Shown here piece by piece: positions 1 to 64,000 of a DNA stretch of 64,000 nt. Below the pieces are notes generated by a model. It ran no database searches. It was not told the DNA's origin and was given only the letters and a program-made list of their open reading frames with translations. The stretch is from Terriglobia bacterium. Its GTDB lineage: Bacteria > Acidobacteriota > Terriglobia > Terriglobales > Acidobacteriaceae. A program made the position numbers and the translations under genes. Location: assembly GCA_032252755.1 (NCBI GenBank), contig JAVUPY010000067.1:1-64000 (forward strand). Reading direction: 5' to 3'. Each line of letters opens with the position of its first letter. The stretch's first letter is position 1.

Positions 1-2078
1 TCGAGCGAGAGGTTGCGATTCTCATGGACGAGCGCGATCAGGCGCTCTTCGCCGAACTCGCCGAACTCGTTCTCGGGTTCGGTGATTCCGTCAGAATAAG
101 CGACCAGGATGTCGCCCGGATTCATCTCCACCGAATCGTCGGCGTAAGTCACATCGCCGAACAGACCAACGACAAGGCCACCAGTGTCGAGCTGTCGCAC
201 GCTTCCGTCTTGCCCGATGATCAGCGGAGGAAGGTGACCAGCGTTGGAATACTTCAGTTGTCGCGTGTGCGTATCGTAGAAGCCAAGAAACATCGTCGCG
301 TACTTCTCGCTCGGAGTGCTTCGATAGAGCTGATGATTCAGCATCGCCAGCAGCGTTCCCGGCGGAAGCTCAGTCGCGCTCCCCCGATCTGACATGCGGA
401 TCAGCGCGTTCTCGCCATCACCATTTCCGGCGCCAACCGCCTGCAACGCCGGGACCGATTCCACCAGCGTGTAAGCGCGAACGAACGCATGAACGGTCGC
501 CATCAGCAGCGCCGCGGAGATTCCCTTGCCGGAAATGTCTCCCACCGCGAGCCCAAGCTGATGCGGACCGACCGGAAGGAAGTCGTAATAGTCTCCGCTC
601 ACGGTTCGCGCCGGGCGACAGATGCCGTGAACCTCCAGTCCTTCGAGCGAGCTGATGTCGCGCGGGAAGAGCAGCGACTGGACTTCCTGCGCGATTGCCA
701 ATTCGCTCTCGATCCGCTGTTTCTCCTTCTGCTCGACAATGAGCCTCTGCAGGGACTCGGTCATGGAGTTGAACGAGCGCTCGAGTGCTGCAAGCTGGTC
801 CTCCCGCGTAACCTGGATGCGATGCGCGAGTTGTCCAGTCTCGATGTGCTGGGTCGCATCATAGAGGTTCGCCACCGAAGCGGTCATGGTTCGCGTCAGC
901 CGCACGCCGATGAACAGGGCGACGAGTTCAATCAGCGCGAACAGGATTGCGATTGCGATGAGCGCCGAGAGAATGATGCCGGAGAAGTCGCCGAGTGTCC
1001 GGAACAGCCGTTGGTAGAGCGTCGAAGGCCGTGTCTGTACGACGAGGAGTCCCGGTTTCACGTCGCCAGTCCGCCAGATCCTCAGTTGCAGGGCGGTTCC
1101 AAACGTAAGCTCCTTGTCGAGCCAGTTCCTCTTCGGCGCAACTGTTCCCGCAGTAACACGACCGTCGCCAAATGTCCCGCCTTGCAGCGTAACGACCGAG
1201 CTGTCCTTCTGTCCGCCGAAGCGGAACTGCACTCCGCCCTCTTTCTTTGGTCCGGGCGTTGTCGTTGCAGGCTGCGGAGCCGAATTGTCCTGGACGATAT
1301 CGGGAGGTTGAACGGTAACGACGCCCGAGTCCTTGACGATCTGGCTCAGCAATTGCGCGCTCATTGGAACGCTTGTGACTACCGAGACCGGAACTCCGTT
1401 GCGACCGTCGACCGTGTTCACGGCGCGCAGGTAGATGCGATTGTCGTCACCGAGAACGAGCGAGCGGAAGAACGGCTTGCGCGCATATTCCGGAATTTCC
1501 AGCGGAGCCGAGTTCGGTTCCGCCGGAACGACGAAGGACTTTTTGCCCATCCAGACAGTGATCACTCGGCCGGGGAATTCCGCGCGCAGGCGCTCATGCG
1601 CCGCTTGTACCACCTCAGCGGCGGTGATGCGCGTGTCCTGTGTTCGCGCGGCGATCTCGGTCGCGAGCATCGCGTTTCCGGCTTCCAGGCGCTGCAACTC
1701 CTCTGAAATGTCCTCAGTTGCAACGTAGGTTGCGAACTGTCCCGCGAAGAGATAGCCGGTAATGGCGCCCATCGCGAGCAGCAGCAGGATGGGAATGACG
1801 CCGATGAAGATGTAAGTGACGACGAGGCGATTGCGCAAACGCCACATCAGGTTGCGGCGCAGCCAGCGGTAGCCGAGCAGCAATAAGACAATGGACAAGA
1901 ACCAGAGCAGGAAGCTGAGTGTCGGCGGATACCAGCGGCTGCGATTTAGGGATGAAAAGATCGCGCCCAGGATGTAAAGCGGAATGGTGATTGCAGCCAG
2001 CAGCGCCGCCAGTCGAGCGAGAACGCTCTTGGGCGGTTTCCAGCCGGTTCGGACCTGCAGTTTGGTAAAGAAGTCCAT
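1..2078 (-). CDS. Membrane SpoIIE/PP2C-type serine phosphatase with HAMP domain (3' end outside window)
   Basis: The gene starts at 2078 and runs off the left edge, so the C-terminus is missing; about 692 residues are visible. I translated it by hand. The N-terminus has three hydrophobic segments (about residues 21-42, 57-76, 87-114), then a long periplasmic region, another membrane segment near 370-394 and a HAMP linker (about 392-432). The cytoplasmic part carries RsbU/SpoIIE phosphatase signatures: EVQSLLFPRD, GDYYDF, GDISGKG (near 513) and SDGITEPEN, with the metal-binding Asp residues intact. Such proteins dephosphorylate anti-anti-sigma factors in partner-switching pathways. No STAS or kinase partner is visible in the window. 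Confidence 0.88.
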   Translation of the reverse strand, partial: MDFFTKLQVRTGWKPPKSVLARLAALLAAITIPLYILGAIFSSLNRSRWYPPTLSFLLWFLSIVLLLLGYRWLRRNLMWRLRNRLVVTYIFIGVIPILLLLAMGAITGYLFAGQFATYVATEDISEELQRLEAGNAMLATEIAARTQDTRITAAEVVQAAHERLRAEFPGRVITVWMGKKSFVVPAEPNSAPLEIPEYARKPFFRSLVLGDDNRIYLRAVNTVDGRNGVPVSVVTSVPMSAQLLSQIVKDSGVVTVQPPDIVQDNSAPQPATTTPGPKKEGGVQFRFGGQKDSSVVTLQGGTFGDGRVTAGTVAPKRNWLDKELTFGTALQLRIWRTGDVKPGLLVVQTRPSTLYQRLFRTLGDFSGIILSALIAIAILFALIELVALFIGVRLTRTMTASVANLYDATQHIETGQLAHRIQVTREDQLAALERSFNSMTESLQRLIVEQKEKQRIESELAIAQEVQSLLFPRDISSLEGLEVHGICRPARTVSGDYYDFLPVGPHQLGLAVGDISGKGISAALLMATVHAFVRAYTLVESVPALQAVGAGNGDGENALIRMSDRGSATELPPGTLLAMLNHQLYRSTPSEKYATMFLGFYDTHTRQLKYSNAGHLPPLIIGQDGSVRQLDTGGLVVGLFGDVTYADDSVEMNPGDILVAYSDGITEPENEFGEFGEERLIALVHENRNLSL

Positions 2079-2177
2079 TCCGAATCCTGTCGATTATAGC
2101 CTTACACCCCGAGGCGAATGCAGCCGCTGAATAGTGTTACGAGGAAACGGCACAGAAGGTTTCCGCGAATCAGAGAA

Positions 2178-2378
2178 TCAGATTTCAGGATAGAAGCTGA
2201 AGAAGGCGTCGACGCTCTGGCGCAATTGCGACTCGATCTCCTCTTTGCCACCCTCGAGGACATGCATGGTAACGCGAGCCTCACGTCCATTTTTCAACTT
2301 GAGGATGGCTTCGCCGACCTCAGAAATTTCATCGGAAGGGAGCAGGCGCATTCCGTAAACCAGCATTAAATTGGCCAT
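2178..2378 (-). CDS. Small conserved hypothetical protein
   Basis: A 66-residue protein beginning MANLMLVYGMRL. The frame is open further upstream to 2474, but that part translates the GAACCGAA repeat and looks non-coding, so I chose the ATG at 2378. It has a mixed alpha/beta pattern with acidic stretches (DEISEVGEAI, EGGKEEIESQ) and no signal peptide or membrane segment. No family recognised. It could be a small adaptor or a chance reading frame. Confidence 0.45.
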   Translation of the reverse strand: MANLMLVYGMRLLPSDEISEVGEAILKLKNGREARVTMHVLEGGKEEIESQLRQSVDAFFSFYPEI

Positions 2379-2390
2379 GAAGACATTGTA

Positions 2391-2468
2391 GAACCGAACA
2401 AGAACCGAAGAACCGAATATCGGGGGAACCGGGAAGCAACCGAAAAACAGAAGATCGGGTGAACCGAA
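2391..2468. repeat. Short degenerate GAACCGAA direct repeats
   Basis: The octamer GAACCGAA occurs at 2391-2398, 2402-2409, 2410-2417 and 2461-2468, with degenerate forms (GGAACCGG, CAACCGAA) between. The array fills the gap upstream of the small gene ending at 2178. The purine-rich strand continues to about 2535 with AACGAGGAAC-like sequence, resembling the arms of the inverted repeat at 8394-8542. Confidence 0.6.
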
Positions 2469-2541
2469 TAACAAAACAGCGACTAAACAGATCTCCGATC
2501 ACAAGCAACGAGGAACAAAGAGCGACGAAGGAAGAACTGTT

Positions 2542-2937
2542 CTAGGCGGCGGAAACTTCACGGCGGACGTTCGAGATGTCGGCCTCGGCGTTAAGGGCAC
2601 TCTCGATCATCCAGAGCAGAGGGTCAGTTTTCGACATACGGTTCTTACCGAGGGCGCGTTCGAGGATGGAGCGCCGCTTGGTGACGGTGACGCGCCAAAT
2701 GCCTTCGTTTGGGGAGGCAGCGTTTTCGCGACCTGTCCCGCTGGCGCCTACGAGGTAAGTAGTTCCTCCGTGGCGCACTTCCATCTCCCATCCCCACGAC
2801 TGCGGATATTTCCTGCCCGACTGTGCACCGTGAAGCTCAACTTTCGGACTTAGCCAGTCGAGGACGTCTTGACCGAAACGGCCCTCCTGCGGTTCAGTGA
2901 GATTGAAGCGGGTAGTTTCGAAAACGATATCGACCAT
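2542..2937 (-). CDS. Hypothetical protein
   Basis: A 131-residue soluble protein from the ATG at 2937 (MVDIVFETTRFN), preceded by GGAAAC. A TTG start at 2997 would add 20 residues but has no ribosome-binding site. The protein is rich in Trp and charged residues, with no signal peptide, membrane segment or motif I recognise. It stands alone, transcribed leftward like its neighbours. Confidence 0.6.
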   Translation of the reverse strand: MVDIVFETTRFNLTEPQEGRFGQDVLDWLSPKVELHGAQSGRKYPQSWGWEMEVRHGGTTYLVGASGTGRENAASPNEGIWRVTVTKRRSILERALGKNRMSKTDPLLWMIESALNAEADISNVRREVSAA

Positions 2938-3085
2938 AAGAACCGTTTCCGATACTAGGTTGATCGAACCACAAGATTCAATCGGATTCTTGGACAATGA
3001 ACTTAATAAGCAACAGAAAATCCGAGAGTCGGATGAATCGACAGGATGCGGATCAGATTCTGACTAGTGCCATACCTGATTGCGC

Positions 3086-3742
3086 CTAGCGGGGTTCCTG
3101 GGCACCGGGGGCGCTCGGTTGCGGCATCTCGCCCATGCCGCGAATGATGTTCTGCTCATCGGGGGTGAAGCTGCTGCGGAACTGGTCGGAGTTGTAGGTG
3201 CGCTGACGGTCTTCGGCTGGAAGCGTGCGGATTCTACGAATCTCGCCGCGAACCAGTTCTTTCCGCGCAGGATCCAATTGGCGGAATTGCTGGAAAAGCT
3301 GCCGTGTTTCCTGGCGCTGCGCCGGAGTCATGTGCTCGAGCATGTCCATGCGTCTGAGCACGCGCTGCTTCTGATCCGGAGGAAGATTGTTGAACTTCTC
3401 CAATCGCTGGCGCAACTCTTCCTGGCGCTGCTGCGGAAGCTTCCGGAAGTTGGGGTCGTTTTCTAACTGCTTCTGCTGGTCGGCAGGCGGGAGGTTCTCG
3501 TGACGACGCAGCCAGTCGCCTATGTGCGGGCCGGGGCCGCGGAAATTCCCACCACCGTTGAAATTTCGGGCGCCATTGTCATTGGACTGTTGCTGCTGGT
3601 TTTGCTGCGACGAGTGGAAGCTGCGCTGGTCCTGCTTGGGCGCGGGCGGCGGAGGCGCATTATTCCTGTGGCGCTGTGCCAGCACCGGAAAGCTCAAACC
3701 AACTACGAGCACCAACACGAAAATGAATCTTGGCCCGCGCAT
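3086..3742 (-). CDS. Secreted DUF3106-type protein
   Basis: A 218-residue protein with a clear signal peptide (hydrophobic residues 6-20, cut near VLAQ), a Gln/Asn/Gly/Pro-rich linker (24-75) and a helical, Arg/Gln-rich part from about 80 with repeated LPP-D-Q-x-Q elements typical of DUF3106. It begins 12 bp after the anti-sigma gene, so it is probably the last gene of the ECF sigma operon. The arrangement resembles sigma/anti-sigma/periplasmic CpxP-like sensor sets. A role in sensing envelope or metal stress is an inference. Confidence 0.75.
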   Translation of the reverse strand: MRGPRFIFVLVLVVGLSFPVLAQRHRNNAPPPPAPKQDQRSFHSSQQNQQQQSNDNGARNFNGGGNFRGPGPHIGDWLRRHENLPPADQQKQLENDPNFRKLPQQRQEELRQRLEKFNNLPPDQKQRVLRRMDMLEHMTPAQRQETRQLFQQFRQLDPARKELVRGEIRRIRTLPAEDRQRTYNSDQFRSSFTPDEQNIIRGMGEMPQPSAPGAQEPR

Positions 3743-3754
3743 CGCCTTATCCCG

Positions 3755-4237
3755 CTAGTTTGCCGTGGGACCGTTGTCGACATTAGCAGCAGTGTCCAAC
3801 GAGTCCAGGGCGTCAAAATCCTGCAATACATCTGAATTCTTGTCGAGGAATTGCAGATCGCCGGCGGCGGTTCCGGCAACATACTGCGGCTGCACACCCT
3901 TCTGTACCACGTTTCCGGCATCGTGGGTCTGCATGAGACCAACGGCGGCGGCGATCAGAAGTGCGGCAGCGGCGCCAAGCACCGGCTTACGGAACCAATC
4001 GAGCCAACTCGCGTGTGCTTTCTGTTGTTCTTCGCGCAGACGCGCCTGCAGGCGAACGTCGAAATACGGCGTCGACTCCGGCACCTGCCATTCATCGAGC
4101 AGTGCCATGGTCTTGCGCAGCTCGCTGAGGGTAGTGGCGCAGGCCGCACAGCTTTCGACATGCTTCGACACTTCTGCCGAAGCCTGTGTCCCGCAGGCTA
4201 CATCCACCAATTGATCGCGAAGTTCGTTGCAGCTCAT
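3755..4237 (-). CDS. Zinc-finger anti-sigma factor, membrane anchored
   Basis: A 160-residue protein starting at 4237 with GAGGCGGG before the ATG. The N-terminal zinc-binding anti-sigma domain has H26-x3-C30-x2-C33 (HVESCAAC) with an extra Cys at position 3. One membrane segment lies at about 85-102 and a roughly 55-residue acidic C-terminal tail follows. It should hold the ECF sigma factor encoded immediately upstream (the sigma stop is 10 bp before this start) and release it on an envelope signal. A TTG start at 4255, overlapping the sigma gene, is possible but less likely. Confidence 0.85.
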   Translation of the reverse strand: MSCNELRDQLVDVACGTQASAEVSKHVESCAACATTLSELRKTMALLDEWQVPESTPYFDVRLQARLREEQQKAHASWLDWFRKPVLGAAAALLIAAAVGLMQTHDAGNVVQKGVQPQYVAGTAAGDLQFLDKNSDVLQDFDALDSLDTAANVDNGPTAN

Positions 4238-4247
4238 ACCCGCCTCA

Positions 4248-5018
4248 TTAAACAAAATCCTTCAATTTCTCGCGCAGAGTTTCATAAGCGCGGAACAGAA
4301 GCGATTTAGTTGCAGATTCGCTCAGGTGCAAGACCTCTGCGATCTGCTTGTAATCCATGTTCTGATACTTGTGCATCAGAACCGCTAACCGTTGCCGCTC
4401 CGGAAGTGCTTCGACGTGCTTGCGGATGGCGGCGAGCCGTTCGCGGCGAAGAATACCCTGTTCGGCATTCATCGACGTATCGGGCACATCCACAGTCAAG
4501 CCGGTCTCTTCATCGCTTTCGTCGATGTTGACCGTTACTTCGGGCCGCTCGTGCCGGGTATCGCGCGCGTGGTTTACTGCAAGATTCGTGGCGATCCGGT
4601 ACAACCAGGTTGTGAACTTGGCGTCGGCTGTGTATCCGGCACGAGAACGATACACCCGAAGAAAGACTTCCTGCGCCAAATCTTCCGCCGTTGCCGAGTT
4701 ATGCGTCATGCGGTACATGAAGCTGATCATCGGCCGGCGGAATTTATCCACCAGGTAATTGAACGCGCCGTCGTCGCCGGCTTTCACGCGCAGCATGACT
4801 TCGGCATCGCTCAAGCCGCTGAGTGGAGCGGTACAGTCGAAGGACAAGCTACTCCCAGCCCCTTCGGCCCCGGCCGCACCCGGCGACCCCATGGGCAGCA
4901 CACCGTCATAGGCGAAACTGCTCATACCGGATCGAACCCTATGGCCCGCCGAAAGTTGCGCGTTCTCAGAGCCTTCCGAATCAGCGTTTTCCGGGCTGCG
5001 GTCCCGCTCGAAATCCAT
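4248..5018 (-). CDS. ECF-type RNA polymerase sigma factor
   Basis: A 256-residue sigma-70 family protein. Region 2 spans about 86-152 (AEDLAQEVFLRVYR, FTTWLYRIATNLA) and region 4 about 192-250 with the helix-turn-helix MDYKQIAEVLHLSESATKS. Regions 1 and 3 are missing, as in ECF sigmas. An unusual 70-residue Gly/Ser/Ala-rich N-terminal extension precedes region 2; an internal start at 4925 would remove about half of it. It is followed by its probable anti-sigma factor and a secreted protein in one operon. Confidence 0.9.
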   Translation of the reverse strand: MDFERDRSPENADSEGSENAQLSAGHRVRSGMSSFAYDGVLPMGSPGAAGAEGAGSSLSFDCTAPLSGLSDAEVMLRVKAGDDGAFNYLVDKFRRPMISFMYRMTHNSATAEDLAQEVFLRVYRSRAGYTADAKFTTWLYRIATNLAVNHARDTRHERPEVTVNIDESDEETGLTVDVPDTSMNAEQGILRRERLAAIRKHVEALPERQRLAVLMHKYQNMDYKQIAEVLHLSESATKSLLFRAYETLREKLKDFV

Positions 5019-5099
5019 GGGGTATTACCAAAGTTACAACGCCAAGTCCACTATTATGCCTGAGGAGTTGGGGTTGGGGGAATCCACAGGTGGGGTACG

Positions 5100-5128
5100 T
5101 TGGCCGGCCACTTTGCGTTTGCTACAAT
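5100..5128 (+). promoter_or_regulatory. Sigma-70 promoter of tRNA-Val
   Basis: TTGGCC at 5100-5105 and TACAAT at 5123-5128 are separated by exactly 17 bp and lie 13 bp before the first tRNA base. Confidence 0.65.
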
Positions 5129-5141
5129 GAGATGGAGTTCA

Positions 5142-5216
5142 GGGCGCTTAACTCAGCGGTAGAGTGCCATCTTCACACGGTGGAAGTCATAGGTTCGAAT
5201 CCTATAGCGCCCACCA
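5142..5216 (+). tRNA. tRNA-Val (CAC)
   Basis: The sequence folds as a cloverleaf. Acceptor GGGCGCT pairs with AGCGCCC; the D stem is ACTC/GAGT; the anticodon stem is CCATC/GGTGG with loop TTCACAC; the T arm is ATAGG-TTCGAAT-CCTAT. The anticodon CAC reads valine GTG codons. The terminal CCA (5214-5216) is encoded in the DNA. Confidence 0.96.
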
Positions 5217-5636
5217 TCTCACAGATCTGACGGTCCAGCTGGCAACCTCTGGTTGATTCCAAGCGCAGGACACGGTCGTTGTCCGAAGTACATCGTGGTC
5301 GGCGCGAACCCGGCCTTCTAAAGGCCCCTGGCTGCTTTGGACCTTGCTCGTAATCAGCCCGACCTCGTTCACCTCCGCGCCGTGCGCATCATCGATAGCG
5401 GTCGCGACATCTTTCCAGGACCTTACCGGACCCACCAGTACCCATTCCCATAGCGGTAATGTCCTTACCTTTGGAAGAAAAGCTCTTACTGACCTTAGAT
5501 GCTGAGTGATTTCTTGCCGTGGCTTTGCGCGCCCCAAGTTGTTGTAGAATGGATGAGTCAAGCATTGACGCTCGAGAAGGCAGGTTGAAGAATTTGCCGG
5601 TTCGGGTTCGGGGAGCAATTTATTCGGCACCGGCAC
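5202..5636 (-). pseudogene. Possible hypothetical reading frame ending in the tRNA gene
   Basis: A 144-codon open frame runs antisense to the region after tRNA-Val and stops inside the tRNA. Its second half (after about residue 55) reads like a soluble protein (WEWVLVGPVRSWKDVATAI), with codon use similar to real neighbours, but the first half does not. It may be a decayed gene or an accident. No family recognised. Confidence 0.25.
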
Positions 5637-5787
5637 CCGAAGGCGTCGATTTTCTGAGCCGCCATCCTGTGGCCCAGCATCATAGGGACAGTCCCCATCC
5701 AGCGTGGGTGCTAGTACGAGCGGGATTGCCCAGCGTCGATCGGTGGAAAAGTTCCTTCGGTTTCAGCTTGCGTTGAGGCTAGTAGAC

Positions 5788-5955
5788 GGATACGATGCAG
5801 TATCCTTCAGGCGGTGCTTGGGAGCATCGCAGCGCAACTTGCCAAAAGTTCAAGACGCGCAAGTCATTACAGACGGAATCGCTCCGTAGAGGCTTAGCCC
5901 TATAGCTCGGTGTTTTGGGGAAATCCGGCGGCTGGCTATGCCGGAAGAGTTCCGG
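5788..5955 (+). ncRNA. Candidate structured RNA or 5' leader
   Basis: Five short stems follow each other: GGATAC/GTATCC (5788-5805), AACTT/AAGTT (5836-5850), ACGGA/TCCGT (5873-5887), GGC/GCC (5891-5899) and CCGGAA/TTCCGG (5941-5955). The last competes with an alternative CCGGC/GCCGG pairing (5925-5944). The block ends 44 bp before the start at 5999. It matches no tmRNA, SRP, RNase P or 6S RNA signature that I know. The gap 5217-5998 holds no convincing protein gene. Confidence 0.3.
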
Positions 5956-5998
5956 AGCAGTAATCCAAAGCAACACAAAGAAAAAGAGTAACTGAAAT

Positions 5999-6778
5999 AT
6001 GAATAGTGGACCGAACCGTCCTGCCGGGGAATCCGGCGGGAGAGGCCGCAGACGGCGCCGTGGGCGTCGAGGGCCGGGCCAGCATGGCGGACAGCCGGGC
6101 GGGCAGGGCCAACAAGGACAATGGCAGGGGGGGCAGCAGGCCCAGGGTGGCGGACAGAATCGCCATCACGGGGGGCGTCCTCACCGGCAGAAACAGCGTG
6201 GGCAGCGCACCGGACCGATGAACTCCAAAACGCCGGATGCCCACCTCTACAGCGCACCGATGGATCACAGCTATCGTGCAGCGCTGCAGAACGGCAACGG
6301 CAATGGAAACGGACGTCCTTCTTTCCAGCAGGGTCGCCAGTTCTTCCAGCCGGACCCGGAGCCGTTACCCGGCAATGGGCAGAACACGCCCCGGATTTTC
6401 GCCTACATCGACGACCTTTTCTTTCTGGCCAAGATCAACGAAACCGCCCGCAAACTGAACCTCAAGGTCGATTTCGTCAAGACTGATAAGGATGTTCTGG
6501 GCGCGGTGGAAGAGACCGGCGAGAAGCCCTCGCTGATCATCGTCGATCTGAACAATTTGGCCATCAAGCCGCTGACGCTGATTCCAAAGCTGAAAGCGAA
6601 GCTAAAGAAGGACACCAACATCATCGGATTCGTGTCGCATGTTCAGGGCGACCTGAAAATGAAGGCGCAAGATGCAGGTTGCGACATGGTGCTGCCACGC
6701 TCGGCTTTTTCGGCGAACCTGCCGCAGATTCTGCGACGCCACGCCGCCAGCGACGAACCCGAAGAAGCGGTCCAGTAG
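5999..6778 (+). CDS. Arg/Gly-rich tail fused to receiver-like domain
   Basis: A 259-residue protein. Residues 1-70 are disordered and full of Arg, Gly and Gln (GGRGRRRRRGRRG), as in RNA-binding RGG tails; 71-130 is an Asn/Gly linker. Residues 131-248 resemble a response-regulator receiver fold: acidic pair D138-D139, a candidate phospho-acceptor D183 in SLIIVDLNN, S213, but Arg234 where the invariant Lys is expected. No kinase or output domain adjoins it. It may be a pseudo-receiver working with RNA. The ribosome-binding site is weak (AGAG). Confidence 0.7.
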   Translation: MNSGPNRPAGESGGRGRRRRRGRRGPGQHGGQPGGQGQQGQWQGGQQAQGGGQNRHHGGRPHRQKQRGQRTGPMNSKTPDAHLYSAPMDHSYRAALQNGNGNGNGRPSFQQGRQFFQPDPEPLPGNGQNTPRIFAYIDDLFFLAKINETARKLNLKVDFVKTDKDVLGAVEETGEKPSLIIVDLNNLAIKPLTLIPKLKAKLKKDTNIIGFVSHVQGDLKMKAQDAGCDMVLPRSAFSANLPQILRRHAASDEPEEAVQ

Positions 6779-6841
6779 CTCAAACAGTTTCTCAGCCAAC
6801 GAAAAGGGTCAGGAACCCCGTCCAAAACAGATGAGGGTTCC

Positions 6842-7687
6842 ATGCCGTTAGACCGCCTGTACGAAGAATCCGAAGTTTCCCCGGAAGCCGCTCAGATCTA
6901 TGGCGAGATAAAAGCGGCATTCGACCTGCCATACATTCCCAGTCTTTTCAAAGTCCTTGCCGGGTGCCCGGAGTATTTTCGCCTGGCATGGAAAGACCTC
7001 GGGCCGGTAGCGAAGAGCCGCGAGTTCACTGCCTCAACCAACGCGATGGAAGAATTCATCCGTTCGCGCGCGATCTCAGGCGCGTGGCGATTGGGTGAAC
7101 AGGAGAAACTCCTCGCAGGCCAGAAGGTATCGACGGCGGACATGCCCGTCCTTGCCGGAGTGGTTGGCGTGTTCGCGCGAGGAATGCCAAGGATGATCCT
7201 GTTCACGCGACTGCTTCAGCGCGGGTTTTCCGGAGGACAGCGCGGACGGATCACGAACGGACGCCAGGCACCTGCCTTGTCCCGCCTCATCAGTTTGCAC
7301 ATCCCCGGGGAGAAAGAAGCCGGACTGCGCACCTGGCTAATCTACAACGACATCAAGCGGACTACCGGCTCGCCAATTGTGATGGATCAATTCCGCGTGC
7401 TGACTCCTTTCCCGGGTTATCTCGCCGCGGTTTGGCAGGATGCGAAGCGAGTGATGGCGCAACCGGACTTTCTCCGTGTGAAAGATGAAATTGCGCGCAG
7501 GTCAATTGGGTTGACCTCGGGACTGCCCGTGCGAGATCATCGCGAACTGGCGAAGACGATCGCTCCGGAGCAGTGGCGCGGCATCGAGGCCGCCGTGGAT
7601 ACGTTCGCCCGACAACTTCCCTCGCTGGCGCTGCTGACTTGGGTTTGGCGGCGGTCATTTGTCATGCCAAGAGGGCAAGCGGCATAA
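6842..7687 (+). CDS. DehI-type halocarboxylic acid dehydrogenase family protein
   Basis: A 281-residue soluble protein starting 6 bp after GAGGG. Its two internal halves share a helical pattern and the phrases YIPSLFKVLAGCPEYF and FRVLTPFPGYLAAVWQDAK, typical of the pseudo-duplicated DehI family (group I 2-haloacid dehalogenases). Many members in soil bacteria have no proven dehalogenase activity, so the substrate is open. It sits 63 bp after the receiver-like gene but shows no functional link with it. Confidence 0.75.
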   Translation: MPLDRLYEESEVSPEAAQIYGEIKAAFDLPYIPSLFKVLAGCPEYFRLAWKDLGPVAKSREFTASTNAMEEFIRSRAISGAWRLGEQEKLLAGQKVSTADMPVLAGVVGVFARGMPRMILFTRLLQRGFSGGQRGRITNGRQAPALSRLISLHIPGEKEAGLRTWLIYNDIKRTTGSPIVMDQFRVLTPFPGYLAAVWQDAKRVMAQPDFLRVKDEIARRSIGLTSGLPVRDHRELAKTIAPEQWRGIEAAVDTFARQLPSLALLTWVWRRSFVMPRGQAA

Positions 7688-7811
7688 AGAAGTTTCAGTT
7701 TCCTGCGTTAAGCCGGGCAGAGTTGACACTCGGGGCTGCTGCGCTTTTTGTCGGCTACTCCCGAACAAGGGTCGTACGCATCGTACTTAGGGCGTTTCCC
7801 GAGGTGGAAAT

Positions 7812-8390
7812 TTGTCACTGACGCGAGTAGTGCCGCAGAATCCCTTACTGTTATTTGCCAAAAATTTCATCCAGCATCCGCGAATGCTTGGTTCGGTTAT
7901 TCCGAGTTCGCGGTTTCTGATTCAGCGGATCTCGGATCGGATCAACTGGGATAGAGCCCGGGTGGTAGTCGAGTACGGACCGGGCGTGGGCAACGTGAGC
8001 CAGCATCTCCTGTCGAAGCTCCACCCGAACGGACGCCTGGTTCTTGTGGAGATGAACGAGGAGTTCGTATTCCTGCTGCGGCAGCGCCTTCACGATCCGC
8101 GGGTGACGGTGGTGCACGGGTCGGCCGCAAACGTGCGCAACATACTTTTAGAGTTGGAAATCGCCAACGCGGATTACATCATCTCCGGTATTCCTTACAC
8201 CACCATTCCGACTGTCCTGCGTCGGCGCATCCTGCGCGAATCGCGGGACATGACTGGCGCCGACGGCCAGGTAATTGTTTATCAATTCATGCGTACCATT
8301 GAGCGCGAGTTGCGCGCCTGCTTTGACCACGTCGAGGACGAGTTCGAGGCCCGCAACTTTCCGCCCGCGCGCGTGTGGTACTGCAGATAG
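7812..8390 (+). CDS. SAM-dependent methyltransferase (rRNA-adenine/phospholipid methyltransferase type)
   Basis: A 192-residue class I methyltransferase. The SAM motif VVEYGPGVGNVS lies at about residues 52-63, and GIPYTTIP resembles motif IV of the KsgA/PmtA-like group. The start is TTG at 7812, chosen because GAGGTGG lies just upstream and no ATG gives the N-terminal FAKNFIQHP element. PmtA-like enzymes methylate phosphatidylethanolamine. The exact substrate cannot be told from sequence. Confidence 0.75.
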   Translation: MSLTRVVPQNPLLLFAKNFIQHPRMLGSVIPSSRFLIQRISDRINWDRARVVVEYGPGVGNVSQHLLSKLHPNGRLVLVEMNEEFVFLLRQRLHDPRVTVVHGSAANVRNILLELEIANADYIISGIPYTTIPTVLRRRILRESRDMTGADGQVIVYQFMRTIERELRACFDHVEDEFEARNFPPARVWYCR

Positions 8391-8393
8391 TTC

Positions 8394-8542
8394 TTCGTTC
8401 CTCGTTCCTGGTTCTCCGTGAAAAGCGGGGGCGCCCCACATCTGCGCGCTTTTCTCAGATGTGGGTCCGTTAAATCCGGGCTGTTTCCCAATGTGCTGCT
8501 TCATGTATCCTTTTCAGTCTTTAACGAAGAACGAGGAACGAA
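8394..8542 (+). repeat. 14-bp inverted repeat whose right arm holds the HIT gene ribosome-binding site
   Basis: TTCGTTCCTCGTTC (8394-8407) and its perfect reverse complement GAACGAGGAACGAA (8529-8542) flank a second palindrome. The right arm contains GAGG (8533-8536) used by the GTG start at 8544. Transcripts reading through from the methyltransferase gene could hide that site. Confidence 0.6.
8435..8465. repeat. REP-like palindrome, copy 1
   Basis: CCCACATCTG (8435-8444) pairs perfectly with CAGATGTGGG (8456-8465), 45 bp after the methyltransferase stop. It shares its core with the palindromes at 8921, 17846 and 39918. Confidence 0.7.
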
Positions 8543-8543
8543 T

Positions 8544-8891
8544 GTGACCGATCCGAATTGCCTCTTCTGCAAGATCATTGCCGGGAGGGTTCCGTCCCGA
8601 AAGGTTTACGAAGACGAGCGGGTCTACGTTTTCGAGGACATCAATCCGAAGGCGCCCACGCACGTGCTGATCATTCCCAAAGAGCACATCGTGGGTCTCA
8701 ATACCGCCGCGCCGGAAGATGCCGAGATACTCGGATACTGCCAGTTGGTCGCGGCGAAGATCGGGCGCGAGCGCGGAATCGAGGATGGGTATCGCACGGT
8801 TTACAACGTCGGCCCGAGATCAGGGCAATCCGTCTTTCACATACACCTGCACCTTCTCGGCGGGCGCGATTTGAAGTGGCCGCCCGGATAA
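8544..8891 (+). CDS. HIT family nucleotide-binding hydrolase
   Basis: A 115-residue histidine-triad protein. The catalytic motif HIHLH is at 99-103, the N-terminal CLFCKIIAG is typical of HINT/HIT proteins, and ThVLIIPKEHI surrounds the nucleotide pocket. Start GTG at 8544 with GAGG 7 bp upstream. The frame extends upstream to 8418, but that stretch translates the palindromic repeat. HINT-type enzymes hydrolyse adenosine phosphoramidates. Confidence 0.92.
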   Translation: MTDPNCLFCKIIAGRVPSRKVYEDERVYVFEDINPKAPTHVLIIPKEHIVGLNTAAPEDAEILGYCQLVAAKIGRERGIEDGYRTVYNVGPRSGQSVFHIHLHLLGGRDLKWPPG

Positions 8892-8920
8892 AGCTTGTGG
8901 CAAGGTAACAGTCCGATCCG

Positions 8921-8955
8921 TGCCTCACGTCTGCCGCAGTGGGCAGACGTGGGCA
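8921..8955. repeat. REP-like palindrome, copy 2
   Basis: TGCCTCACGTCTGCC (8921-8935) pairs with GGCAGACGTGGGCA (8942-8955) with one bulged base, 29 bp after the HIT gene stop. Same core family as the copy at 8435. The rest of the gap to 9111 has no gene that I can see. Confidence 0.65.
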
Positions 8956-9111
8956 TCAACAGCCTCGACTCCACTTCAGCCCGAGGAGCGGGCGGCACCA
9001 ATGTTAGCCGCGCCCTTTAGCGCGTGGAAAGTTACGATGAGAATCCCCGACTAGCGGAGCGACGACTCAGTTGTCACATTAAGAACCCGTTCGGACGTTT
9101 ACAATCAACCC

Positions 9112-9408
9112 ATGACCGCTTCGCCCCTCGATCGCGTTCGCGAGCAGCTTGCGCTGTACGATCATCCGCTGTTGGCATTCGAGGCGCGGCAGAAGGGTGA
9201 TCGCGTCGAGGTACTGATCAACTTCAAGGATCCGCCGGTGCCGGTGCACACCTATACGTTTGAGTTGCATCCGCGGGACCTTGAATCGCCGCAGTTCTCG
9301 TGGCAATTTCAGCGGCAGCTGTACGACTGTTTGCACGATTACTTCATCGAAATGTTTCGACGCACGCCTCAGACCCGAATGGACTCGGAGGGCGTCTCCC
9401 AAAGCTAA
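9112..9408 (+). CDS. Conserved hypothetical protein translationally coupled to the MidA-like gene
   Basis: A 98-residue soluble protein (MTASPLDRVREQLALYDHP). It shows an alternating beta pattern (DRVEVLINFKDPPVPVHTY) followed by an amphipathic helix (FQRQLYDCLHDYFIEMF). The stop TAA overlaps the next start (TAATG at 9406-9410), which argues for translational coupling with the methyltransferase. Function not recognised; a partner or accessory subunit is possible. Confidence 0.65.
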   Translation: MTASPLDRVREQLALYDHPLLAFEARQKGDRVEVLINFKDPPVPVHTYTFELHPRDLESPQFSWQFQRQLYDCLHDYFIEMFRRTPQTRMDSEGVSQS

Positions 9409-10550
9409 TGAGCGCAAATCCGCTTCGTGATCGCATCGTCGAAGTCATCCGCCGGGAAGGGCCGATCCCGTTCTCGCGCTACATGCAGATGTGCCTGTAC
9501 GAAACCGGTATGGGATATTATGCGCGGCCGCGCGAGCAATTCGGCAAGGCCGGCGACTTCTACACGTCGTCCGATGTTCACGCTGTCTTCGGCCGGTTGC
9601 TCTGCCGTCAGTTTGAAGAGATGTGGCGCGTGCTGGGCTCGCCGAAGCAGATCGACCTGGTCGAGATGGGGCCGGGGCGCGGGTTGCTGGCCCTGGACGT
9701 TCTGGACTGGGCGGCAAAGAAGTTTCCAGAATTTTCGACGGCGCTGCACTACCGGCTGGTCGAAACCTCGGAGTGGCTTCGCGATAAGTTGCAGGAGCGG
9801 TTGAGCAAATACGTCGCCTCCGGGCACGCGACCGTGCACGCACTGGTGGAAGAGGTCGAGCCGAAACTGGGACACGTGGTGATCGCCTTTGGCAACGAGT
9901 TCTTCGACGCCTTGCCGGTGGACATCGTGACCGCGGCGGGCGAGGTTCGCGTGGATGCCGACGACACCGGCAAATTCGTCGAGCGGACGGTTCCCGCGCG
10001 TCCCGAACTGCTCGACTACTTGGACAACTACAGCGTTCGCCCGGAAGAGGATGGCCGGGTGGAAGTCAACCTTCTGTCGATGGAGCACATTCGCCGTGTC
10101 GCGACACTCTTCGAGAACCGACGCGGCTTCGGCGTCTTCATCGACTACGGTTACACGCGCGAGGAGCAACAGGCTGGGCGGCATCTAGACACGTTGATGA
10201 CCTACCGGCAGCACCAGGCGGGCGGCGATCCATACGAGGCTCCGGGGGACCAGGACATCACCACGCACGTGAATTTCACCGCGCTGGAAGCGGCCGCGAA
10301 ACAGTGCGGGCTGGATTCGCTGGCGCTCGTGAAACAGTCGCAATTCCTCATCGGCATCGGCGAGGCGAACGAGTTCGCTGACGCCTTCGAAGACAACGTG
10401 CTACCGCAGGAGCGCGCCAAGGTCGCGCTTCAACTGAAGCACCTGGTCACGCCGGTGGGGATCGGCGAAGTCTTCGATGTGCTGGTACTGGGGCGAGGCG
10501 TGCCGTCCGATACGGCGCGTGCGCTGCATGGACTGAAGTTCGCGCGGTGA
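9408..10550 (+). CDS. MidA/NDUFAF7-family SAM-dependent methyltransferase
   Basis: A 380-residue protein of the DUF185/MidA family. The N-terminus GPIPFSRYMQMCLYETGMGYY and KAGDFYTSSDV are family signatures; the SAM-binding loop EMGPGRGLLALDVL lies at 86-99. Eukaryotic relatives dimethylate an arginine of a complex I subunit; bacterial substrates are unknown. The start at 9408 overlaps the previous stop. Confidence 0.87.
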   Translation: MSANPLRDRIVEVIRREGPIPFSRYMQMCLYETGMGYYARPREQFGKAGDFYTSSDVHAVFGRLLCRQFEEMWRVLGSPKQIDLVEMGPGRGLLALDVLDWAAKKFPEFSTALHYRLVETSEWLRDKLQERLSKYVASGHATVHALVEEVEPKLGHVVIAFGNEFFDALPVDIVTAAGEVRVDADDTGKFVERTVPARPELLDYLDNYSVRPEEDGRVEVNLLSMEHIRRVATLFENRRGFGVFIDYGYTREEQQAGRHLDTLMTYRQHQAGGDPYEAPGDQDITTHVNFTALEAAAKQCGLDSLALVKQSQFLIGIGEANEFADAFEDNVLPQERAKVALQLKHLVTPVGIGEVFDVLVLGRGVPSDTARALHGLKFAR

Positions 10551-10597
10551 TCGAGTTCGGCCACTCTGGATTGGTTATCGTAAAGCGACCTTCCGCC

Positions 10598-12100
10598 CTA
10601 ATGTGCGCCGCCACCCACCGCACTTCCCGCCCTCATCACCTTCTTGGCGTCCCGAATTCCGGCCTCGATATTCATTTCCCAATCCAGGTGCGGAATTGGT
10701 GAGGCCTTTGCGGCCTCGAAGAACTTCAGTGCGTCCTGAGGTCGGTTCAGGCGCTGGACGCAGACTTTCCCTGCGGCGATCTGCGCCATAAGCGACTGGC
10801 GCTCCTTAGGGTGAGCCGCGATCAGGGTTTCATATTCGCTCAGTGCGCGCTCGTATTCCTGCCGTTCTTCGGCGGCGCGGCCAAGGTCGAGCCACGTGGC
10901 GACCGGCATATTCTGGCCGCCGGAGTTGAGGAAGTCCTCGTAGTTCTGCCACGCGAGATCGTATTCGCGAGCTTTGAGATGTAGCGCGCAGAGCTTCGCC
11001 GTGACCTCGTGATATTGCGGAAGCTCCTGCCGCCGCCAGTAGATCTGCTGCAACAGCGCATGCGCTTCGACCGAGTTCGGTTGCGTGGCGAGGAAGCCCT
11101 GCAGCGTCGCGACCGCTTCGTCGAACTGGTTGTGCTCCATCTGTTCTGTCGCCGTGGTGATCGCCGGATCCGCCGTCCAGCCGACCTGCTCTTCGATGGC
11201 CTGGTTTGCCAGGTGCTCGAGCCCGGAAAACTTCAGTCCCATAGCAGCGACGGCCCCAAAGGCAAATCCGCCAACGTGCGCCCAGTGCGCGACAGTACTT
11301 CCCGAGCCGAAGAGTGCCCCGTAAAAGACTTCCATCAGCAACCATAGCGGCAGCAGAGTGTAGGCAGGCGCTTTGAACTTGACTCCCTTGAACGTAATCA
11401 GCCAGTACATTTCGATCTTCATCTTTGGGAATCGCACGAGGAAGGCACCCATCAGCGCCGCGACTGCGCCAGATGCTCCGACCAGCGGCACCGTGCTTCC
11501 GGGATTAGTCCACGCAAAAAACTGTAGCGCGACCGCACCGGCGATGAAATAGAACGCCGAATAGATCCACCGACCCCAAGTATCTTCAAGCACAAATCCG
11601 GCCAGCCAAAGGAACCACAGATTGCCGATGATGTGCAGCCATCCACCGTGCAGGAAGTTCGCCGTGATATAGGAGATCGCCGTCGGGTGCGCCGGTACGT
11701 ACCCGTACTTTGTCAGGATGGAGTTGTTGTTCAACGTTTCGTACTCGCCGGCGAGCGAGTTCATCTCCTCCTGCGATTGCGCGGTCTCATGCATTTGATG
11801 GAGGCGCGCATCCGGATCATCGGCCACCTGCAGCGTGGGTTGCTTGAGTTTGGCGAATTCGTCCGGATACTTCTCCCGAATGTGATCAACGAATGGTTTG
11901 ACGGATTCCGGGATATCCAGATCAGGGTGTCTCGCGGCAAGCGTAAGGATACGCATCCGGACCTGCGAGAACTGCTTCGACTGTCGCTCGATCGGTCCGT
12001 AGGTGAACAGGAATACAACGACATTGATCGCGATGAGCGCGAACGTCACGATCGGCCACCGTCGCGCCGACATATTCTCGTGCTTAATCGGGATCAGCAT
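10598..12100 (-). CDS. Rhomboid intramembrane serine protease with C-terminal TPRs
   Basis: A 500-residue protein. The first membrane segment is at about 15-34. An unusual hydrophilic insertion (about 35-130) follows, then the rhomboid core: HGGWLHIIGN (151-160), GASG with catalytic Ser210, and AHWAHVGG with catalytic His275. From about 310 it turns soluble with TPR-like repeats (VEAHALLQQIYWRRQE, ALSEYETLIAAHPKER). The Ser/His dyad suggests activity. AGGAG precedes the start. Substrates cannot be inferred. Confidence 0.88.
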   Translation of the reverse strand: MLIPIKHENMSARRWPIVTFALIAINVVVFLFTYGPIERQSKQFSQVRMRILTLAARHPDLDIPESVKPFVDHIREKYPDEFAKLKQPTLQVADDPDARLHQMHETAQSQEEMNSLAGEYETLNNNSILTKYGYVPAHPTAISYITANFLHGGWLHIIGNLWFLWLAGFVLEDTWGRWIYSAFYFIAGAVALQFFAWTNPGSTVPLVGASGAVAALMGAFLVRFPKMKIEMYWLITFKGVKFKAPAYTLLPLWLLMEVFYGALFGSGSTVAHWAHVGGFAFGAVAAMGLKFSGLEHLANQAIEEQVGWTADPAITTATEQMEHNQFDEAVATLQGFLATQPNSVEAHALLQQIYWRRQELPQYHEVTAKLCALHLKAREYDLAWQNYEDFLNSGGQNMPVATWLDLGRAAEERQEYERALSEYETLIAAHPKERQSLMAQIAAGKVCVQRLNRPQDALKFFEAAKASPIPHLDWEMNIEAGIRDAKKVMRAGSAVGGGAH

Positions 12101-12283
12101 CCGTGGTGCTCCTGAGCGCAGATCAACAGATTCTAGAAAGACCCTGAGAAATGTGACAGATGGAGAGGGTGTCGGGCCTTTAGTAACGTCGGGGCATGTG
12201 GGCAGGGCGAGGTGTCGCAGGTCACAGATTGGCGGGGTCTCCAGTGGCTAGGATTTCCCGTTTAGAGTTCGAACCCCACTACT

Positions 12284-13897
12284 GTGGAACTGCACCGGCC
12301 CAAGCACGTGAATCCGTGGGTCGTCACCATGTCGGTGATGCTGGCGACCTTCATGGAAATCCTCGACACCACTGTCGTCAACGTCTCCATCCAGCACATT
12401 GCCGGAAGCATGGGCTCAACGGTCGAAGAGGGCACTTGGGTCGTCACCTCTTATCTCGTTTCCAACGCCACCATCCTCCCGATGTCAGGCTGGCTGGCGA
12501 ACCGCTTCGGACGCCGGCGGCTGATCATCGCCTGCGTTACCGGGTTCACGGTTACTTCGGTACTCTGCGCGGTCTCGACGAGCCTGGAGTGGCTCATCAT
12601 TTTCCGCGTATTGCAGGGACTGACCGGTGGCGGAATGCAGCCGTTGGCGCAGGCCATCATGCTGGAGAGCTTCCCCAAGGAGAAGCACGGTGTCGCCATG
12701 GCGGCCTACGGCATCGGGATCATCTTTGCGCCCATCATGGGCCCGATGCTCGGCGGCTACATCACCGACAACTACAGTTGGCGCTGGATCTTTTATCTCA
12801 ACGCGCCGGTCGGGCTGCTGTCGTTCTTCCTCATGCTGAAGTTCGTCTGGGATCCGCCCTACATCAGGCCGCAGAAGGGCGGGGTGGATTTGTGGGGCAT
12901 GGGATTTCTCGCCGTTGGCCTCGGCTCGCTCCAGATCGTGCTCGATACCGGCGAGCGCAAGGACTGGTTTGGCTCGGATTTCATTCGCTTCTACGCGATC
13001 CTCTGTGTGACGGGGCTCGTCCTGCTGATTATTCGCGAGCTATGGATCGACCATCCGATTGTCGATCTGCGGGCTCTTAAGGACACGACCTTCGCCGCCG
13101 GAGTCTTCCTCATCTCCATTGTGGGCTTCATCCTCTACGCCAGCCTTGTGCTGCTGCCAATTTATCTGCAGACCCTGCTCGGATACCCGGCCTACGAGGC
13201 AGGGAAGGCGCTGTCGCCGCGAGGAGTCGGCAGCCTGTTGGCGACGCCCATTGTCGGAGTACTCACATCAAAAGTCGATCCGCGAAAGATTCTCGCCGTC
13301 GGATTCATCCTCGGTGCGCTCACGATGTTTGACCTGTCGCACCTCAACCTGAACGCGGGTTATTGGGACATCTTTTGGCCGCAGATTATCCAGGGATTGG
13401 CGATGAGTTGCATGTTCATTCCGCTTATGGCGCTCAGCATGTCGCGCATCCCGAAGGAAAAGATGGGCAATGCGACCAGCATCTTCAACCTGATGCGCAA
13501 TATCGGCGGCAGCTTTGGCATAGCGGTGATGACGACCTTCCTCACTCGCCGCAACCAGTTCCACTATGTCCGGCTCGGCGAAAACCTGAGCGCGGGGAAT
13601 ATCGGAACTCAGCAGGCGTTCGAAGGCCTCAAAGCGTGGTTCCGCGCTCATGGTGCCGACCCTTACAGCGCCGGACAACGCGCCCTCGGCGCCCTCCACG
13701 GCATGCTGCAACGGCAGGCCGCGATGCTTTCATTCGTCGAGGCGTTCTGGATCATGGCGGTCATGTTCCTCTGCGCGGTACCAGTGTTGCTCATCCTGCG
13801 CAGGCCGGATCACCAGGTGCAAAGAGAAATCGAGAGAAGGAACGGGCACACAAGGCAAACGCGCAAAGGTGCCGAGATTCCGGTCGAGGTCGCATAG
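12284..13897 (+). CDS. DHA2-family drug efflux transporter (EmrB/QacA type)
   Basis: A 537-residue major-facilitator protein with about 14 hydrophobic segments. Motif LDTTVVNVSI (27-36) and loop NRFGRRRLI (73-81) are diagnostic of the DHA2 subfamily, as is GPMLGGYITDNYSWRWIF in helix 5. Start is GTG at 12284 with no good ribosome-binding site; a later Met is possible. No HlyD/EmrA partner or TolC-like protein lies beside it. Confidence 0.88.
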   Translation: MELHRPKHVNPWVVTMSVMLATFMEILDTTVVNVSIQHIAGSMGSTVEEGTWVVTSYLVSNATILPMSGWLANRFGRRRLIIACVTGFTVTSVLCAVSTSLEWLIIFRVLQGLTGGGMQPLAQAIMLESFPKEKHGVAMAAYGIGIIFAPIMGPMLGGYITDNYSWRWIFYLNAPVGLLSFFLMLKFVWDPPYIRPQKGGVDLWGMGFLAVGLGSLQIVLDTGERKDWFGSDFIRFYAILCVTGLVLLIIRELWIDHPIVDLRALKDTTFAAGVFLISIVGFILYASLVLLPIYLQTLLGYPAYEAGKALSPRGVGSLLATPIVGVLTSKVDPRKILAVGFILGALTMFDLSHLNLNAGYWDIFWPQIIQGLAMSCMFIPLMALSMSRIPKEKMGNATSIFNLMRNIGGSFGIAVMTTFLTRRNQFHYVRLGENLSAGNIGTQQAFEGLKAWFRAHGADPYSAGQRALGALHGMLQRQAAMLSFVEAFWIMAVMFLCAVPVLLILRRPDHQVQREIERRNGHTRQTRKGAEIPVEVA

Positions 13898-13945
13898 GTC
13901 CCGCGCGCATTAACCCTGGTCAATCAATAAACATCAAGCAGTTCG

Positions 13946-15388
13946 TCACCGCAATCCTACACGTTTGGCCAATTGCTCGAATCGCGGATCGCTCCGCAGT
14001 GGATCAAGCCGCGGATCGCTCTCCATATGCACGATCATCACGCGGCGGTCACGGATCATCCTGTCCAGAATCTCAAATGCCTTGTCCGTCTCACCCAGTT
14101 GCGCGAAGGTCCCGGCGGTTTCCAAAGTCGGGATGGCTGGATTCTTTTGCAGCGAGACGCGAAGAACTCCCGGCCAGCCATCGTTGGAGAATGCATTCAG
14201 GAGCGATGCGACTTCCACAGAACCGGCACCGGCGGATTGGCGGTACCTGATGAGAAACTCGAGCGCCTGGCCATAATCTTTCTTCTGCTCGAAGCACCGT
14301 GCGATCCACCGGTTGCTCTCCGAGTATTCCGGGTCGGTGGCCTCCACCTGCACCAGTTGCGCGATGGCTTCGTCAAAACGCCGGTCATAATAAAGAAGCA
14401 ATCCTCGTGACCGCTTGTTGAAGGAGGTAGGCGCAAGCGCGATGGCCGTTTCCATCTCCTTCAAGGCATCATCTGGCCGGCCAACGGAATTCAATACGAA
14501 CGCCAGTTCCCTCCTCGCCTCGTGATTGGCCGGGTCCAGTTCAACAGCGCGGCGGCATTCTTTTTCGGCCCCGGCAAAGTCCCAGTCATAAGTCGCACGA
14601 ATGCGACACAGGACCGTGTGCGCGTATGAATTGCTGGGATCGAGTTCGAGGGCCCTGCTTACGGCAAGGCGAGCCTTGGCGATGTCGTCGTGCGAACCAC
14701 TATCCCAGAACAGAAAGATTTCGGCGTCGGCTTTCCCGGCGTAAGCGGCCGCGAAATCCGGGTCCAACTTCGTTGCTGTATCAAAATTCATCAACGCCAA
14801 TTGGTAATCACCGCCATATTGGCGTTCCATGTAGAGGCGCCCAGCCTGGTATTTCATATACGCCGCCCCGCTCGTTGTCTGCGGCAGAAACCTTTGAAAT
14901 CCCGGGGTTCCATTGCGCCAGCCAGAACCGGTGAGGGCCACCAGAGCGAGGACCAGCAGGCTGCCGGCGGCCACAAGTGCCATGCGGCGGCGGGAGGGTA
15001 GTTCATGACGCTCGGCTTTTGGTAATAAAGGCTGGACGATTGTCGAGGTTTCGGGCGTCGGCTCGACGCTCCCGTCGAGAAACTTGACCTCGGCGACGAA
15101 ACGATACCCTTTCGTCGGCACGGTTTCTATGTACTTGGCGTCGTTATCGTGTTCCCCAAGTGCCCGGCGCAGGATATGAATCGTTCGCGGCAGGTTCCCC
15201 TCTTCTACAAAAGAATCGTTCCATACCGCTTCCATCAGTTCGTCTTTTCCGGCCAGGTGACCATGGTGTTCCACCAGGTAAGCCAGCGTATCGAACACCT
15301 TGGGAGTCAGGCGTACCACTTCTCCTTCACGCAGGAGTCGCCGCTCCTCCACGTCAAGGATGAAGTCTCCGAAGCAATACGAGCGCAT
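13946..15388 (-). CDS. Membrane winged-helix regulator with TPRs (CadC-like)
   Basis: A 480-residue protein. Residues 1-103 form an OmpR-type winged helix (LTPKVFDTLAYLVEHHG, LRRALGEHDNDAKYIETVPTK). A membrane segment lies at about 136-152 and the rest is TPR repeats. The design resembles ToxR/CadC one-component regulators in which the periplasmic part senses and the cytoplasmic part binds DNA. It is convergent with the efflux gene. Confidence 0.82.
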   Translation of the reverse strand: MRSYCFGDFILDVEERRLLREGEVVRLTPKVFDTLAYLVEHHGHLAGKDELMEAVWNDSFVEEGNLPRTIHILRRALGEHDNDAKYIETVPTKGYRFVAEVKFLDGSVEPTPETSTIVQPLLPKAERHELPSRRRMALVAAGSLLVLALVALTGSGWRNGTPGFQRFLPQTTSGAAYMKYQAGRLYMERQYGGDYQLALMNFDTATKLDPDFAAAYAGKADAEIFLFWDSGSHDDIAKARLAVSRALELDPSNSYAHTVLCRIRATYDWDFAGAEKECRRAVELDPANHEARRELAFVLNSVGRPDDALKEMETAIALAPTSFNKRSRGLLLYYDRRFDEAIAQLVQVEATDPEYSESNRWIARCFEQKKDYGQALEFLIRYRQSAGAGSVEVASLLNAFSNDGWPGVLRVSLQKNPAIPTLETAGTFAQLGETDKAFEILDRMIRDRRVMIVHMESDPRLDPLRSDPRFEQLAKRVGLR

Positions 15389-15771
15389 ATACCCGGTTTT
15401 CCGATACTTGAAGAAATTTAGGAACTTTTTCGAAATACTTGTCCGACCCGCACCTGCTATCTCCCCACTTGAGGATTGGCAATATCGCCGATTGCCCCAC
15501 CGGAATGCAAGTGCCGAAAAAAGGCCTTGATTCTACGGCAAGACGTGGCATTCGGCAGACTGGGTTACCAGAAGATAAACAAGTGGCTCAAGGGGCTGAC
15601 GGCGGCGGGCTTAGTTCAGAGGCCTGTATGCCGAAGTAGACGGTCGAGTTCCTTTTTGCTTGCCGCGTGTTACTTGCGTCGGGCCCTTGCTCATTGCGCT
15701 GAGGCGAAGGTGTGGCCTCGTGCGATGTAGCTGAGGAGGCACGCTGCACTTCACCTTTCTTGGGGGGATGT
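15389..15771. other. Intergenic region without recognisable gene
   Basis: A 383-bp gap upstream of the lipoprotein gene and divergent from the winged-helix/TPR gene. I see no convincing coding sequence, palindrome or terminator. An 84-codon frame (15476-15730) is not supported by any start signal or motif. Confidence 0.5.
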
Positions 15772-16593
15772 ATGAGGATGTGCGTATCGCTAGTTTGCCT
15801 TGGTGCTTTGCTGGTGAGCATCAGTTGCGGCGGGGGAACTGCCGCCAGGCCTTTGCCCTCCGGTAATCCTGGGGGTGGATCGCCGCCGCCAACCACGCAA
15901 TCTGTTGCCGCCGACGAAAGCTGGCATTTCATCCCAGAATCCGCCACTTCTACCCCACCGAGGATGATTGAAGGCTCACTTGGATTTCAAGGCTCGACGG
16001 TTAGCGGAACCGTGCATATAGCACTCGATACAATCGTCGGCTCCTGCTTTTTATTCGACGACACAATTCAGATAAGTGGCTCGGTGGACTCAAGCAACAA
16101 GATTCACCTCGTCACATCCGCCGTTGCCGGCGAAGGTAAGACCTTGATTATTGACGCGACTCTGTCGGAGGACAGGCTCTCGATGGCTGACGGCACATAC
16201 CAAATAACCGGCGGGTGCGCAGATGGGTACAGCGGCACGATAACGGCAGCGAAAGTGAGCGCACTGGACGGGCATTACGTCGGATCGCTCTCCCTGGGAG
16301 CCATTACGGTCCCCATAACGGCCGATTTGACGCAGGCGAAACTCGCAGATTCGGTCAGCGGATATTTCCAGGTCACCGGGACTCTGACCATGTCCGGCGA
16401 CACATGCCCGGCAACCTTCACATTGGCAGCGTCAGCAATCGGCAATTACGTCCAGCTTTACTCGAACTCGGGAACTGGTCTCGAGGCCTTGACGGGGAAA
16501 GTGGATCCGACAGGGCAGCAGATAACGCTCTATGACTACTACGCTGCCGACGATTGCACCGCTGGCTACCAAGGAGTCATGCAAAGACAGTAA
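15772..16593 (+). CDS. Putative lipoprotein, unknown function
   Basis: A 273-residue protein from the ATG at 15772 with GGGGGG just upstream. Residues 5-18 are hydrophobic and Cys19 is followed by Gly-rich sequence, as in acidobacterial lipoproteins, although the lipobox (SISC) is weak. The rest is beta-rich with two similar halves (GCADGYSGTITAAKV and DCTAGYQGVMQ), suggesting a duplicated beta fold with paired cysteines. It precedes the secreted beta-helix-like gene by 25 bp; the two probably form an operon. Confidence 0.7.
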   Translation: MRMCVSLVCLGALLVSISCGGGTAARPLPSGNPGGGSPPPTTQSVAADESWHFIPESATSTPPRMIEGSLGFQGSTVSGTVHIALDTIVGSCFLFDDTIQISGSVDSSNKIHLVTSAVAGEGKTLIIDATLSEDRLSMADGTYQITGGCADGYSGTITAAKVSALDGHYVGSLSLGAITVPITADLTQAKLADSVSGYFQVTGTLTMSGDTCPATFTLAASAIGNYVQLYSNSGTGLEALTGKVDPTGQQITLYDYYAADDCTAGYQGVMQRQ

Positions 16594-16618
16594 GAAAACC
16601 TTCTCAGGAGAGAGGAAG

Positions 16619-17812
16619 ATGAGAAAAATCAGTTTGAGTTTTTTATTGTTGATCTTGTTCGCAACGAGTCTGGGCGCGCAGGCTCAAGTGGTTCAGATCT
16701 CGAACGTCGAAGATCTTTACAGTGCCGTCAACAATCCCGCTAACGCCGGTGCGACACTCGTGCTTTCGCCCGGAACTTACATGCTCTCGGACACGGATGG
16801 CAATGGCGCGGCGCGTCCGAAGGGCGGCCGCATCGAGTTGCAGCCCGATATGACGCTGATGGGCGTCGTGGGCGACAGAAGCGCTGTGACGATCGATGCG
16901 TACAATCTTCCCGCGAGTTCATTCCCGCAGATCGTGAACGGTGTGAATACCGGCCCGAATGCCGCCGTCCGACTGGGGCTCGGCCATAATGCACTCGAGT
17001 GGCTCACGGTTCGAAACGCCCGTTTTGCACAGGCCAATATCGACTCGGGTCTTCAGCCGCTCGATCCCGGAACGGCTTACATCCGGGTTGCTCACGTCGC
17101 CTCAAGCGGGTCGACGCGCGGCATGAACATATTGAACTTCGGCACTCAAACCTCGGGCCAAACCATAGAAGCCGACATCAACGACTGCTACTTCTTCGAC
17201 AACGACTTCAATCTTTCCGAAGGCATCCGGATGGGGAACTTCCAAGGAGCGCATGGCAGCACGGTCAACGTCCGGATGTCCGGCAACGTGTCCTGGGGAC
17301 AGAAGCAAGGCCGCCTCGTCGTCAATAACCGGGCAGTCGCCTCAACGATCAATGTCTTCTCGGCTGGCAACCGATTTTACGGCAATGGCGCCGGCACGAT
17401 CCTTGTGGGCGGATTAAGTTCAAACAACACTCGGGCCGATGGCAACACCATCAATTTCGAGGCACACGGGGATCAGTGGATCGGAAACAATGGTGAAACA
17501 GATTTCGATCATGGTGGGTTCATTGCGCTTGGCACGGATAATACTTCTCCGACCACCGGCGGCGGAAGCAACAATACCGTCAACGTCCAACTCTGGGGTT
17601 GCCGCACCCTCCAGAACGACCTTTGGGACATCGCGGGGATCGGTGCCCGGTCGGTGCCGGATTCAACTGCCCAATTCAGCATGAACAATCATGTCACGAT
17701 CCAGATTAATGGCGACGCGAGTCAAAACGGTAACTGGCAGCCCGTGTCCTTTTTTGCAGACCAGTTACCCGCTACTCCCAGCTACGGAAATTCCGTTACC
17801 GTAATCCACTGA
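16619..17812 (+). CDS. Secreted parallel beta-helix-like protein
   Basis: A 397-residue protein with a signal peptide (hydrophobic 6-18, cut near GAQAQ) and AGGAGAGAGG before the ATG. The body has short Asn/Gly-rich turns between beta strands (GNTINFEAHGDQWIGNNG, NNTVNVQLWG), the look of a pectate-lyase-type right-handed beta-helix. No catalytic signature is obvious. Probably a surface or secreted carbohydrate-related or adhesive protein; a hypothetical call is equally fair. Confidence 0.65.
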   Translation: MRKISLSFLLLILFATSLGAQAQVVQISNVEDLYSAVNNPANAGATLVLSPGTYMLSDTDGNGAARPKGGRIELQPDMTLMGVVGDRSAVTIDAYNLPASSFPQIVNGVNTGPNAAVRLGLGHNALEWLTVRNARFAQANIDSGLQPLDPGTAYIRVAHVASSGSTRGMNILNFGTQTSGQTIEADINDCYFFDNDFNLSEGIRMGNFQGAHGSTVNVRMSGNVSWGQKQGRLVVNNRAVASTINVFSAGNRFYGNGAGTILVGGLSSNNTRADGNTINFEAHGDQWIGNNGETDFDHGGFIALGTDNTSPTTGGGSNNTVNVQLWGCRTLQNDLWDIAGIGARSVPDSTAQFSMNNHVTIQINGDASQNGNWQPVSFFADQLPATPSYGNSVTVIH

Positions 17813-17845
17813 ATCGTTGGTTCAAACCCGGCTTTCGACGACGGT

Positions 17846-17879
17846 GCCCCACATCTGCGGGTTTTCGCAGATATGGGGC
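17846..17879. repeat. REP-like palindrome, copy 3
   Basis: GCCCCACATCTGCG (17846-17859) pairs with CGCAGATATGGGGC (17866-17879) with one mismatch, 33 bp after the beta-helix gene stop. It may also act as a terminator but has no clear T-run. Confidence 0.7.
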
Positions 17880-17941
17880 TATTGTTTGCAATCTGACTTA
17901 CAGCGCGCCTCTAGTCCGCGCCTAGCCCGTGATTGCAGACG

Positions 17942-18496
17942 CTACTGGCCCTCGCAGGTCACCCGGTTATTCCAGTCAACAAACGCGCCTTGGGGATTGT
18001 CGCGCCACGCCCACACGTGCAATTCGAAAAACGGGGCTGGAATGCCGTAGCGATTGGGAATCCCAATGAGATTAAACGTTTGTCCGTCGAGTACTGGAGG
18101 AGTGTTGCTGTGGTTCGCCAGGTAAGTCGCGGCGTCCACGATGAACTCCACTCCGACCAGGCGCATCTTTCCCTGGGAGGGTTCGTAAATCAGGGCTTCC
18201 GGGTGCGCGACATCAACTTCGCCGTCGGCCACGAGTGTGCCGTTAACGTAGTGGACTCCCATGGCACCATGGTCAGGGCCGCTGACGCAGCCCAGGAACG
18301 GCCCATATCCGGCTGCGGTGGCTGCATTCACGTCGATGAACTGTCGGGTCGCCTGGCGGACCTGCTGGACTAAAGTAGAGGTCGGGCCATGCTCTTGTGC
18401 CAAGCCAGCCAGGGGCAGCAGCAAAACCACGGCTAACAGCATCAGGCAGAAATTGGTGGTGAATTCGTAGGTATTCTCGGCGAACTGTCTTCTCAT
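17942..18496 (-). CDS. Secreted hypothetical protein
   Basis: A 184-residue protein starting at 18496, chosen because AAGGAG lies 6-7 bp upstream. A signal peptide covers about residues 1-33 (LMLLAVVLLLPLAGLA). The mature part begins with a helix (VQQVRQATRQFIDVNAATAAGY) and has GCVSGPDHGAMGVHYVNG and HPEALIYEP, phrases I associate with an uncharacterised family of secreted soil-bacterial proteins. Cys, His and Asp residues could bind a metal. Function unknown. Confidence 0.7.
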   Translation of the reverse strand: MRRQFAENTYEFTTNFCLMLLAVVLLLPLAGLAQEHGPTSTLVQQVRQATRQFIDVNAATAAGYGPFLGCVSGPDHGAMGVHYVNGTLVADGEVDVAHPEALIYEPSQGKMRLVGVEFIVDAATYLANHSNTPPVLDGQTFNLIGIPNRYGIPAPFFELHVWAWRDNPQGAFVDWNNRVTCEGQ

Positions 18497-18678
18497 TTCG
18501 GGCTCCTTCTCGAGAGTTTTCATCTCGGAGATGGTGCTGCGGTTCTCGCGTTTCTGCCATAGTCGCGAACTTGCCCGATTCTTATTTTTTCCTTTTCGTG
18601 CAAGTGATTGCAGGGTAGCGAGTTGTCGCCCGTTTTGACTCCGTTGTAGAATGCTGACCGCTCTCGGGGTGAGTCGCT

Positions 18679-21123
18679 TTGCCGAAGCCATGCCTGTCCG
18701 GTTCCTTCCACTTTGGCGACGAGTTCGAGCTGAATATTCCTGCCTACGAACTGCGCTCGCGCGGAACTCCGCTCCGATTGAAACCGAACGCGATGGAGTT
18801 GTTATTACTGCTGGTTGAGCGCCGGGGACAATTGGTTACGCGCGAAGAAATCGTCGAAAGGATATGGGGTAAGAACGTCTTCGTCGATTCTGACAACAGT
18901 ATCAATAGCGCTATCAGCAGAATCCGTCAGGCGCTTCGGGACGATACCTCGCGACCTCGCTTTATCCAGACGGTATCCGGCAAAGGCTATCGGTTCATCG
19001 CAGCGGTTTCGTCTGGAACGCCCAACTCGGTGCCGCATTTGGCCAACCCCATGCACCCGCAACCCGCATGCATTCTGGGCCGCGAGGGTGAGATCAAAGA
19101 CATCTGCGCAGAACTGCGACGGCCCGATGTCCGGCTTCTTACTCTGCTCGGTGTCGGCGGAGTCGGAAAGACCAGCTTGGCCAAAGCCGTTGCCGGGGTG
19201 TTGCGGCCAGAATTCGTAGACGGTGTGTTCTTCGTCGACTTGACCGATATTCGGCGGCCTGAACTGGTGTCCTTCACAATCGAGCAGGTGCTGGGGATCA
19301 GGAGTGCCGAGCCGAACCCGGACGCGTTGAAGGAGTACCTCATCCCGCGAAAGCTCTTGCTTGTCCTCGACAACTTCGAGCAAGTTCTCCCCGCTGCTAA
19401 TGGCATTGCCGAGTTGCTCGCAGTCGCTGCCAACTTGAAGATCGTCGTTACCAGCCGTGCGCTCCTCCGGTTGCGGGATGAACATGAATACATCGTTCCG
19501 CCGCTCGTCACGCCGGATGCTCCTGAAGAATGCACGTTCACCGAACTTTCGCGTTATGGAGCGGTACGTCTCTTCGCGGAACGCGCAAAAGCCGTGCGGC
19601 CAACCTTCGAGCTGACACGTGAGAATGCCCCGACCGTGGCCCAGATCTGCGCGAGGGTCGAGGGCTTACCTCTTGCAATTGAACTTGCTGCCGCGCGTAT
19701 CAAGCTGCTCTCGCCACAGTCCATTCTTTCCCGACTTGATCATCGACTGAAGCTGCTGAGCGGCGGTTTGCGTGACATTCCGGGCCGCCAGCAAACGATG
19801 AGTGCCGCCATTGAATGGAGCTATGATCTGCTGAACCAGGATGAGCAGCGACTCTTTCGATCGCTCTCGGTTTTTGCGGGCGGCTTTACCGTCGAAGCCG
19901 CCGAAAACGTGCTGCAGGACAAGGACGTGATTGAACGCACTACTTCACTGGTCAACCAGAGCCTGCTCGCCGTCCGCGAAACCGGGGCAGCCGCGCCGCG
20001 CCTTTACATGCTCGAGGTGGTTCGGGAATTTGCGTTCGAGCGTCTGGAAAGCAGTTGCGAGGGCCGGTCGGTCCGCAAGGCCCATGCCGCCTGTTTCATG
20101 TCCGTTGCCGAAGAAGCCGAGCCACATTTGCAGGGCGCGCAACCTGCCCCCTGGCTGCATCGCCTCGACCTTGAATGCGACAATATACGGGCGGCGCTCA
20201 GTTGGTCTGTTGTTAACGAAATCGAAACCGCTGCGCGCATCGCTGCCGCCATCCGGTATTTCTGGCTCTTCCGCGGCTACCTGACCGAGGCATTGAACGT
20301 ACTCACTGAGATACTGAGCGCCGCTGAGAGCGTCCCGCGCGCGGTTCGCTGCAAGCTGTTGAGCACCGCCGGGAATATCGCAAAGTTCCAGGGAGACTAC
20401 GGATTCGCGCGTGCCATGTACGAGCAGGGCCTGTCGGAAGGGCGCACAATCGGGGACCTATCCCAAGTTTCTCTATTCTGCCGTGGATTGGGCGGACTTT
20501 CCATGGAGCAAGGCGACCATTCCAGCGCACTGGTATTTGCCCAACAAGCGCTCACGGCGGCGCGCGAAGCGGACGACGAGTTCGGAGTTGCGAGGTCAAT
20601 CAACCTGCAAGCCGACCTGGCCCGCGCGACAGGTGACGACAAATTTGCCTGCCCGTTATACGAGGAGGCACTGCAGATTTGCCGTCGTCTCGGTAACACA
20701 TACGGCGTATCTAACATCCTCACAAATTTGGCCGCCGCGGAATATGGTCTGGGTGACTACGCTTCTGCGCGAGCCCACTTCGTTGAGAGCCTTGGGATGT
20801 GCGTAACTCCTGGCGGAAGCATTGTCGGAGATACCATCACCATCTCGTATGCGCTGGACGGCTTCGCGGCACTCGCAATCGAAGAGGGCGCCGCCGACTT
20901 TGCGGCTACTCTCGCTGGCGCTGCCGATCGCCTGCGCGAATCCATGAACTACAATATCGAGCCCGCCGAGCGCCGCTTCCGGGCAGGCTACATGGCACAA
21001 GTGCAGAAATCGCTTACGAATGAGGAATTGTCGAACATGTACGGGCTTGGCCGCACACTGAAATTGCAGCGAAGCGTCGCCCTGGCGCTCGGAACTCAAA
21101 GTGGATATGCGGATTCGCAGTGA
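18679..21123 (+). CDS. Winged-helix / NB-ARC ATPase / TPR regulator
   Basis: An 814-residue signal-transduction ATPase (STAND class). An OmpR-type winged helix occupies 10-110, the Walker A GVGGVGKTS is at 158-166, Walker B LLLVLDNFE at 226-234, and a GLPLAIELAAARI motif follows near 330. The C-terminal half is TPR-rich. Such proteins oligomerise on ligand binding and act on nearby promoters. The start is TTG at 18679 with GGGGTGAG 7 bp upstream. It is divergent from the secreted protein gene, a candidate target. Confidence 0.85.
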   Translation: MPKPCLSGSFHFGDEFELNIPAYELRSRGTPLRLKPNAMELLLLLVERRGQLVTREEIVERIWGKNVFVDSDNSINSAISRIRQALRDDTSRPRFIQTVSGKGYRFIAAVSSGTPNSVPHLANPMHPQPACILGREGEIKDICAELRRPDVRLLTLLGVGGVGKTSLAKAVAGVLRPEFVDGVFFVDLTDIRRPELVSFTIEQVLGIRSAEPNPDALKEYLIPRKLLLVLDNFEQVLPAANGIAELLAVAANLKIVVTSRALLRLRDEHEYIVPPLVTPDAPEECTFTELSRYGAVRLFAERAKAVRPTFELTRENAPTVAQICARVEGLPLAIELAAARIKLLSPQSILSRLDHRLKLLSGGLRDIPGRQQTMSAAIEWSYDLLNQDEQRLFRSLSVFAGGFTVEAAENVLQDKDVIERTTSLVNQSLLAVRETGAAAPRLYMLEVVREFAFERLESSCEGRSVRKAHAACFMSVAEEAEPHLQGAQPAPWLHRLDLECDNIRAALSWSVVNEIETAARIAAAIRYFWLFRGYLTEALNVLTEILSAAESVPRAVRCKLLSTAGNIAKFQGDYGFARAMYEQGLSEGRTIGDLSQVSLFCRGLGGLSMEQGDHSSALVFAQQALTAAREADDEFGVARSINLQADLARATGDDKFACPLYEEALQICRRLGNTYGVSNILTNLAAAEYGLGDYASARAHFVESLGMCVTPGGSIVGDTITISYALDGFAALAIEEGAADFAATLAGAADRLRESMNYNIEPAERRFRAGYMAQVQKSLTNEELSNMYGLGRTLKLQRSVALALGTQSGYADSQ

Positions 21124-21180
21124 ATTCGCTTCTTAGGTGTTAGCGAAGCTGAAGCCGGGTTTGCCCTCTTGACGGGTCCA

Positions 21181-22395
21181 TCATCGGCACAAAACAATCG
21201 AGAGCCCCGTGCCGACTAGCACGGTCCAGAGAACATTCACGCGGTAGCGCAGCGCGATGAACGCGGCGACCGCAAGCAGCACGTGCGTCCAGTCCCAGGG
21301 GACGCTGTGTGTAAAACGAACGGTAACGGTCAGCAGCAGCCCAACGAACGAACACAGGATGCCGCCGATGACGTGGTTGAATCGCGGCGAGCTGCGCAAG
21401 CGGTCGAAATGTGGTGCTACCGCCACGAGCATGAGAAACGAAGGCAGAAAAATTCCGACGGTCCCCGCCACGCCGCCCGCAACTCCGGCGAAAAGATAGC
21501 CAACGAATGTCGCCGTGATCACAATGGGACCAGGGGTGATTTGGCCGAGTACGATTCCATTCAGCAACGTGCTCGAGTCAATCCAATGGCGGACATCAAC
21601 CACTTCGTGGAACAGAAGCGGTATCGACGAGAAGCCGCCGCCGAAAGCAAACAGATCAATGCGAAACATCAGCGCCGCGACATTAAAAAGTCGCCGTTCG
21701 AAGATCCAGAGCCCTAGGAACGCGAGCGTCGCCGCCGCAAGTAAAACAGCAACAGCTTTTGTCGTGGGCGCGATCGGGCGGCACGCGAACTCGGCACCAG
21801 GCTGCCCTGGGCTAACGCGGAAGAGGGCCAGGGCCAGCAGCCCAGCCAGCACGATCACCAGGAAGGGACTTACTTCGGCAAAGAAGAGAACTGCCGCCAT
21901 CGCAGCGATGAAGACATGAGACGTGCGCTTCAGCGAGGTTCGGCCGAACGTGACCGTTGCGTTGGCGACCAGGGCCACGATGATCGCACGCAGTCCGCTG
22001 AACGCGGATAACATAACGGGCAGTTCGTGCGTACGCCCGTAGAGCGCCGACAGCGACATCATCAACACAAACGCTGGCACTCCGAAGCCAATGAAGGTGG
22101 CGACTGCACCGGCCACGCCGCGCACCCGCAAACCGACGTACCCGGCACTTTGCATCGCGGTCGCGCCTGGAATCGCCTGGCAGAGCGCAACCCCGCTTTC
22201 GAACGACTCCTCGTCCACCCACCGCTTCTTGTCGACGGCCAGTTCCCGGATGTAGGCCACCATCGCGGGACCGCCAAAGGCGGTCAGTCCGAGAGTCAGG
22301 AATGCCGTAAACAACGCAGCTAACGACGGCGGTGCAACAGCCGCAGGCGTCGCAGGCGCCTTCCCTAGTGCCGTGTTGCTGTTGACCGTCGCCAA
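21181..22395 (-). CDS. chrA: Chromate transporter, two-domain (ChrA)
   Basis: A 404-residue membrane protein made of two homologous CHR domains. The N-terminal half has TAFGGPAMVAYI and CQAIPGATAMQSAGYVG; the C-terminal half repeats them as FAFGGGFSSIPLL and GQITPGPIVITATFVGY. This length and duplication fit long-chain chromate efflux proteins. The gene is divergent from a His/Met-rich secreted protein, with a palindrome between them. Confidence 0.9.
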   Translation of the reverse strand: MATVNSNTALGKAPATPAAVAPPSLAALFTAFLTLGLTAFGGPAMVAYIRELAVDKKRWVDEESFESGVALCQAIPGATAMQSAGYVGLRVRGVAGAVATFIGFGVPAFVLMMSLSALYGRTHELPVMLSAFSGLRAIIVALVANATVTFGRTSLKRTSHVFIAAMAAVLFFAEVSPFLVIVLAGLLALALFRVSPGQPGAEFACRPIAPTTKAVAVLLAAATLAFLGLWIFERRLFNVAALMFRIDLFAFGGGFSSIPLLFHEVVDVRHWIDSSTLLNGIVLGQITPGPIVITATFVGYLFAGVAGGVAGTVGIFLPSFLMLVAVAPHFDRLRSSPRFNHVIGGILCSFVGLLLTVTVRFTHSVPWDWTHVLLAVAAFIALRYRVNVLWTVLVGTGLSIVLCR

Positions 22396-22493
22396 TTTTG
22401 CCCTCGCCTATCGTGGCCTTTCGGCGTGTTGTGCGCCCGGAATCGGGCGGTGTTTCCGTCGACGAACACAGGCTAGGATCTTTCCATTTCCCT

Positions 22494-22512
22494 TGATGTG
22501 ACACACATCACG
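22494..22512. promoter_or_regulatory. Palindromic operator, CRP/FNR-like
   Basis: TGATGTG-ACA-CACATCA (22494-22510) is a perfect 7-bp inverted repeat. Read in another register it gives TGTGA-N6-TCACG, one base from the CRP consensus. It lies in the 185-bp gap between divergent chrA and the gene at 22581, about 100 bp from chrA and 70 bp from the other start. Confidence 0.5.
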
Positions 22513-22580
22513 CATCGAATCGGCTACCGGCCCATCACCCGGCTCACAGGACTAAAATGTTCCGTTGAAAGGAGCATTGC

Positions 22581-23138
22581 ATGTTTAGCAAGCGTGCTTT
22601 GCCTATTGCGGCGTTGATCCCGGTTCTTGTATTCGCGACCTGTGGGCGCGTAGCAGCGCAAGTCAGTTCGTCGCAGCCGCAGCAACATGAGCATGAACAC
22701 TCCATGTCCGGCATGCAGGATGGAAAGCACTACGAGGATGTGAACAAGCACGGCGACATGGCAATGGGCTTCAGCCATATGAAGACCACTCACCATTTCG
22801 GATTGACACCAGCAGGTGGCTTCATCGAAGTGCAGGCGAACGATCCCAATGACGCGGTCAGCCGCGGCCAGATCAGGGCCCACCTCCAGCAAATATCGAA
22901 AGCGTTCAAGGGCGGCGACTTCTCCGCTCCCGAGATGACTCACAGCCGTGTTCCTCCCGGCGTTCCTACCATGCAACGGCTGAAGGGAGAGATCAGTTAC
23001 AAATACCTGGAGACGAAGACCGGCGGAAAAGTTCTAATTAGTACAAAAAACTCCGAAGCGTTGAAAGCGATTCATGAGTTTCTTCGCTTCCAGATCGAAG
23101 ATCACCGGACCGGTGACTCGGGAGAAGTTCGCAAATGA
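22581..23138 (+). CDS. Secreted His/Met-rich protein, unknown function
   Basis: A 185-residue protein with a signal peptide (about 1-26) and GAAAGGAG before the ATG. The mature N-terminus is rich in His and Met (HEHEHSMSGM, HGDMAMGFSHM, THHF), which suggests metal binding. The conserved C-terminal part (RGQIRAHLQQISKAFKGGDF, PPGVPTMQRLKGEISY) belongs to an uncharacterised family I recognise only by look. Its divergent pairing with chrA supports a metal-related role by inference. Confidence 0.72.
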   Translation: MFSKRALPIAALIPVLVFATCGRVAAQVSSSQPQQHEHEHSMSGMQDGKHYEDVNKHGDMAMGFSHMKTTHHFGLTPAGGFIEVQANDPNDAVSRGQIRAHLQQISKAFKGGDFSAPEMTHSRVPPGVPTMQRLKGEISYKYLETKTGGKVLISTKNSEALKAIHEFLRFQIEDHRTGDSGEVRK

Positions 23139-23344
23139 GGAACGGAGGCGTGGCTCATATCCCGTTGTGTGGGTGATTACCAACGAATCCCTCCCCACCC
23201 TTCTCCCAACGCAGTTCAGCGCGAAAGGGCAGGGCAGTTTGACTTTGGCTTGCAGTTAAACCCCTATCTGTTCTGCGGAACCTTATTGTCTGTCATCACG
23301 GGCGCAGCAACCAGACAGATGAGTGGGAATAACCGCGTGCCATC

Positions 23345-23644
23345 ATGCTGCACATCGCGCGCAGCGATACCGCAAACAGTAGAACCTACGCAGTCCTCGC
23401 GAAAGCCGCGGTGGGCACTGGCGGGATGGCCTTCGAAGTTACCTCAAAGACACAGAGCGATTCAATTGCCCGCGACATCGAGGACGATTTTGCGAATAGT
23501 TATGAATTCTGTTACGTTCCTCCCTCGAAACGGACCAGTCAAGGGGATCTCTACCCTTTTGACGTGACATCGACTGCTTATAAGGTGACTACTCCCGCTG
23601 CCTATCCCGGTCCTGCGGGCAATCGGGTTTGTTCAAGTCAGTGA
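23345..23644 (+). pseudogene. Remnant of a VWA-domain protein C-terminus
   Basis: A 99-codon frame reading ...GTGGMAFEVTSKTQSDSIARD... DFANSYEFCYVPPSKR. It matches the usual end of acidobacterial VWA proteins (a TGG-A-F turn, D-S-I-A helix and Y-x-L-x-Y-x-P strand), but no N-terminal VWA domain or start signal precedes it. It is probably a decayed gene. The flanks 23139-23344 show nothing else. Confidence 0.4.
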
Positions 23645-24068
23645 TGAATAGGTGGGCTATGCGAATTTTGAGTCTGAACCTCAACGGATCTCAATTCCGC
23701 GCGACTTCTGCATTCGCACTGCTCCAAGCCGTGGTGTCGCATTATGCTTGCCCAGCAGGGCGCGATTCCGTCGGCCAGTTGTCCTTCGGACTCGCGCCAT
23801 TTCTGTTTAACCGCGAACTGAGAACGGGGGATTGCGGATGGCGGACTGCGAGATGTCTTGCACCTTGAATCTTGTGCCTGGCAACTCCTTCAATGTCCGA
23901 TAACACACACCGAAATCGCCATTTTTTCCGCGTAAGATCCTGAAGATGAACGACATGTTTAGATTTTTAGATTTAAGTTCTTTCTTTTAAGGCGGGTAGC
24001 AGGGAAATTTCCGTAACTGTTGCAGACAAACGGAGCGAAAAATAGGGGCCTCTCTCAATCCAAGCTAC
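23645..24068. other. Intergenic region without recognisable gene
   Basis: A 424-bp stretch between the VWA remnant and the GGDEF-EAL gene. It turns AT-richer after about 23920. No convincing coding sequence, strong terminator or repeat is visible. Confidence 0.5.
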
Positions 24069-26159
24069 CTAGTCGCCCGCCGGCACCGGCGCAAAGCTCT
24101 GGGTCTGGCTGTACGGGACCTTCGTCAACAGCAATTGCTCGACAGAATCGACTGGAAGCGGCTTGAAGAAGTAGAAGCCCTGGATGATGTCGCAGCCGAG
24201 GTGATTAAGGATCGCGCACTGCTCGCTGGTTTCCACGCCCTCCGCAATCGTCGTCAGGCTCAAGCTCTTGGAAAGCGACAACACGGCTTCGACGATCGGG
24301 CGTGTTCCCGACGGCTCGGTGACCTTGTCGATGAAGGATTTGTCGATCTTCAGCGTATCGATCGGCAACTGGTGCAGGTAGCTGAGGGATGAATACCCGG
24401 TGCCGAAGTCGTCGACCGCGATGTGGAACCCCAGACGTTTGAGTTGGCTAAGCTGACGCGAAGATTCCTGGACATCGCGCATGACCAGAGTTTCAGTAAG
24501 TTCGAGTTCGATCAGGCTCGGATCGTAACCGCTCTTCCGGAAAATCGACGCGACATTCATCGCAAAGTCGGCGCGCGAGAACTGCAGCGGCGAAACGTTG
24601 ACCGCGATCTTTACGCCTGTCCCGAAGCGCGATTTCCACTCCACGCCCTGACGGCAGACTTCCTGCAAGACCCAGTCGCCAATGGGAACGATCAGCCCGC
24701 TTTCCTCGGCGATCGGAATGAAACGCGAAGGCGGAAGCATGCCAAGCTTCGGGTGACGGAAACGAAGCAGAGCTTCCAGCGCGGCAATCGAGCCGTCGCG
24801 CCGAACCTGCGGCTGGAACTGCAGGTGGAAGCCGCCGATCTCGAGCGCCCTCCGCAACGTGCTTTCGATCTCGAGCGTCTCGCGGGCTTCTTCGGTTGAC
24901 GTCTCGAGGTGTCCTGAGCCGGAGTGCTTGGCGCGGAACATGGCCTGTTCGGCCGCGCGGCGCAGCGCGTCCGAGTCGCCCCCATCGAACGGATACACGG
25001 CGACTCCAATGCTTGCCGAAGCCAGATGGTTGGAGCCTTCGATGAGCAGCGGTCGCTGCAAGGTTTCCAGCAACGCCCGAGCGACGTTGGAAGCATCTTC
25101 GGGCGAGCGGACGTTCTCCAGGACTGCGGTGAACTCGTCTCCACCGGTTCGCGCGATTGTATCGCCGTCGCGTACGCGGGATGCCAGTCGCTGTGCGACT
25201 TCTTTCAGGTACAGGTCGCCGACGCGATGTCCGAAGTTGTCGTTGATGTGCTTGAAGCGATCAAGGTCGATGGAGAAGACCGCCATCATGCTCTTGCTGC
25301 GGCGGCAACGAGCCAACGCCTGGTTCAGGCGGTCCTGTAGCAGGATCCGGTTTGGCAACGACGTGAGTATGTCGTGATTGGCCTGGTGCAGAAGTTGCTG
25401 GCTGTAGACACCTGCCTCCTCAATCTGCTCCTCGAGGATGGTAACGATCATGCCGATCGCGACCAGGTATTTTGCAATCACCAAGAGTCCGTTGGACTCG
25501 GACATGGTCGGGTCCGGCAACACCGAGGGATCCAGGAACAGCGCGGCGCCCCAGGAGAACAATCCGCATGACGCGATGAGCACGCCCAGCGAGAAACGCG
25601 GAAACTTACGGATATAGAGGCAGCCGGCAACCAGGAACAAACTGGAAACGAGTATCCGGAGACTGTAGTCAAAGCCGTGTCCAACCGCCGCAACGGCGGT
25701 GGCTGAGCAGATCAGGCCTGCCACAACCAGCGCTGTCCACGGATAGACAGCGGTCTTGCCATGGTGGCTCAATTCGAGTGCTGCAATGCCAGCGAGAGCG
25801 ATGGATCCGATTGCGAGCGCTGAAATCGAATAGCGAATCGTAGTTTGTCCCGCGATCGTAAAGGCAATCGACGGCACAGCAATCGCAAACGCGAGTAGCC
25901 AGCGCCGAACGGGATGATCGCAAAGGGTAGATACGGAGGCGATGAACAGCGCCCCCGCGAGTTCGGTCGCGCAGACCAATACTGTGGACGCGATGTCGGG
26001 CGAGACGGCTGAAACGAAGCTCAGCGCGGTCGCGCCGACCAGGGCAAGCCAGCCGGCGAACCAGAACTGCGTTTGTCCGCGGCGCTGCTTATGCAGGATC
26101 CACGCAAAGATCAGCAGCAGCACGGACGAAAGCGCCAAATTGAGCCCGCGAATATCCAC
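24069..26159 (-). CDS. Membrane GGDEF-EAL cyclic-di-GMP enzyme
   Basis: A 696-residue protein with about eight hydrophobic segments in residues 5-245. The GGDEF domain has an intact active site (339-343) and the product-inhibition site RDGD five residues before it. The EAL domain has EALLRF (462-467) and DDFGTGYSSL (583-592). Both halves look catalytically competent, so it may make or break c-di-GMP. It is divergent from a PilZ gene, a natural receptor for its product. Confidence 0.92.
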   Translation of the reverse strand: MDIRGLNLALSSVLLLIFAWILHKQRRGQTQFWFAGWLALVGATALSFVSAVSPDIASTVLVCATELAGALFIASVSTLCDHPVRRWLLAFAIAVPSIAFTIAGQTTIRYSISALAIGSIALAGIAALELSHHGKTAVYPWTALVVAGLICSATAVAAVGHGFDYSLRILVSSLFLVAGCLYIRKFPRFSLGVLIASCGLFSWGAALFLDPSVLPDPTMSESNGLLVIAKYLVAIGMIVTILEEQIEEAGVYSQQLLHQANHDILTSLPNRILLQDRLNQALARCRRSKSMMAVFSIDLDRFKHINDNFGHRVGDLYLKEVAQRLASRVRDGDTIARTGGDEFTAVLENVRSPEDASNVARALLETLQRPLLIEGSNHLASASIGVAVYPFDGGDSDALRRAAEQAMFRAKHSGSGHLETSTEEARETLEIESTLRRALEIGGFHLQFQPQVRRDGSIAALEALLRFRHPKLGMLPPSRFIPIAEESGLIVPIGDWVLQEVCRQGVEWKSRFGTGVKIAVNVSPLQFSRADFAMNVASIFRKSGYDPSLIELELTETLVMRDVQESSRQLSQLKRLGFHIAVDDFGTGYSSLSYLHQLPIDTLKIDKSFIDKVTEPSGTRPIVEAVLSLSKSLSLTTIAEGVETSEQCAILNHLGCDIIQGFYFFKPLPVDSVEQLLLTKVPYSQTQSFAPVPAGD

Positions 26160-26381
26160 GCAGGAATGCCCCCAGCGGAATTACTCCCGTGTTTTTACCT
26201 TTTTGTCAGCAGCCGCACAAACAGAAACAGCAGTCTGTTCATTACAGAAGTAACTGGAAGACGCTGGGGGTTTGGGCGCCTGCGCCGGAGAAAACAGGGG
26301 AGTTAGAGGTTGAGAGGGTGCGGAAATGCCGCTTATGACGGGCGCTTCGGGTCGTTGCTGTGCGCGGTGACCGGCAGTTTT

Positions 26382-26467
26382 GTGCAGGTGTTTGCGCACC
26401 GTGTTTAATTCGTCAACAGCGGACGCAAAAGCTAACGAATTTTCCCAAAATGTGCAAGTTTCTGCAC
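26382..26467. promoter_or_regulatory. Two GTGCA...TGCAC operator-like sites upstream of the PilZ gene
   Basis: GTGCAAGTTTCTGCAC (26452-26467) has perfect 5-bp arms. GTGCAGGTGTTTGCGCAC (26382-26399) is a looser relative. The 14-mer TGCAAGTTTCTGCA recurs exactly at 29449-29462 and, inverted with two changes, at 30670-30683. GTAACTTCC (26506-26514) follows. The gap 26160-26586 holds no other gene. Confidence 0.5.
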
Positions 26468-26586
26468 TTCCGAGATATGGCACCAGAAAAGAAGCTTGAG
26501 AATCTGTAACTTCCATTCGGTCTATGAAATGCAACAGAAGTTGTGGGATGAGTACGGGAAGAGCCGGGAATTTAAGGACGGTAAGC

Positions 26587-26988
26587 ATGAGAGACAGGCT
26601 CTCCCACGATGCGAATGACGAGTGCGCTGGCGATTACCCAGAAATGGACCTCGTCCGAATGAATGCAAACGTGACCTCGATGGAGAGGCGTAGCGCCACG
26701 CGTTTCCAGCTTAAGTTGCCGTTGACCTTGAGGTCGGGCGACCGATCGCTGCAAGCGTTCACCTGCGATGTGAGTGCTCGGGGGGTATTGTTTTACACCG
26801 ATACGGCTTGGCTCGGCGATTCGCAGCTGGAATTTGACATAACCTTCCCGCCGGAAATCACACTGTCGACAAGCCTGCGCGTGCGCTGCCGCGGCAAGAT
26901 CATACGGGTCATGCCACCCAGCGCGATCGGCATCGGCATAGCTGCCGCTATTCAAAATTACGAGTTCTTGAATGGATCGGAGCCGTAA
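26587..26988 (+). CDS. PilZ domain protein (c-di-GMP receptor)
   Basis: A 133-residue protein, nearly all PilZ. The c-di-GMP binding motifs are present: RxxxR as R35-SAT-R39, and DxSxxG as D61-VSARG66. The start at 26587 is chosen for AAGGACGG upstream; starts at 26524, 26644 or 26680 are possible. It is divergent from a GGDEF-EAL enzyme and followed by a strong terminator. Confidence 0.8.
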   Translation: MRDRLSHDANDECAGDYPEMDLVRMNANVTSMERRSATRFQLKLPLTLRSGDRSLQAFTCDVSARGVLFYTDTAWLGDSQLEFDITFPPEITLSTSLRVRCRGKIIRVMPPSAIGIGIAAAIQNYEFLNGSEP

Positions 26989-27010
26989 AGATCAATATCA
27001 ATAGAATGCG

Positions 27011-27041
27011 AAAGCCGCCGAACTATTCGGCGGCTTTTGTT
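27011..27041. terminator. Bidirectional intrinsic terminator
   Basis: A 12-bp perfect stem, AAAGCCGCCGAA/TTCGGCGGCTTT with loop CTA, followed by a T-run. It lies between the convergent PilZ gene and the gene ending at 27056. Confidence 0.85.
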
Positions 27042-27055
27042 CTAGTCCGTTTTCT

Positions 27056-27520
27056 TCAAAGTGAACGCACGCCCAGAACGCGGAAGTCTGCCAATGCTGA
27101 CTTCAGCACATACACCAGCTTATTGTTCGCGTCCGGGTCCGTGGGATGAACGAAGAATCCCGGCTCAACCAGGTGATGCATGCCGTTCAGGACGATCCCT
27201 TCCATGATCTCGCCGTCCTTGAATTGCAACTGCACCCAGACGCCGTGAACCATCGGGGCGTTGGAGAAGAACTTCAGATCGTTCCGCTTACCTTGTCCCT
27301 CGAAGCTCTTTACGAAAAACACCGCCTTGAGCCCGTTGAGCGGGATTTCACGAAAGGTGTCGTCTTCGACGCAGCGCATGCGGATTACGTCGGGGAGGCG
27401 TCGAGGGCCCTGTACCAGGAGTCCTTCCAGTTCTTCCCACTGGTGCGATTCGATGTAGCCCTTAAAGACCTGGCCGCCGGTCTGAATGACAACCTTGTCG
27501 AACTTTATTTTCTGACTCAT
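27056..27520 (-). CDS. Conserved hypothetical protein (DUF6982-like)
   Basis: A 154-residue soluble beta-rich protein (MSQKIKFDKVVIQTGGQVFKG). Strands such as VWVQLQFKDGEIMEGIVLNG and GFFVHPTDPDANNKLVYVL resemble a family often found beside enhancer-binding regulators and PilZ genes in Acidobacteria. It starts 13 bp after the regulator stop at 27534, so the two are probably co-transcribed. Function unknown; an accessory role in the signalling pathway is an inference. Confidence 0.65.
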   Translation of the reverse strand: MSQKIKFDKVVIQTGGQVFKGYIESHQWEELEGLLVQGPRRLPDVIRMRCVEDDTFREIPLNGLKAVFFVKSFEGQGKRNDLKFFSNAPMVHGVWVQLQFKDGEIMEGIVLNGMHHLVEPGFFVHPTDPDANNKLVYVLKSALADFRVLGVRSL

Positions 27521-27533
27521 CCAGGATCAGGGC

Positions 27534-28967
27534 CTATGCCGATGTGCCGTCTGGCGGCGGCTGGATACCGTACTGTTTGATCTTGTAAAGCAGCGCCTTG
27601 TAACTGATCTTCAGCTCGGTCGCGGCCTGCTTGCGGTTCCAGTTGGTTTTGTCGAGGGCGCGGGCGATCGCCTCCAGTTCAGCATCTTCCTTCAGGTTGC
27701 GGACGAGCTTCTTGAGGTCGCCGGGATTCGGTAAGGAAGAGCCGGGGGCGCGCATCGCAGCTACCGGAGTGAGGCTCATCAGTTCGGCGATCATGTGGGA
27801 TTCGTCGCCGAGCACGATGTAGCGCTTAACGAAATTTTCCAACTCGCGCAGATTGCCGGGCCAATCGTAATCCATGCAAGCCTGAATCAGCTGATCGGAG
27901 ATGGGCGGAGTTTCGCGGCCGAACTCGTCGGCGAGCCGGGTTACGAAATATTGCATGACGATTGGAATCTCTTCCTTGCGTTTGCGCAATGGCGGGAGAT
28001 TGAGTGTGAAGCCGTTCAGGCGGTAGAAGAGGTCTTCGCGGAAGCGCTTCTGGGCGATGGCTGCTTTTATGTCGATGTTGGTGGCGGCGATGACGCGAAC
28101 GTCGACCTTTACGGCATTGCGCGCGCCGAGGCGAGAGAACGTTCCGTCCTGCAGAACGTGCAACAGCTTCGCCTGCAAGGCCGGCGGCATTTCTCCGATT
28201 TCGTCGAGGAAAATGCTGCCGTGATTGGCGAGTTCGAACTTTCCGGGCTTGGAACGGTTCGCGCCCGTGAAAGCTCCCTGTTCATAGCCAAACAGTTCGC
28301 TTTCCAGAAGGTCGCCGGGCATGGCGGCGCAGTTCACTTTGAGGAACATGCGGCTGGCACGGGGCGAAGTCTTATGAATGTACTTGGCCAAGACTTCTTT
28401 TCCGGTTCCGCTGTCGCCAAGGATCAGGACCGGAATGTCGACGCGGGCAACCAGAGAGCACTGGTAACGAATTTCGCGCATGCTCTGGCTGGCAAAGATG
28501 AAGACGTTCTGGTCGTCCAGGCGAATCTGGTTTGTCTCAATGCTGGGATCGTTGGGGCCAAGCACCTGTTCGACAACTTCAAGCAACTCGTTCCGCTGAA
28601 AGGGTTTGAGCAAGACATCGCGCGCCCCGGCACGCATTGCGTTAACACTGAAGCGCGAATCGTGGCAGCAGGAGAGCCCAATGACTTTCAGCGAAGGTGC
28701 CGCCGACTTGATCTGGCGGAGAACTTCCATTCCGTCGGACTCGTGAAGAAACATATCGAGCAGAACGAGGTCAGGCCGCATGTGGAGCTTCGAGAGCCCT
28801 TCGTCACCGGTGGCGCAGACAGTGAGCGAGTATTGATCGCGGTCGAAAACGGTGCGCACGTATTGCTGCAGGCCGGGATCGTCCTCGATCAATAAAATGC
28901 TGCGACGACGGGAAGGCTGAGGTTCGGAGCTGGCATGAGAAAACGCTCCTGTTGCGGCTGCTGACAT
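27534..28967 (-). CDS. NtrC-family response regulator, sigma-54 activator
   Basis: A 477-residue protein with three domains. The receiver (23-137) has acidic pocket E28-D29-D30, phospho-acceptor D71 and K121. The AAA+ domain has Walker A GDSGTGKE (184-191), sigma-54 contact loop GAFTGA (231-236) and FLDEIGEM. The Fis-type helix-turn-helix is TNWNRKQAATELKISYKAL. GGGGTGA precedes the ATG. It could be the PrsR-type regulator of PEP-CTERM genes. No histidine kinase is in the window. Confidence 0.9.
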   Translation of the reverse strand: MSAAATGAFSHASSEPQPSRRRSILLIEDDPGLQQYVRTVFDRDQYSLTVCATGDEGLSKLHMRPDLVLLDMFLHESDGMEVLRQIKSAAPSLKVIGLSCCHDSRFSVNAMRAGARDVLLKPFQRNELLEVVEQVLGPNDPSIETNQIRLDDQNVFIFASQSMREIRYQCSLVARVDIPVLILGDSGTGKEVLAKYIHKTSPRASRMFLKVNCAAMPGDLLESELFGYEQGAFTGANRSKPGKFELANHGSIFLDEIGEMPPALQAKLLHVLQDGTFSRLGARNAVKVDVRVIAATNIDIKAAIAQKRFREDLFYRLNGFTLNLPPLRKRKEEIPIVMQYFVTRLADEFGRETPPISDQLIQACMDYDWPGNLRELENFVKRYIVLGDESHMIAELMSLTPVAAMRAPGSSLPNPGDLKKLVRNLKEDAELEAIARALDKTNWNRKQAATELKISYKALLYKIKQYGIQPPPDGTSA

Positions 28968-29472
28968 TTCATCACCCCTAAAACGAAACCTGCTGATTGA
29001 TACTCAAGCCGATTCTCCTGACAGGCGAACTGACGTCGGTTGTCGCGCCACCGGGAGAGGGTTAGAACTGGAATGTCGCGCACGACTGGACTGCTCGCTT
29101 CAGCGAGTTCAACCCTTTTTGCGACCTTTCGAAATGCCTGGTAATACCCTTGCTGCCGTTCTGGGGAGGGAAACTGATAGTACGATTCGTTGTTGTGGAA
29201 AGTCAATGAAGTTCTCACAGGTGTTACAAAAGTTTCATACTTTTTCATTTCAGATAGTGATAACTGATTGAAAACATTTACAGCGCATTGATAAGTGGTA
29301 AGTAACTTCCCATAGGAAAAGCAGTGCTCACGAAATTCGGGAGATTCGCTGGAGTGGAATGGAGCGCTGCGACACCGGTGAGGAGTGACGCTTCGTAGAA
29401 TCAGTAACTTACGCTAAATCGCGATGTGCAACTGTTTGGCAGCAAAAGTGCAAGTTTCTGCATACGACAGAA
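28968..29472. other. Divergent regulatory region between two enhancer-binding protein genes
   Basis: A 505-bp gap. A leftward 119-codon frame (28889-29248) overlaps the regulator start and is doubtful. AGTAACTT-type elements occur at 29300-29308 and 29403-29413 and operator-like sites at 29425-29466. Confidence 0.5.
29425..29466 (+). promoter_or_regulatory. Candidate sigma-54 promoter overlapping TGCA operator sites
   Basis: TTGGCAGCAAAAGTGCA (29436-29452) has GG and GC separated by exactly 10 bp, with three mismatches to YTGGCACGRNNNTTGCW. TGTGCAACTGTTTGGC (29425-29440) and GTGCAAGTTTCTGCA (29448-29462) overlap both promoter elements. The coding start is only 10 bp on, so binding there could be autoregulatory. 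Confidence 0.45.
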
Positions 29473-30555
29473 ATGGATATTGCTGCACAACGCGCTGCCG
29501 GCGTGAATCCGGATTCGGATTCCCCACCGGAGGAAGTAATCTTCGGCATTTCGCCGGCAATGGCTGAGATCCGTCGCGTTATTGAGCGGGCGGCAGCGGT
29601 CAACATTCCGGTTCTGTTAACCGGCGAAAGCGGAACCGGCAAAGACCTGATCGCCCGGATGTTCCATCAATACTCAGGTGTTTCCAACGGGAACTTCGTA
29701 AAGGTGAACTGTCCTGCAATTCCCGGCAATTTGCTGGAGAGCGAACTGTTCGGGTACGAGCGCGGTGCGTTTACCGGTGCATTCGCAGTCAAACCTGGCA
29801 GAGTTGACCACGCAAACGGCGGCACGCTCTTCCTCGACGAGATCTCTGAACTCGACTACGACCTGCAGGCGAAGATCCTGCAACTGCTGCAGGATGGAAC
29901 GTATATGCGGATCGGCGGACAGGAGATGCGGCAAACGAAGCTGCGCCTGGTGTGCGCTACTAACCGCGATCTGCACGCCGAAGTTGCGCAAGGAACCTTT
30001 CGACAGGATCTGTATTACCGCATCGCGGTGATCACGGTTCGCACGCCGCCACTGCGTGAACGGATCGCCGACCTTCCGGTAATCGCGGATTACTTCGTTC
30101 AAACCTATGGAGAGCGGTACAACGCCAAGGTGAAGCCGCTTCCTGTGGCGGTGATGAATGAGATGCTGCGCTATCACTGGCCGGGGAACATCCGCGAATT
30201 GCAGAACCTGATCCGGCGCTACGTCATTCTCGGCACGCCAGATTCCATTTTGATGGAATTATGTGTGCCGCCGAAAGACGGTATCAGTCTGGACGTCGAG
30301 TTCGATGGACAGGTTTCGCTGCGCAAGGTGACGCGCGAAGCGGTTCGCAAACTGGAAGCGAAACTGATCCTCAAAGTTCTGAAAGCCAACAATTGGAATC
30401 GCCGCAAAACCGCAAAAGCTCTGAAAATCAGCTACCGCGCATTGCTCTACAAGATTCGCGACGCGGGCCTGCCGAGCCGAACGCAAACGGTGCCCGGGCA
30501 GGAGACGGAAATCGCCTCGGCGGGGGCGACCTCGGAGACGTTGCCAGAGGCGTAG
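29473..30555 (+). CDS. Orphan sigma-54 enhancer-binding protein (no receiver domain)
   Basis: A 360-residue activator beginning almost directly with the AAA+ domain: Walker A GESGTGKD (51-58), sigma-54 loop GAFTGA (98-103), Walker B FLDE (120-123), and arginine-finger region DLYYRIAVITVRTPPLRER. The C-terminal Fis helix-turn-helix is NNWNRRKTAKALKISYRAL. Lacking a sensory domain, it must be controlled by level, by a partner or by nucleotide. It is divergent from a full NtrC-type regulator and precedes the PEP-CTERM gene. Confidence 0.9.
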   Translation: MDIAAQRAAGVNPDSDSPPEEVIFGISPAMAEIRRVIERAAAVNIPVLLTGESGTGKDLIARMFHQYSGVSNGNFVKVNCPAIPGNLLESELFGYERGAFTGAFAVKPGRVDHANGGTLFLDEISELDYDLQAKILQLLQDGTYMRIGGQEMRQTKLRLVCATNRDLHAEVAQGTFRQDLYYRIAVITVRTPPLRERIADLPVIADYFVQTYGERYNAKVKPLPVAVMNEMLRYHWPGNIRELQNLIRRYVILGTPDSILMELCVPPKDGISLDVEFDGQVSLRKVTREAVRKLEAKLILKVLKANNWNRRKTAKALKISYRALLYKIRDAGLPSRTQTVPGQETEIASAGATSETLPEA

Positions 30556-30666
30556 GCCGCTAATTCGTCATTTGTTTCCACCCCGTTACTGCAGTTGCAA
30601 GAGGGTGGCAATTCCGACAATTCCCCTTACCAAGGTACCTGTACTAAAGGCCAGTCCCTTCCCTCG

Positions 30667-30726
30667 ATGTGCAGAAGTTTGCATACCCACATCAAGTTCG
30701 CCTTGAGCTTAGCCGTAAGTTACTGA
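30667..30726. promoter_or_regulatory. Operator-like sites upstream of the PEP-CTERM gene
   Basis: TGCAGAAGTTTGCA (30670-30683) is the inverted form of the 14-mer at 26453 and 29449 with two changes. CGTAAGTTACTGA (30714-30726) is the exact reverse complement of 29401-29413. The PEP-CTERM start is about 200 bp downstream, an enhancer-like distance. The rest of the 329-bp gap has no gene. Confidence 0.5.
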
Positions 30727-30884
30727 AAATAAGATGGCACCTATTGGCGTGTTGCGGATGGCCAATTGCAACCCTCAAGGGTACCTGGTGCGGTTTACTT
30801 TCCAGTTCCGACTGGCCACCTATTAATGAACGCCCAAACAAGTTGGATTGGGCATGGGGTAAAACGAAGGGGAGAAGACAATCT

Positions 30885-31424
30885 ATGACAAAGAAATTCG
30901 TGATTGGCGTGCTTTTCGTAGCCTTGCTCGGATTAGGCGTCGGCACGGCATTTGCAGACACGATCGATCTCAGTTCCTCAAGCTATGTGGGCTATGTGCA
31001 TCCTGGCACTCCGTCCAGCGAATCTGACGAAGTGGCCTACATCAACAACCTGATTGCTCAGGCGGCCAACTCGACCACGACCATCGGTAGTTACACGTAT
31101 TATCGCAGCTCAAACACGGATAGCTACCCGACAGCGGTCTTGGCCGGCAATACGGGCAACTGCACGGACTGCAGCACTTCGATAGACGTATCGGGGTACG
31201 ACTATCTCCTTGCCAAGTACGGTACTGATGATTACATCTGGTACGTGGCAGGTCTCACGACGGTCGACATCCCGGCGAGCCTCGGGCAGGGCCTCGGCTT
31301 ATCGCATTGGACTCTGTTCGATCCAAGCGGCACTCCGCCGGTTCCGGAGCCGACCTCGATGGCTCTGCTCGGCACGGGATTGTTCGGAGTGGCCGGAGCG
31401 ATTCGGCGGAAGCTCCGCAAGTAG
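30885..31424 (+). CDS. PEP-CTERM sorting-domain protein
   Basis: A 179-residue exported protein with a signal peptide (hydrophobic 6-22, cut near AFAD) and a C-terminal PEP-CTERM signal at 153-179: VPEPTSM, a hydrophobic segment, then RRKLRK. It is Ser/Thr/Tyr-rich with few charges. The sorting signal should be recognised by the exosortase encoded at 44263. Start ATG at 30885 follows AAGGGGAGAAG. A terminator follows. Its binding target or structural role is unknown. Confidence 0.9.
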   Translation: MTKKFVIGVLFVALLGLGVGTAFADTIDLSSSSYVGYVHPGTPSSESDEVAYINNLIAQAANSTTTIGSYTYYRSSNTDSYPTAVLAGNTGNCTDCSTSIDVSGYDYLLAKYGTDDYIWYVAGLTTVDIPASLGQGLGLSHWTLFDPSGTPPVPEPTSMALLGTGLFGVAGAIRRKLRK

Positions 31425-31460
31425 TCGCCAGGCACGAGAGGCGAAAATCTCTCTTTCCGG

Positions 31461-31497
31461 AAAGCCCTTGGCTAAATGCCCGAGGGCTTTTTGTCTT
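31461..31497 (+). terminator. Intrinsic terminator of the PEP-CTERM gene
   Basis: AAAGCCCT (31461-31468) pairs with AGGGCTTT (31483-31490), followed by TTGTCTTTT. Confidence 0.85.
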
Positions 31498-31656
31498 TTG
31501 CAGAACGAAAGACGGGAACCAGAGGGCGCGGAGAGCGCGAGGTCTCAAGCGAACTCGCGTTGAGTTTACTCGCCTTAATATCCACAGTTCTACGCTGGCG
31601 CGCCCGCCGCAGCCCCGGGCGGCTGGGCGTTGATCAGTCAACGAGTGCAAAACCAA

Positions 31657-31676
31657 GGGGAGCGGAAACGCTCCCC
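31657..31676 (-). terminator. Hairpin downstream of the PpiD-like gene
   Basis: GGGGAGCG-GAAA-CGCTCCCC, an 8-bp perfect stem with a GAAA loop, 26 bp beyond the stop of the leftward gene ending at 31702. T-rich sequence follows on either strand. Confidence 0.7.
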
Positions 31677-31701
31677 GGTTTGATTTGTTGTGGGATAGGT
31701 A

Positions 31702-33675
31702 TTAGTCGCCTTCGGCGCTGGCCATTTTCTTCAACTGCGCTTGGTTGATGCGGATTTTGCCGTCCTTCTGCATCTTGTCTCGCAGACTGCTGATGTAAAT
31801 CTCGATGGCTTCGGAGCGTTTGCGTTGCAGGACTGCCTGGCGGATCTGGTCCTCTTTGGCCGCGAATTCGGCTGCCGAGGGTTCCTGCTTGTCGACGAGA
31901 GCGAAGACCACGCCGTTGCTGCCGGCCTGCACGGGGCCGCTGATTTCGCCGGGCCTCAGGGTGAAGACGACGGCGGCGGGACCGGTGAGCTGGCCGACGT
32001 CGGGAACCTGATCGTCGGGTTTTACGAAGTCACTGGTCTTCACGGTGGCGCCCACGGCTTTCGCCGCAGCCCGCAGGTTGTGCTCGGAGTGCGCCTTGTC
32101 GGCGAGTTCCTTAGTCTTGGCTTCGAGTTCGGACGCGGCCTTCTCACGCTGGAGCTGCTCGGTGAGCTGCGCCTTTGCCTGGTCAAACGTCGGCGTGGAT
32201 GGGGGCTGGATACCCGTAACCTGGACGACGGCCCAGCCGTTCTCGACGGGCACGGCTTGCGGCGTCGAGGGAGTCTTCTGGGCATCGAAGACGATGTCCA
32301 TTAGCGAGGATGAGGTACCGACGCCGGGAAGGCTGGCGCCACGAGCGAAGTAATCGCTCTGCTCAACCTGGAGTCCCTTTGACGCTGCGGCCTTATCGAG
32401 ACCCTCGGAAGTTGCGGATGCCTGAAGAGACTTGGCAAGTGCTTCGGCCGCAGCCTGACCCTTCTGGCGCGCGAGCATCGGTTCGATCTGAGGCTTGACT
32501 TCGTCGAGTGACTTCAGGTGCGCTGGGGTCTTGTCGTCGATGCGGATGATGTGGAACCCGAAGCTGGTTTTCACCGGGCCGACAATTTCGCCCTTCTTGC
32601 CATTGAATGCCGCCTGCTCGAATTCGGGAACGGTCTGACCGCGGCGGATGGGACCGATGAGTCCACCCTTGTCCTTGCTGCCGGGATCTTCGGAGTACTT
32701 CTTGGCGAGGGCTTCGAAGTTCGCGCCAGCCTTGAGCTGCTTCAGGATGTCTTCAGCCTTGGCGCGGGCGGCGTCGACGGCTTTCTGGTCGACTTTGCCG
32801 TCGGGGCCCGGGCTTGGCGTCTTAATAAGGATGTGGTGCACGGTAACGGTCTCAGGGACGCGATACTCGTCGATGTGCTGGTTGTAGTAGTTCTGCAGGT
32901 CGGCCTGAGTCACGGCTCCGCCAGCCTTGACGTAGTCGACGAGGACGTAGCGGATCTGGCGCTTCTCAGGGATCGTATTGGTGAGCTGCGGTTTCTGCTT
33001 TTCGTAGTAGGCACGAAGTTCGGCGTCGCTGGGCTTTACCTGTTTTTCGATATCGTCGAGAGAGAGGAAGGCGTAGTCGAACTTTACCTTCACGTTCTCG
33101 GCGTCGAACTGCTTCTGGATTTCCGCCTTGGTGGCAATGACGCCGCCTTCGATGGCGTCGCGGAGCTTATCCATGGTGATCTGCTGGCGAAGCTCGTCTT
33201 CGAACTGAGGGACGCTCAAGTTGAACTGATTGGAGACGAATGCCTTGTATTGGTCCTCGCCAACGTACTTGCCGTTCGGGAAAAGCATCTGGGCGAAGGG
33301 GCCGTGCTCGAGCATGTAGCGAAGGTCGGCGTTAGTTGCGGTCAGGCCGAGGCGGTTGGCCTCGTTGAGCACGATGTGCTGGCTGACGAGCATGTTGGCG
33401 ACCTGCGGAATGATAAAGGGCATCACCTTGTCAGGCGGAATCTGAGGGTATTGCTGGCGGGCGTAGTCGCGGGCGCGCTGCTGGACTTCCTGAACAGAGA
33501 TCTCCTGGCTGCCAACCTTGGCAACGGTCTGGTCATTCAAGCCAAAACCGAGAAAGTCGGTAAGGGCGGAGCCGCCAGGGATCAGGGTGACGACCATCAT
33601 GAAGCAAATGATGGAGAGGAAGCCGATAAGCAGGATCTGCTGAACCCGGCCCTTGGTCTGCAAGAAACGAATCAT
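31702..33675 (-). CDS. PpiD/SurA-like peptidyl-prolyl isomerase, membrane anchored
   Basis: A 657-residue periplasmic chaperone. One membrane anchor lies at about 16-36 (LIGFLSIICFMMVVTLI), then a SurA-N-like helical region, then a parvulin/PPIC domain starting with TVHHILIKTPSPG and ending GFHIIRIDDKTPAH, and a long helical C-terminus ending in a coiled-coil-like Lys/Glu-rich stretch. Length and layout match PpiD, which assists folding of proteins leaving the Sec channel. No gene symbol is assigned because SurA/PpiD members intergrade. Confidence 0.87.
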   Translation of the reverse strand: MIRFLQTKGRVQQILLIGFLSIICFMMVVTLIPGGSALTDFLGFGLNDQTVAKVGSQEISVQEVQQRARDYARQQYPQIPPDKVMPFIIPQVANMLVSQHIVLNEANRLGLTATNADLRYMLEHGPFAQMLFPNGKYVGEDQYKAFVSNQFNLSVPQFEDELRQQITMDKLRDAIEGGVIATKAEIQKQFDAENVKVKFDYAFLSLDDIEKQVKPSDAELRAYYEKQKPQLTNTIPEKRQIRYVLVDYVKAGGAVTQADLQNYYNQHIDEYRVPETVTVHHILIKTPSPGPDGKVDQKAVDAARAKAEDILKQLKAGANFEALAKKYSEDPGSKDKGGLIGPIRRGQTVPEFEQAAFNGKKGEIVGPVKTSFGFHIIRIDDKTPAHLKSLDEVKPQIEPMLARQKGQAAAEALAKSLQASATSEGLDKAAASKGLQVEQSDYFARGASLPGVGTSSSLMDIVFDAQKTPSTPQAVPVENGWAVVQVTGIQPPSTPTFDQAKAQLTEQLQREKAASELEAKTKELADKAHSEHNLRAAAKAVGATVKTSDFVKPDDQVPDVGQLTGPAAVVFTLRPGEISGPVQAGSNGVVFALVDKQEPSAAEFAAKEDQIRQAVLQRKRSEAIEIYISSLRDKMQKDGKIRINQAQLKKMASAEGD

Positions 33676-33812
33676 GTTTCAGTTACTCCAATATTTGAGG
33701 GCAGAAGCCTTAATTATAAACCAGCGGTGTGGCAGGACTCGGGGCGATGGTTTGAAAGGTGAGTAGTTGTTTCCGCGGGCGCGAGCGACGACACGGTTGT
33801 TAGAATGGCTGC

Positions 33813-34175
33813 GTGGCAGAGAGCGGCGCGAGGAATTCGGGAGGCACGATTCGGGCGGCAGGAACCGGCCTGGGGACGGCTATTCGAGTGTTACGGGGGA
33901 CGGACGGGCGCCGATTCGCGATGAGCTTCATGCGTGGCGCTGGGGCGTTCTTTGGTGCCGTGGGGAAGGTTCTGCACCTGCTGTTTCTCGAGGTCACGGG
34001 GTTCGTATTTCTCTGTTTTGCGGTGGTCGGCGGATTTGCAGTTTTGCGCGAGTATCCGCGGATGTTGGCTGGGCAGATTTCGCTCGGCAAGTTTGGGATC
34101 ATCGTGGCGTTCACGGTGATGTTCGCGTGGTTCGGAGTGACGTCGTTCTGGCGGGCGCGAAGGAAAGAGCAGTAA
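33813..34175 (+). CDS. Small membrane protein, unknown function
   Basis: A 120-residue protein with two hydrophobic segments (about 49-75 and 93-112) and basic ends. Start GTG at 33813, without a clear ribosome-binding site. It precedes the mutase gene by 85 bp on the same strand. No family recognised. Confidence 0.6.
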
Positions 34176-34260
34176 GACTAGTCGAGTTTCGCTCGCCCGG
34201 GCAGCCGAGGCCGGCCGTTCCCGCCCAAACAGACTCACAACACTAATAGAGAGGCCGGAG

Positions 34261-35886
34261 ATGGCCGATAGGAAGATGAAGCCGGCGGCGGTGGCCGCGA
34301 AATCCGAGCACATTGAGACGACTTCGCATATTGAGGTGCACCCGCTTTATACGCCTGCGGACCTAGCGGGGTCTGATTACGAGCAGGAGCTTGGGTATCC
34401 GGGGCAGTTCCCGTACACGCGGGGAGTGCAGGCGACGATGTATCGGGGGCGGTTGTGGACGATGCGCCAGTACGCGGGCATGGGAGACGCCGAGGAGTCG
34501 AACAAGCGATACAAGTACCTGCTGGGCAATGGGACGACCGGGCTGTCAGTGGCGTTCGATTTGCCCACGCAGATTGGGTATGACTCGGACAATCCGTTTT
34601 CGGTGGGCGAGGTAGGGAAGGTCGGGGTCGCCATCGATTCGATCGAGGACATGCAGCGGTTGTTCGACGGGATCAACCTGGAAAAAGTTTCGACATCGAT
34701 GACGATCAATGCGACGGCGTCGATCTTGCTGGCGATGTATATCGTGGCGGCGCAGAGGTGCAACGCCGACGCGAAGAAGCTGAACGGGACGATCCAGAAC
34801 GATGTGCTCAAAGAGTACATCGCGCGCGGAACATATATCTATCCACCGACTCAGGCGATGCGGATTATCACGGATATTTTTGCGTTCTGCCGGGAGAACG
34901 TGCCGGAGTGGAACACGATTTCGATCTCCGGGTATCACATGCGCGAGGCGGGATGTACAGCGGTGCAGGAAATCGCATTTACGCTGGCGAACGGGATGAC
35001 GTACGTGAAAGCGGCGATCGACGCGGGCTTGCCGGTGGATGAGTTTGCCCCGCGGATGGCGTTCTTCTTCGCCTGCCATAACAACTTCTTGGAAGAGGTG
35101 GCGAAGTTCAGGGCGGGCCGACGTCTGTGGGCGCGGATCATGAAGGAGAAGTTCGGGGCGAAAAACCCGAAGTCGATGATGCTGCGGTTTCATACGCAGA
35201 CGGGTGGCTCGACGCTCACTGCGCAGCAACCAGAGAACAACATTGTGCGTACGGCGCTGCAGGCGCTTTCGGCGGTGCTGGGCGGAACACAGTCGCTGCA
35301 CACGAATTCGTTTGATGAAGCACTGGCGCTGCCGACGGAAAACTCGGCGCGAATCGCGCTGAGGACGCAGCAGATCATCGCATACGAGAGCGGTGTGCCG
35401 CAGACGATCGATCCGCTGGCGGGCTCGTACTATGTTGAGGCGTTGACGAATGAATTGGAGCGACGAGCCGTGGAGTATCTCGACAAGATTGATGCGCTAG
35501 GTGGGATGCTGAAGGCGATCGAGCAGGGATTCGTTCAGCAGGAAATTCAGAACGCGTCGTACGAATATCAGCAGAAGGTGGATAAGCGCGAGCAACTGGT
35601 AGTGGGCGTCAATGCATTCCAGGTGGAACACGAGAATCCGGTGCCGTTGCAGCGGATCGACGAGGCGCTGGAGCGCAAGCAGGTGGAGCGGTTGAGGGCG
35701 TTCCGGGAGAAGCGCGATAAGAAGTTATGGGGGGATGGGATATCGGGCGTGGAGAATGCCGCACGGGATGGGGGGAATCTAATGCCGGCAATTATCAGCG
35801 CGGTGAATTGGAATTGCACGGTGGGCGAGATTTCGGATGCAATGCGGAAGGTGTTTGGAGAGTACAAGGAAGTGATGGTGATCTGA
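34261..35886 (+). CDS. Methylmalonyl-CoA mutase-type large subunit (catalytic domain)
   Basis: A 541-residue acyl-CoA mutase. Signatures include [50 protein letters not shown] and [16 protein letters not shown], the substrate-binding TIM-barrel motifs. The B12-binding domain is absent, as in enzymes with a separate small subunit; that subunit is not in the window. GAGAGGCCGGAG precedes the ATG. Whether it acts on methylmalonyl-, isobutyryl- or another acyl-CoA is not decided here. Confidence 0.92.
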
Positions 35887-35930
35887 GACGCTGTCCATTG
35901 CGGCAAAATTGAAGCACGGTCCGGAAAATA

Positions 35931-35959
35931 GAGGCGGCAGAAAATCTGCCGCCTCTATT
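35931..35959. terminator. Bidirectional terminator
   Basis: GAGGCGGCAGA (35931-35941) pairs with TCTGCCGCCTC (35945-35955), followed by TATTT. It separates the convergent mutase and lipoprotein genes. Confidence 0.85.
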
Positions 35960-35978
35960 TCATGAACAGCGCAAATGG

Positions 35979-37802
35979 TTATGGCGTTATCAGGCCGGAC
36001 AGCACGTCAGACTGGCCGTATGGTAGGCTTCGCCGGTAAGGCGAAGACTCTGCATCCAGGCCTGTAGCAACGACGGCGGAAATCTCTATGAAATAGGTGT
36101 TGCCGGTCGTCATAACGCCGGGCGGGACCTGTATTGAATGAACTCCCCCCCCAATCCAGAGAGTTTTGGATGCTAATGTTTGTGCCACGGTGGTTCCACT
36201 GGAGTTCGCCAGCGCCGTGATGGTGACCACGTATTCTGTGGGAGTTCCGAAGGATGCGGATGGAGAGTCCCAAGCTATCACAGGGCTAGTGCCCACTCCA
36301 CTGGCATTAGACTGAAAGGAGACACTTGTTGAACTCCCGTATGCCTTGATGGTTGGGTTCAATACAGGGCCGACCAGAGGCACGATGGGAGCCGTGCTGG
36401 TAGGCAACGTTGTGTTGTAAGCAATGTTGCCGGCGGTCGCATTGTAGGCGGCAGTCGTTCCGGGCAATGTGTATGGCACCGAAACCATGTGTACGAATTC
36501 CGCGAACAATGGCCAGTTCGGAGGGAAGTAGGGATCGCCGTAAGGGATGTCTCCCAAATTCCTATCCGCCAGGTTGGGGGTGCCAGACTGGCAATCGTCG
36601 GCCAAGATGACATCTCCAGCTACATTATTGGTGAAGCCAGTGCCAGCGCTCGATGGCAGGGCCTGAACCCCCAGACACGTGGAAGAATTAGTTGCACCAG
36701 GGCCCATCAGGGGCGTGAAAGTTGCGAACTGAGAAGCGTTTACAGACAAATGAACTGTGCTGTTGTTCGTGACCGGTGTGAATGCTGCATTGAGTTGAGT
36801 CTGAACTCCATTTGGGGTGCTGAACGGGTCCGGTTGCGAATAGAAACGTTCCACAGCCTTGTAGCCGCCACCGGTTACCGTGTGGTGCACCAACTGGTAG
36901 ACAATGGCATAGTCACCTTTAGTCGAATTCAGGAGTGGAGAGGTGAGATCGATCACGTCACTAAGCGACGTGGAACCGGCGGAGCCGCTGGTAAAGAATC
37001 GCTTGTACGTTCCGGTGTTCGGTGAGTAGAAGATGGCGAAATCACTGGTCTGCCATGCTGAAGCACCGGTCATGGTAAGCGAGACTGTTGCGCTGCCTAT
37101 CGTCACTGTTGAGTCGCCGATATAATCGATGCCGGTGTCGACGGTGTTGTTCTGCGTCCAAACGAAGGTTCCCCTTCCGTCGGTCAGCCAGAAGTAACCG
37201 GTCGGAACTCCTGTAATCGAATAGGTGCCATCGGAGGCACCTGTGCCCGAGATACTGGTAAAACCACCATTCCCATTCGGTACGAGAGCCGCAAGCGCGA
37301 ACGTCGAAGCGTTCTGTGGAACATCCTGAGGGGGGGTAAATGCGCCGGTCGTATCGGTTGTATGAAAGGTAACGACGGTGGATCCAGTGACGGTTCGGGT
37401 TGGGGATGCCGACACGGTGACGACTGCCGTTGCGGATTTTGTGGTGTCGGCCTGCGAAGTTACGAGGACATGATAGGTGCCTGCCGTATTGGGAGCAGTG
37501 TAAAGGCCTGCCGAGGTAATCGTCCCGCCGCTATTGCCTTCCACGACGAGCCAATAAACCGAGGTATTGGAAGTATTAGTGACTGTGGCGGTGAAGGTAG
37601 CGCTTTCTCCAACGCCAAGACTCCTGGTTGCCGGGTTGATAGTGATGCCGACGACTTGTCCGCCGCCACCGCCACCCCCTCCGGAAGTGCTTCCGCCGCC
37701 GCAGGCGGTAAGGGTTATGGCCAGAACAACCGCCGATAAGATGCCAACACTATTACGGAGTCTAGAGCCTATGGCGCTGGGGTCAAGCGGGGTATGCTTC
37801 AT
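35979..37802 (-). CDS. Large putative lipoprotein with Ig-like region
   Basis: A 607-residue protein. The signal peptide ends in lipobox LTAC with Cys34, followed by a Gly/Ser run. Residues about 50-135 form a bacterial Ig-like fold (VGITINPATRSLGVGESATFTATV, TYHVLVTSQAD). The rest is Thr/Ser-rich beta sequence with no catalytic motif. It is probably exposed on the cell surface or in the periplasm. A single gene with terminators on its 3' side. Confidence 0.78.
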   Translation of the reverse strand: MKHTPLDPSAIGSRLRNSVGILSAVVLAITLTACGGGSTSGGGGGGGGQVVGITINPATRSLGVGESATFTATVTNTSNTSVYWLVVEGNSGGTITSAGLYTAPNTAGTYHVLVTSQADTTKSATAVVTVSASPTRTVTGSTVVTFHTTDTTGAFTPPQDVPQNASTFALAALVPNGNGGFTSISGTGASDGTYSITGVPTGYFWLTDGRGTFVWTQNNTVDTGIDYIGDSTVTIGSATVSLTMTGASAWQTSDFAIFYSPNTGTYKRFFTSGSAGSTSLSDVIDLTSPLLNSTKGDYAIVYQLVHHTVTGGGYKAVERFYSQPDPFSTPNGVQTQLNAAFTPVTNNSTVHLSVNASQFATFTPLMGPGATNSSTCLGVQALPSSAGTGFTNNVAGDVILADDCQSGTPNLADRNLGDIPYGDPYFPPNWPLFAEFVHMVSVPYTLPGTTAAYNATAGNIAYNTTLPTSTAPIVPLVGPVLNPTIKAYGSSTSVSFQSNASGVGTSPVIAWDSPSASFGTPTEYVVTITALANSSGTTVAQTLASKTLWIGGGVHSIQVPPGVMTTGNTYFIEISAVVATGLDAESSPYRRSLPYGQSDVLSGLITP

Positions 37803-38009
37803 GAGTCATGCGTCACTTTCTCCCGGGAGGTATACGAATTTTAGCGACACACGACGGTTCAATGCGAATTCTTTATTGAGCGCGAAGTTACGATAGTCAC
37901 CAAATAGTTATCATATTGGTCCAGCTTATAGATATTGCGGGATGAGTAGAAGGAAGAAAGAAAGTAGGTGTCAGGCGTTGGAGGCGCCTAGTGTTAGACG
38001 AAATCTTAG

Positions 38010-38714
38010 TTAGTCGCTAAAGATTTTTTTCCACCACGGTCGTTTTGAACGGGCGACTTCTTCTTCGTCTTCGACATAGTCGTCGAGGCCGAGGAAGCCA
38101 GTGGCGACGTGGCGGTCGTCGTCCCATACGGGGCTAGTTTCGATAACCGGTGGTTCCGACTGGATTGCGTCGTGCCAGGGAATCTCGGTTTCAATGTTGC
38201 CGTCAGGTTGCGGGATGGCTTCCGAGGGGATGTCCCAAAGTGCAGGATCGGTGCCGGAGGTTTCGTGCTCGACCCGGGATTCGGTGGGCACAGGTTCGAA
38301 AATTTCGGGGCGTTCCCAGGTAGTCGGGCCGAAGATGAACTCGGCGGGTGACTGCTCAGTAGAGGGAGCGGATTCGGTTTCCTTCAGTTGCGCCTGGTGC
38401 TGGATCGGGATTACGCTTTCGGCGACGGGCGGCAAACTTGATTCCGACTCGGGCGGTGCCGGTTCCGGGCGCACCGATTCGATCATAGGATTTGCATCCG
38501 CTGTGGGCTCGAGGACAGGGACAGCCGAGACGGGCGTTTTTCGGCGAGCGGTGATTACGAGGGCCGCGCCTTTCTGCAGGGTGGGTGCGACCACGACGGA
38601 ATCGCGGTGCTCGAATAGAGGCTGCGAAAGGGCCTGGATCGAAACGTCATTTTCATCGAGGCGCTGCTTGAGAGCCGTGGCGGTCTGGTCGTCGAATGTT
38701 TTCCAGGCTGGCAT
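38010..38714 (-). CDS. Hypothetical acidic, disordered protein
   Basis: A 234-residue protein from ATG 38714, chosen for GAGGGA 9 bp upstream; ATG 38777 would add 21 residues. A short ordered start (WKTFDDQTATALKQRLDEND) is followed by about 150 residues rich in Pro, Glu, Ser and Thr. The basic tail is SKRPWWKKIFSD. No membrane segment. The layout suggests a scaffold or linker protein; function unknown. Confidence 0.6.
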   Translation of the reverse strand: MPAWKTFDDQTATALKQRLDENDVSIQALSQPLFEHRDSVVVAPTLQKGAALVITARRKTPVSAVPVLEPTADANPMIESVRPEPAPPESESSLPPVAESVIPIQHQAQLKETESAPSTEQSPAEFIFGPTTWERPEIFEPVPTESRVEHETSGTDPALWDIPSEAIPQPDGNIETEIPWHDAIQSEPPVIETSPVWDDDRHVATGFLGLDDYVEDEEEVARSKRPWWKKIFSD

Positions 38715-38897
38715 AAGTGTTCCCTCGGCTGCTGTGGTATTTGGATGCACCTGGAGACCCGAGTGGCTGTCGATCATAGCTGAAATTTGGGCCAAACGGG
38801 GAAATCACCGCCGCTATATTCAAATGTCACTTTTTTTGGGTCGGCGGCTGTCCTAGTATGTCAGGAATCAAATCGGCGCCCCTGAACTGGAGGAACC

Positions 38898-39194
38898 ATG
38901 GTGATTGTTCTCGTACGACATAAAGTGGCTGATTATGCTCGCTGGAAGCAGGTATTCGACGGGCACTTTGGGATCCGTCATGGAGCCGGCGAGTTGAGTT
39001 GCCGGATGTTCCATAGCCATGAGAATCCGAACGATCTAGCGCTGTTTTTTGAGTGGGAGACGCTGGAGATGGCGCGTGCGTTCTTTGCGTCAGAGTCACT
39101 GAAAACCGGCATGCAGCAGTCAGGCGTCATCGGAACTCCGGAAGTGCTGTTCCTGGATGAAATAAGGTCATTGCGCCGGACTGCGGCGGATTGA
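38898..39194 (+). CDS. ABM-like dimeric alpha/beta-barrel protein
   Basis: A 98-residue protein with GGAGGAACC right before the ATG. The pattern VIVLVRHKVADYARWKQVFDGH, LALFFEWETLEMARAFF fits the antibiotic-biosynthesis-monooxygenase/cyclase ferredoxin-like fold. Members range from monooxygenases to heme or stress proteins. No partner enzyme is next to it. Confidence 0.6.
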   Translation: MVIVLVRHKVADYARWKQVFDGHFGIRHGAGELSCRMFHSHENPNDLALFFEWETLEMARAFFASESLKTGMQQSGVIGTPEVLFLDEIRSLRRTAAD

Positions 39195-39321
39195 GGGTGC
39201 CGGGCGGGTCCACAAGCAATTGCAGTTTGAATTAAGGTTTGCGTTCTACGTTCGTGAATGGAAATGTGCGCGGCGCCTGCGGCGTCGCGTTTTTTTATGC
39301 TGCGAATCGGCAACGGATACA

Positions 39322-39912
39322 ATGGCGGTCATGCGACGTATCTGTGTGTTCTGTGGATCTAGTTTGGGAGCGCGACCGGCCTACAGCGCGGCGGCGGAGC
39401 AGGTCGGACGTCACCTGGCGGACCGCGGCATTGGCTTAGTGTACGGTGGCGGAAAGATCGGGTTGATGGGCGCGCTGGCGGATGCAGCGCTGGAGTCGGG
39501 TGGAGAAGCGGTCGGAGTTATTCCCGGTCACCTGGTGACGCGAGAGATCGGACACAAAGGGCTGACGAAGATGCATGTGGTCGGCTCGATGCATGAGCGT
39601 AAGGCGATGATGGCGGACTTGTCGGATGGGTTTATTGCGCTGCCAGGTGGATTCGGAACGTTTGAAGAATTCTGCGAAGTACTGACGTGGTCACAACTGG
39701 GGCTGCATAAGAAGCCTTGCGGGTTGCTGAATGTCGAAGGATATTATTCGCCAATGCTGGAAATGTTCGATCATGCCGTAAGTGAAGGGTTCGTGCGGGG
39801 AGAGAACCGCGGGATTGTGCTGGCACACAGTGACATTGGGAGGTTAGTCGAGATGATGGAGCGGTGGGTTCCAATAAATGGGGAGAAGTGGTTGGACGCC
39901 AAAACGAGATGA
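39322..39912 (+). CDS. LOG-family protein (cytokinin riboside 5'-monophosphate phosphoribohydrolase type)
   Basis: A 196-residue Rossmann-fold protein. It carries CVFCGSSLGARPAY, LVYGGGKIGLMGALADAAL, MHERKAMM and the catalytic signature PGGFGTFEE, all diagnostic of TIGR00730/LOG. Such enzymes release free base from nucleoside monophosphates. Two close Met codons (39322 and 39331) could start it. A REP-like palindrome follows the stop by 5 bp. Confidence 0.92.
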   Translation: MAVMRRICVFCGSSLGARPAYSAAAEQVGRHLADRGIGLVYGGGKIGLMGALADAALESGGEAVGVIPGHLVTREIGHKGLTKMHVVGSMHERKAMMADLSDGFIALPGGFGTFEEFCEVLTWSQLGLHKKPCGLLNVEGYYSPMLEMFDHAVSEGFVRGENRGIVLAHSDIGRLVEMMERWVPINGEKWLDAKTR

Positions 39913-39917
39913 TCGTG

Positions 39918-39953
39918 GTGCCCACATCCGCTAACAGCGGCAGATGGGGGCAC
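39918..39953. repeat. REP-like palindrome, copy 4
   Basis: GTGCCC-ACATC-CGCT (from 39918) pairs with AGCGGCAGATGGGGGCAC (ending 39953), with small bulges. It shares the CCCACATC...GATGGGG core with the copies at 8435, 8921 and 17846. Confidence 0.65.
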
Positions 39954-39976
39954 GGAGAGGGGAAGAGAATACCGCG

Positions 39977-40351
39977 CTAAGACTCGGCGCTGCTGAATTC
40001 GTAGCGACGGATTTCCACGGCAACGGTCTGATTGTAGCCGGGGATATCGGGACGGTCTTCAGTGCGAACGACCTTACCCCAGAAGCGGACGAGCAGTGGC
40101 GGCGAGGTCATGGTGAGATCGGGGCCGAATCGCAATAGAAATTCAACCTCTTCGCCGACCGAAAGGGCACGTTTGACCCGAAAGAGCACGCCGCCGGCGC
40201 TGACGTCGAGGGTTTCGGAATCGATGTTTTGTGGGGCCGGCCAAGACCCCAGCAATTGTGTATTTAAAGTTAACGGAAAGCGGCGATGGGCACGTTTTTC
40301 GGTTTGCGAGACCATGAGGGAACTGCCGGATATGGGAGACAGGGTTTCCAT
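39977..40351 (-). CDS. PilZ domain protein (second copy)
   Basis: A 124-residue PilZ protein with both ligand motifs: R20-AHR-R24 and D49-VSAGG54. Start taken as 40351; an ATG at 40363 adds four residues. It is divergent from the YdcF gene, with a 20-bp palindrome between. It shares only general fold with the PilZ protein at 26587. Binding of c-di-GMP is likely from the motifs. Confidence 0.82.
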   Translation of the reverse strand: METLSPISGSSLMVSQTEKRAHRRFPLTLNTQLLGSWPAPQNIDSETLDVSAGGVLFRVKRALSVGEEVEFLLRFGPDLTMTSPPLLVRFWGKVVRTEDRPDIPGYNQTVAVEIRRYEFSSAES

Positions 40352-40426
40352 AAGGATCCACATAAGTGGTGAGCAAATGGCTTTCCGTTGAATTGGCGAT
40401 CTGTGAAAATCGGGCGACGGCTAACC

Positions 40427-40446
40427 TAAGTTGCTGCAACAACTTA
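40427..40446. promoter_or_regulatory. Palindrome between PilZ and YdcF genes
   Basis: TAAGTTG-CTGCAA-CAACTTA is a perfect 7-bp inverted repeat. Downstream, TGTGCAAGTTT (40488-40498) is a half copy of the 14-mer seen at 26453 and 29449. Confidence 0.45.
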
Positions 40447-40575
40447 GCTTGGATACCGGATTGGTTCGCGCCGGAGTGGAAAATCTGTGTGCAAGTTTTT
40501 ATCTCTTATATGAAGACGATTATTCATTTCGTTTCAGAATAGCGACGCCGCGGAATTACGGGAAAGCAGGTCAGT

Positions 40576-41184
40576 TTGAGACGATTCGGACACTTTAGTC
40601 TGATTTTGCTGGCGAGTTTGGGCGCACTTGTGATCCTGGTGACGGTGACGCCACTGGTCTCCTGGTGGGCTGGTTGTCTTGCAAGGCCGTGGGATGATGC
40701 ACGCGGCGATACGCTGATCGTGCTTTCGGGCAGCGGGAACGAACGCATCATTGGTTATGGAACCTACCTGCGGTGTCAGTACGCAATTTTTGCGTGGCAG
40801 GAAGGCGGATTCAGCCGCATCGTGGTTACGGGCAGCGGTACGGGCGAACCCGAAGCCGTGGCCATGAAACGCTTCCTGGTCGCGGAAGGAGTGCCTGAGT
40901 CAGCGATTCTCGCTGAGCCGCGAGCGACGAGTACCCGCGAAAATGCGCTGTATACGAAAGAGCTTTTGCAGGGTGGCGGTGGGAAATTGGTCCTGCTGAC
41001 CAGCGACTACCATAGCTATCGTGCGACCCGAACGTTCAGGAAGGTGGGACTGAACGTCACAACGCGCCCGGTTCCGGATGTCGGGAAGAGGGCGACACGC
41101 GTTTTGAATCGGTGGCCCGGGTTTGTGGAGTTGTGTGTGGAAACGGTGAAGATCGGGTATTACAAGATGCGAGGTTGGATGTAA
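40576..41184 (+). CDS. YdcF/SanA-family (DUF218) membrane protein
   Basis: A 202-residue protein with an N-terminal membrane segment (about 8-30) and a DUF218 domain: DTLIVLSGSG, RIVVTGSGTGEPEA, EPRATSTRENALYT and LLTSDYHSYRA. Members of this fold are linked to envelope and polysaccharide processes. Start is TTG at 40576 after GCAGG. Two hairpins follow. Its place next to the exosortase locus suggests, but does not prove, a link. Confidence 0.82.
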   Translation: MRRFGHFSLILLASLGALVILVTVTPLVSWWAGCLARPWDDARGDTLIVLSGSGNERIIGYGTYLRCQYAIFAWQEGGFSRIVVTGSGTGEPEAVAMKRFLVAEGVPESAILAEPRATSTRENALYTKELLQGGGGKLVLLTSDYHSYRATRTFRKVGLNVTTRPVPDVGKRATRVLNRWPGFVELCVETVKIGYYKMRGWM

Positions 41185-41198
41185 CTCCGAAAAAGAGT

Positions 41199-41252
41199 CG
41201 CCCCGCTGGATAGCGGGGCGATGCGCAAACAGGCGACTTCTCAGATCGCCTG
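41199..41252. terminator. Tandem hairpins between convergent genes
   Basis: CGCCCCGCT-GGAT-AGCGGGGCG (41199-41220) and CAGGCGA/TCGCCTG (41230-41252) lie between the YdcF gene and the end of the PrsT-like gene. Neither has a strong T-run on the plus strand. Confidence 0.6.
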
Positions 41253-41257
41253 GAAAC

Positions 41258-43543
41258 CTATCCTTTGATTCCTGAAAGGGCCTGTTTAATGGCAGCGGCA
41301 TTCGGGCCGTTGGGCGCCAACTCCAGGGCCTTCTTCAAGTGCATAGTTGCCTTGTCGGGCTGTGACGTCTTGTCGTAAGTCAGACCGAGATGGTACTGCA
41401 CGGTTGCATTATCGGGGGACTTCTTGGCTGCCTCCTCGAACAGATCGCGCGCGGAACCATAAACGCCCTTCAGGTAAAAGGCCCAGCCAAGCGTGTCGGC
41501 GACATTCGGGTTGTCGGGCAGTCCGCGACGTGCTGTTTGCGCAAGGCTGAGGGCTACGTCCAAGTTTCCGCCGTGGGTCATCATGAGATACGCGAGATTG
41601 TTCGCGGCCAGCGGGTAATCGGGTTTCACCTGCAGCGCCTGTTCATAAAGCTGCTGGGCTTTCTGGAAGTCTCCGCGGGATTCCTCGAGGGTTCCCAGCA
41701 TGATCATCGGAATGGGATTTCGAGGATTCGCCTGGATCAGTTTTTGGTAATTTGCCGCGGCGCTATTGATATCTCCATTGCTGACGTCCATCTGCGCGAT
41801 CTGCAGAATGGCGGCATTGTTATTGGGGTTGATGCTAAGCGCATGCTGGAAGGAACTCTTTGCGGAATTCAAATCGCCGCTGCGTGCCTGCGTCTCGCCA
41901 AGCAGTGCCCAATACGTATCGTTCTGCGGCGCTTTGGCGATTTGTTGATTGATGCGGGCGATCAACTTCGCCGCTGGGCGTTTCTGGATGTTGTAGAGAT
42001 CGCTGAGGCCGACGAGTCCCTCGGTCCAATTGGGATCCTTGTTGAGCGCGGTCTCAAACAACTTTTCGGCTTCCGCATATTTTTTCTGATGCGTATCCCA
42101 AATCGCCATCTTGCTGTACCCGACCGGGCTGTTGGGAGCCAGCGAGATCGCTTTGTTCAGATCGGCCTCTACGGCTGCGGTATCCTTCTGCGCTGATTCG
42201 GCATTGGCACGGAAGATATACCCTGCGGGATCATTCGGGCGCAGACGGATGATCTGTTCGGCCGAGGAGCGAAGCAGGTCGGCGTCACCTTTACGCATGC
42301 CGACAGCGGCAAGGTACTGCTGCGCTTCGAGGATGTTGGGATTGAGCCGCACGGTTTCGCGCCATTCGGATTCCGCCCGACCTGGGTCGCCGCTCATGTC
42401 GAATGCCCGCCCGAGTTGCAGGTGGGCGGTGGCATTGTCGGCCTGATCCTTGATTGCGGCCTGGAGCAGGTTGATGGCGTCGTTGTATTTGCCTTGTCCG
42501 ATCAGGATGCGGCCCTTCAGAACCTCAGCATCCGGGTCCTTCTTGTTATCGTCGAGAATTTGATCGACAAGTTTTGTGGCCTCATCAGTCTGCTTCCGTG
42601 CCAGCAGAAGCTCGATGTACGCCTTCTCGGTTTTGAGATCCTTCGGATGTTCCTTGTAGAGGGATTGGAACTCGGCGAGCCCCTTGTCCACATTTCCGGT
42701 GGCTAAGTAGAATTCACCGAGCAAGCGGTAGCCGTCAGGGTTGTTCGCAAAAGTCGTCTTGGCATTTTTCAGCAACTGCTCGGCATCGGTCGAGCGATTC
42801 GTGGCCAGGTAAAACCGTGACAGCGCGAGATAGGGCGCGATGGACTGCGGGTCGGCGGCGACCGCTTCTTTAAAGGCCCTTTCAGCCGCCGGGAAGTTCT
42901 GTTCCGAGGCGTAGAGATTTCCCAGGCTGAGCCGGGCAATAGTCAACTTAGGGTCCATGGCTATTGCCTTCTTGAGACTCTGTTCGGCGTCCGCGGTCTG
43001 CTTCATCCGAGCCTGAAGAAGTCCCATCTGGACGCACATGTTGGGATTGTTCGGGTCAAGCTGAATGGCCTTGTCCATTTCGGCTTTGGCTTCCGGAAGT
43101 TTATTCTGACCTGCGTTCACGCTGGCAAGCAATGCGTGTGCAACGGCATTCTTCGGGTCTTTCGCAAGGACCGAGTTCGCTGCCTGTTCGGCTTCAAACC
43201 AGTTGCGACTCGCAGCGTAGAGCCCTCCGAGATCGAGTTGTGCTTGCGTGTAATCGGGCTTCAGTTCTACGGTACGCTTCAATTCGCTGAAGGCGCCTCG
43301 AAAGTTGGCTGTTCCGATGTAAGCCTTTGAAAGCTTGTAATGAGCTTCGGCGAACTTCGGATCGATCTGGACGGCGTTCTGGTATTGGATGGCCGCTTCC
43401 TTGAACTGCTTCTTGTCCAGATAGCGGTTGCCGCTTTCCAGGTACTTCTGTTTTTCAACGTTCGGATCGCCCTTGCAGGCTACGAGCGTCAACAGCAGCA
43501 CGACGCCAAACAGCAGAATTGCGATTTTCCTCAACGAAGTCAT
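41258..43543 (-). CDS. prsT: TPR lipoprotein of the PEP-CTERM system (PrsT-like)
   Basis: A 761-residue lipoprotein starting at 43543 (GATGAGGGG upstream). Lipobox LVAC with Cys23, then about twenty TPR units filling the protein (AAIQYQNAVQIDPKFAEAHYKL and many like it). It is the last gene of the leftward exosortase operon. PrsT-type proteins accompany exosortase loci; a scaffold role between export machinery and polymer is inferred, by analogy with TPR proteins such as AlgK/BcsC. The frame upstream of 43543 looks non-coding. Confidence 0.85.
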   Translation of the reverse strand: MTSLRKIAILLFGVVLLLTLVACKGDPNVEKQKYLESGNRYLDKKQFKEAAIQYQNAVQIDPKFAEAHYKLSKAYIGTANFRGAFSELKRTVELKPDYTQAQLDLGGLYAASRNWFEAEQAANSVLAKDPKNAVAHALLASVNAGQNKLPEAKAEMDKAIQLDPNNPNMCVQMGLLQARMKQTADAEQSLKKAIAMDPKLTIARLSLGNLYASEQNFPAAERAFKEAVAADPQSIAPYLALSRFYLATNRSTDAEQLLKNAKTTFANNPDGYRLLGEFYLATGNVDKGLAEFQSLYKEHPKDLKTEKAYIELLLARKQTDEATKLVDQILDDNKKDPDAEVLKGRILIGQGKYNDAINLLQAAIKDQADNATAHLQLGRAFDMSGDPGRAESEWRETVRLNPNILEAQQYLAAVGMRKGDADLLRSSAEQIIRLRPNDPAGYIFRANAESAQKDTAAVEADLNKAISLAPNSPVGYSKMAIWDTHQKKYAEAEKLFETALNKDPNWTEGLVGLSDLYNIQKRPAAKLIARINQQIAKAPQNDTYWALLGETQARSGDLNSAKSSFQHALSINPNNNAAILQIAQMDVSNGDINSAAANYQKLIQANPRNPIPMIMLGTLEESRGDFQKAQQLYEQALQVKPDYPLAANNLAYLMMTHGGNLDVALSLAQTARRGLPDNPNVADTLGWAFYLKGVYGSARDLFEEAAKKSPDNATVQYHLGLTYDKTSQPDKATMHLKKALELAPNGPNAAAIKQALSGIKG

Positions 43544-43612
43544 CCCCTCATCTCCATTTTTTCGGGCAACGGCTGGTCGGCCCGTTCCACCTTTTTGCAA
43601 AAGCACTACTCA

Positions 43613-44266
43613 TTACTTCGGAATGTAAGCATTCAGCATTGGGAACAAAGTTTGGGCGAACTCTACGGCTCGCGCCTGGCTCTGTTCCACCGTTTCGTTG
43701 GGGAGGATTGGCGTCACCAAGCGAACCATACCGCCGTCCGACCGGTTCATGCGAATCGAATCGGCGATGAGATAGAACTTCGCGGCGTACTCACTTGCGG
43801 TTACCCGGCCATGTGCCTGGTACCAGTACATGACTAACTGCTTGTCAGACCCCTGTGCTACGACGTAGCGATTAACACGGATGGACTTGCCGGGTGCAAC
43901 CGGAATCCATACACGGTCAGATTCCAATGGAGTCCATCCAGAACCGGGAAGGCAGTTCTTGGGCGAGTGAATCGTATCGCCGGTACGCTGGCTGATGTAA
44001 TAAGCGATGAAAAGATCGACTGGCTGCCGCACCGGGCTGGTGTAGAGGCGGGACAGGAAATGTCCGTCTCCCAGCACCTCGCGCACGCTGGGACTGATTG
44101 GTTCGGGCCTGCCCTGCCATGTATCGATCGTGTAGGGAAGCTTTTCGAGATCCTGATATTTTGCTTGGAACTCGACCCGTCCACGCGCCTGCAGCAGACC
44201 CGCGGTGGCTAGCAATAGTACCGAGACAATCAAAACACGAGTGCTGGACAGTTTCGAACTCTTCAT
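43613..44266 (-). CDS. epsI: Exosortase-associated EpsI-family protein
   Basis: A 217-residue protein with one N-terminal membrane segment (about 10-26) and the EpsI signature HSPKNCLPGSGW, plus QLVMYWYQAHGR and a conserved DSIRMNRSDGGMVR. In some species EpsI is fused to exosortase; here it follows it with a 4-bp overlap. It is needed for polymer production in related loci, but the biochemical role is unknown. Confidence 0.92.
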   Translation of the reverse strand: MKSSKLSSTRVLIVSVLLLATAGLLQARGRVEFQAKYQDLEKLPYTIDTWQGRPEPISPSVREVLGDGHFLSRLYTSPVRQPVDLFIAYYISQRTGDTIHSPKNCLPGSGWTPLESDRVWIPVAPGKSIRVNRYVVAQGSDKQLVMYWYQAHGRVTASEYAAKFYLIADSIRMNRSDGGMVRLVTPILPNETVEQSQARAVEFAQTLFPMLNAYIPK

Positions 44267-45159
44267 TGGGCTCTCGCAATCTTCAGTTTCGGAATGAGAC
44301 TCAGGGCCTTATGGGTAATGAAGAGCAGACACATGGAAACCAGGAAAATCAGCCAGCCGGAGAATTCGTGGAAGAATCCAAGCGCTCGGTCAGGATTCCA
44401 GTACTGAACCATTAAACCGGTTCCGAAGATCCGGAAGCCGTTGGCGAAGACCGCGATGGGGATTGCCGCCAGCGCGAGGATGACGCGCATGGCCACGCGA
44501 TCGTCCACGAAGTAGCCATAGATGATGGCGAGGGTTCCCAGGCTGAGCAGGGAGCGGATCCCGCTGCAGGCCTCGGCGACCTCCAGCGGCATGGCGGGAA
44601 GCGCGATGATGTTGCCTTCGCGGAAAACCGGAATCCCGACCAACTGAAGCGAAGCCGCGGCCAATTTGGCGGCGAGTGTCTGCAGCGGCAACGTCATCTG
44701 CGCGAATAGTATGGCTGGAATTGGAACCATCAAGAAAAGGAACAGCCATGGGAACAGCAGTACTCTGAAGTATAGCCATCCCAAGAAGTAGATGATCAGC
44801 CCCGCCAAGAAAAGGATTAATGACACACGGGCGACGAATAGTTCTGCGCCAAGGCTGCCTAGGATCACCAGCGATAGGGAGCCGACTATCACCGGGAATC
44901 CCCAGTTGGAAGGCTCGATTGCGAGAGCTGAAAGTTCCTTACGTTTTGTCCAGACAATGAAGGCTGAGAAGAGCGGAACGATGAAGCCGTGCGAGAAGTT
45001 TGGGTCATCGCTCCAGTCCCTAATAAGACGCCACACGACGTCGTAGTAGACCGCCGCGATCAAGGCCAGGAGCAGCAGCAGTTTCCACGAGAGTAATGCC
45101 CCCCTTAATTCTTGCCGGTTGGATGCGGGTTGTTCGGCAACTGCTTGCGAGAGGTCCAT
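44263..45159 (-). CDS. xrtA: Exosortase (EpsH/XrtA type)
   Basis: A 298-residue protein with about eight membrane helices. The catalytic triad candidates are Cys198 in EACSGIRSL, Arg243 in NGFRIFG and His264 in FHEFSGW. Exosortases cut PEP-CTERM proteins near the membrane and pass them to the surface or polymer. It is first in the leftward operon, 40 bp after a sigma-54-like promoter. The PEP-CTERM protein at 30885 is a candidate substrate. The A-type assignment rests on context. Confidence 0.93.
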   Translation of the reverse strand: MDLSQAVAEQPASNRQELRGALLSWKLLLLLALIAAVYYDVVWRLIRDWSDDPNFSHGFIVPLFSAFIVWTKRKELSALAIEPSNWGFPVIVGSLSLVILGSLGAELFVARVSLILFLAGLIIYFLGWLYFRVLLFPWLFLFLMVPIPAILFAQMTLPLQTLAAKLAAASLQLVGIPVFREGNIIALPAMPLEVAEACSGIRSLLSLGTLAIIYGYFVDDRVAMRVILALAAIPIAVFANGFRIFGTGLMVQYWNPDRALGFFHEFSGWLIFLVSMCLLFITHKALSLIPKLKIARAQ

Positions 45160-45198
45160 TTAGGCGTCCTGAACGTGAGTTTTGCCGCAAGAAGAACT

Positions 45199-45215
45199 AG
45201 CAATTCGGGTTCCAG
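45199..45215 (-). promoter_or_regulatory. Sigma-54 promoter of the exosortase operon
   Basis: On the minus strand CTGGAACCCGAATTGCT has GG and GC spaced by 10 bp and matches YTGGCACGRNNNTTGCW except at three positions. Transcription would start near 45188, about 30 bp before the exosortase start. Confidence 0.6.
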
Positions 45216-45275
45216 CATAGCTGGGCAGGCGCGCTCAGTTTTCAAGAGGTTGCGGCGGAAACTGAGGCGGAAAGT

Positions 45276-45468
45276 GGAAAATGATTTCCCTTGGGAAAGG
45301 GGATTTCCATCACGAAACGGGGCCAAAACAGGGGTGGTTCTTGGCGCATCCCATTGGGGACGTATCGGTAAGTTATTGTTTTTCAGTGATTTGAACTGAA
45401 GGGAATCCGTTTGCCGCGCGCAATGGGAAAAGGTTTTCCACCCGGAGTTGCCATTAAAGGGGATTTTC
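45276..45468. promoter_or_regulatory. GGAAA-N4/5-TTTCC palindromes, candidate enhancer sites
   Basis: GGAAAATGATTTCC (45276-45289), GGAAAGGGGATTTCC (45294-45308) and GGAAAAGGTTTTCC (45426-45439) are inverted repeats of one type. AAAGGGGATTTTC (45456-45468) is a weaker relative. They lie about 60-250 bp upstream of both divergent sigma-54 promoters, where activators usually bind. The 495-bp gap 45160-45654 has no gene. Confidence 0.6.
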
Positions 45469-45545
45469 TAGAGGAACGTACCTTCCGTCGGAACCGGATA
45501 GAGGTATCTCTTTGAGTTCATTGAGGCGGGGACGCTTGGGGAGCT

Positions 45546-45562
45546 CTGGTACGGCATTTGCA
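45546..45562 (+). promoter_or_regulatory. Sigma-54 promoter of the exopolysaccharide operon
   Basis: CTGGTACGGCATTTGCA differs from YTGGCACGRNNNTTGCW at one position only, with GG (45548) and GC (45560) correctly spaced. Transcription would start near 45573, about 80 bp before the start at 45655. Confidence 0.8.
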
Positions 45563-45654
45563 ATAGACCGTAGCGAGAGTATCTCGGTTCGAGTAGCAAT
45601 TCAGTTAAGCGAGAGCCATAGTCGACCGGAGTAATCGCTGGTCGGATTTAGGTC

Positions 45655-46548
45655 ATGAGCAATCTCACGCAGGTCATTGCAGAATTGGCGGCAAGTGACG
45701 TTCCGGTGCTGCTCCTGGGCGAACCGGGGGTCGGCAAGCACCTGGTTGCGCGGCAAATCCACGACGCCGCGCCGTGGCGCGCGTCGCAGTTCCTGCACTG
45801 CCGGTGCCGACACGCGGATGAGGCGGCGATTCGGCGGGTTTTCGAAGCCGAGAGCGAGCGCACGAAAGAGCCCTACACTGCATATTTCGAGGGGCTGGAA
45901 GAGCTTTCCGCAACAGGCCAGAGAGCATTGCTGAACTGCATGGATGGCCAGAAGGATCGTGGGCCCTGTCCGCGAGTGATTGCTTCGGGGACGACGGACC
46001 TTGAGATGGAAGTACGATCGGGGCGGTTCCGCGAGGATCTTTACTACCGGCTCAGCGGAATCTGCTTCACTATCCCGCCGTTGCGTCACCGAAGAGAAGA
46101 TCTGTGCCAGTTGGCAGATGAATTTCTTGAAAAGTTTGCGGCCCAATTCAGCCGGCCTAAGCCGCCGTTGAGCCCGGCGCTGACGCGTTTTCTTTCGTCC
46201 CATCCGTGGAGTGGAAACCTGGATGAGTTGGAAGATGCAATGCGGACAGTAGTGGCGGTAGGCAACGTTCAGGTGGCGATCTCAGCCTTGCGAAATTCGC
46301 AGTCGAATGGCAATGGCCGCGAGAAGCGCAATGGGTGGGAAACGGTTTCGCTGAAGCAGGCGGCCCGCGCGGCGTCACAGAGGGCCGAACGGGAACTGAT
46401 TCTAAAAGTCCTTTCGAAGACCAATTGGAATCGCAAGAAGGCGGCTGAAGAACTGCGCATCAGCTATAAGGCACTTTTGTATAAGCTTCGAGAAATTGGC
46501 TCGACCCCGTCAGCACTGGTCGGGCAGCAGGAGGGTAAGTCGGAATGA
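45655..46548 (+). CDS. Degenerate enhancer-binding-type AAA+ / Fis protein without the sigma-54 loop
   Basis: A 297-residue relative of sigma-54 activators. Walker A GEPGVGKH is at 22-29, but the segment that should hold ELFGYE-GAFTGA is replaced by unrelated sequence (about 50-72), and Walker B reads AYFEGLEE instead of LFLDEIGE. The RFREDLYYRLSG and PPLRHRREDL elements and the Fis helix-turn-helix (TNWNRKKAAEELRISYKAL) are kept. It probably binds DNA but cannot remodel sigma-54 polymerase itself. It is first in the EPS operon and overlaps the next gene by 4 bp. Confidence 0.8.
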   Translation: MSNLTQVIAELAASDVPVLLLGEPGVGKHLVARQIHDAAPWRASQFLHCRCRHADEAAIRRVFEAESERTKEPYTAYFEGLEELSATGQRALLNCMDGQKDRGPCPRVIASGTTDLEMEVRSGRFREDLYYRLSGICFTIPPLRHRREDLCQLADEFLEKFAAQFSRPKPPLSPALTRFLSSHPWSGNLDELEDAMRTVVAVGNVQVAISALRNSQSNGNGREKRNGWETVSLKQAARAASQRAERELILKVLSKTNWNRKKAAEELRISYKALLYKLREIGSTPSALVGQQEGKSE

Positions 46549-47132
46549 AGAGACTGGCACTTGTTCTTTTATTGGCGATCTGCTCGCTCCCGGCCTGGTC
46601 GCAAGGAAAGACGGCGAATGAGACGCCAACGAAATCCGCTACTGACGATCCGACGTACGTGATCGGACCTGAAGATATGCTCAACATCGCAGTCTGGAAG
46701 GAGCCCGATTTTTCCAGCACGGTTCCGGTGCGGCCGGACGGCAAGATATCGCTGCCGTTATTGGGGGATGTAGAGGCGTCTGGAAGGACGCCGGGCCAAC
46801 TTGCTCAGGACCTCACGGTGAGGCTAAAGAAGTACATCGACGATCCCCATGTCACTGTGGTGGTGACCGCGATCAACAGCAAGCGGGTGTACATCCTGGG
46901 CGAGGTCAATCATCCGGGCACGATGAACATGTCTCCGGATATGACGGTGCTGCAGGCGATCTCGGCGGCTGGTGGACCGACAGCGTACGCCAACACGAAA
47001 AAGATCACGATACTCCGCACCGTCGCCGGACAGCAGAAGAAATACGCCTTCAATTACAAGGAAGTCATTAAGGGCAACGATATACAGCAGAATATCGTGC
47101 TGCAGTCGGGAGACACGATTGTTGTTCCGTAA
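46545..47132 (+). CDS. Polysaccharide export protein (Wza-like, SLBB domain)
   Basis: A 195-residue exported protein. The signal peptide ends near AWSQ without a lipobox Cys. The polysaccharide-export domain starts at YVIGPEDMLNIAVWKEPDF and an SLBB domain follows (KRVYILGEVNHPGTMNM). It is shorter than E. coli Wza, as in EpsE/PEP-CTERM loci, so the outer-membrane channel is probably completed by the beta-barrel encoded next. Confidence 0.9.
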   Translation: MKRLALVLLLAICSLPAWSQGKTANETPTKSATDDPTYVIGPEDMLNIAVWKEPDFSSTVPVRPDGKISLPLLGDVEASGRTPGQLAQDLTVRLKKYIDDPHVTVVVTAINSKRVYILGEVNHPGTMNMSPDMTVLQAISAAGGPTAYANTKKITILRTVAGQQKKYAFNYKEVIKGNDIQQNIVLQSGDTIVVP

Positions 47133-47145
47133 CAAGGAAACAAAC

Positions 47146-48480
47146 ATGAAATATGCTGCAATCATTTTGTTAATGCTGTTGGCGGCCGGCAGTGCGATGG
47201 CGCAGACACAGTCGGCACCACCCGCGCCAGTCGCGGGATCGGTGCCGGATCAACCTGAGACTCCGACTTACGAACCCATGGATCAGCCTCTGTCAGGTGT
47301 GGAGACGCAAGATATCGGGTGGTCGTCGGAATCTCGAAACACCTTCGTTCCGTTCGTAACGGCTTCGGGAGGATGGGAGTCGAATGCACCTCATCTGTCA
47401 GGAACAAGTTCCACGACTGCCGGGTCCGGGATTGCGAATCTTGCGGGTGGTTTGACGCTGAATCGAATGTCTGGGACGGGCAATGTGACTTCGCTCGAGT
47501 ACATGGGTGGTGGACAGCTCTACACGGTCGATTCGAACCTGAACGGGCAGTTCCAGCGGCTGAACTTTTCGCAACGGTTATTGGCTGGAAGGTGGTCGTT
47601 CCTGCTGTCGGACGGGTTCTCGTATCAGAAAGACGCATTTGCAGCTGCGGCGCCCATGTTGTTTCCGGGTGTGTACTTCGGTCCGGGAGGGACTTTCTAC
47701 CGTCCCGGAGTGACTCCGGGCGAATCGATCATTGGGCAGAACACGCCTCGCATCAACAATTCTTCGACCGGGCAGGTTACGTACGGTTTCAGCCGAGCGA
47801 CATCGCTGACGACGAATTTTTCGTATGGGGTACTTCACTATCTCGACAGCGCTGTTTATCTCAGTAATCGGCAGTTGTCAGGTGGAGGGGGGCTGGACCA
47901 CCGTTTTGGACGCGACACCCTGGGGCTGAACTATGAATTCACGAGATTCTCATACGACGATATCCCGGTGAAGTTTGATTCGCATACTACGCAAGTTGTG
48001 TTCAGTCATGTACTGACCGGCCGGTGGTCGTTTGAGGCGGGCGGCGGGCCTTCGATTCTCGTCAGCGACTACTCGCTCTACAAAATGACGCGAGTATATG
48101 GCAGCGGACACGCGGCATTGCACTACAAAGTGCCGATGACCGATTTGACCCTGCGGTATGGGCGATCGGTTACGAACGGCTCCGGGGTGCTGCCGGGGGC
48201 GATCACCGACGATGTGGGCTTCATGGGCAATCGCGGGCTGAGCCGCGCGACATCCGTCAACTTCTCCGGGGGTTACTCTCGTAATTCGGGAGTATTTGTC
48301 AATTCGAGTTTTAATACCTTCTACGTGGGAGCCGGGGTTTCGCAGAAACTTGGCCGATACGCCAGCGTGTCTTTTGGATACACAGGCCAGCGGCAAACAG
48401 GAAGTGCATCTTCGGGGCTGACCCGTCATTCGGTACTGGTGTCATTCAAGTGGAGTTTCAGGCCGATCATGTTGCGGTGA
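47146..48480 (+). CDS. Outer-membrane beta-barrel protein of the EPS operon
   Basis: A 444-residue protein with a signal peptide (cut near AMAQ), starting at 47146 after AAGGAAA. After a Pro-rich linker come alternating amphipathic strands rich in Tyr, Phe and Gly (TLGLNYEFTRFSYDDI, HALHYKVP-type) and a C-terminal aromatic/basic end KWSFRPIMLR. The place between export protein and Wzz suggests an outer-membrane channel or EpsL-like factor. Confidence 0.75.
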   Translation: MKYAAIILLMLLAAGSAMAQTQSAPPAPVAGSVPDQPETPTYEPMDQPLSGVETQDIGWSSESRNTFVPFVTASGGWESNAPHLSGTSSTTAGSGIANLAGGLTLNRMSGTGNVTSLEYMGGGQLYTVDSNLNGQFQRLNFSQRLLAGRWSFLLSDGFSYQKDAFAAAAPMLFPGVYFGPGGTFYRPGVTPGESIIGQNTPRINNSSTGQVTYGFSRATSLTTNFSYGVLHYLDSAVYLSNRQLSGGGGLDHRFGRDTLGLNYEFTRFSYDDIPVKFDSHTTQVVFSHVLTGRWSFEAGGGPSILVSDYSLYKMTRVYGSGHAALHYKVPMTDLTLRYGRSVTNGSGVLPGAITDDVGFMGNRGLSRATSVNFSGGYSRNSGVFVNSSFNTFYVGAGVSQKLGRYASVSFGYTGQRQTGSASSGLTRHSVLVSFKWSFRPIMLR

Positions 48481-48513
48481 TCGAAACAGGGGAGTGAGGG
48501 TGAAGGAGTTTTC

Positions 48514-50016
48514 ATGCTAGGCAGCCGACAATTAACGTGGTCCGACTACGTCTCGATGGCGCGACGGCGCTGGTGGATTATTGCGATTCCAACGATTTTG
48601 GCGCCCATTCTGGCGTACGTGGGTTCGCTTTGGATTCCCAATCAGTACACGTCGAAGACATCGGTTTTGGTGCAGCAGCAGAGAGTGCCCGACAGTTTCG
48701 TAAAGCCGGTAGTGGAAGAACAGATCAATGAGCGGCTGGCCACGATGCAAGAGCAGATTCTGAGTCGGACCCGGCTGCAACCAGTAATAGAAAGAGATGG
48801 ACTCTACAAAAGCGACGTAGGAAAAGTTCCCATGGAAGACTTGCTCAATCGTATGCGCAAGTCGATCACTGTGAGCCCGGTACGCGCCGATTTTGGCGAT
48901 CGGACGGGAGGGCTGCCTGGCTTCTACATTACCTTTACGGCAGACGACCCGAAGGTAGCGCAGCAGGTGTGCGGCGAAATCACGTCGATGTTCGTGAACG
49001 AGAATCTCCGGAGCCGTGAGCAACACGCGCAAGGGACGACGGACTTCCTCAAATCGCAGGTTGACGACGCGAAGCGCGTCCTCGACGAGCAGGATGCCAA
49101 ACTGGCGGCGTTCAAGGACAAGTATCTGAACCAGCTTCCGGGCGATGAGCAGACGAATTTGACGATGTTGAATTCTTTGAACAATCGCATGGAAGCAATC
49201 AACCAGTCGATTTCAGCGGCTCAGCAGCAGAAGACTTTCACCGAAGGGATGCTGGCACGGCAGACGGCGGAGTGGAAGGGTTCGCAGATGGAGGGCTCCA
49301 TCGGTGCCCCCGCCGATCTGCAGAAGCAGCGGACGCAGTTGCAGGCGCAATTGCTCGATCTTGAAACGCGTTACACGGCCGACCATCCGGATGTCATCAA
49401 GACGAAAAATCTGCTCTCGGAATTGGACAAGAAGATAGCGGCGGCGAATGCAGTGGTGAACGATCCGAAGGGTAGCGTAGTGGATCCGGCCTCGGAGCCC
49501 AAAGAACTGGTGCAGATGCGGCTGTCGCTGAAAGCGATCGACGAGTCGATCAAGAACAAGCAAAAGGAACAGGCGGAGGTTCAGAGAGAGATCCGGTTGT
49601 ATCAAGGAAGAATCTCGGCCAGTCCGCAGGTCGAAGAAGAGTACAAGGGCCTCACCCGAGATCACTTGACCGCGCAGGCGTTTTACGAAGACCTGCTAAA
49701 GAAGCAGCGGGAATCGGAAATGGCCACGGACCTGGAGCGGCGTCAGGAAGGCGAACAGTTCAGGGTGCTGGATCCCCCCAGCCTTCCGGAGCGGCCCACG
49801 TTCCCGAACCGTCTAAACATTGCGTTGGGTGGGTTGGTATTCGGTTTCTGCCTGGGCGGTGGGATCTCGTTCCTGTTGGAAGCAAAGGACCAGTCATTCC
49901 GCACGGAGGCTGATGTTCTTGCGGTTCTGAAAATGCCTGTCCTGGTCAGCCTTCCGAAACTGCCAGACGCGGCAGCAATAGAAGAGACCAAAGAAAAAGA
50001 GTTGGTGAACGCCTAG
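48514..50016 (+). CDS. Wzz/GumC-type chain-length determinant (EpsF-like)
   Basis: A 500-residue inner-membrane protein with membrane segments near 23-42 and 424-446, an N-terminal Wzz domain (YTSKTSVLVQQQRVP), a long coiled coil in the periplasm (about 190-390, DDAKRVLDEQDAKLAAFKDKY) and the GNVR-like proline-rich end LDPPSLPERPTFPN. No kinase domain is fused; the kinase is encoded separately two genes on. GAAGGAG precedes the ATG. Confidence 0.9.
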   Translation: MLGSRQLTWSDYVSMARRRWWIIAIPTILAPILAYVGSLWIPNQYTSKTSVLVQQQRVPDSFVKPVVEEQINERLATMQEQILSRTRLQPVIERDGLYKSDVGKVPMEDLLNRMRKSITVSPVRADFGDRTGGLPGFYITFTADDPKVAQQVCGEITSMFVNENLRSREQHAQGTTDFLKSQVDDAKRVLDEQDAKLAAFKDKYLNQLPGDEQTNLTMLNSLNNRMEAINQSISAAQQQKTFTEGMLARQTAEWKGSQMEGSIGAPADLQKQRTQLQAQLLDLETRYTADHPDVIKTKNLLSELDKKIAAANAVVNDPKGSVVDPASEPKELVQMRLSLKAIDESIKNKQKEQAEVQREIRLYQGRISASPQVEEEYKGLTRDHLTAQAFYEDLLKKQRESEMATDLERRQEGEQFRVLDPPSLPERPTFPNRLNIALGGLVFGFCLGGGISFLLEAKDQSFRTEADVLAVLKMPVLVSLPKLPDAAAIEETKEKELVNA

Positions 50017-50025
50017 CGAGAGAAC

Positions 50026-50934
50026 ATGTACAAGCGATTCTACGGATTACAAGCAAACCCGTTCAATCTGAACCCCGACCCGCGATTCCTTTACGAATCG
50101 CGGTGGGTCGAGGAAGCGCTGGCGTGCCTGAAGTACGGAATCGAAAGCCGCAAGGGATTCGTAATGTTGACGGGCGAGGTGGGAACGGGCAAGACCACCC
50201 TGTTGAACAAACTGCTGCGGTTCTTGCGCGCGAAGGGGCTGTCGACAGCATACGTCTTCAATCCCCGTCTCAAAGTCATGGAGTTCCTGCAGTACATGAT
50301 GGCGGATTTTGGCCTGCCAGTCGATTCGAATGGAAAAGCCGCCTACCTGCAGCGTTTGAACCAGTTCTTGCTGGAGCGGTACAGCGCCGGAAAGACTGCG
50401 GTGCTGATTGTGGATGAAGCACAGAACCTTTCGACGGACGTCCTGGAAGAGATCCGGATGTTAACGAATCTCGAGACCTCGACCGAAAAACTGCTGCAGA
50501 TCATCTTGTGCGGGCAGCCCGAACTCGAGACGAAGATGAAGGATCCGAGCTTGCGGCAGCTTCGGCAAAGAATTGCGATTCGTGCGAAGACGCACGCGCT
50601 GAACCTGGAAGAAACAGGCAAGTACATTCAGGTACGGCTGGCGATCGCGGGGGCAGCTGCGGATCCTGTTTTCAACCAGGAAGCGATCGAAACGATCTTC
50701 GAGTTTTCGCGTGGGATTCCGCGTGTCATCAACCTGATGTGTGAGCACGCGCTGATCACTGGGTTTGCCGATCAGTTAAGACCGATTCCGGCGCGTGTTC
50801 TGAGGCAAGTCGCAAAGGAGTTTGAGTTGGACATTATCCCGCCCGTGAGAGACGCAGGCGAAAACATGTCCCTGGTAGAAGCATTGAACTACACCTCGCG
50901 CAACGAAGAAAGTGACAATGGAGCGGACTCATGA
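50026..50934 (+). CDS. ExeA-like ATPase of PEP-CTERM loci
   Basis: A 302-residue AAA-type ATPase. The start MYKRFYGLQANPFNLNPDP is the family hallmark; Walker A GEVGTGKTT is at 50-58 and Walker B VLIVDEAQNL follows, with CGQPELETKM later. The proteins resemble the ExeA/GspA ATPase and occur in exosortase-EPS loci, where they may energise assembly of the export machine. It overlaps the next gene by 4 bp (ATGA). Confidence 0.92.
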   Translation: MYKRFYGLQANPFNLNPDPRFLYESRWVEEALACLKYGIESRKGFVMLTGEVGTGKTTLLNKLLRFLRAKGLSTAYVFNPRLKVMEFLQYMMADFGLPVDSNGKAAYLQRLNQFLLERYSAGKTAVLIVDEAQNLSTDVLEEIRMLTNLETSTEKLLQIILCGQPELETKMKDPSLRQLRQRIAIRAKTHALNLEETGKYIQVRLAIAGAAADPVFNQEAIETIFEFSRGIPRVINLMCEHALITGFADQLRPIPARVLRQVAKEFELDIIPPVRDAGENMSLVEALNYTSRNEESDNGADS

Positions 50935-51857
50935 GCCGGATTCACGACGCATTAAAGAAAGCGGAAGAAGAGAAGATGCAAAAGAGTCCGGCGGAGACGC
51001 CAGAAGTTCAGCCGGTCGCATATGTCGCGGAGGAACCTACTCATGAGGCGGCAGCGGCAATCGTGGAGCCGATTTCCGCCGGGCAGCAGACAGTGGTGTC
51101 GCCGGTGCACGCGGAAGCGGCACTGCAGCGATGCGCATCGGTTCAGTGGCGTCCCGACCGGCGCGTCGCACTGTTCCTGGATGCAAATTCGCAGGTCGCA
51201 CCGGGCATGGAAGAATTCCGCACGTTGCGCGCGAGACTGTTCCAGATGAGGGCGAAAAAGCCCCTGAAGTCGATACTCGTTTCCAGTGCTCTGCCGGACG
51301 AGGGCAAGAGTTTCGTTTCCGGGAACCTGGCGCAAGTGTTTGCGAGGCAGCGCGGGGGGAGAACGCTTCTTATCGATTGTGATCTTCGCAAGCCGCAGTT
51401 GCACGAGGTCCTGGGCGCACCTAGGACCCCAGGAGTTTCAGAGTATCTGCAAGGGACCGTGGACGAGTACTCGATCATTCAAAAATCCGGCTATGACGAT
51501 CTCTTCTTCATTCCCGGTGGCGAAGTTAGTCCGAGCACCCCGGAATTGATTGGAAACGGGAAGCTGAAGACGCTTCTGCAGAATGTTGGGCCGCTATTCA
51601 GTTGGATTGTGCTGGATTCTTCGCCGACTGCTCCGGTATCGGATGCTTCGCGCATAGCAGAATTTTGCGACGGAGTGATCCTGGTTGTTCGAGCGGCCTC
51701 GACGCCGGCGTCGATGGCGGAAATGGCAAAGCGTGAGTTCCGAGACAGGCCGATTTTAGGAGTTGTGCTGAACCAGGTATCGCAGTCGGAACCCACCTAT
51801 TCGAAGTACTACTACAGCCAGTACGGGCAAGGTAAGCATACTAAACATAAGCAGTAG
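50931..51857 (+). CDS. Bacterial tyrosine autokinase (CpsD/CapB type)
   Basis: A 308-residue BY-kinase. Walker A SALPDEGKS is at 119-127, Walker A' LLIDCDLRKP at 146-155, and Walker B-type WIVLDSSPTAP follows. The C-terminal tail has a Tyr cluster (YSKYYYSQYG), the usual autophosphorylation site. It acts with the Wzz-type protein at 48514 to control polymer length and export. The N-terminal 80 residues are a less conserved linker beginning SRIHDALKKAEEEK. Confidence 0.92.
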   Translation: MSRIHDALKKAEEEKMQKSPAETPEVQPVAYVAEEPTHEAAAAIVEPISAGQQTVVSPVHAEAALQRCASVQWRPDRRVALFLDANSQVAPGMEEFRTLRARLFQMRAKKPLKSILVSSALPDEGKSFVSGNLAQVFARQRGGRTLLIDCDLRKPQLHEVLGAPRTPGVSEYLQGTVDEYSIIQKSGYDDLFFIPGGEVSPSTPELIGNGKLKTLLQNVGPLFSWIVLDSSPTAPVSDASRIAEFCDGVILVVRAASTPASMAEMAKREFRDRPILGVVLNQVSQSEPTYSKYYYSQYGQGKHTKHKQ

Positions 51858-51886
51858 ATACCCGAAGTACGCATGACGGCTCCCGA

Positions 51887-53257
51887 ATGATTCGCCTGTT
51901 CCAAGTCTATTACCCGGTTCGCACGCTGGTACTGCTCGGCGGCGAACTGTTGCTGTTGGTCGCGTCTTTTATTAGCGCGACGGTAATCCGATTGGGCCCG
52001 GATTCAGAGCTGACGCTGCGCTATGAAAACGGCCTGGCCAAGCTTCTCATTGTTTCGATACTGGCCATCATCTCGGCCTATTATTTCGATCTCTACTCTC
52101 CGCAGAACCTCCGCTCAAAGAACGAAACATACTTCCGCCTTTTGCTGCTGTTTGGGACGATGTGCCTGGTTCTGTCTGCGGTCGGATACTTCTTTCCCGA
52201 GTTCTTCTTCGGCCGCGGAATATTCACGCTCGGCATGATCATCGCGACCATCTCGGTGTTGTGTTGGCGCGGACTGTATGTGTGGCTGCTAAGAAAGCCG
52301 TTTCTCCGTGAGCAGGTGTACGTTCTCGGTTCCGGGCCCAAGGCTGGACGCTTCGTGGACGCTATCCGGGACCGAACCGATCTGGGAATGGACATCATTG
52401 GATGGACGGGCGCGAGCAACAGCCTCGAAAGCATGGAATCGCTGACAACGGCGATCAACAACCTGAGCGACGGACGTGTGCAGCGCGTTGTAGTGGCGGT
52501 CAGTGAGCGCCGCGCAACCCTCCCTGTGCGCGAGATGCTGGATCTTCGCCTTAAAGGTGTAAAGATTGAAGATTCCACGCTGCTGCTGGAGAAAATCAGC
52601 GGGAAGATCGACGTCGACGACCTCAGGCCCAGCGCGATGATCTTTTCCGAAGGGTTCAAGGTGAACGAGGGGATGCTGGTGATGCGGCGCGCAGTTTCGA
52701 TCCTCGCGAGCCTGATTCTGCTGCTTTGCTTTGCTCCACTGCTGCCTTTCATCGTTCTCGCGATCAAGCTGACGTCGCCGGGGCCGGTGCTGTTTTCTCA
52801 AAACAGAGTCGGGAAGAACGGACGGATTTTCAAGCTGTACAAGTTCAGAACGATGCGCCAGGACGCCGAGGCAGGAACCGGCGCAGTTTGGGCGCAACAG
52901 AACGATCCTCGTATCACTACTGTCGGGAGATTCCTGCGGAAGACGCGCCTGGATGAGATTCCGCAATTGTGGAACGTGCTGAAGGGAGATATGGGGTTCG
53001 TTGGCCCGCGCCCAGAACGGCCGGAATTCGTGCAGTGGCTGGTCGATGCGATTCCGTATTACAACCTGCGTCACATCATTCGTCCGGGCATCACGGGCTG
53101 GGCGCAGACCAAGTACCAATACGGAGCTTCGCTGGAAGAGACACAACAGAAGCTCAGTTACGACCTGTACTATATCAAGCACATCTCCGTGATGTTGGAC
53201 TTGATGATTATTTTCGGGACCATCAAGACGGTTATCCTGCGTCGCGGTGCCCAATGA
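51887..53257 (+). CDS. Undecaprenyl-phosphate sugar transferase (EpsB/WcaJ-like, XrtA-associated)
   Basis: A 456-residue polyprenyl sugar-1-phosphate transferase. Four membrane segments and a CoA-binding-like domain (about 145-260) precede another membrane helix and the catalytic domain with [24 protein letters not shown] and GPRPERPEF. It should start the repeat unit on undecaprenyl phosphate. Last gene of the rightward operon; 5 bp after its stop the convergent deacetylase ends. Confidence 0.92.
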
Positions 53258-53262
53258 GTTGG

Positions 53263-54147
53263 TCAGAAAGAAAGAGGTTGGGAAGGCAACTCGCGACTGG
53301 AGAGGTCATTCTGCAGAATCGTTCCCAGGGGAACGAACTTGCGTCCGCGAAGCAGCTCCGACAACCGCGCTTCCATCTGTTCGATGTTGCGATAATGGCG
53401 CAAACGCGATTTCAACGGAGCTGCGACTCGCGGCTGCTGCGGGTCGATTTCCCACGGGTGCAAGTAGATCAGGATCGGGCGTCGGTCCGCTTCCACAACG
53501 CGGCGAGCCGCCCATCGATGGAACCACATCGGCAGGTTGCGAAGAGAGCCCCCGCCGCAGGCTGGAAGATTGCGTCCGAGTACCCTCACGGTCATTGGCG
53601 GAATTTCGCAGAGAGTCTTCAAATGATCGATCTGCCAACGGAATGGGAAACGTGGTGCGCCAGGAATTCCGTAAAGGTCGTGCAGCACCGGAAAGACGCT
53701 GGAATCGTAGAGGAAACCTTCTTCTTCGAGAATTGGTATAGCCCAGAGGGTCTCACGAACAATAGAGAACGTAGGGGCACGATAGGAGGTCGGCTGTTCC
53801 CCGCAAGCATTTGCGATTGCCGCTATCGCACGTCGCGTATCGGCGCGAAATTCGTCAGGAGTAAGCCGGTGGATTCGGCGGTGGAGAAAGCTGTGGCAGC
53901 CGATCTCGTGACCGGCAGCGCGGATCTCGCGAACGATCGCGGGGTAGCGCTCTGCGACCCACCCGAGAACAAAAAATGTCCCGTGCGCGTCAAATCTCCC
54001 CAAAAGTTCGAGAAGCCGGCGAGTATTGTCAACGACGCGGCTGGGGAAATCGGACCACGATTCCGGCTTGACCTGGCCTGCGAAGGCTTCGACCTGGAAG
54101 TAATCTTCTACGTCTACACTCAGGCCATGCAGTTGCGTTTCATTCAT
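53263..54147 (-). CDS. Polysaccharide deacetylase (XrtA-locus type)
   Basis: A 294-residue NodB-fold enzyme. SVDVEDYFQVEAF at the start, THGTFFVLG-like DAHGTFFVLGWVAERYP, HEIGCHSFLHRRI and SYRAPTFSIV are the metal-site and active-site motifs; the C-terminus matches the DUF3473 tail of exosortase-locus deacetylases. No signal peptide, so it would act in the cytoplasm. It lies on the opposite strand within the locus, divergent from the ligase gene. Confidence 0.9.
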   Translation of the reverse strand: MNETQLHGLSVDVEDYFQVEAFAGQVKPESWSDFPSRVVDNTRRLLELLGRFDAHGTFFVLGWVAERYPAIVREIRAAGHEIGCHSFLHRRIHRLTPDEFRADTRRAIAAIANACGEQPTSYRAPTFSIVRETLWAIPILEEEGFLYDSSVFPVLHDLYGIPGAPRFPFRWQIDHLKTLCEIPPMTVRVLGRNLPACGGGSLRNLPMWFHRWAARRVVEADRRPILIYLHPWEIDPQQPRVAAPLKSRLRHYRNIEQMEARLSELLRGRKFVPLGTILQNDLSSRELPSQPLSF

Positions 54148-54213
54148 ATGGTCAGCATTTTTGCAATACTGTATCGATTGCGAACTCGAGACAGGGGATC
54201 GTTATAGATACTT

Positions 54214-55674
54214 GTGAACGGCCTCGTCATGCAGATTACAGTGACGGGGTTCGTAGAAATCGTCAAGTTACAAGCAATGCAACCGCTCCAACCCCAATTC
54301 GATATCACCATACCTGGTGACACTGTGGCAGCACATCCCGCACCGCAGCAAGAAGTGTCCGAGCTACGGCGGGAGACGCTCTGGACATTGGCGTTCTTCG
54401 GGGTGCTCCTCTACGTCATCACGGATTATAGCCGCCTGGCAGAGATGTATCCGGTCCTTGCACCATTGAAAATCCCCAGGATTGCGATCCTCATGGCTTT
54501 CCTTGGGTGGTTTTTCGCTCCGAAAGTCTCGACAGTCGTTCCAACTGGTCGTCTGAAAATCGAATGGCCACTGTTTGCCTTCGCATTAGCGAGCCTTTTC
54601 TCGGCCACATTCGCACTTTCCTCCGAGGTTGGTTTCTGGCAATTGGGCGTATCGATGCCTTGGATAATTGTTACGTTCCTGATAGGACGCTGTATTAGGA
54701 ACATCCGGCAAGTCCGGTTGTTAGTGTTTGTGTTATTGCTGCTTAATTTCAAAATCGCGCAGTTCGGGATTCGTGAATACCTTTCAGGACGGGAGATTGG
54801 AGTATCGAATCAATTTCTGGCGCGGGGCATTGGTTTGGGTGCAAACAGCTTTTTCGGGAATTCCAATGACTTCGGGCTTGCAATGGTCATCCCGCTGGCG
54901 CTGGTGCTAGGACTTCTGCTCGCTTACAAGAGATTCAAGTTCACGGTAGCGCTTTTCTCGGTGCTGGTGTTTATCGCTGCGATTTACGTTAGTGCCTCTC
55001 GAGGCGCACTGGTTGGAACCATCATCGTCGGCTTCTTCGCGGTCAGAAAAATACCAAAGGGCATCTTCATCGGCGCATTCCTACTAATCCTGGTAGTGGC
55101 TGGGTATTTCATCATGCCCGAAGCCAACAAGGAGCGAATCGACTCCGCCATCCACTGGAAGCAGGACCAAAACGCGCAGATCCGACTCGAACTCTGGCAA
55201 AAAGGGCTAAACGCGTTTTCGCAACATCCGCTTCTCGGTGTCGGCCCAGGCAATTTCCGGGTATATGGGAACCTGTATGTCACCGGCGAGCACTCGCCTG
55301 CGAAACTGCAACAGGGCTTTGCCCCTCACAGCATCTACATTCAGAGCCTCTCAGAATTAGGTCTTCTGGGAACCATTCCTCTGATTCTACTGTGGGTCCA
55401 GTTCTTCCGCCTGAACAAGAATACTAGGGCGCGATTGACGGAATTGGGAGCCCCGAGAAGAAGCTATGAGTTTTGTCTCGCGTATGCGCTTGATCTTGCC
55501 ATGATCGGATATTTGGCGAGTGGTGCGTTCCTTACCGTTCTCTATTATCCACACCAATGGGTCCTGCTGGGCATCGCCGTTGGATTCAACGTGGCCGTCT
55601 CCAGGATGACTTCGTTTGAGAACGCGGTTGAAGCCTTGCCCGAGCCTAGCAGCAGAGAACTGGCGTATGAATAA
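54214..55674 (+). CDS. O-antigen-ligase/polymerase-like membrane protein
   Basis: A 486-residue protein with about eleven membrane segments. ISASRGALVGTIIVGF-like sequence, the large periplasmic loop RLELWQKGLNAFSQHPLLGVGPGNF and PHSIYIQSLSELGLLG are the Wzy_C signature. In exosortase loci such proteins polymerise repeat units or link glycans to proteins. The start is uncertain: GTG 54214, ATG 54229 or ATG 54277. No ribosome-binding site stands out. Confidence 0.85.
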   Translation: MNGLVMQITVTGFVEIVKLQAMQPLQPQFDITIPGDTVAAHPAPQQEVSELRRETLWTLAFFGVLLYVITDYSRLAEMYPVLAPLKIPRIAILMAFLGWFFAPKVSTVVPTGRLKIEWPLFAFALASLFSATFALSSEVGFWQLGVSMPWIIVTFLIGRCIRNIRQVRLLVFVLLLLNFKIAQFGIREYLSGREIGVSNQFLARGIGLGANSFFGNSNDFGLAMVIPLALVLGLLLAYKRFKFTVALFSVLVFIAAIYVSASRGALVGTIIVGFFAVRKIPKGIFIGAFLLILVVAGYFIMPEANKERIDSAIHWKQDQNAQIRLELWQKGLNAFSQHPLLGVGPGNFRVYGNLYVTGEHSPAKLQQGFAPHSIYIQSLSELGLLGTIPLILLWVQFFRLNKNTRARLTELGAPRRSYEFCLAYALDLAMIGYLASGAFLTVLYYPHQWVLLGIAVGFNVAVSRMTSFENAVEALPEPSSRELAYE

Positions 55675-56755
55675 GGCAGAGACGGTTTCCGGAGATGTCA
55701 AACGAGCTATAAGCCAGGCTACTTTTGGCGATGCCTATTCAGTTGTCAAACAATGTGGAAGCTACAGGAGAAGCGGTGCCCGTAGTGCAGTCGCTAATCT
55801 CGTGTACTACTCGGGACTGTGCGCAGTACAACGCTCTTTGAGACATCGGCGAGGCGAAGTTTGTGTCCTCGGACTACACCGTATCTTAACCGATGAACAG
55901 CGAAGCCATGCGAGTTCTCTGGCAGCAATGAGTCTGCGGGACGAGACCTTTCGACACATGCTCGCCTATCTGCAGCGCACTTACGAACTGATCTCTCTGG
56001 AGCATTTGCTTTCCGAGAAGTATCCGAATACTGGAAAACCCCTTTGCCTGGTAACGTTCGATGACGGGTGGGCAGACAACTATACCACCGCTCGTGAGAT
56101 TCTCCTCGAATTCGGGGTGCGACCGCTCATCTTTATTGCGACAGGCCTGATTGACTCAGATGGCACATTTTGGGAAGAGCGGCTTTTGAACTCCCTTCAT
56201 TCCTGCAATGTGCGTGATTTCATGCCGCGGCTTCTATCGGAACTTCACATAAAACGAAGGAACATCGCTCCCGATGAATTGATTGGTGCTCTGAAAAGAA
56301 TGCCGGAAGCGAGGCGCGCCCCGATACTTGCGGAGTTCCTCGGTCAAGGCATGACTTGCGTGGGGAACGAAATGATGTCATGGGAACAACTTAGAAGGTT
56401 GCGAGACCTCGGCTTCGATTTCGGAGCACATACCGTTAATCATCCTTTGCTTTGCTATGAAAGCGACGAGACGGTTGTGCGGGAATTGACTCTGAGCAAG
56501 AAGGCGTTGGAGGAGAAGATTGGGATTCGCATTCACGCTTTCGCTTATCCAAGTGGCAACTACGACCAGAGGATCAAGGAGTTGGTCCGGCAATCCGGAT
56601 TTGATTTTGCGTTCACGTGTGAACCGCGATGGTCGCGTTCCAAGGGGGATTCGTTAGCGATACCTCGCTTTCTTCTGCATGAAGGCTGCGTGACGAATCG
56701 AGGCGATTTTTCCCCTGCGGCGCTGGAATTCACTCTGACCGGCTGGAGACAATGA
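55667..56755 (+). CDS. Polysaccharide deacetylase family protein
   Basis: A 362-residue enzyme starting at 55667, overlapping the previous stop by 8 bp. A NodB domain shows LVTFDDGWADNY, FIATGLID, FGAHTVNHPLL and FAYPSGNYDQRIK. No signal peptide, so it may be cytoplasmic or loosely membrane-bound. It overlaps the next gene by 4 bp. It differs clearly from the deacetylase at 53263. Substrate is presumably the locus polymer or a lipid-linked precursor. Confidence 0.87.
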   Translation: MNKAETVSGDVKRAISQATFGDAYSVVKQCGSYRRSGARSAVANLVYYSGLCAVQRSLRHRRGEVCVLGLHRILTDEQRSHASSLAAMSLRDETFRHMLAYLQRTYELISLEHLLSEKYPNTGKPLCLVTFDDGWADNYTTAREILLEFGVRPLIFIATGLIDSDGTFWEERLLNSLHSCNVRDFMPRLLSELHIKRRNIAPDELIGALKRMPEARRAPILAEFLGQGMTCVGNEMMSWEQLRRLRDLGFDFGAHTVNHPLLCYESDETVVRELTLSKKALEEKIGIRIHAFAYPSGNYDQRIKELVRQSGFDFAFTCEPRWSRSKGDSLAIPRFLLHEGCVTNRGDFSPAALEFTLTGWRQ

Positions 56756-57954
56756 GAATATTGGTCACAGACGGGAATCTTCGATCCGCTCTTGCTGCGG
56801 TACGTTCTCTCGGGAGTTTTGGTGCAGAGGTGATTGTAGGCGACAAATCGTCCACATCACTCGCGGGTACCTCGCGCCATTGCCGACGCACGCTGAAGTA
56901 TCCGGATCCGATCACCCAGGCATGCGCATTCAAAACCTTCATTCTCTCGCAGGCGCGAAGCGGGGCGTTTGACATGCTGCTTCCAGTTTCCGAGATCACC
57001 TCGCAGCTGATTGCACAAATCCGGGAACAGCTTCCGAACTCCGTGGTGGTGCTTTCGCCCAAGGGTGAGCAGCTCTTACAGGCTGTCGACAAGAGGCAGA
57101 CCCTGCTGGCGGCTATCGAGGTCAATGTGCCGATTCCAGAGACTCACATGCTGCATGAGGACGATTGTTTGGAAGAAGTTGCAGAGCGGCTTTCTTACCC
57201 GGTTGTAATAAAGCCGAGATTCTCGTGGTTCTACCGGGATGGAAAGTGGGCGAATGGGTCGGTGGAATTCGCGTACAGTCCCGACGAACTGCGCACCATG
57301 TACAGTCGAATCCATGCTGCCAACCCTTTTCCACTGGTGCAGCGGCGCATTGAGGGAGAGGGCAAAGGTATTTTCCTGCTCGTTTGGAACGGAGAATTGA
57401 AAGCTGCATTCGCGCACCGAAGACTTCGGGAAAAGCCGCCATGGGGAGGGGTGAGTACCTATTGTGAAAGCGTCGCTCTCGACGAGACGTTGGTTTCCAG
57501 TTCGCTTTCGTTACTGCGGTACATGGATTGGAATGGTGTCGCCATGGTGGAATTCAAAGTGGACAGAACAGACGGTCTCGCGAAATTGATGGAGGTAAAC
57601 GGCAGGCTTTGGGGGTCACTGCAACTTGCGATTGATGCCGGAGTGAATTTCCCGGTGCTGCTTTATCGGCTTGCCTCAGGCGAAAAAGTCCCTCCTCAGT
57701 CGGGTTATAAACTAGGGGTCCGAAGCCGCTGGTTTTGGGGTGATTTCGATCAACTTATCATTCGACTGAAGTCCCGGAGCGGGTTAATTCCTGGTGCGCC
57801 TTCCAAGGTACGCGCGACACTCGATTTCATGAAGCTGATGGAGTTCAACACCCGGTACGACGTCTTCAGGCTCAGTGACCCAGGGCCGGGGTGGTTCGAG
57901 ACCAGATCTTATATACACGAGAACCTCGGCTGGAGCAGAAAACATGCGAGCTAA
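56752..57954 (+). CDS. ATP-grasp ligase, unknown substrate
   Basis: A 400-residue ATP-grasp enzyme. The start MRILVTDGNLRSALAAVRSLG is the pre-ATP-grasp Rossmann half. VVIKPRFSW, LVQRRIEGEGKG and VEFKVDRTDGLAKLMEVNGR hold the ATP and Mg ligands. Such enzymes join a carboxylate to an amine or thiol. In a polysaccharide locus it may attach an amino acid or acyl group to sugar. It overlaps the PHP gene by 11 bp. Confidence 0.85.
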   Translation: MRILVTDGNLRSALAAVRSLGSFGAEVIVGDKSSTSLAGTSRHCRRTLKYPDPITQACAFKTFILSQARSGAFDMLLPVSEITSQLIAQIREQLPNSVVVLSPKGEQLLQAVDKRQTLLAAIEVNVPIPETHMLHEDDCLEEVAERLSYPVVIKPRFSWFYRDGKWANGSVEFAYSPDELRTMYSRIHAANPFPLVQRRIEGEGKGIFLLVWNGELKAAFAHRRLREKPPWGGVSTYCESVALDETLVSSSLSLLRYMDWNGVAMVEFKVDRTDGLAKLMEVNGRLWGSLQLAIDAGVNFPVLLYRLASGEKVPPQSGYKLGVRSRWFWGDFDQLIIRLKSRSGLIPGAPSKVRATLDFMKLMEFNTRYDVFRLSDPGPGWFETRSYIHENLGWSRKHAS

Positions 57955-58693
57955 GGGTGCATTGCACGTCCACTCCGATCTCTCGCACGACGGGAAGATG
58001 TCTTTGGCTGCAGTCGCCGAATTTTATCGGACCCGGGGTTATCACTTCGTTGCGATTGGCGAGCACTCACAGGATCTTGACGCAATCGCTGTGGAGAGAC
58101 TGGTTTCACAATGTGCATCGTTCTCCGATGCCGATTTCTGCATGATTCCCGGAATTGAATTTACCTGCACGCCAACGGCACTCCATATATTGGGAGTCGG
58201 TGTCGTTCAGTTGACGCCGGAGGTGGACCCGGCTCGGGTCGCGCAGCACATCCGACTCAATGATGGCTTTGGAGTATTGGCGCATCCCAGTCGACTCGGA
58301 TGGGCATTTTCTCCGGAATTATGGGACACAGTGCATGCGGTGGAAGTCTGGAACGTCGGCTACGACGGGAAGTATCTTCCCAGGAAGGACGCATTGGCGT
58401 GCTTCCACGAGATTCGCACGCGCCATCCCCATCTCATGGCGATTGGCTCTCACGATTTGCATCAACCTGGCGGGTACTATGACCTGACAATTGAAATGGA
58501 GGTAGAGGTCTTGTCGCACAACGCGATCCTGGAGCGACTCCGTGTTGGCCAGTATCGCGTTGCGAGTCGATGGTTTTGTTGCGACTCCAAGGGGCAGGTT
58601 CGGCGGCGTGAGCACGTTTATCTTGGAGTGTTCGGCCCGAACTTAATGTATGCGCGTCGTCTTCGGCGCTGGTTGAGCAGAGCAGGAGCATGA
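57944..58693 (+). CDS. PHP-domain phosphoesterase
   Basis: A 249-residue metal-dependent hydrolase. HVHSDLSHDG is the first metal motif; GEHSQD, PGIEFTC, LAHPSRLG and GSHDLHQPG complete the PHP site. The start at 57944 lies inside the end of the ATP-grasp gene. PHP enzymes include histidinol phosphatases and the CpsB/YwqE tyrosine phosphatases, so it could oppose the tyrosine kinase at 50931; a sugar phosphatase role is equally possible. Confidence 0.85.
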   Translation: MRAKGALHVHSDLSHDGKMSLAAVAEFYRTRGYHFVAIGEHSQDLDAIAVERLVSQCASFSDADFCMIPGIEFTCTPTALHILGVGVVQLTPEVDPARVAQHIRLNDGFGVLAHPSRLGWAFSPELWDTVHAVEVWNVGYDGKYLPRKDALACFHEIRTRHPHLMAIGSHDLHQPGGYYDLTIEMEVEVLSHNAILERLRVGQYRVASRWFCCDSKGQVRRREHVYLGVFGPNLMYARRLRRWLSRAGA

Positions 58694-59802
58694 AGCGACG
58701 GATCCTGCACTGTATCGAAACCGGAGGACCCGGCGGGGCGGAAACCGTCATGGCCGACATTGCCGCGAATCTCGATCCAGGGCGGTTCGAATCCATCGCG
58801 GTTGTGCCCTATGACGGATGGCTTAAGCAAATCCTGGACCGGCGTGGGGTTCGCTCGGTCGTTATGAGTTCGTCGCCTGGATTTGATATAGCAATGATTT
58901 GGCGTCTGGCCAGCTTATGCCGGCAGGAGAAAATCGATCTCATCCATTCTCATCTACCTGACGAGAATTTTTACTGCTGCTTTGCCGGATTGGCTTCGCG
59001 CCGAAAAGTCATCTCCACCTATCACGGATTTCTTTCCATGCGGACGGCCCGTGAGCGCATCAAGGTCAGGGCTGTGGCACGGCTTGCGACTGCGGTTGTG
59101 GCTGTTTCGAAGTATCTGGCCGAATCACTCGAAGGAGCAGGGTTTCCAAAAAGAAAGCTCTCCTGGATTCATAATGGTATCGACGTCGAGCGGTTTCGTT
59201 CCGCTAATCGGGGTTACTTGCATAAAGAGCTCTCACTGCCCGCCGAATCGAGGCTGGTAGGAATGATTGCAAACCAACGAACCGCCAAATCCTACGATAC
59301 GTTCGTTCGCGCCGCAGCGCGGGTCGGCGAGCAATATCCTGTCGCTCATTTCGTCTCGGTCGGAGCGACAGAGCCATCGATCAACCAGCACATCTTGGAA
59401 TTGGTGAATCAGTTCGGCATCGCGGATCGATTTCATGCTTTAGGGTTCCGAAGCGACATTCCTGAAATACTCGGGTCCCTTTCCGCTTTTGTGCTCTCAT
59501 CAGCGAGCGAAGGGTTTTCGATTGCGACCATCGAGGCGATGGCATCCGGCAGGCCGGTAGTCGTCACACGGTGCGGCGGCCCCGAAGAACTCGTAAAAGA
59601 CGAAGAAACAGGATTATTAGTCCCTCCGAACGATCCCGCGGCGATGGGCGACGCCATTGGGAGAATTCTCGCGGCAGACAATTTGGCCGAGAGGCTCGGG
59701 CGCAACGCTGCTACAGAGACGCGTTCACGCTTTTCTATCGCAGCGATGGTCGAAAGTTATGAGCGGCTCTATGAGCAGTGCATCGGCGGAGGGCCATTAT
59801 GA
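58690..59802 (+). CDS. Glycosyltransferase family 4
   Basis: A 370-residue GT-B enzyme. The N-terminal half has IETGGPGGAETVMADIA and HSHLPDENFYCC; the C-terminal half has the nucleotide-sugar motif EGFSIATIEAMASGRPVV. 4-bp overlaps on both sides bind it into the operon. It should add a sugar to the lipid-linked repeat unit. Confidence 0.92.
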   Translation: MKRRILHCIETGGPGGAETVMADIAANLDPGRFESIAVVPYDGWLKQILDRRGVRSVVMSSSPGFDIAMIWRLASLCRQEKIDLIHSHLPDENFYCCFAGLASRRKVISTYHGFLSMRTARERIKVRAVARLATAVVAVSKYLAESLEGAGFPKRKLSWIHNGIDVERFRSANRGYLHKELSLPAESRLVGMIANQRTAKSYDTFVRAAARVGEQYPVAHFVSVGATEPSINQHILELVNQFGIADRFHALGFRSDIPEILGSLSAFVLSSASEGFSIATIEAMASGRPVVVTRCGGPEELVKDEETGLLVPPNDPAAMGDAIGRILAADNLAERLGRNAATETRSRFSIAAMVESYERLYEQCIGGGPL

Positions 59803-60956
59803 TATGGCTCTTCTGGATTTGCGCTGCTTTCCTCGGCTACACCTTCATCGTCTATCCATTATTGGTGTGGGTCGCTTCCGCAATTCGTGCTTTGCCAGCT
59901 CGTCGAGCCACGATCGTCCCCCGAGTGACACTCATTTTGAGCGTCTACAACGAACGAGAGATAATCGCCGGAAAACTTAAGAACACACTTGCGCTCACCT
60001 ATCCAAGGGACAAGTTCCAAGTAATTGTTTGCTCGGATGCTTCGACGGATGGCACCGACGATATCGTCGCTTCTTACGGGGGGGCTGGTATCGAACTCAT
60101 TCGTGTGACGGAGCGCCGAGGCAAGAACCACGCACTCATGGTAGCGAAAGAGGCTAGCATGGGCGAAATATTGGTATTCACCGATGCGGGGATTCAACTG
60201 GCCTGCGATGCAATCGAGACCATCGTCGCGAACTTCGCGGACTCTACGGTGGGCGTCGTGAGTAGTGAGGACCAGATCATTGGACGAGGTGTTGGAACCG
60301 GCGAGGGAGCTTACATCGATTTTGAGATGAAGCTACGCCGTCGCGAGTCACTACTGAACTCTGTCGTTGGCGCCAGCGGGTCCTTTTTCGCTGCGAGGGC
60401 GGAGGTGTGCCGCAAGTGGCATCCCGATCAAACCAGTGACTTCTTCGTACCCTTGCATGCGGTCGAAATGGGCTTAAGAGTGGTGGTCGATCCACTCTCA
60501 ATCGGCTATTACGACACCGCGCGGTCTGGAAAAGCGGAGTTTCAGCGTAAGGTCCGGACCATTGTTAATGGGCTGACAGTGTTCTTTACTCATACTGCGC
60601 TGTTGAATCCGCTGCGATATCCAATCTTTTCCTGGCAGATGGTGAGTCATAAGCTTTTCCGCTGGCTATTACCGGTGGGATTTCTTTTACTGCTTCTGTC
60701 GAATCTCTTCCTTTGGAATGCTGGGTGGTTCTATCGGTTTTCGCTTCTTGGACAGCTGCTGGTGTACGTCACCGGTGCTACGGGCCTGCTAATAAGAAGC
60801 TTGGCCGGGTTTTGGCCGGCGCGAATCGCCAGCTTTTTCATCTTAGGTAACGTGGCCACGCTAATGGCGTGGGTTCGATTCCTACGAGGAGAGAAGTTTG
60901 AACGTTGGGAGCCAACCCGGCGCAATGAACACACGAGCACAGCAGGCGTGCGATAG
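59799..60956 (+). CDS. Membrane glycosyltransferase family 2
   Basis: A 385-residue protein starting at 59799 (ATGA overlap). One N-terminal membrane helix, then a GT-A domain with VTLILSVYNEREIIAGKL, VCSDASTDGTDD and VFTDAGIQL, then QTSDFFVP, and three or four C-terminal membrane helices. The layout resembles processive or membrane GT2 enzymes, though the Q-x-x-R-W motif is not obvious. Confidence 0.9.
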   Translation: MIWLFWICAAFLGYTFIVYPLLVWVASAIRALPARRATIVPRVTLILSVYNEREIIAGKLKNTLALTYPRDKFQVIVCSDASTDGTDDIVASYGGAGIELIRVTERRGKNHALMVAKEASMGEILVFTDAGIQLACDAIETIVANFADSTVGVVSSEDQIIGRGVGTGEGAYIDFEMKLRRRESLLNSVVGASGSFFAARAEVCRKWHPDQTSDFFVPLHAVEMGLRVVVDPLSIGYYDTARSGKAEFQRKVRTIVNGLTVFFTHTALLNPLRYPIFSWQMVSHKLFRWLLPVGFLLLLLSNLFLWNAGWFYRFSLLGQLLVYVTGATGLLIRSLAGFWPARIASFFILGNVATLMAWVRFLRGEKFERWEPTRRNEHTSTAGVR

Positions 60957-62094
60957 ACCCGGTATGCGGATCTCGGTTTGTCATCTCGCATCGGGCGATC
61001 TCTGGGCTGGTGCTGAGATCCAGGTCTCCATCCTTCTGAAGGCGCTCGCGCAAAGACCCAATTTGGCGGTCTCCGCCATTCTCCTGAACGAAGGTCGATT
61101 GGCGGTGGAACTCCGACAGTGTGGAATCGGCGTCGAGATCATCCCGGAATCCAGCAATTCGTTTCGCAATATCGTCTCTCGATCGGCTGTATACCTAAGT
61201 GGACGCGGCGTTCAGATCCTGCATTCGCATCGGTATAAGGAGAACCTGCTCGCCGTAGCCTTGCATTTCCGTTGTGGAATTCCATACCTGGTCAGGACCG
61301 AGCACGGGTGGACAGAACCAACCTTCGGAGTCAGGAAACTAAAGCACGGCGCCGTGCGTGTTCTCGACAGGTTGGCAGCGAAACGATACACGGATCTGAT
61401 AATCAGCCCCAGCGAAGATCTACGGAAGAAGATCGTGGGATTCGCCCAGTCCAAGAAAATAGTTACGGTGCTTAACGCAATCGATACCAGTCGGACGACT
61501 ACGGAACTTACGGTGGCAGCAGCAAAACGGCAACTGGGAATCGCGGAAACGGTTCCGGTAGTAGGGTGTGCGGGAAGACTCGAACGGGTAAAGCGCCTAG
61601 ATCGGTTTCTCTCTGCGGCTGTGCACATCAAGGACAAAGTGCCGGAAGCACAATTCGTCATCGCCGGCAATGGCAGCCAGCGTCGTGAGTTGGAGGAACT
61701 TGCGCGATCCCTTGGAATCTCGCGGTCAGTGCTCTTTTGCGGTCATCGAGATGACATCCTTGACGTTCTACAGGCGTTTGATCTCTTTGTGATGACTTCG
61801 GATCATGAAGGCCTGCCGATGGCGCTCCTGCAGGCCATGTGCCTGCAGAAACCTGTCGTGTGTACAGCCGTCGGAGGCATTCCGGAAGTCGTCGAAAGCG
61901 GCAGGAACGGCATACTGGTCGACGCGAATGACCAGGAAAGATTCGTCGCAGCTTGCCTATCGATGTTGGGTGATCGAGAGTTGGCCTCTGCACTGGGGCG
62001 GGCCGCTCGGAACGAGGTAGTCTCAAGATTCGATGTGTCGTCGCATGCTGAGTCTGTTGCGCGGCTCTACGAAGGCCTATGTCACGGCAAATGA
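60898..62094 (+). CDS. Glycosyltransferase family 4
   Basis: A 398-residue GT-B enzyme. WAGAEIQVSILLKAL and HSHRYKENLLA are in the N-terminal half, GRLERVKRLDRFLSA and SDHEGLPMALLQAMCLQKPVV in the catalytic half. I take TTG 60898 as start because AGGAGAG lies just upstream, giving a 59-bp overlap with the previous gene; ATG 60964 would avoid it. Confidence 0.9.
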   Translation: MNVGSQPGAMNTRAQQACDRPGMRISVCHLASGDLWAGAEIQVSILLKALAQRPNLAVSAILLNEGRLAVELRQCGIGVEIIPESSNSFRNIVSRSAVYLSGRGVQILHSHRYKENLLAVALHFRCGIPYLVRTEHGWTEPTFGVRKLKHGAVRVLDRLAAKRYTDLIISPSEDLRKKIVGFAQSKKIVTVLNAIDTSRTTTELTVAAAKRQLGIAETVPVVGCAGRLERVKRLDRFLSAAVHIKDKVPEAQFVIAGNGSQRRELEELARSLGISRSVLFCGHRDDILDVLQAFDLFVMTSDHEGLPMALLQAMCLQKPVVCTAVGGIPEVVESGRNGILVDANDQERFVAACLSMLGDRELASALGRAARNEVVSRFDVSSHAESVARLYEGLCHGK

Positions 62095-63338
62095 AAATAC
62101 TCTGGCTGTCCCATTTCGTACCGTACCCGCCTAAAGGAGGGAATCTCCAGAGGAGCTACAACCTTCTGCGAGAACTCTCAAGAGAACATGAGGTGACCCT
62201 TGTCGCGTTCAATATGGAAAACCATCCACCAGATCGCCTGGCCGCTTACAAGGAGCAACTGCGGAAGTTTTGCCGTGAGGTGGCTTTCTGGCAATTGCCG
62301 GTACGTTGGCGCGGTCTGCGGTGGTGGCTTCAAATGGCTGCATCACCACTGAGAGCAATGCCACACGCATGTTCCTCGTTTTGGTCGAAGGAAACTCAGG
62401 GTCAGTGGCAAGCCATTTTGCAGCGAAACTGGTCGGTGGTTCATTTCGATTCGCCCGACTTGGCACACTTCGTTGCCTCGTCGGCCCATTTTCCCAGAGT
62501 TCTCAATCATCACAACTGCGAATCGCGAATGATGTACCGTCGCGCGGAACTCGAGCCCTCTGCTGTGAAGCGGCTTTTTTTGAAAGATCAGGCTCAGAAA
62601 CTCCGGGCACTGGAGTCAACGCTGTGTGGCCAATGCGATATCAATCTGACCGTGTCCGAAAGCGATGCAGAGCAATTGCGGAAGCACAGCCCCGACGGCC
62701 TTTTCCACATTGTGGAGAATGGTACTGACTGCTCCTATTTCTCGCCGCAGGAAGAGTTAGAGTCATCAAACTCCATAGTCTTTGCGGGTTCTCTGAATTG
62801 GTATCCGAATCAAACCGCTCTGCGGTTCTTCGGCGAGCAGGTCTGGCCCATCCTCAAGAAACGCCATCCTGGCATTCGGTTGTACGTAGCCGGAATGTCA
62901 CCGGCGCGCTGGATATTCGATTGGGCGGCGAAAGATGGAAGTACAGAAGTAATCGCCAGCCCAGAGGACATACGGCCTTGGATACACCGTGCCGCCGTGT
63001 TTGTCTGTCCAATACAGGACGGTGGGGGCACAAAGCTCAAGATCCTCGATGCCTTGGCGATGGGCAAAGCTGTAGTCAGCACCACGTTTGCTACAGAAGG
63101 CCTGCGGGTCGTTCCGGGAGAGCACCTACTGGTGGCGGATAGCGCGGCCGACTTCGCAGAAGCCACCGCTCAGTTGCTTTCCGACAGTTCGATACGGAAA
63201 AAGATTGGTTGCGCTGGTCGTCAGTTCGTGGAAGCAGAGTATTCCTGGACCAGTATCGGGAGAGAGTTGACGGACGCGTACAAGAAGGCGATCAGAAACT
63301 TTGAAAATGACCATTCGAAGAGCCAAGTTATGGGATGA
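62079..63338 (+). CDS. Glycosyltransferase (PEP-CTERM/EpsH-associated sugar transferase type)
   Basis: A 419-residue GT-B enzyme. The start LWLSHFVPYPPKGGNLQRSYNLL and the middle HHNCESRMMYRR are typical of the exosortase-associated subgroup; GGGTKLKILDALAMGKAVVST is the nucleotide-sugar site. It overlaps the previous gene by 16 bp. Start at 62079; Met at 62091 is an alternative. It ends 11 bp past the convergent FemAB stop. Confidence 0.9.
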   Translation: MSRQMKILWLSHFVPYPPKGGNLQRSYNLLRELSREHEVTLVAFNMENHPPDRLAAYKEQLRKFCREVAFWQLPVRWRGLRWWLQMAASPLRAMPHACSSFWSKETQGQWQAILQRNWSVVHFDSPDLAHFVASSAHFPRVLNHHNCESRMMYRRAELEPSAVKRLFLKDQAQKLRALESTLCGQCDINLTVSESDAEQLRKHSPDGLFHIVENGTDCSYFSPQEELESSNSIVFAGSLNWYPNQTALRFFGEQVWPILKKRHPGIRLYVAGMSPARWIFDWAAKDGSTEVIASPEDIRPWIHRAAVFVCPIQDGGGTKLKILDALAMGKAVVSTTFATEGLRVVPGEHLLVADSAADFAEATAQLLSDSSIRKKIGCAGRQFVEAEYSWTSIGRELTDAYKKAIRNFENDHSKSQVMG

Positions 63339-64000
63339 ATCTAACGATTTTCGGCCCGAACGTATTGGCAACTGAGAGAGGTAGCTTCTTCCAGACATTA
63401 ATTGCAAGTCGATACTTCGGATTGTCAGGTCGAATGCGTGGAACGGGAACGCCTGGGGCAAGCCAATAATACCAGTGTAATGGTATTTCTTCGCAAGCCC
63501 ACTGCTGCTTGAATTGATACGTTCCGCCGTCCTTGGTACAGCGACCCAGGTCTACCTTTCGGAAACCCTGCTCGATTGCCCAAGTAATCGCTGTCCAGTA
63601 GAGCAATGCGGTCGAATAGTGCTTTCGCGCCTCCGGAGTAGAGGCGATCCATGGCAATTCCACGGTGTCACGAAACCGGAACATCACGGTGGCGGCGACC
63701 GGTGTCTTGCCGTCCCATATGGAAAGGATTTGCGCTTGGTCCCCCATGCTTTCGAGGACGTTTTCGAACCAAATTTTCGGATACACGGGAGTTCCGAGGT
63801 CTCGCATATTAACTGCGAATACCGAGTAAAAGTCATCGAGGAGTTCGCGCCCGCCCCAACGGCACTCCAGTCCGTGTTTTTCGGCATGACGAATCTTGTT
63901 ACGAAGGCGTGAACTCAGCATTTTGGAATACTGCGCCTTATCCGACGGAAGAGGGACGACCATCGCTACTTTAGCTGAAACCTCCGCTAGGTTTAGAGGT
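63328..64000 (-). CDS. FemAB-like acyltransferase of the PEP-CTERM locus (5' end outside window)
   Basis: At least 224 residues, still open at the right edge; the family is usually about 340-350 long. SRLRNKIRHAEKHGLECRWGG, DLGTPVYPKIWFENV, HYSTALLYWTAITWAIEQG and DLGRCTKDGGTYQFKQQW are the GNAT/FemAB-type core. Relatives use aminoacyl-tRNA or CoA donors to add residues to polymers. It overlaps the end of the convergent glycosyltransferase by 11 bp. Confidence 0.88.
   Translation of the reverse strand, partial: PLNLAEVSAKVAMVVPLPSDKAQYSKMLSSRLRNKIRHAEKHGLECRWGGRELLDDFYSVFAVNMRDLGTPVYPKIWFENVLESMGDQAQILSIWDGKTPVAATVMFRFRDTVELPWIASTPEARKHYSTALLYWTAITWAIEQGFRKVDLGRCTKDGGTYQFKQQWACEEIPLHWYYWLAPGVPVPRIRPDNPKYRLAINVWKKLPLSVANTFGPKIVRFIP

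Follow-up and report, generated by a model that had tools for sequence, protein, structure and literature searches.

A loop-less enhancer-binding protein clade at the head of sigma-54-type EPS operons and its possible role as a feedback tuner

Promoters read by sigma-54 are strictly activator-dependent. Bacterial enhancer-binding proteins (bEBPs) without a working GAFTGA motif are already known, with VpsR, the NtrC of Rhodobacter capsulatus and TyrR as examples. In the accessible parts of the literature, the NtrC proteins of R. capsulatus and of Caulobacter carry a deletion of GAFTGA and are reported at sigma-70 promoters (PMC12421884, PMC10274813), VpsR of Vibrio cholerae is a GAFTGA-less bEBP that controls biofilm genes (PMC10274813, PMC12421884), and TyrR, DhaR, HupR and other homologues have a non-functional GAFTGA (PMC3162934). 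For the exosortase setting, excerpts of the sources describe PEP-CTERM genes preceded by a sigma-54 element and, further upstream, by a motif for an activator (motif 1) (PMC1569441), and PEP-CTERM and RpoN are also linked in PMC9850573. Among the open-access titles and abstract openings that were matched, a scope mostly outside the subscription journals, none dealt with loop-less bEBPs that form a clade in exosortase/EPS operons under sigma-54 control; while GAFTGA-less bEBPs as such are familiar, the circuit considered here is a new variation on them. It centers on a gene, termed EBPx, in a stretch of 64,000 nucleotides (the window), where it lies between two genes of the exosortase/EPS setting:

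45655 to 46548, plus strand: EBPx, a loop-less pseudo-bEBP with AAA+ core, lid and Fis helix-turn-helix (open reading frame, Pfam, alignment and AlphaFold2 model)
46545 to 47132, plus strand: wza-type polysaccharide export gene, its ATG overlapping the EBPx stop
44263 to 45159, minus strand: exosortase of the EpsH/XrtA type, divergent from EBPx (profile matches)

A sequence-only reading of this DNA had EBPx opening an EPS operon. This arrangement holds well beyond the window: besides the overlap of the wza start with the EBPx stop, wza is the next gene in 84 of the 92 rows of the clade defined below (three of the eight exceptions lie near a contig or stretch edge), and ATGA or GTGA marks the EBPx stop in 30 of the 92. 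Where the stretches are long enough, wza is usually followed by an open reading frame without Pfam match, a chain-length determinant, an XrtA-system ATPase, a tyrosine kinase and EpsB2. The opposite-strand exosortase gene is present in 75 of the 92 rows, and 16 rows show no exosortase match in the stretch read. Long frames without Pfam match lie in the window at 35979-37802 (minus), 38010-38795 (minus) and 46972-48480 (plus), the last being the frame that recurs 3' of wza in related loci.

EBPx encodes 297 residues from an ATG, with an in-frame TAG one codon before it, and matches Sigma54_activ_2 (E 5.4e-18), AAA_lid_14 and HTH_8 of the Fis type (E 2.3e-10). The AAA+ bEBP fold and the Fis helix-turn-helix are both recovered by Pfam, by the AlphaFold2 model and by fold search, and the protein begins at the AAA+ core, Pfam and the reading frame giving no N-terminal regulatory or receiver domain. 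A Sigma54_activat match extends 15 nt 5' of the ATG (45640-45654), through the in-frame TAG, and many relatives have longer open frames at this end, so that the start of the window protein may have been truncated.

The motifs that define a functional sigma-54 activator are unevenly kept, much as had been noticed from the letters. The Walker A P-loop is intact (GEPGVGKH), as are both arginines of the Arg finger (FREDLYYRL). GAFTGA and its surroundings are missing from the alignment, the loop-1 segment aligning over 22 residues, compared with 36 for the intact class, and loop 2 lacks about eight of the residues that the intact relative from the same window has. Walker B, given earlier as altered, indeed reads TAYFEGLEE, with Asp changed to Glu and Glu to Gly (FEG against LDE in the intact window relative), so that the Asp-Glu pair is absent; at the sensor II position Arg has become Asp (GNLDELED). 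The labels for sensor and Arg-finger residues follow PspF usage. In the AlphaFold2 model, a single chain built from an eight-row alignment (mean pLDDT 78.9, pTM 0.63), the place expected for loop 1 is taken by a helix (residues 56-69). The solved structures closest to the model in fold are sigma-54 activators, with the VpsR entry 7v2b among the fold matches. A frameshift or sequencing error that hides a normal loop was rejected, given that over the first 330 bases neither alternative frame contains anything like GAFTGA and that the loop is absent clade-wide (0/92).

Because loop 1 is missing, EBPx should be unable to make the known sigma-54 contact, which makes contact with this factor very unlikely; because Walker B and sensor I are changed, ATP hydrolysis has probably been lost. 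Both arguments rest on established work with PspF and NtrC. Nucleotide binding and self-association, on the other hand, are probably kept.

For the distribution of such proteins, 398 genomes of the family were searched, best matches first, and 182 bEBPs from the retrieved loci were then aligned. Relatives of EBPx were found in at least 90 of the 398 genomes and form one clade, all of it loop-less: the largest set around the window protein that is free of intact rows numbers 92 (support 100 in the tree of 182). These rows are drawn from 90 genomes, with G170 contributing three. The clade was again recovered (support 100/99) in a more careful tree, to which it supplied 25 of the 69 rows. No GAFTGA-like stretch occurs in any of the 92 rows, and the loop loss is therefore not peculiar to the window. 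Two further sequences were left out of these counts: L126, whose apparent loss reflects masked bases, and L133, which is loop-less and falls in the single-domain clade. The order in which the three paralogous bEBP clades branch is not firm (SH-aLRT 87). When 249 genomes of the order and 247 of the phylum were searched, sets which include family members, the matches at E 1e-42 did not show the main clade outside the family; a search with window-specific patterns led to four distant loci.

Since the rows are related, the following residue counts are not independent. The P-loop Lys is present in 92/92, the first Arg finger in 86/92 and the second in 72/92. Walker B retains its Asp in just 10 of the 92 (Glu in 37, Gln in 23) and its Glu in 79, sensor II keeps Arg in 62, and at sensor I 75 rows have Ala or Ser in place of Asn. 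All 44 intact single-domain rows have the Walker B Asp and Glu, the two Arg fingers and the Arg of sensor II. Mean pairwise identity of the AAA+ core is 0.50 in the EBPx clade against 0.70 in the intact single-domain bEBPs; the order is reversed for the helix-turn-helix (0.82 against 0.77) and for its recognition helix (0.98 against 0.90). Median dN/dS in the clade is 0.117 for the AAA+ part and 0.035 for the helix-turn-helix, by a simple Nei-Gojobori calculation over those 132 of 279 pairs (overlapping, close relatives) with dS of 0.2-1.6. As identity of the helix-turn-helix was held while that of the AAA+ core fell, and given these ratios, the clade is by these measures under purifying selection, with the predicted DNA contact the most constrained.

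These values bear on whether EBPx is a functionless copy in decay, or an artefact of sequencing. The window copy belongs to the more degenerate members of the clade (its end branch in the careful tree is 0.76 long), and it has no relative close enough to enter the dN/dS calculation itself. However, the low medians of the clade, although they come from pairs of close relatives to which the window copy does not belong, the conserved place and promoter, and an EBPx frame free of internal stops make this a highly improbable account.

The same window codes for two intact activators with GAFTGA, as had been claimed for it:

27534 to 28967, minus strand: intact response-regulator bEBP, PrsR-like, with receiver, AAA+ and helix-turn-helix domains and GAFTGA (TIGR02915, 365 bits; cut-off 502.6)
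29473 to 30555, plus strand: intact single-domain bEBP paralogue with GAFTGA (motif and domain matches)

A PEP-CTERM protein is encoded directly 3' of the latter (30669-31424, plus), and a GGDEF-EAL protein near the former (24069-26159, minus), through which c-di-GMP may feed into the cluster. By identity of the helix-turn-helix, these two activators are the closest to EBPx among the readable bEBPs of its own genome: EBPx shares 25/38 positions with the response regulator and 24/38 with the single-domain protein, which share 20/38 with each other, while one more reaches 23/38 and the rest at most 19 (16 readable of 26 full-length matches, the response regulator included). The recognition helix of the window EBPx differs from that of each intact activator at 4 of 14 positions.

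An intact single-domain relative accompanies EBPx in 35 of 36 EBPx genomes examined (chosen from the 90, the window's included), those of the other genomes at 49-61% identity; the one exception, G024, is a genome 75% complete. A paralogous intact partner in the same genome, as in the HrpR/HrpS type, is thus available in those 35, and EBPx might act within mixed rings, as a non-hydrolysing loop-less subunit of hetero-hexamers with the single-domain paralogue that lends its Arg fingers in trans and is needed for, or tunes, sigma-54 activation. In addition to this co-occurrence, the pattern of loss suits such a role, residues that act in cis having gone (Walker B Asp) while the P-loop Lys and most Arg fingers stayed, and heteromeric bEBPs are known from HrpR/HrpS, FleQ/FleT and VnfA paralogues in the accessible portions of two papers (PMC9542535, PMC7057263). 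HrpR/HrpS and FleQ/FleT resemble EBPx and its paralogue in being paralogous bEBPs without N-terminal regulatory domains, and, as far as the excerpts go, they act together; in contrast to EBPx, HrpR and HrpS each retain all characteristic motifs, and ring mixing for EBPx is hypothetical. Moreover, in G017, G147, G181 and G246, whose single-domain bEBP is decayed, the matches listed include no second single-domain relative that could be the partner, although in G147 the loop is changed to DAFTGA only. The kept Arg fingers make a mixed ring attractive, but they may serve self-assembly only, and we regard the proposal as unlikely. A narrower form strikes us as rather doubtful: EBPx could be a dedicated non-catalytic, sigma-54-blind subunit that dropped cis catalysis and the loop while keeping Arg fingers and DNA contacts, with hetero-hexamers throttled by the product of their own operon in a division of labor like that of clamp loaders.

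What precedes EBPx was searched with the strict sigma-54 pattern [TC]GG-N9-TGC[AT] in a zone 80-270 nt 5' of the conserved start, and for palindromes resembling enhancers. The sigma-54 and IHF patterns used here are those that we take to represent the respective sites.

45547 to 45562, plus strand: sigma-54 -24/-12 element TGGTACGGCATTTGCA (pattern match)
45425 to 45440, plus strand: enhancer-like palindrome GGGAAAAGGTTTTCCA, its center 114 nt 5' of the -24 element
45275 to 45290, plus strand: enhancer-like palindrome TGGAAAATGATTTCCC (pattern match)
45293 to 45309, plus strand: enhancer-like palindrome GGGAAAGGGGATTTCCA, with one mismatch (pattern match)
45199 to 45214, minus strand: sigma-54-like element TGGAACCCGAATTGCT before the divergent exosortase gene (pattern match)

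The suggestion that a sigma-54 promoter drives EBPx gains from the comparison. In the loop-less class as a whole, in which L126 and L133 are still counted, the element occurs in 88/92 upstream regions, against a mean of 4.8 and a maximum of 12 in dinucleotide shuffles and 7 in a control zone of the same width; in the EBPx clade alone it occurs in 85 of the 89 upstreams of at least 450 nt, and in intact single-domain genes in 33/35 (shuffle mean 2.2). Of those 85, 83 have the palindrome GGGAAA-N3-5-TTTCCC with a score of at least 10/12, and the best copy is centered 90-152 nt before the -24 element in 76 of the 83. With spacers of 2-7 it is found in 88/91 of the loop-less class (again with L126 and L133), against 9.4 in mononucleotide shuffles, and in 23/34 of the intact single-domain genes against 3.6. 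The predicted palindromes in the window fall inside or at the edge of the span 45276-45468 that the sequence-only reading had named for DNA binding, and two of the only seven places with GGRAAAN{3,5}TTTYCC in the 5.39-Mb genome lie upstream of EBPx (reversed-pattern control, 0). Of the other five, L227:1501-1515 (G000:C94:1822-1836) alone has a sigma-54-like element nearby, at a distance of 168 nt on the minus strand (limit of the search, 200 nt); it precedes a frame with a lipoprotein-like start, possibly a further regulon member.

Part of this code is shared with activators that keep their loop. The GAAA..TTTC core, at 9/12 or better and 90-175 nt 5' of the -24 element, precedes 19 of the 35 intact single-domain genes (none in a control zone), and L019, a locus of another family in which a single-domain bEBP reading GSFTGA lies ahead of wza, has CGGAAATTGTTTTCCC at -115; many promoters that depend on an intact activator therefore share the core seen at EBPx. 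It is absent at this distance from the other 16 of the 35, the window's own 29473 gene among them, and response-regulator genes do not qualify as carriers of the palindrome (3/32 against 2.2 shuffled).

An IHF-like site of at least 8/9 is found in 55 of the 85 clade upstreams against 11.3 in shuffles; none is claimed for the window, where the best score is 7/9. The genome itself has one match for rpoN and five of the HU/IHF type. As for the divergent gene, a sigma-54 element before xrtA did not hold as a general rule, occurring within 200 nt in only 19 of 75 loci (shuffle mean 3.1, maximum 7); in some lineages, sigma-54 may drive transcription in both directions from the region between EBPx and the exosortase.

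The upstream layout also bears on a comparison with VpsR and the R. capsulatus NtrC, by which EBPx would directly activate or repress housekeeping EPS promoters of the sigma-70 type, perhaps with c-di-GMP. EBPx is like VpsR a loop-less AAA+ bEBP in the setting of polysaccharide and biofilm control and shares with this group the missing loop, but not the receiver-type N-terminal domain. VpsR has such a domain and acts at sigma-70 promoters with c-di-GMP, whereas EBPx is domain-less and lies behind a sigma-54 element; the NtrC proteins of R. capsulatus and Caulobacter, which likewise have the deletion over GAFTGA, are full two-component nitrogen regulators, unlike EBPx, which a sigma-54 EPS operon encodes as its first gene. 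TyrR, DhaR and HupR are similar in their defective GAFTGA, and have regulatory domains and pathways other than those of EBPx. The known GAFTGA-less bEBPs do act at sigma-70 promoters, VpsR on biofilm genes, and the R. capsulatus NtrC requires binding of ATP, not its hydrolysis, according to the available parts of the sources (PMC10274813, PMC3162934). The GGDEF-EAL gene at 24069-26159 would also suit this type of control. However, the conserved promoter ahead of EBPx is of the sigma-54 type, EBPx has no receiver domain, and a motif similar to LFRS, a c-di-GMP motif of FleQ, occurs in just 1 of the 92 rows. Direct action at sigma-70 promoters is thus quite unlikely. The setting of EBPx is shared by PrsR (TIGR02915) and the PEP-CTERM sites, with an exosortase/EPS context and a sigma-54 element plus upstream motif in the excerpts available; PrsR differs in being an intact response regulator, and EBPx scores 131.3 bits, below the cut-off of 502.6.

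Taken together, EBPx is probably a built-in brake or tuner of the slime-making operon; for the full proposal, a sigma-54-blind pseudo-bEBP that is made from a sigma-54 operon and tunes EPS expression by feedback, we consider the chances to be even. The operon would be driven by sigma-54 with EBPx as its first product, and its enhancer would be read by the PrsR-like response regulator, the intact single-domain paralogue, or both. Rising EBPx could then occupy the GGGAAA-N3-5-TTTCCC enhancer, join rings with intact subunits, or do both, and by taking enhancer sites or ring positions from the intact subunits would damp or cap EPS transcription as a feedback of the product. Of the earlier suggestion of a DNA-binding antagonist or co-regulator with feedback, the parts that stand are the missing sigma-54 contact loop, the selection on the helix-turn-helix and the sigma-54-type promoter with its palindromes; feedback is built into this layout, since the promoter and the enhancer-like palindromes belong to the operon of EBPx, contact with sigma-54 is very unlikely, and the constrained helix-turn-helix is close to those of the activators. 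That EBPx binds the palindromes, competes or mixes with the activators, and does so with a negative sign, is what we infer from this arrangement.

Several observations count against a brake. P-loop and Arg fingers are kept, which is more than a mere competitor for DNA would need; the core is lacking before 16 of the 35 intact single-domain genes, 29473 included, and the response-regulator genes hardly exceed their shuffled background; and there are the differences from each activator in the recognition helix. With the core missing both at 29473 and at the response-regulator genes as a class, the reader of the EPS enhancer could be either activator. If the tuner proposal is correct, a conserved, operon-encoded pseudo-activator that shares the enhancer would provide a built-in limiter for sigma-54 promoters, and could also show in a natural setting how many subunits of a bEBP ring have to be active. 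The automatic label "sigma-54-dependent regulator" would be wrong for the whole EBPx clade, and the palindrome with its -24/-12 element represents a predicted enhancer code for exosortase/EPS loci of the family.

Loss of the loop is not confined to this clade. On the careful tree the lost-loop state requires five changes (six if L148, which keeps DAFTGA, is counted as intact): one in the main EBPx clade and the others in the single-domain bEBPs of G061 (with G147, whose loop is merely altered), G018, G017, G246 and G181. On starred branches alone three changes are forced for the decayed rows, and the long G181 row is of unsure placement. An intact response-regulator bEBP lies beside the decayed gene in G017, G061, G147, G181 and G246, and on this tree similar losses have arisen repeatedly in single-domain bEBPs in such company; the response regulator of L144, which reads GAFTSA, was counted as intact. 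In the window's own genome, GAFTGA was not found in the open frame of another bEBP (L180, G000:C47:22695-23186), for which the exact letters were searched only. In a different family of the order (G028), a loop-less single-domain bEBP at L231:2878-3975 (minus) has kept Walker B and falls in the single-domain clade, with an intact bEBP within the same 8.5-kb stretch. A contig of the Desulfobacteraceae, of another phylum, likewise combines a decayed bEBP (L051:3583-4953, minus) with an intact one near Wzc-/tyrosine-kinase-like genes.
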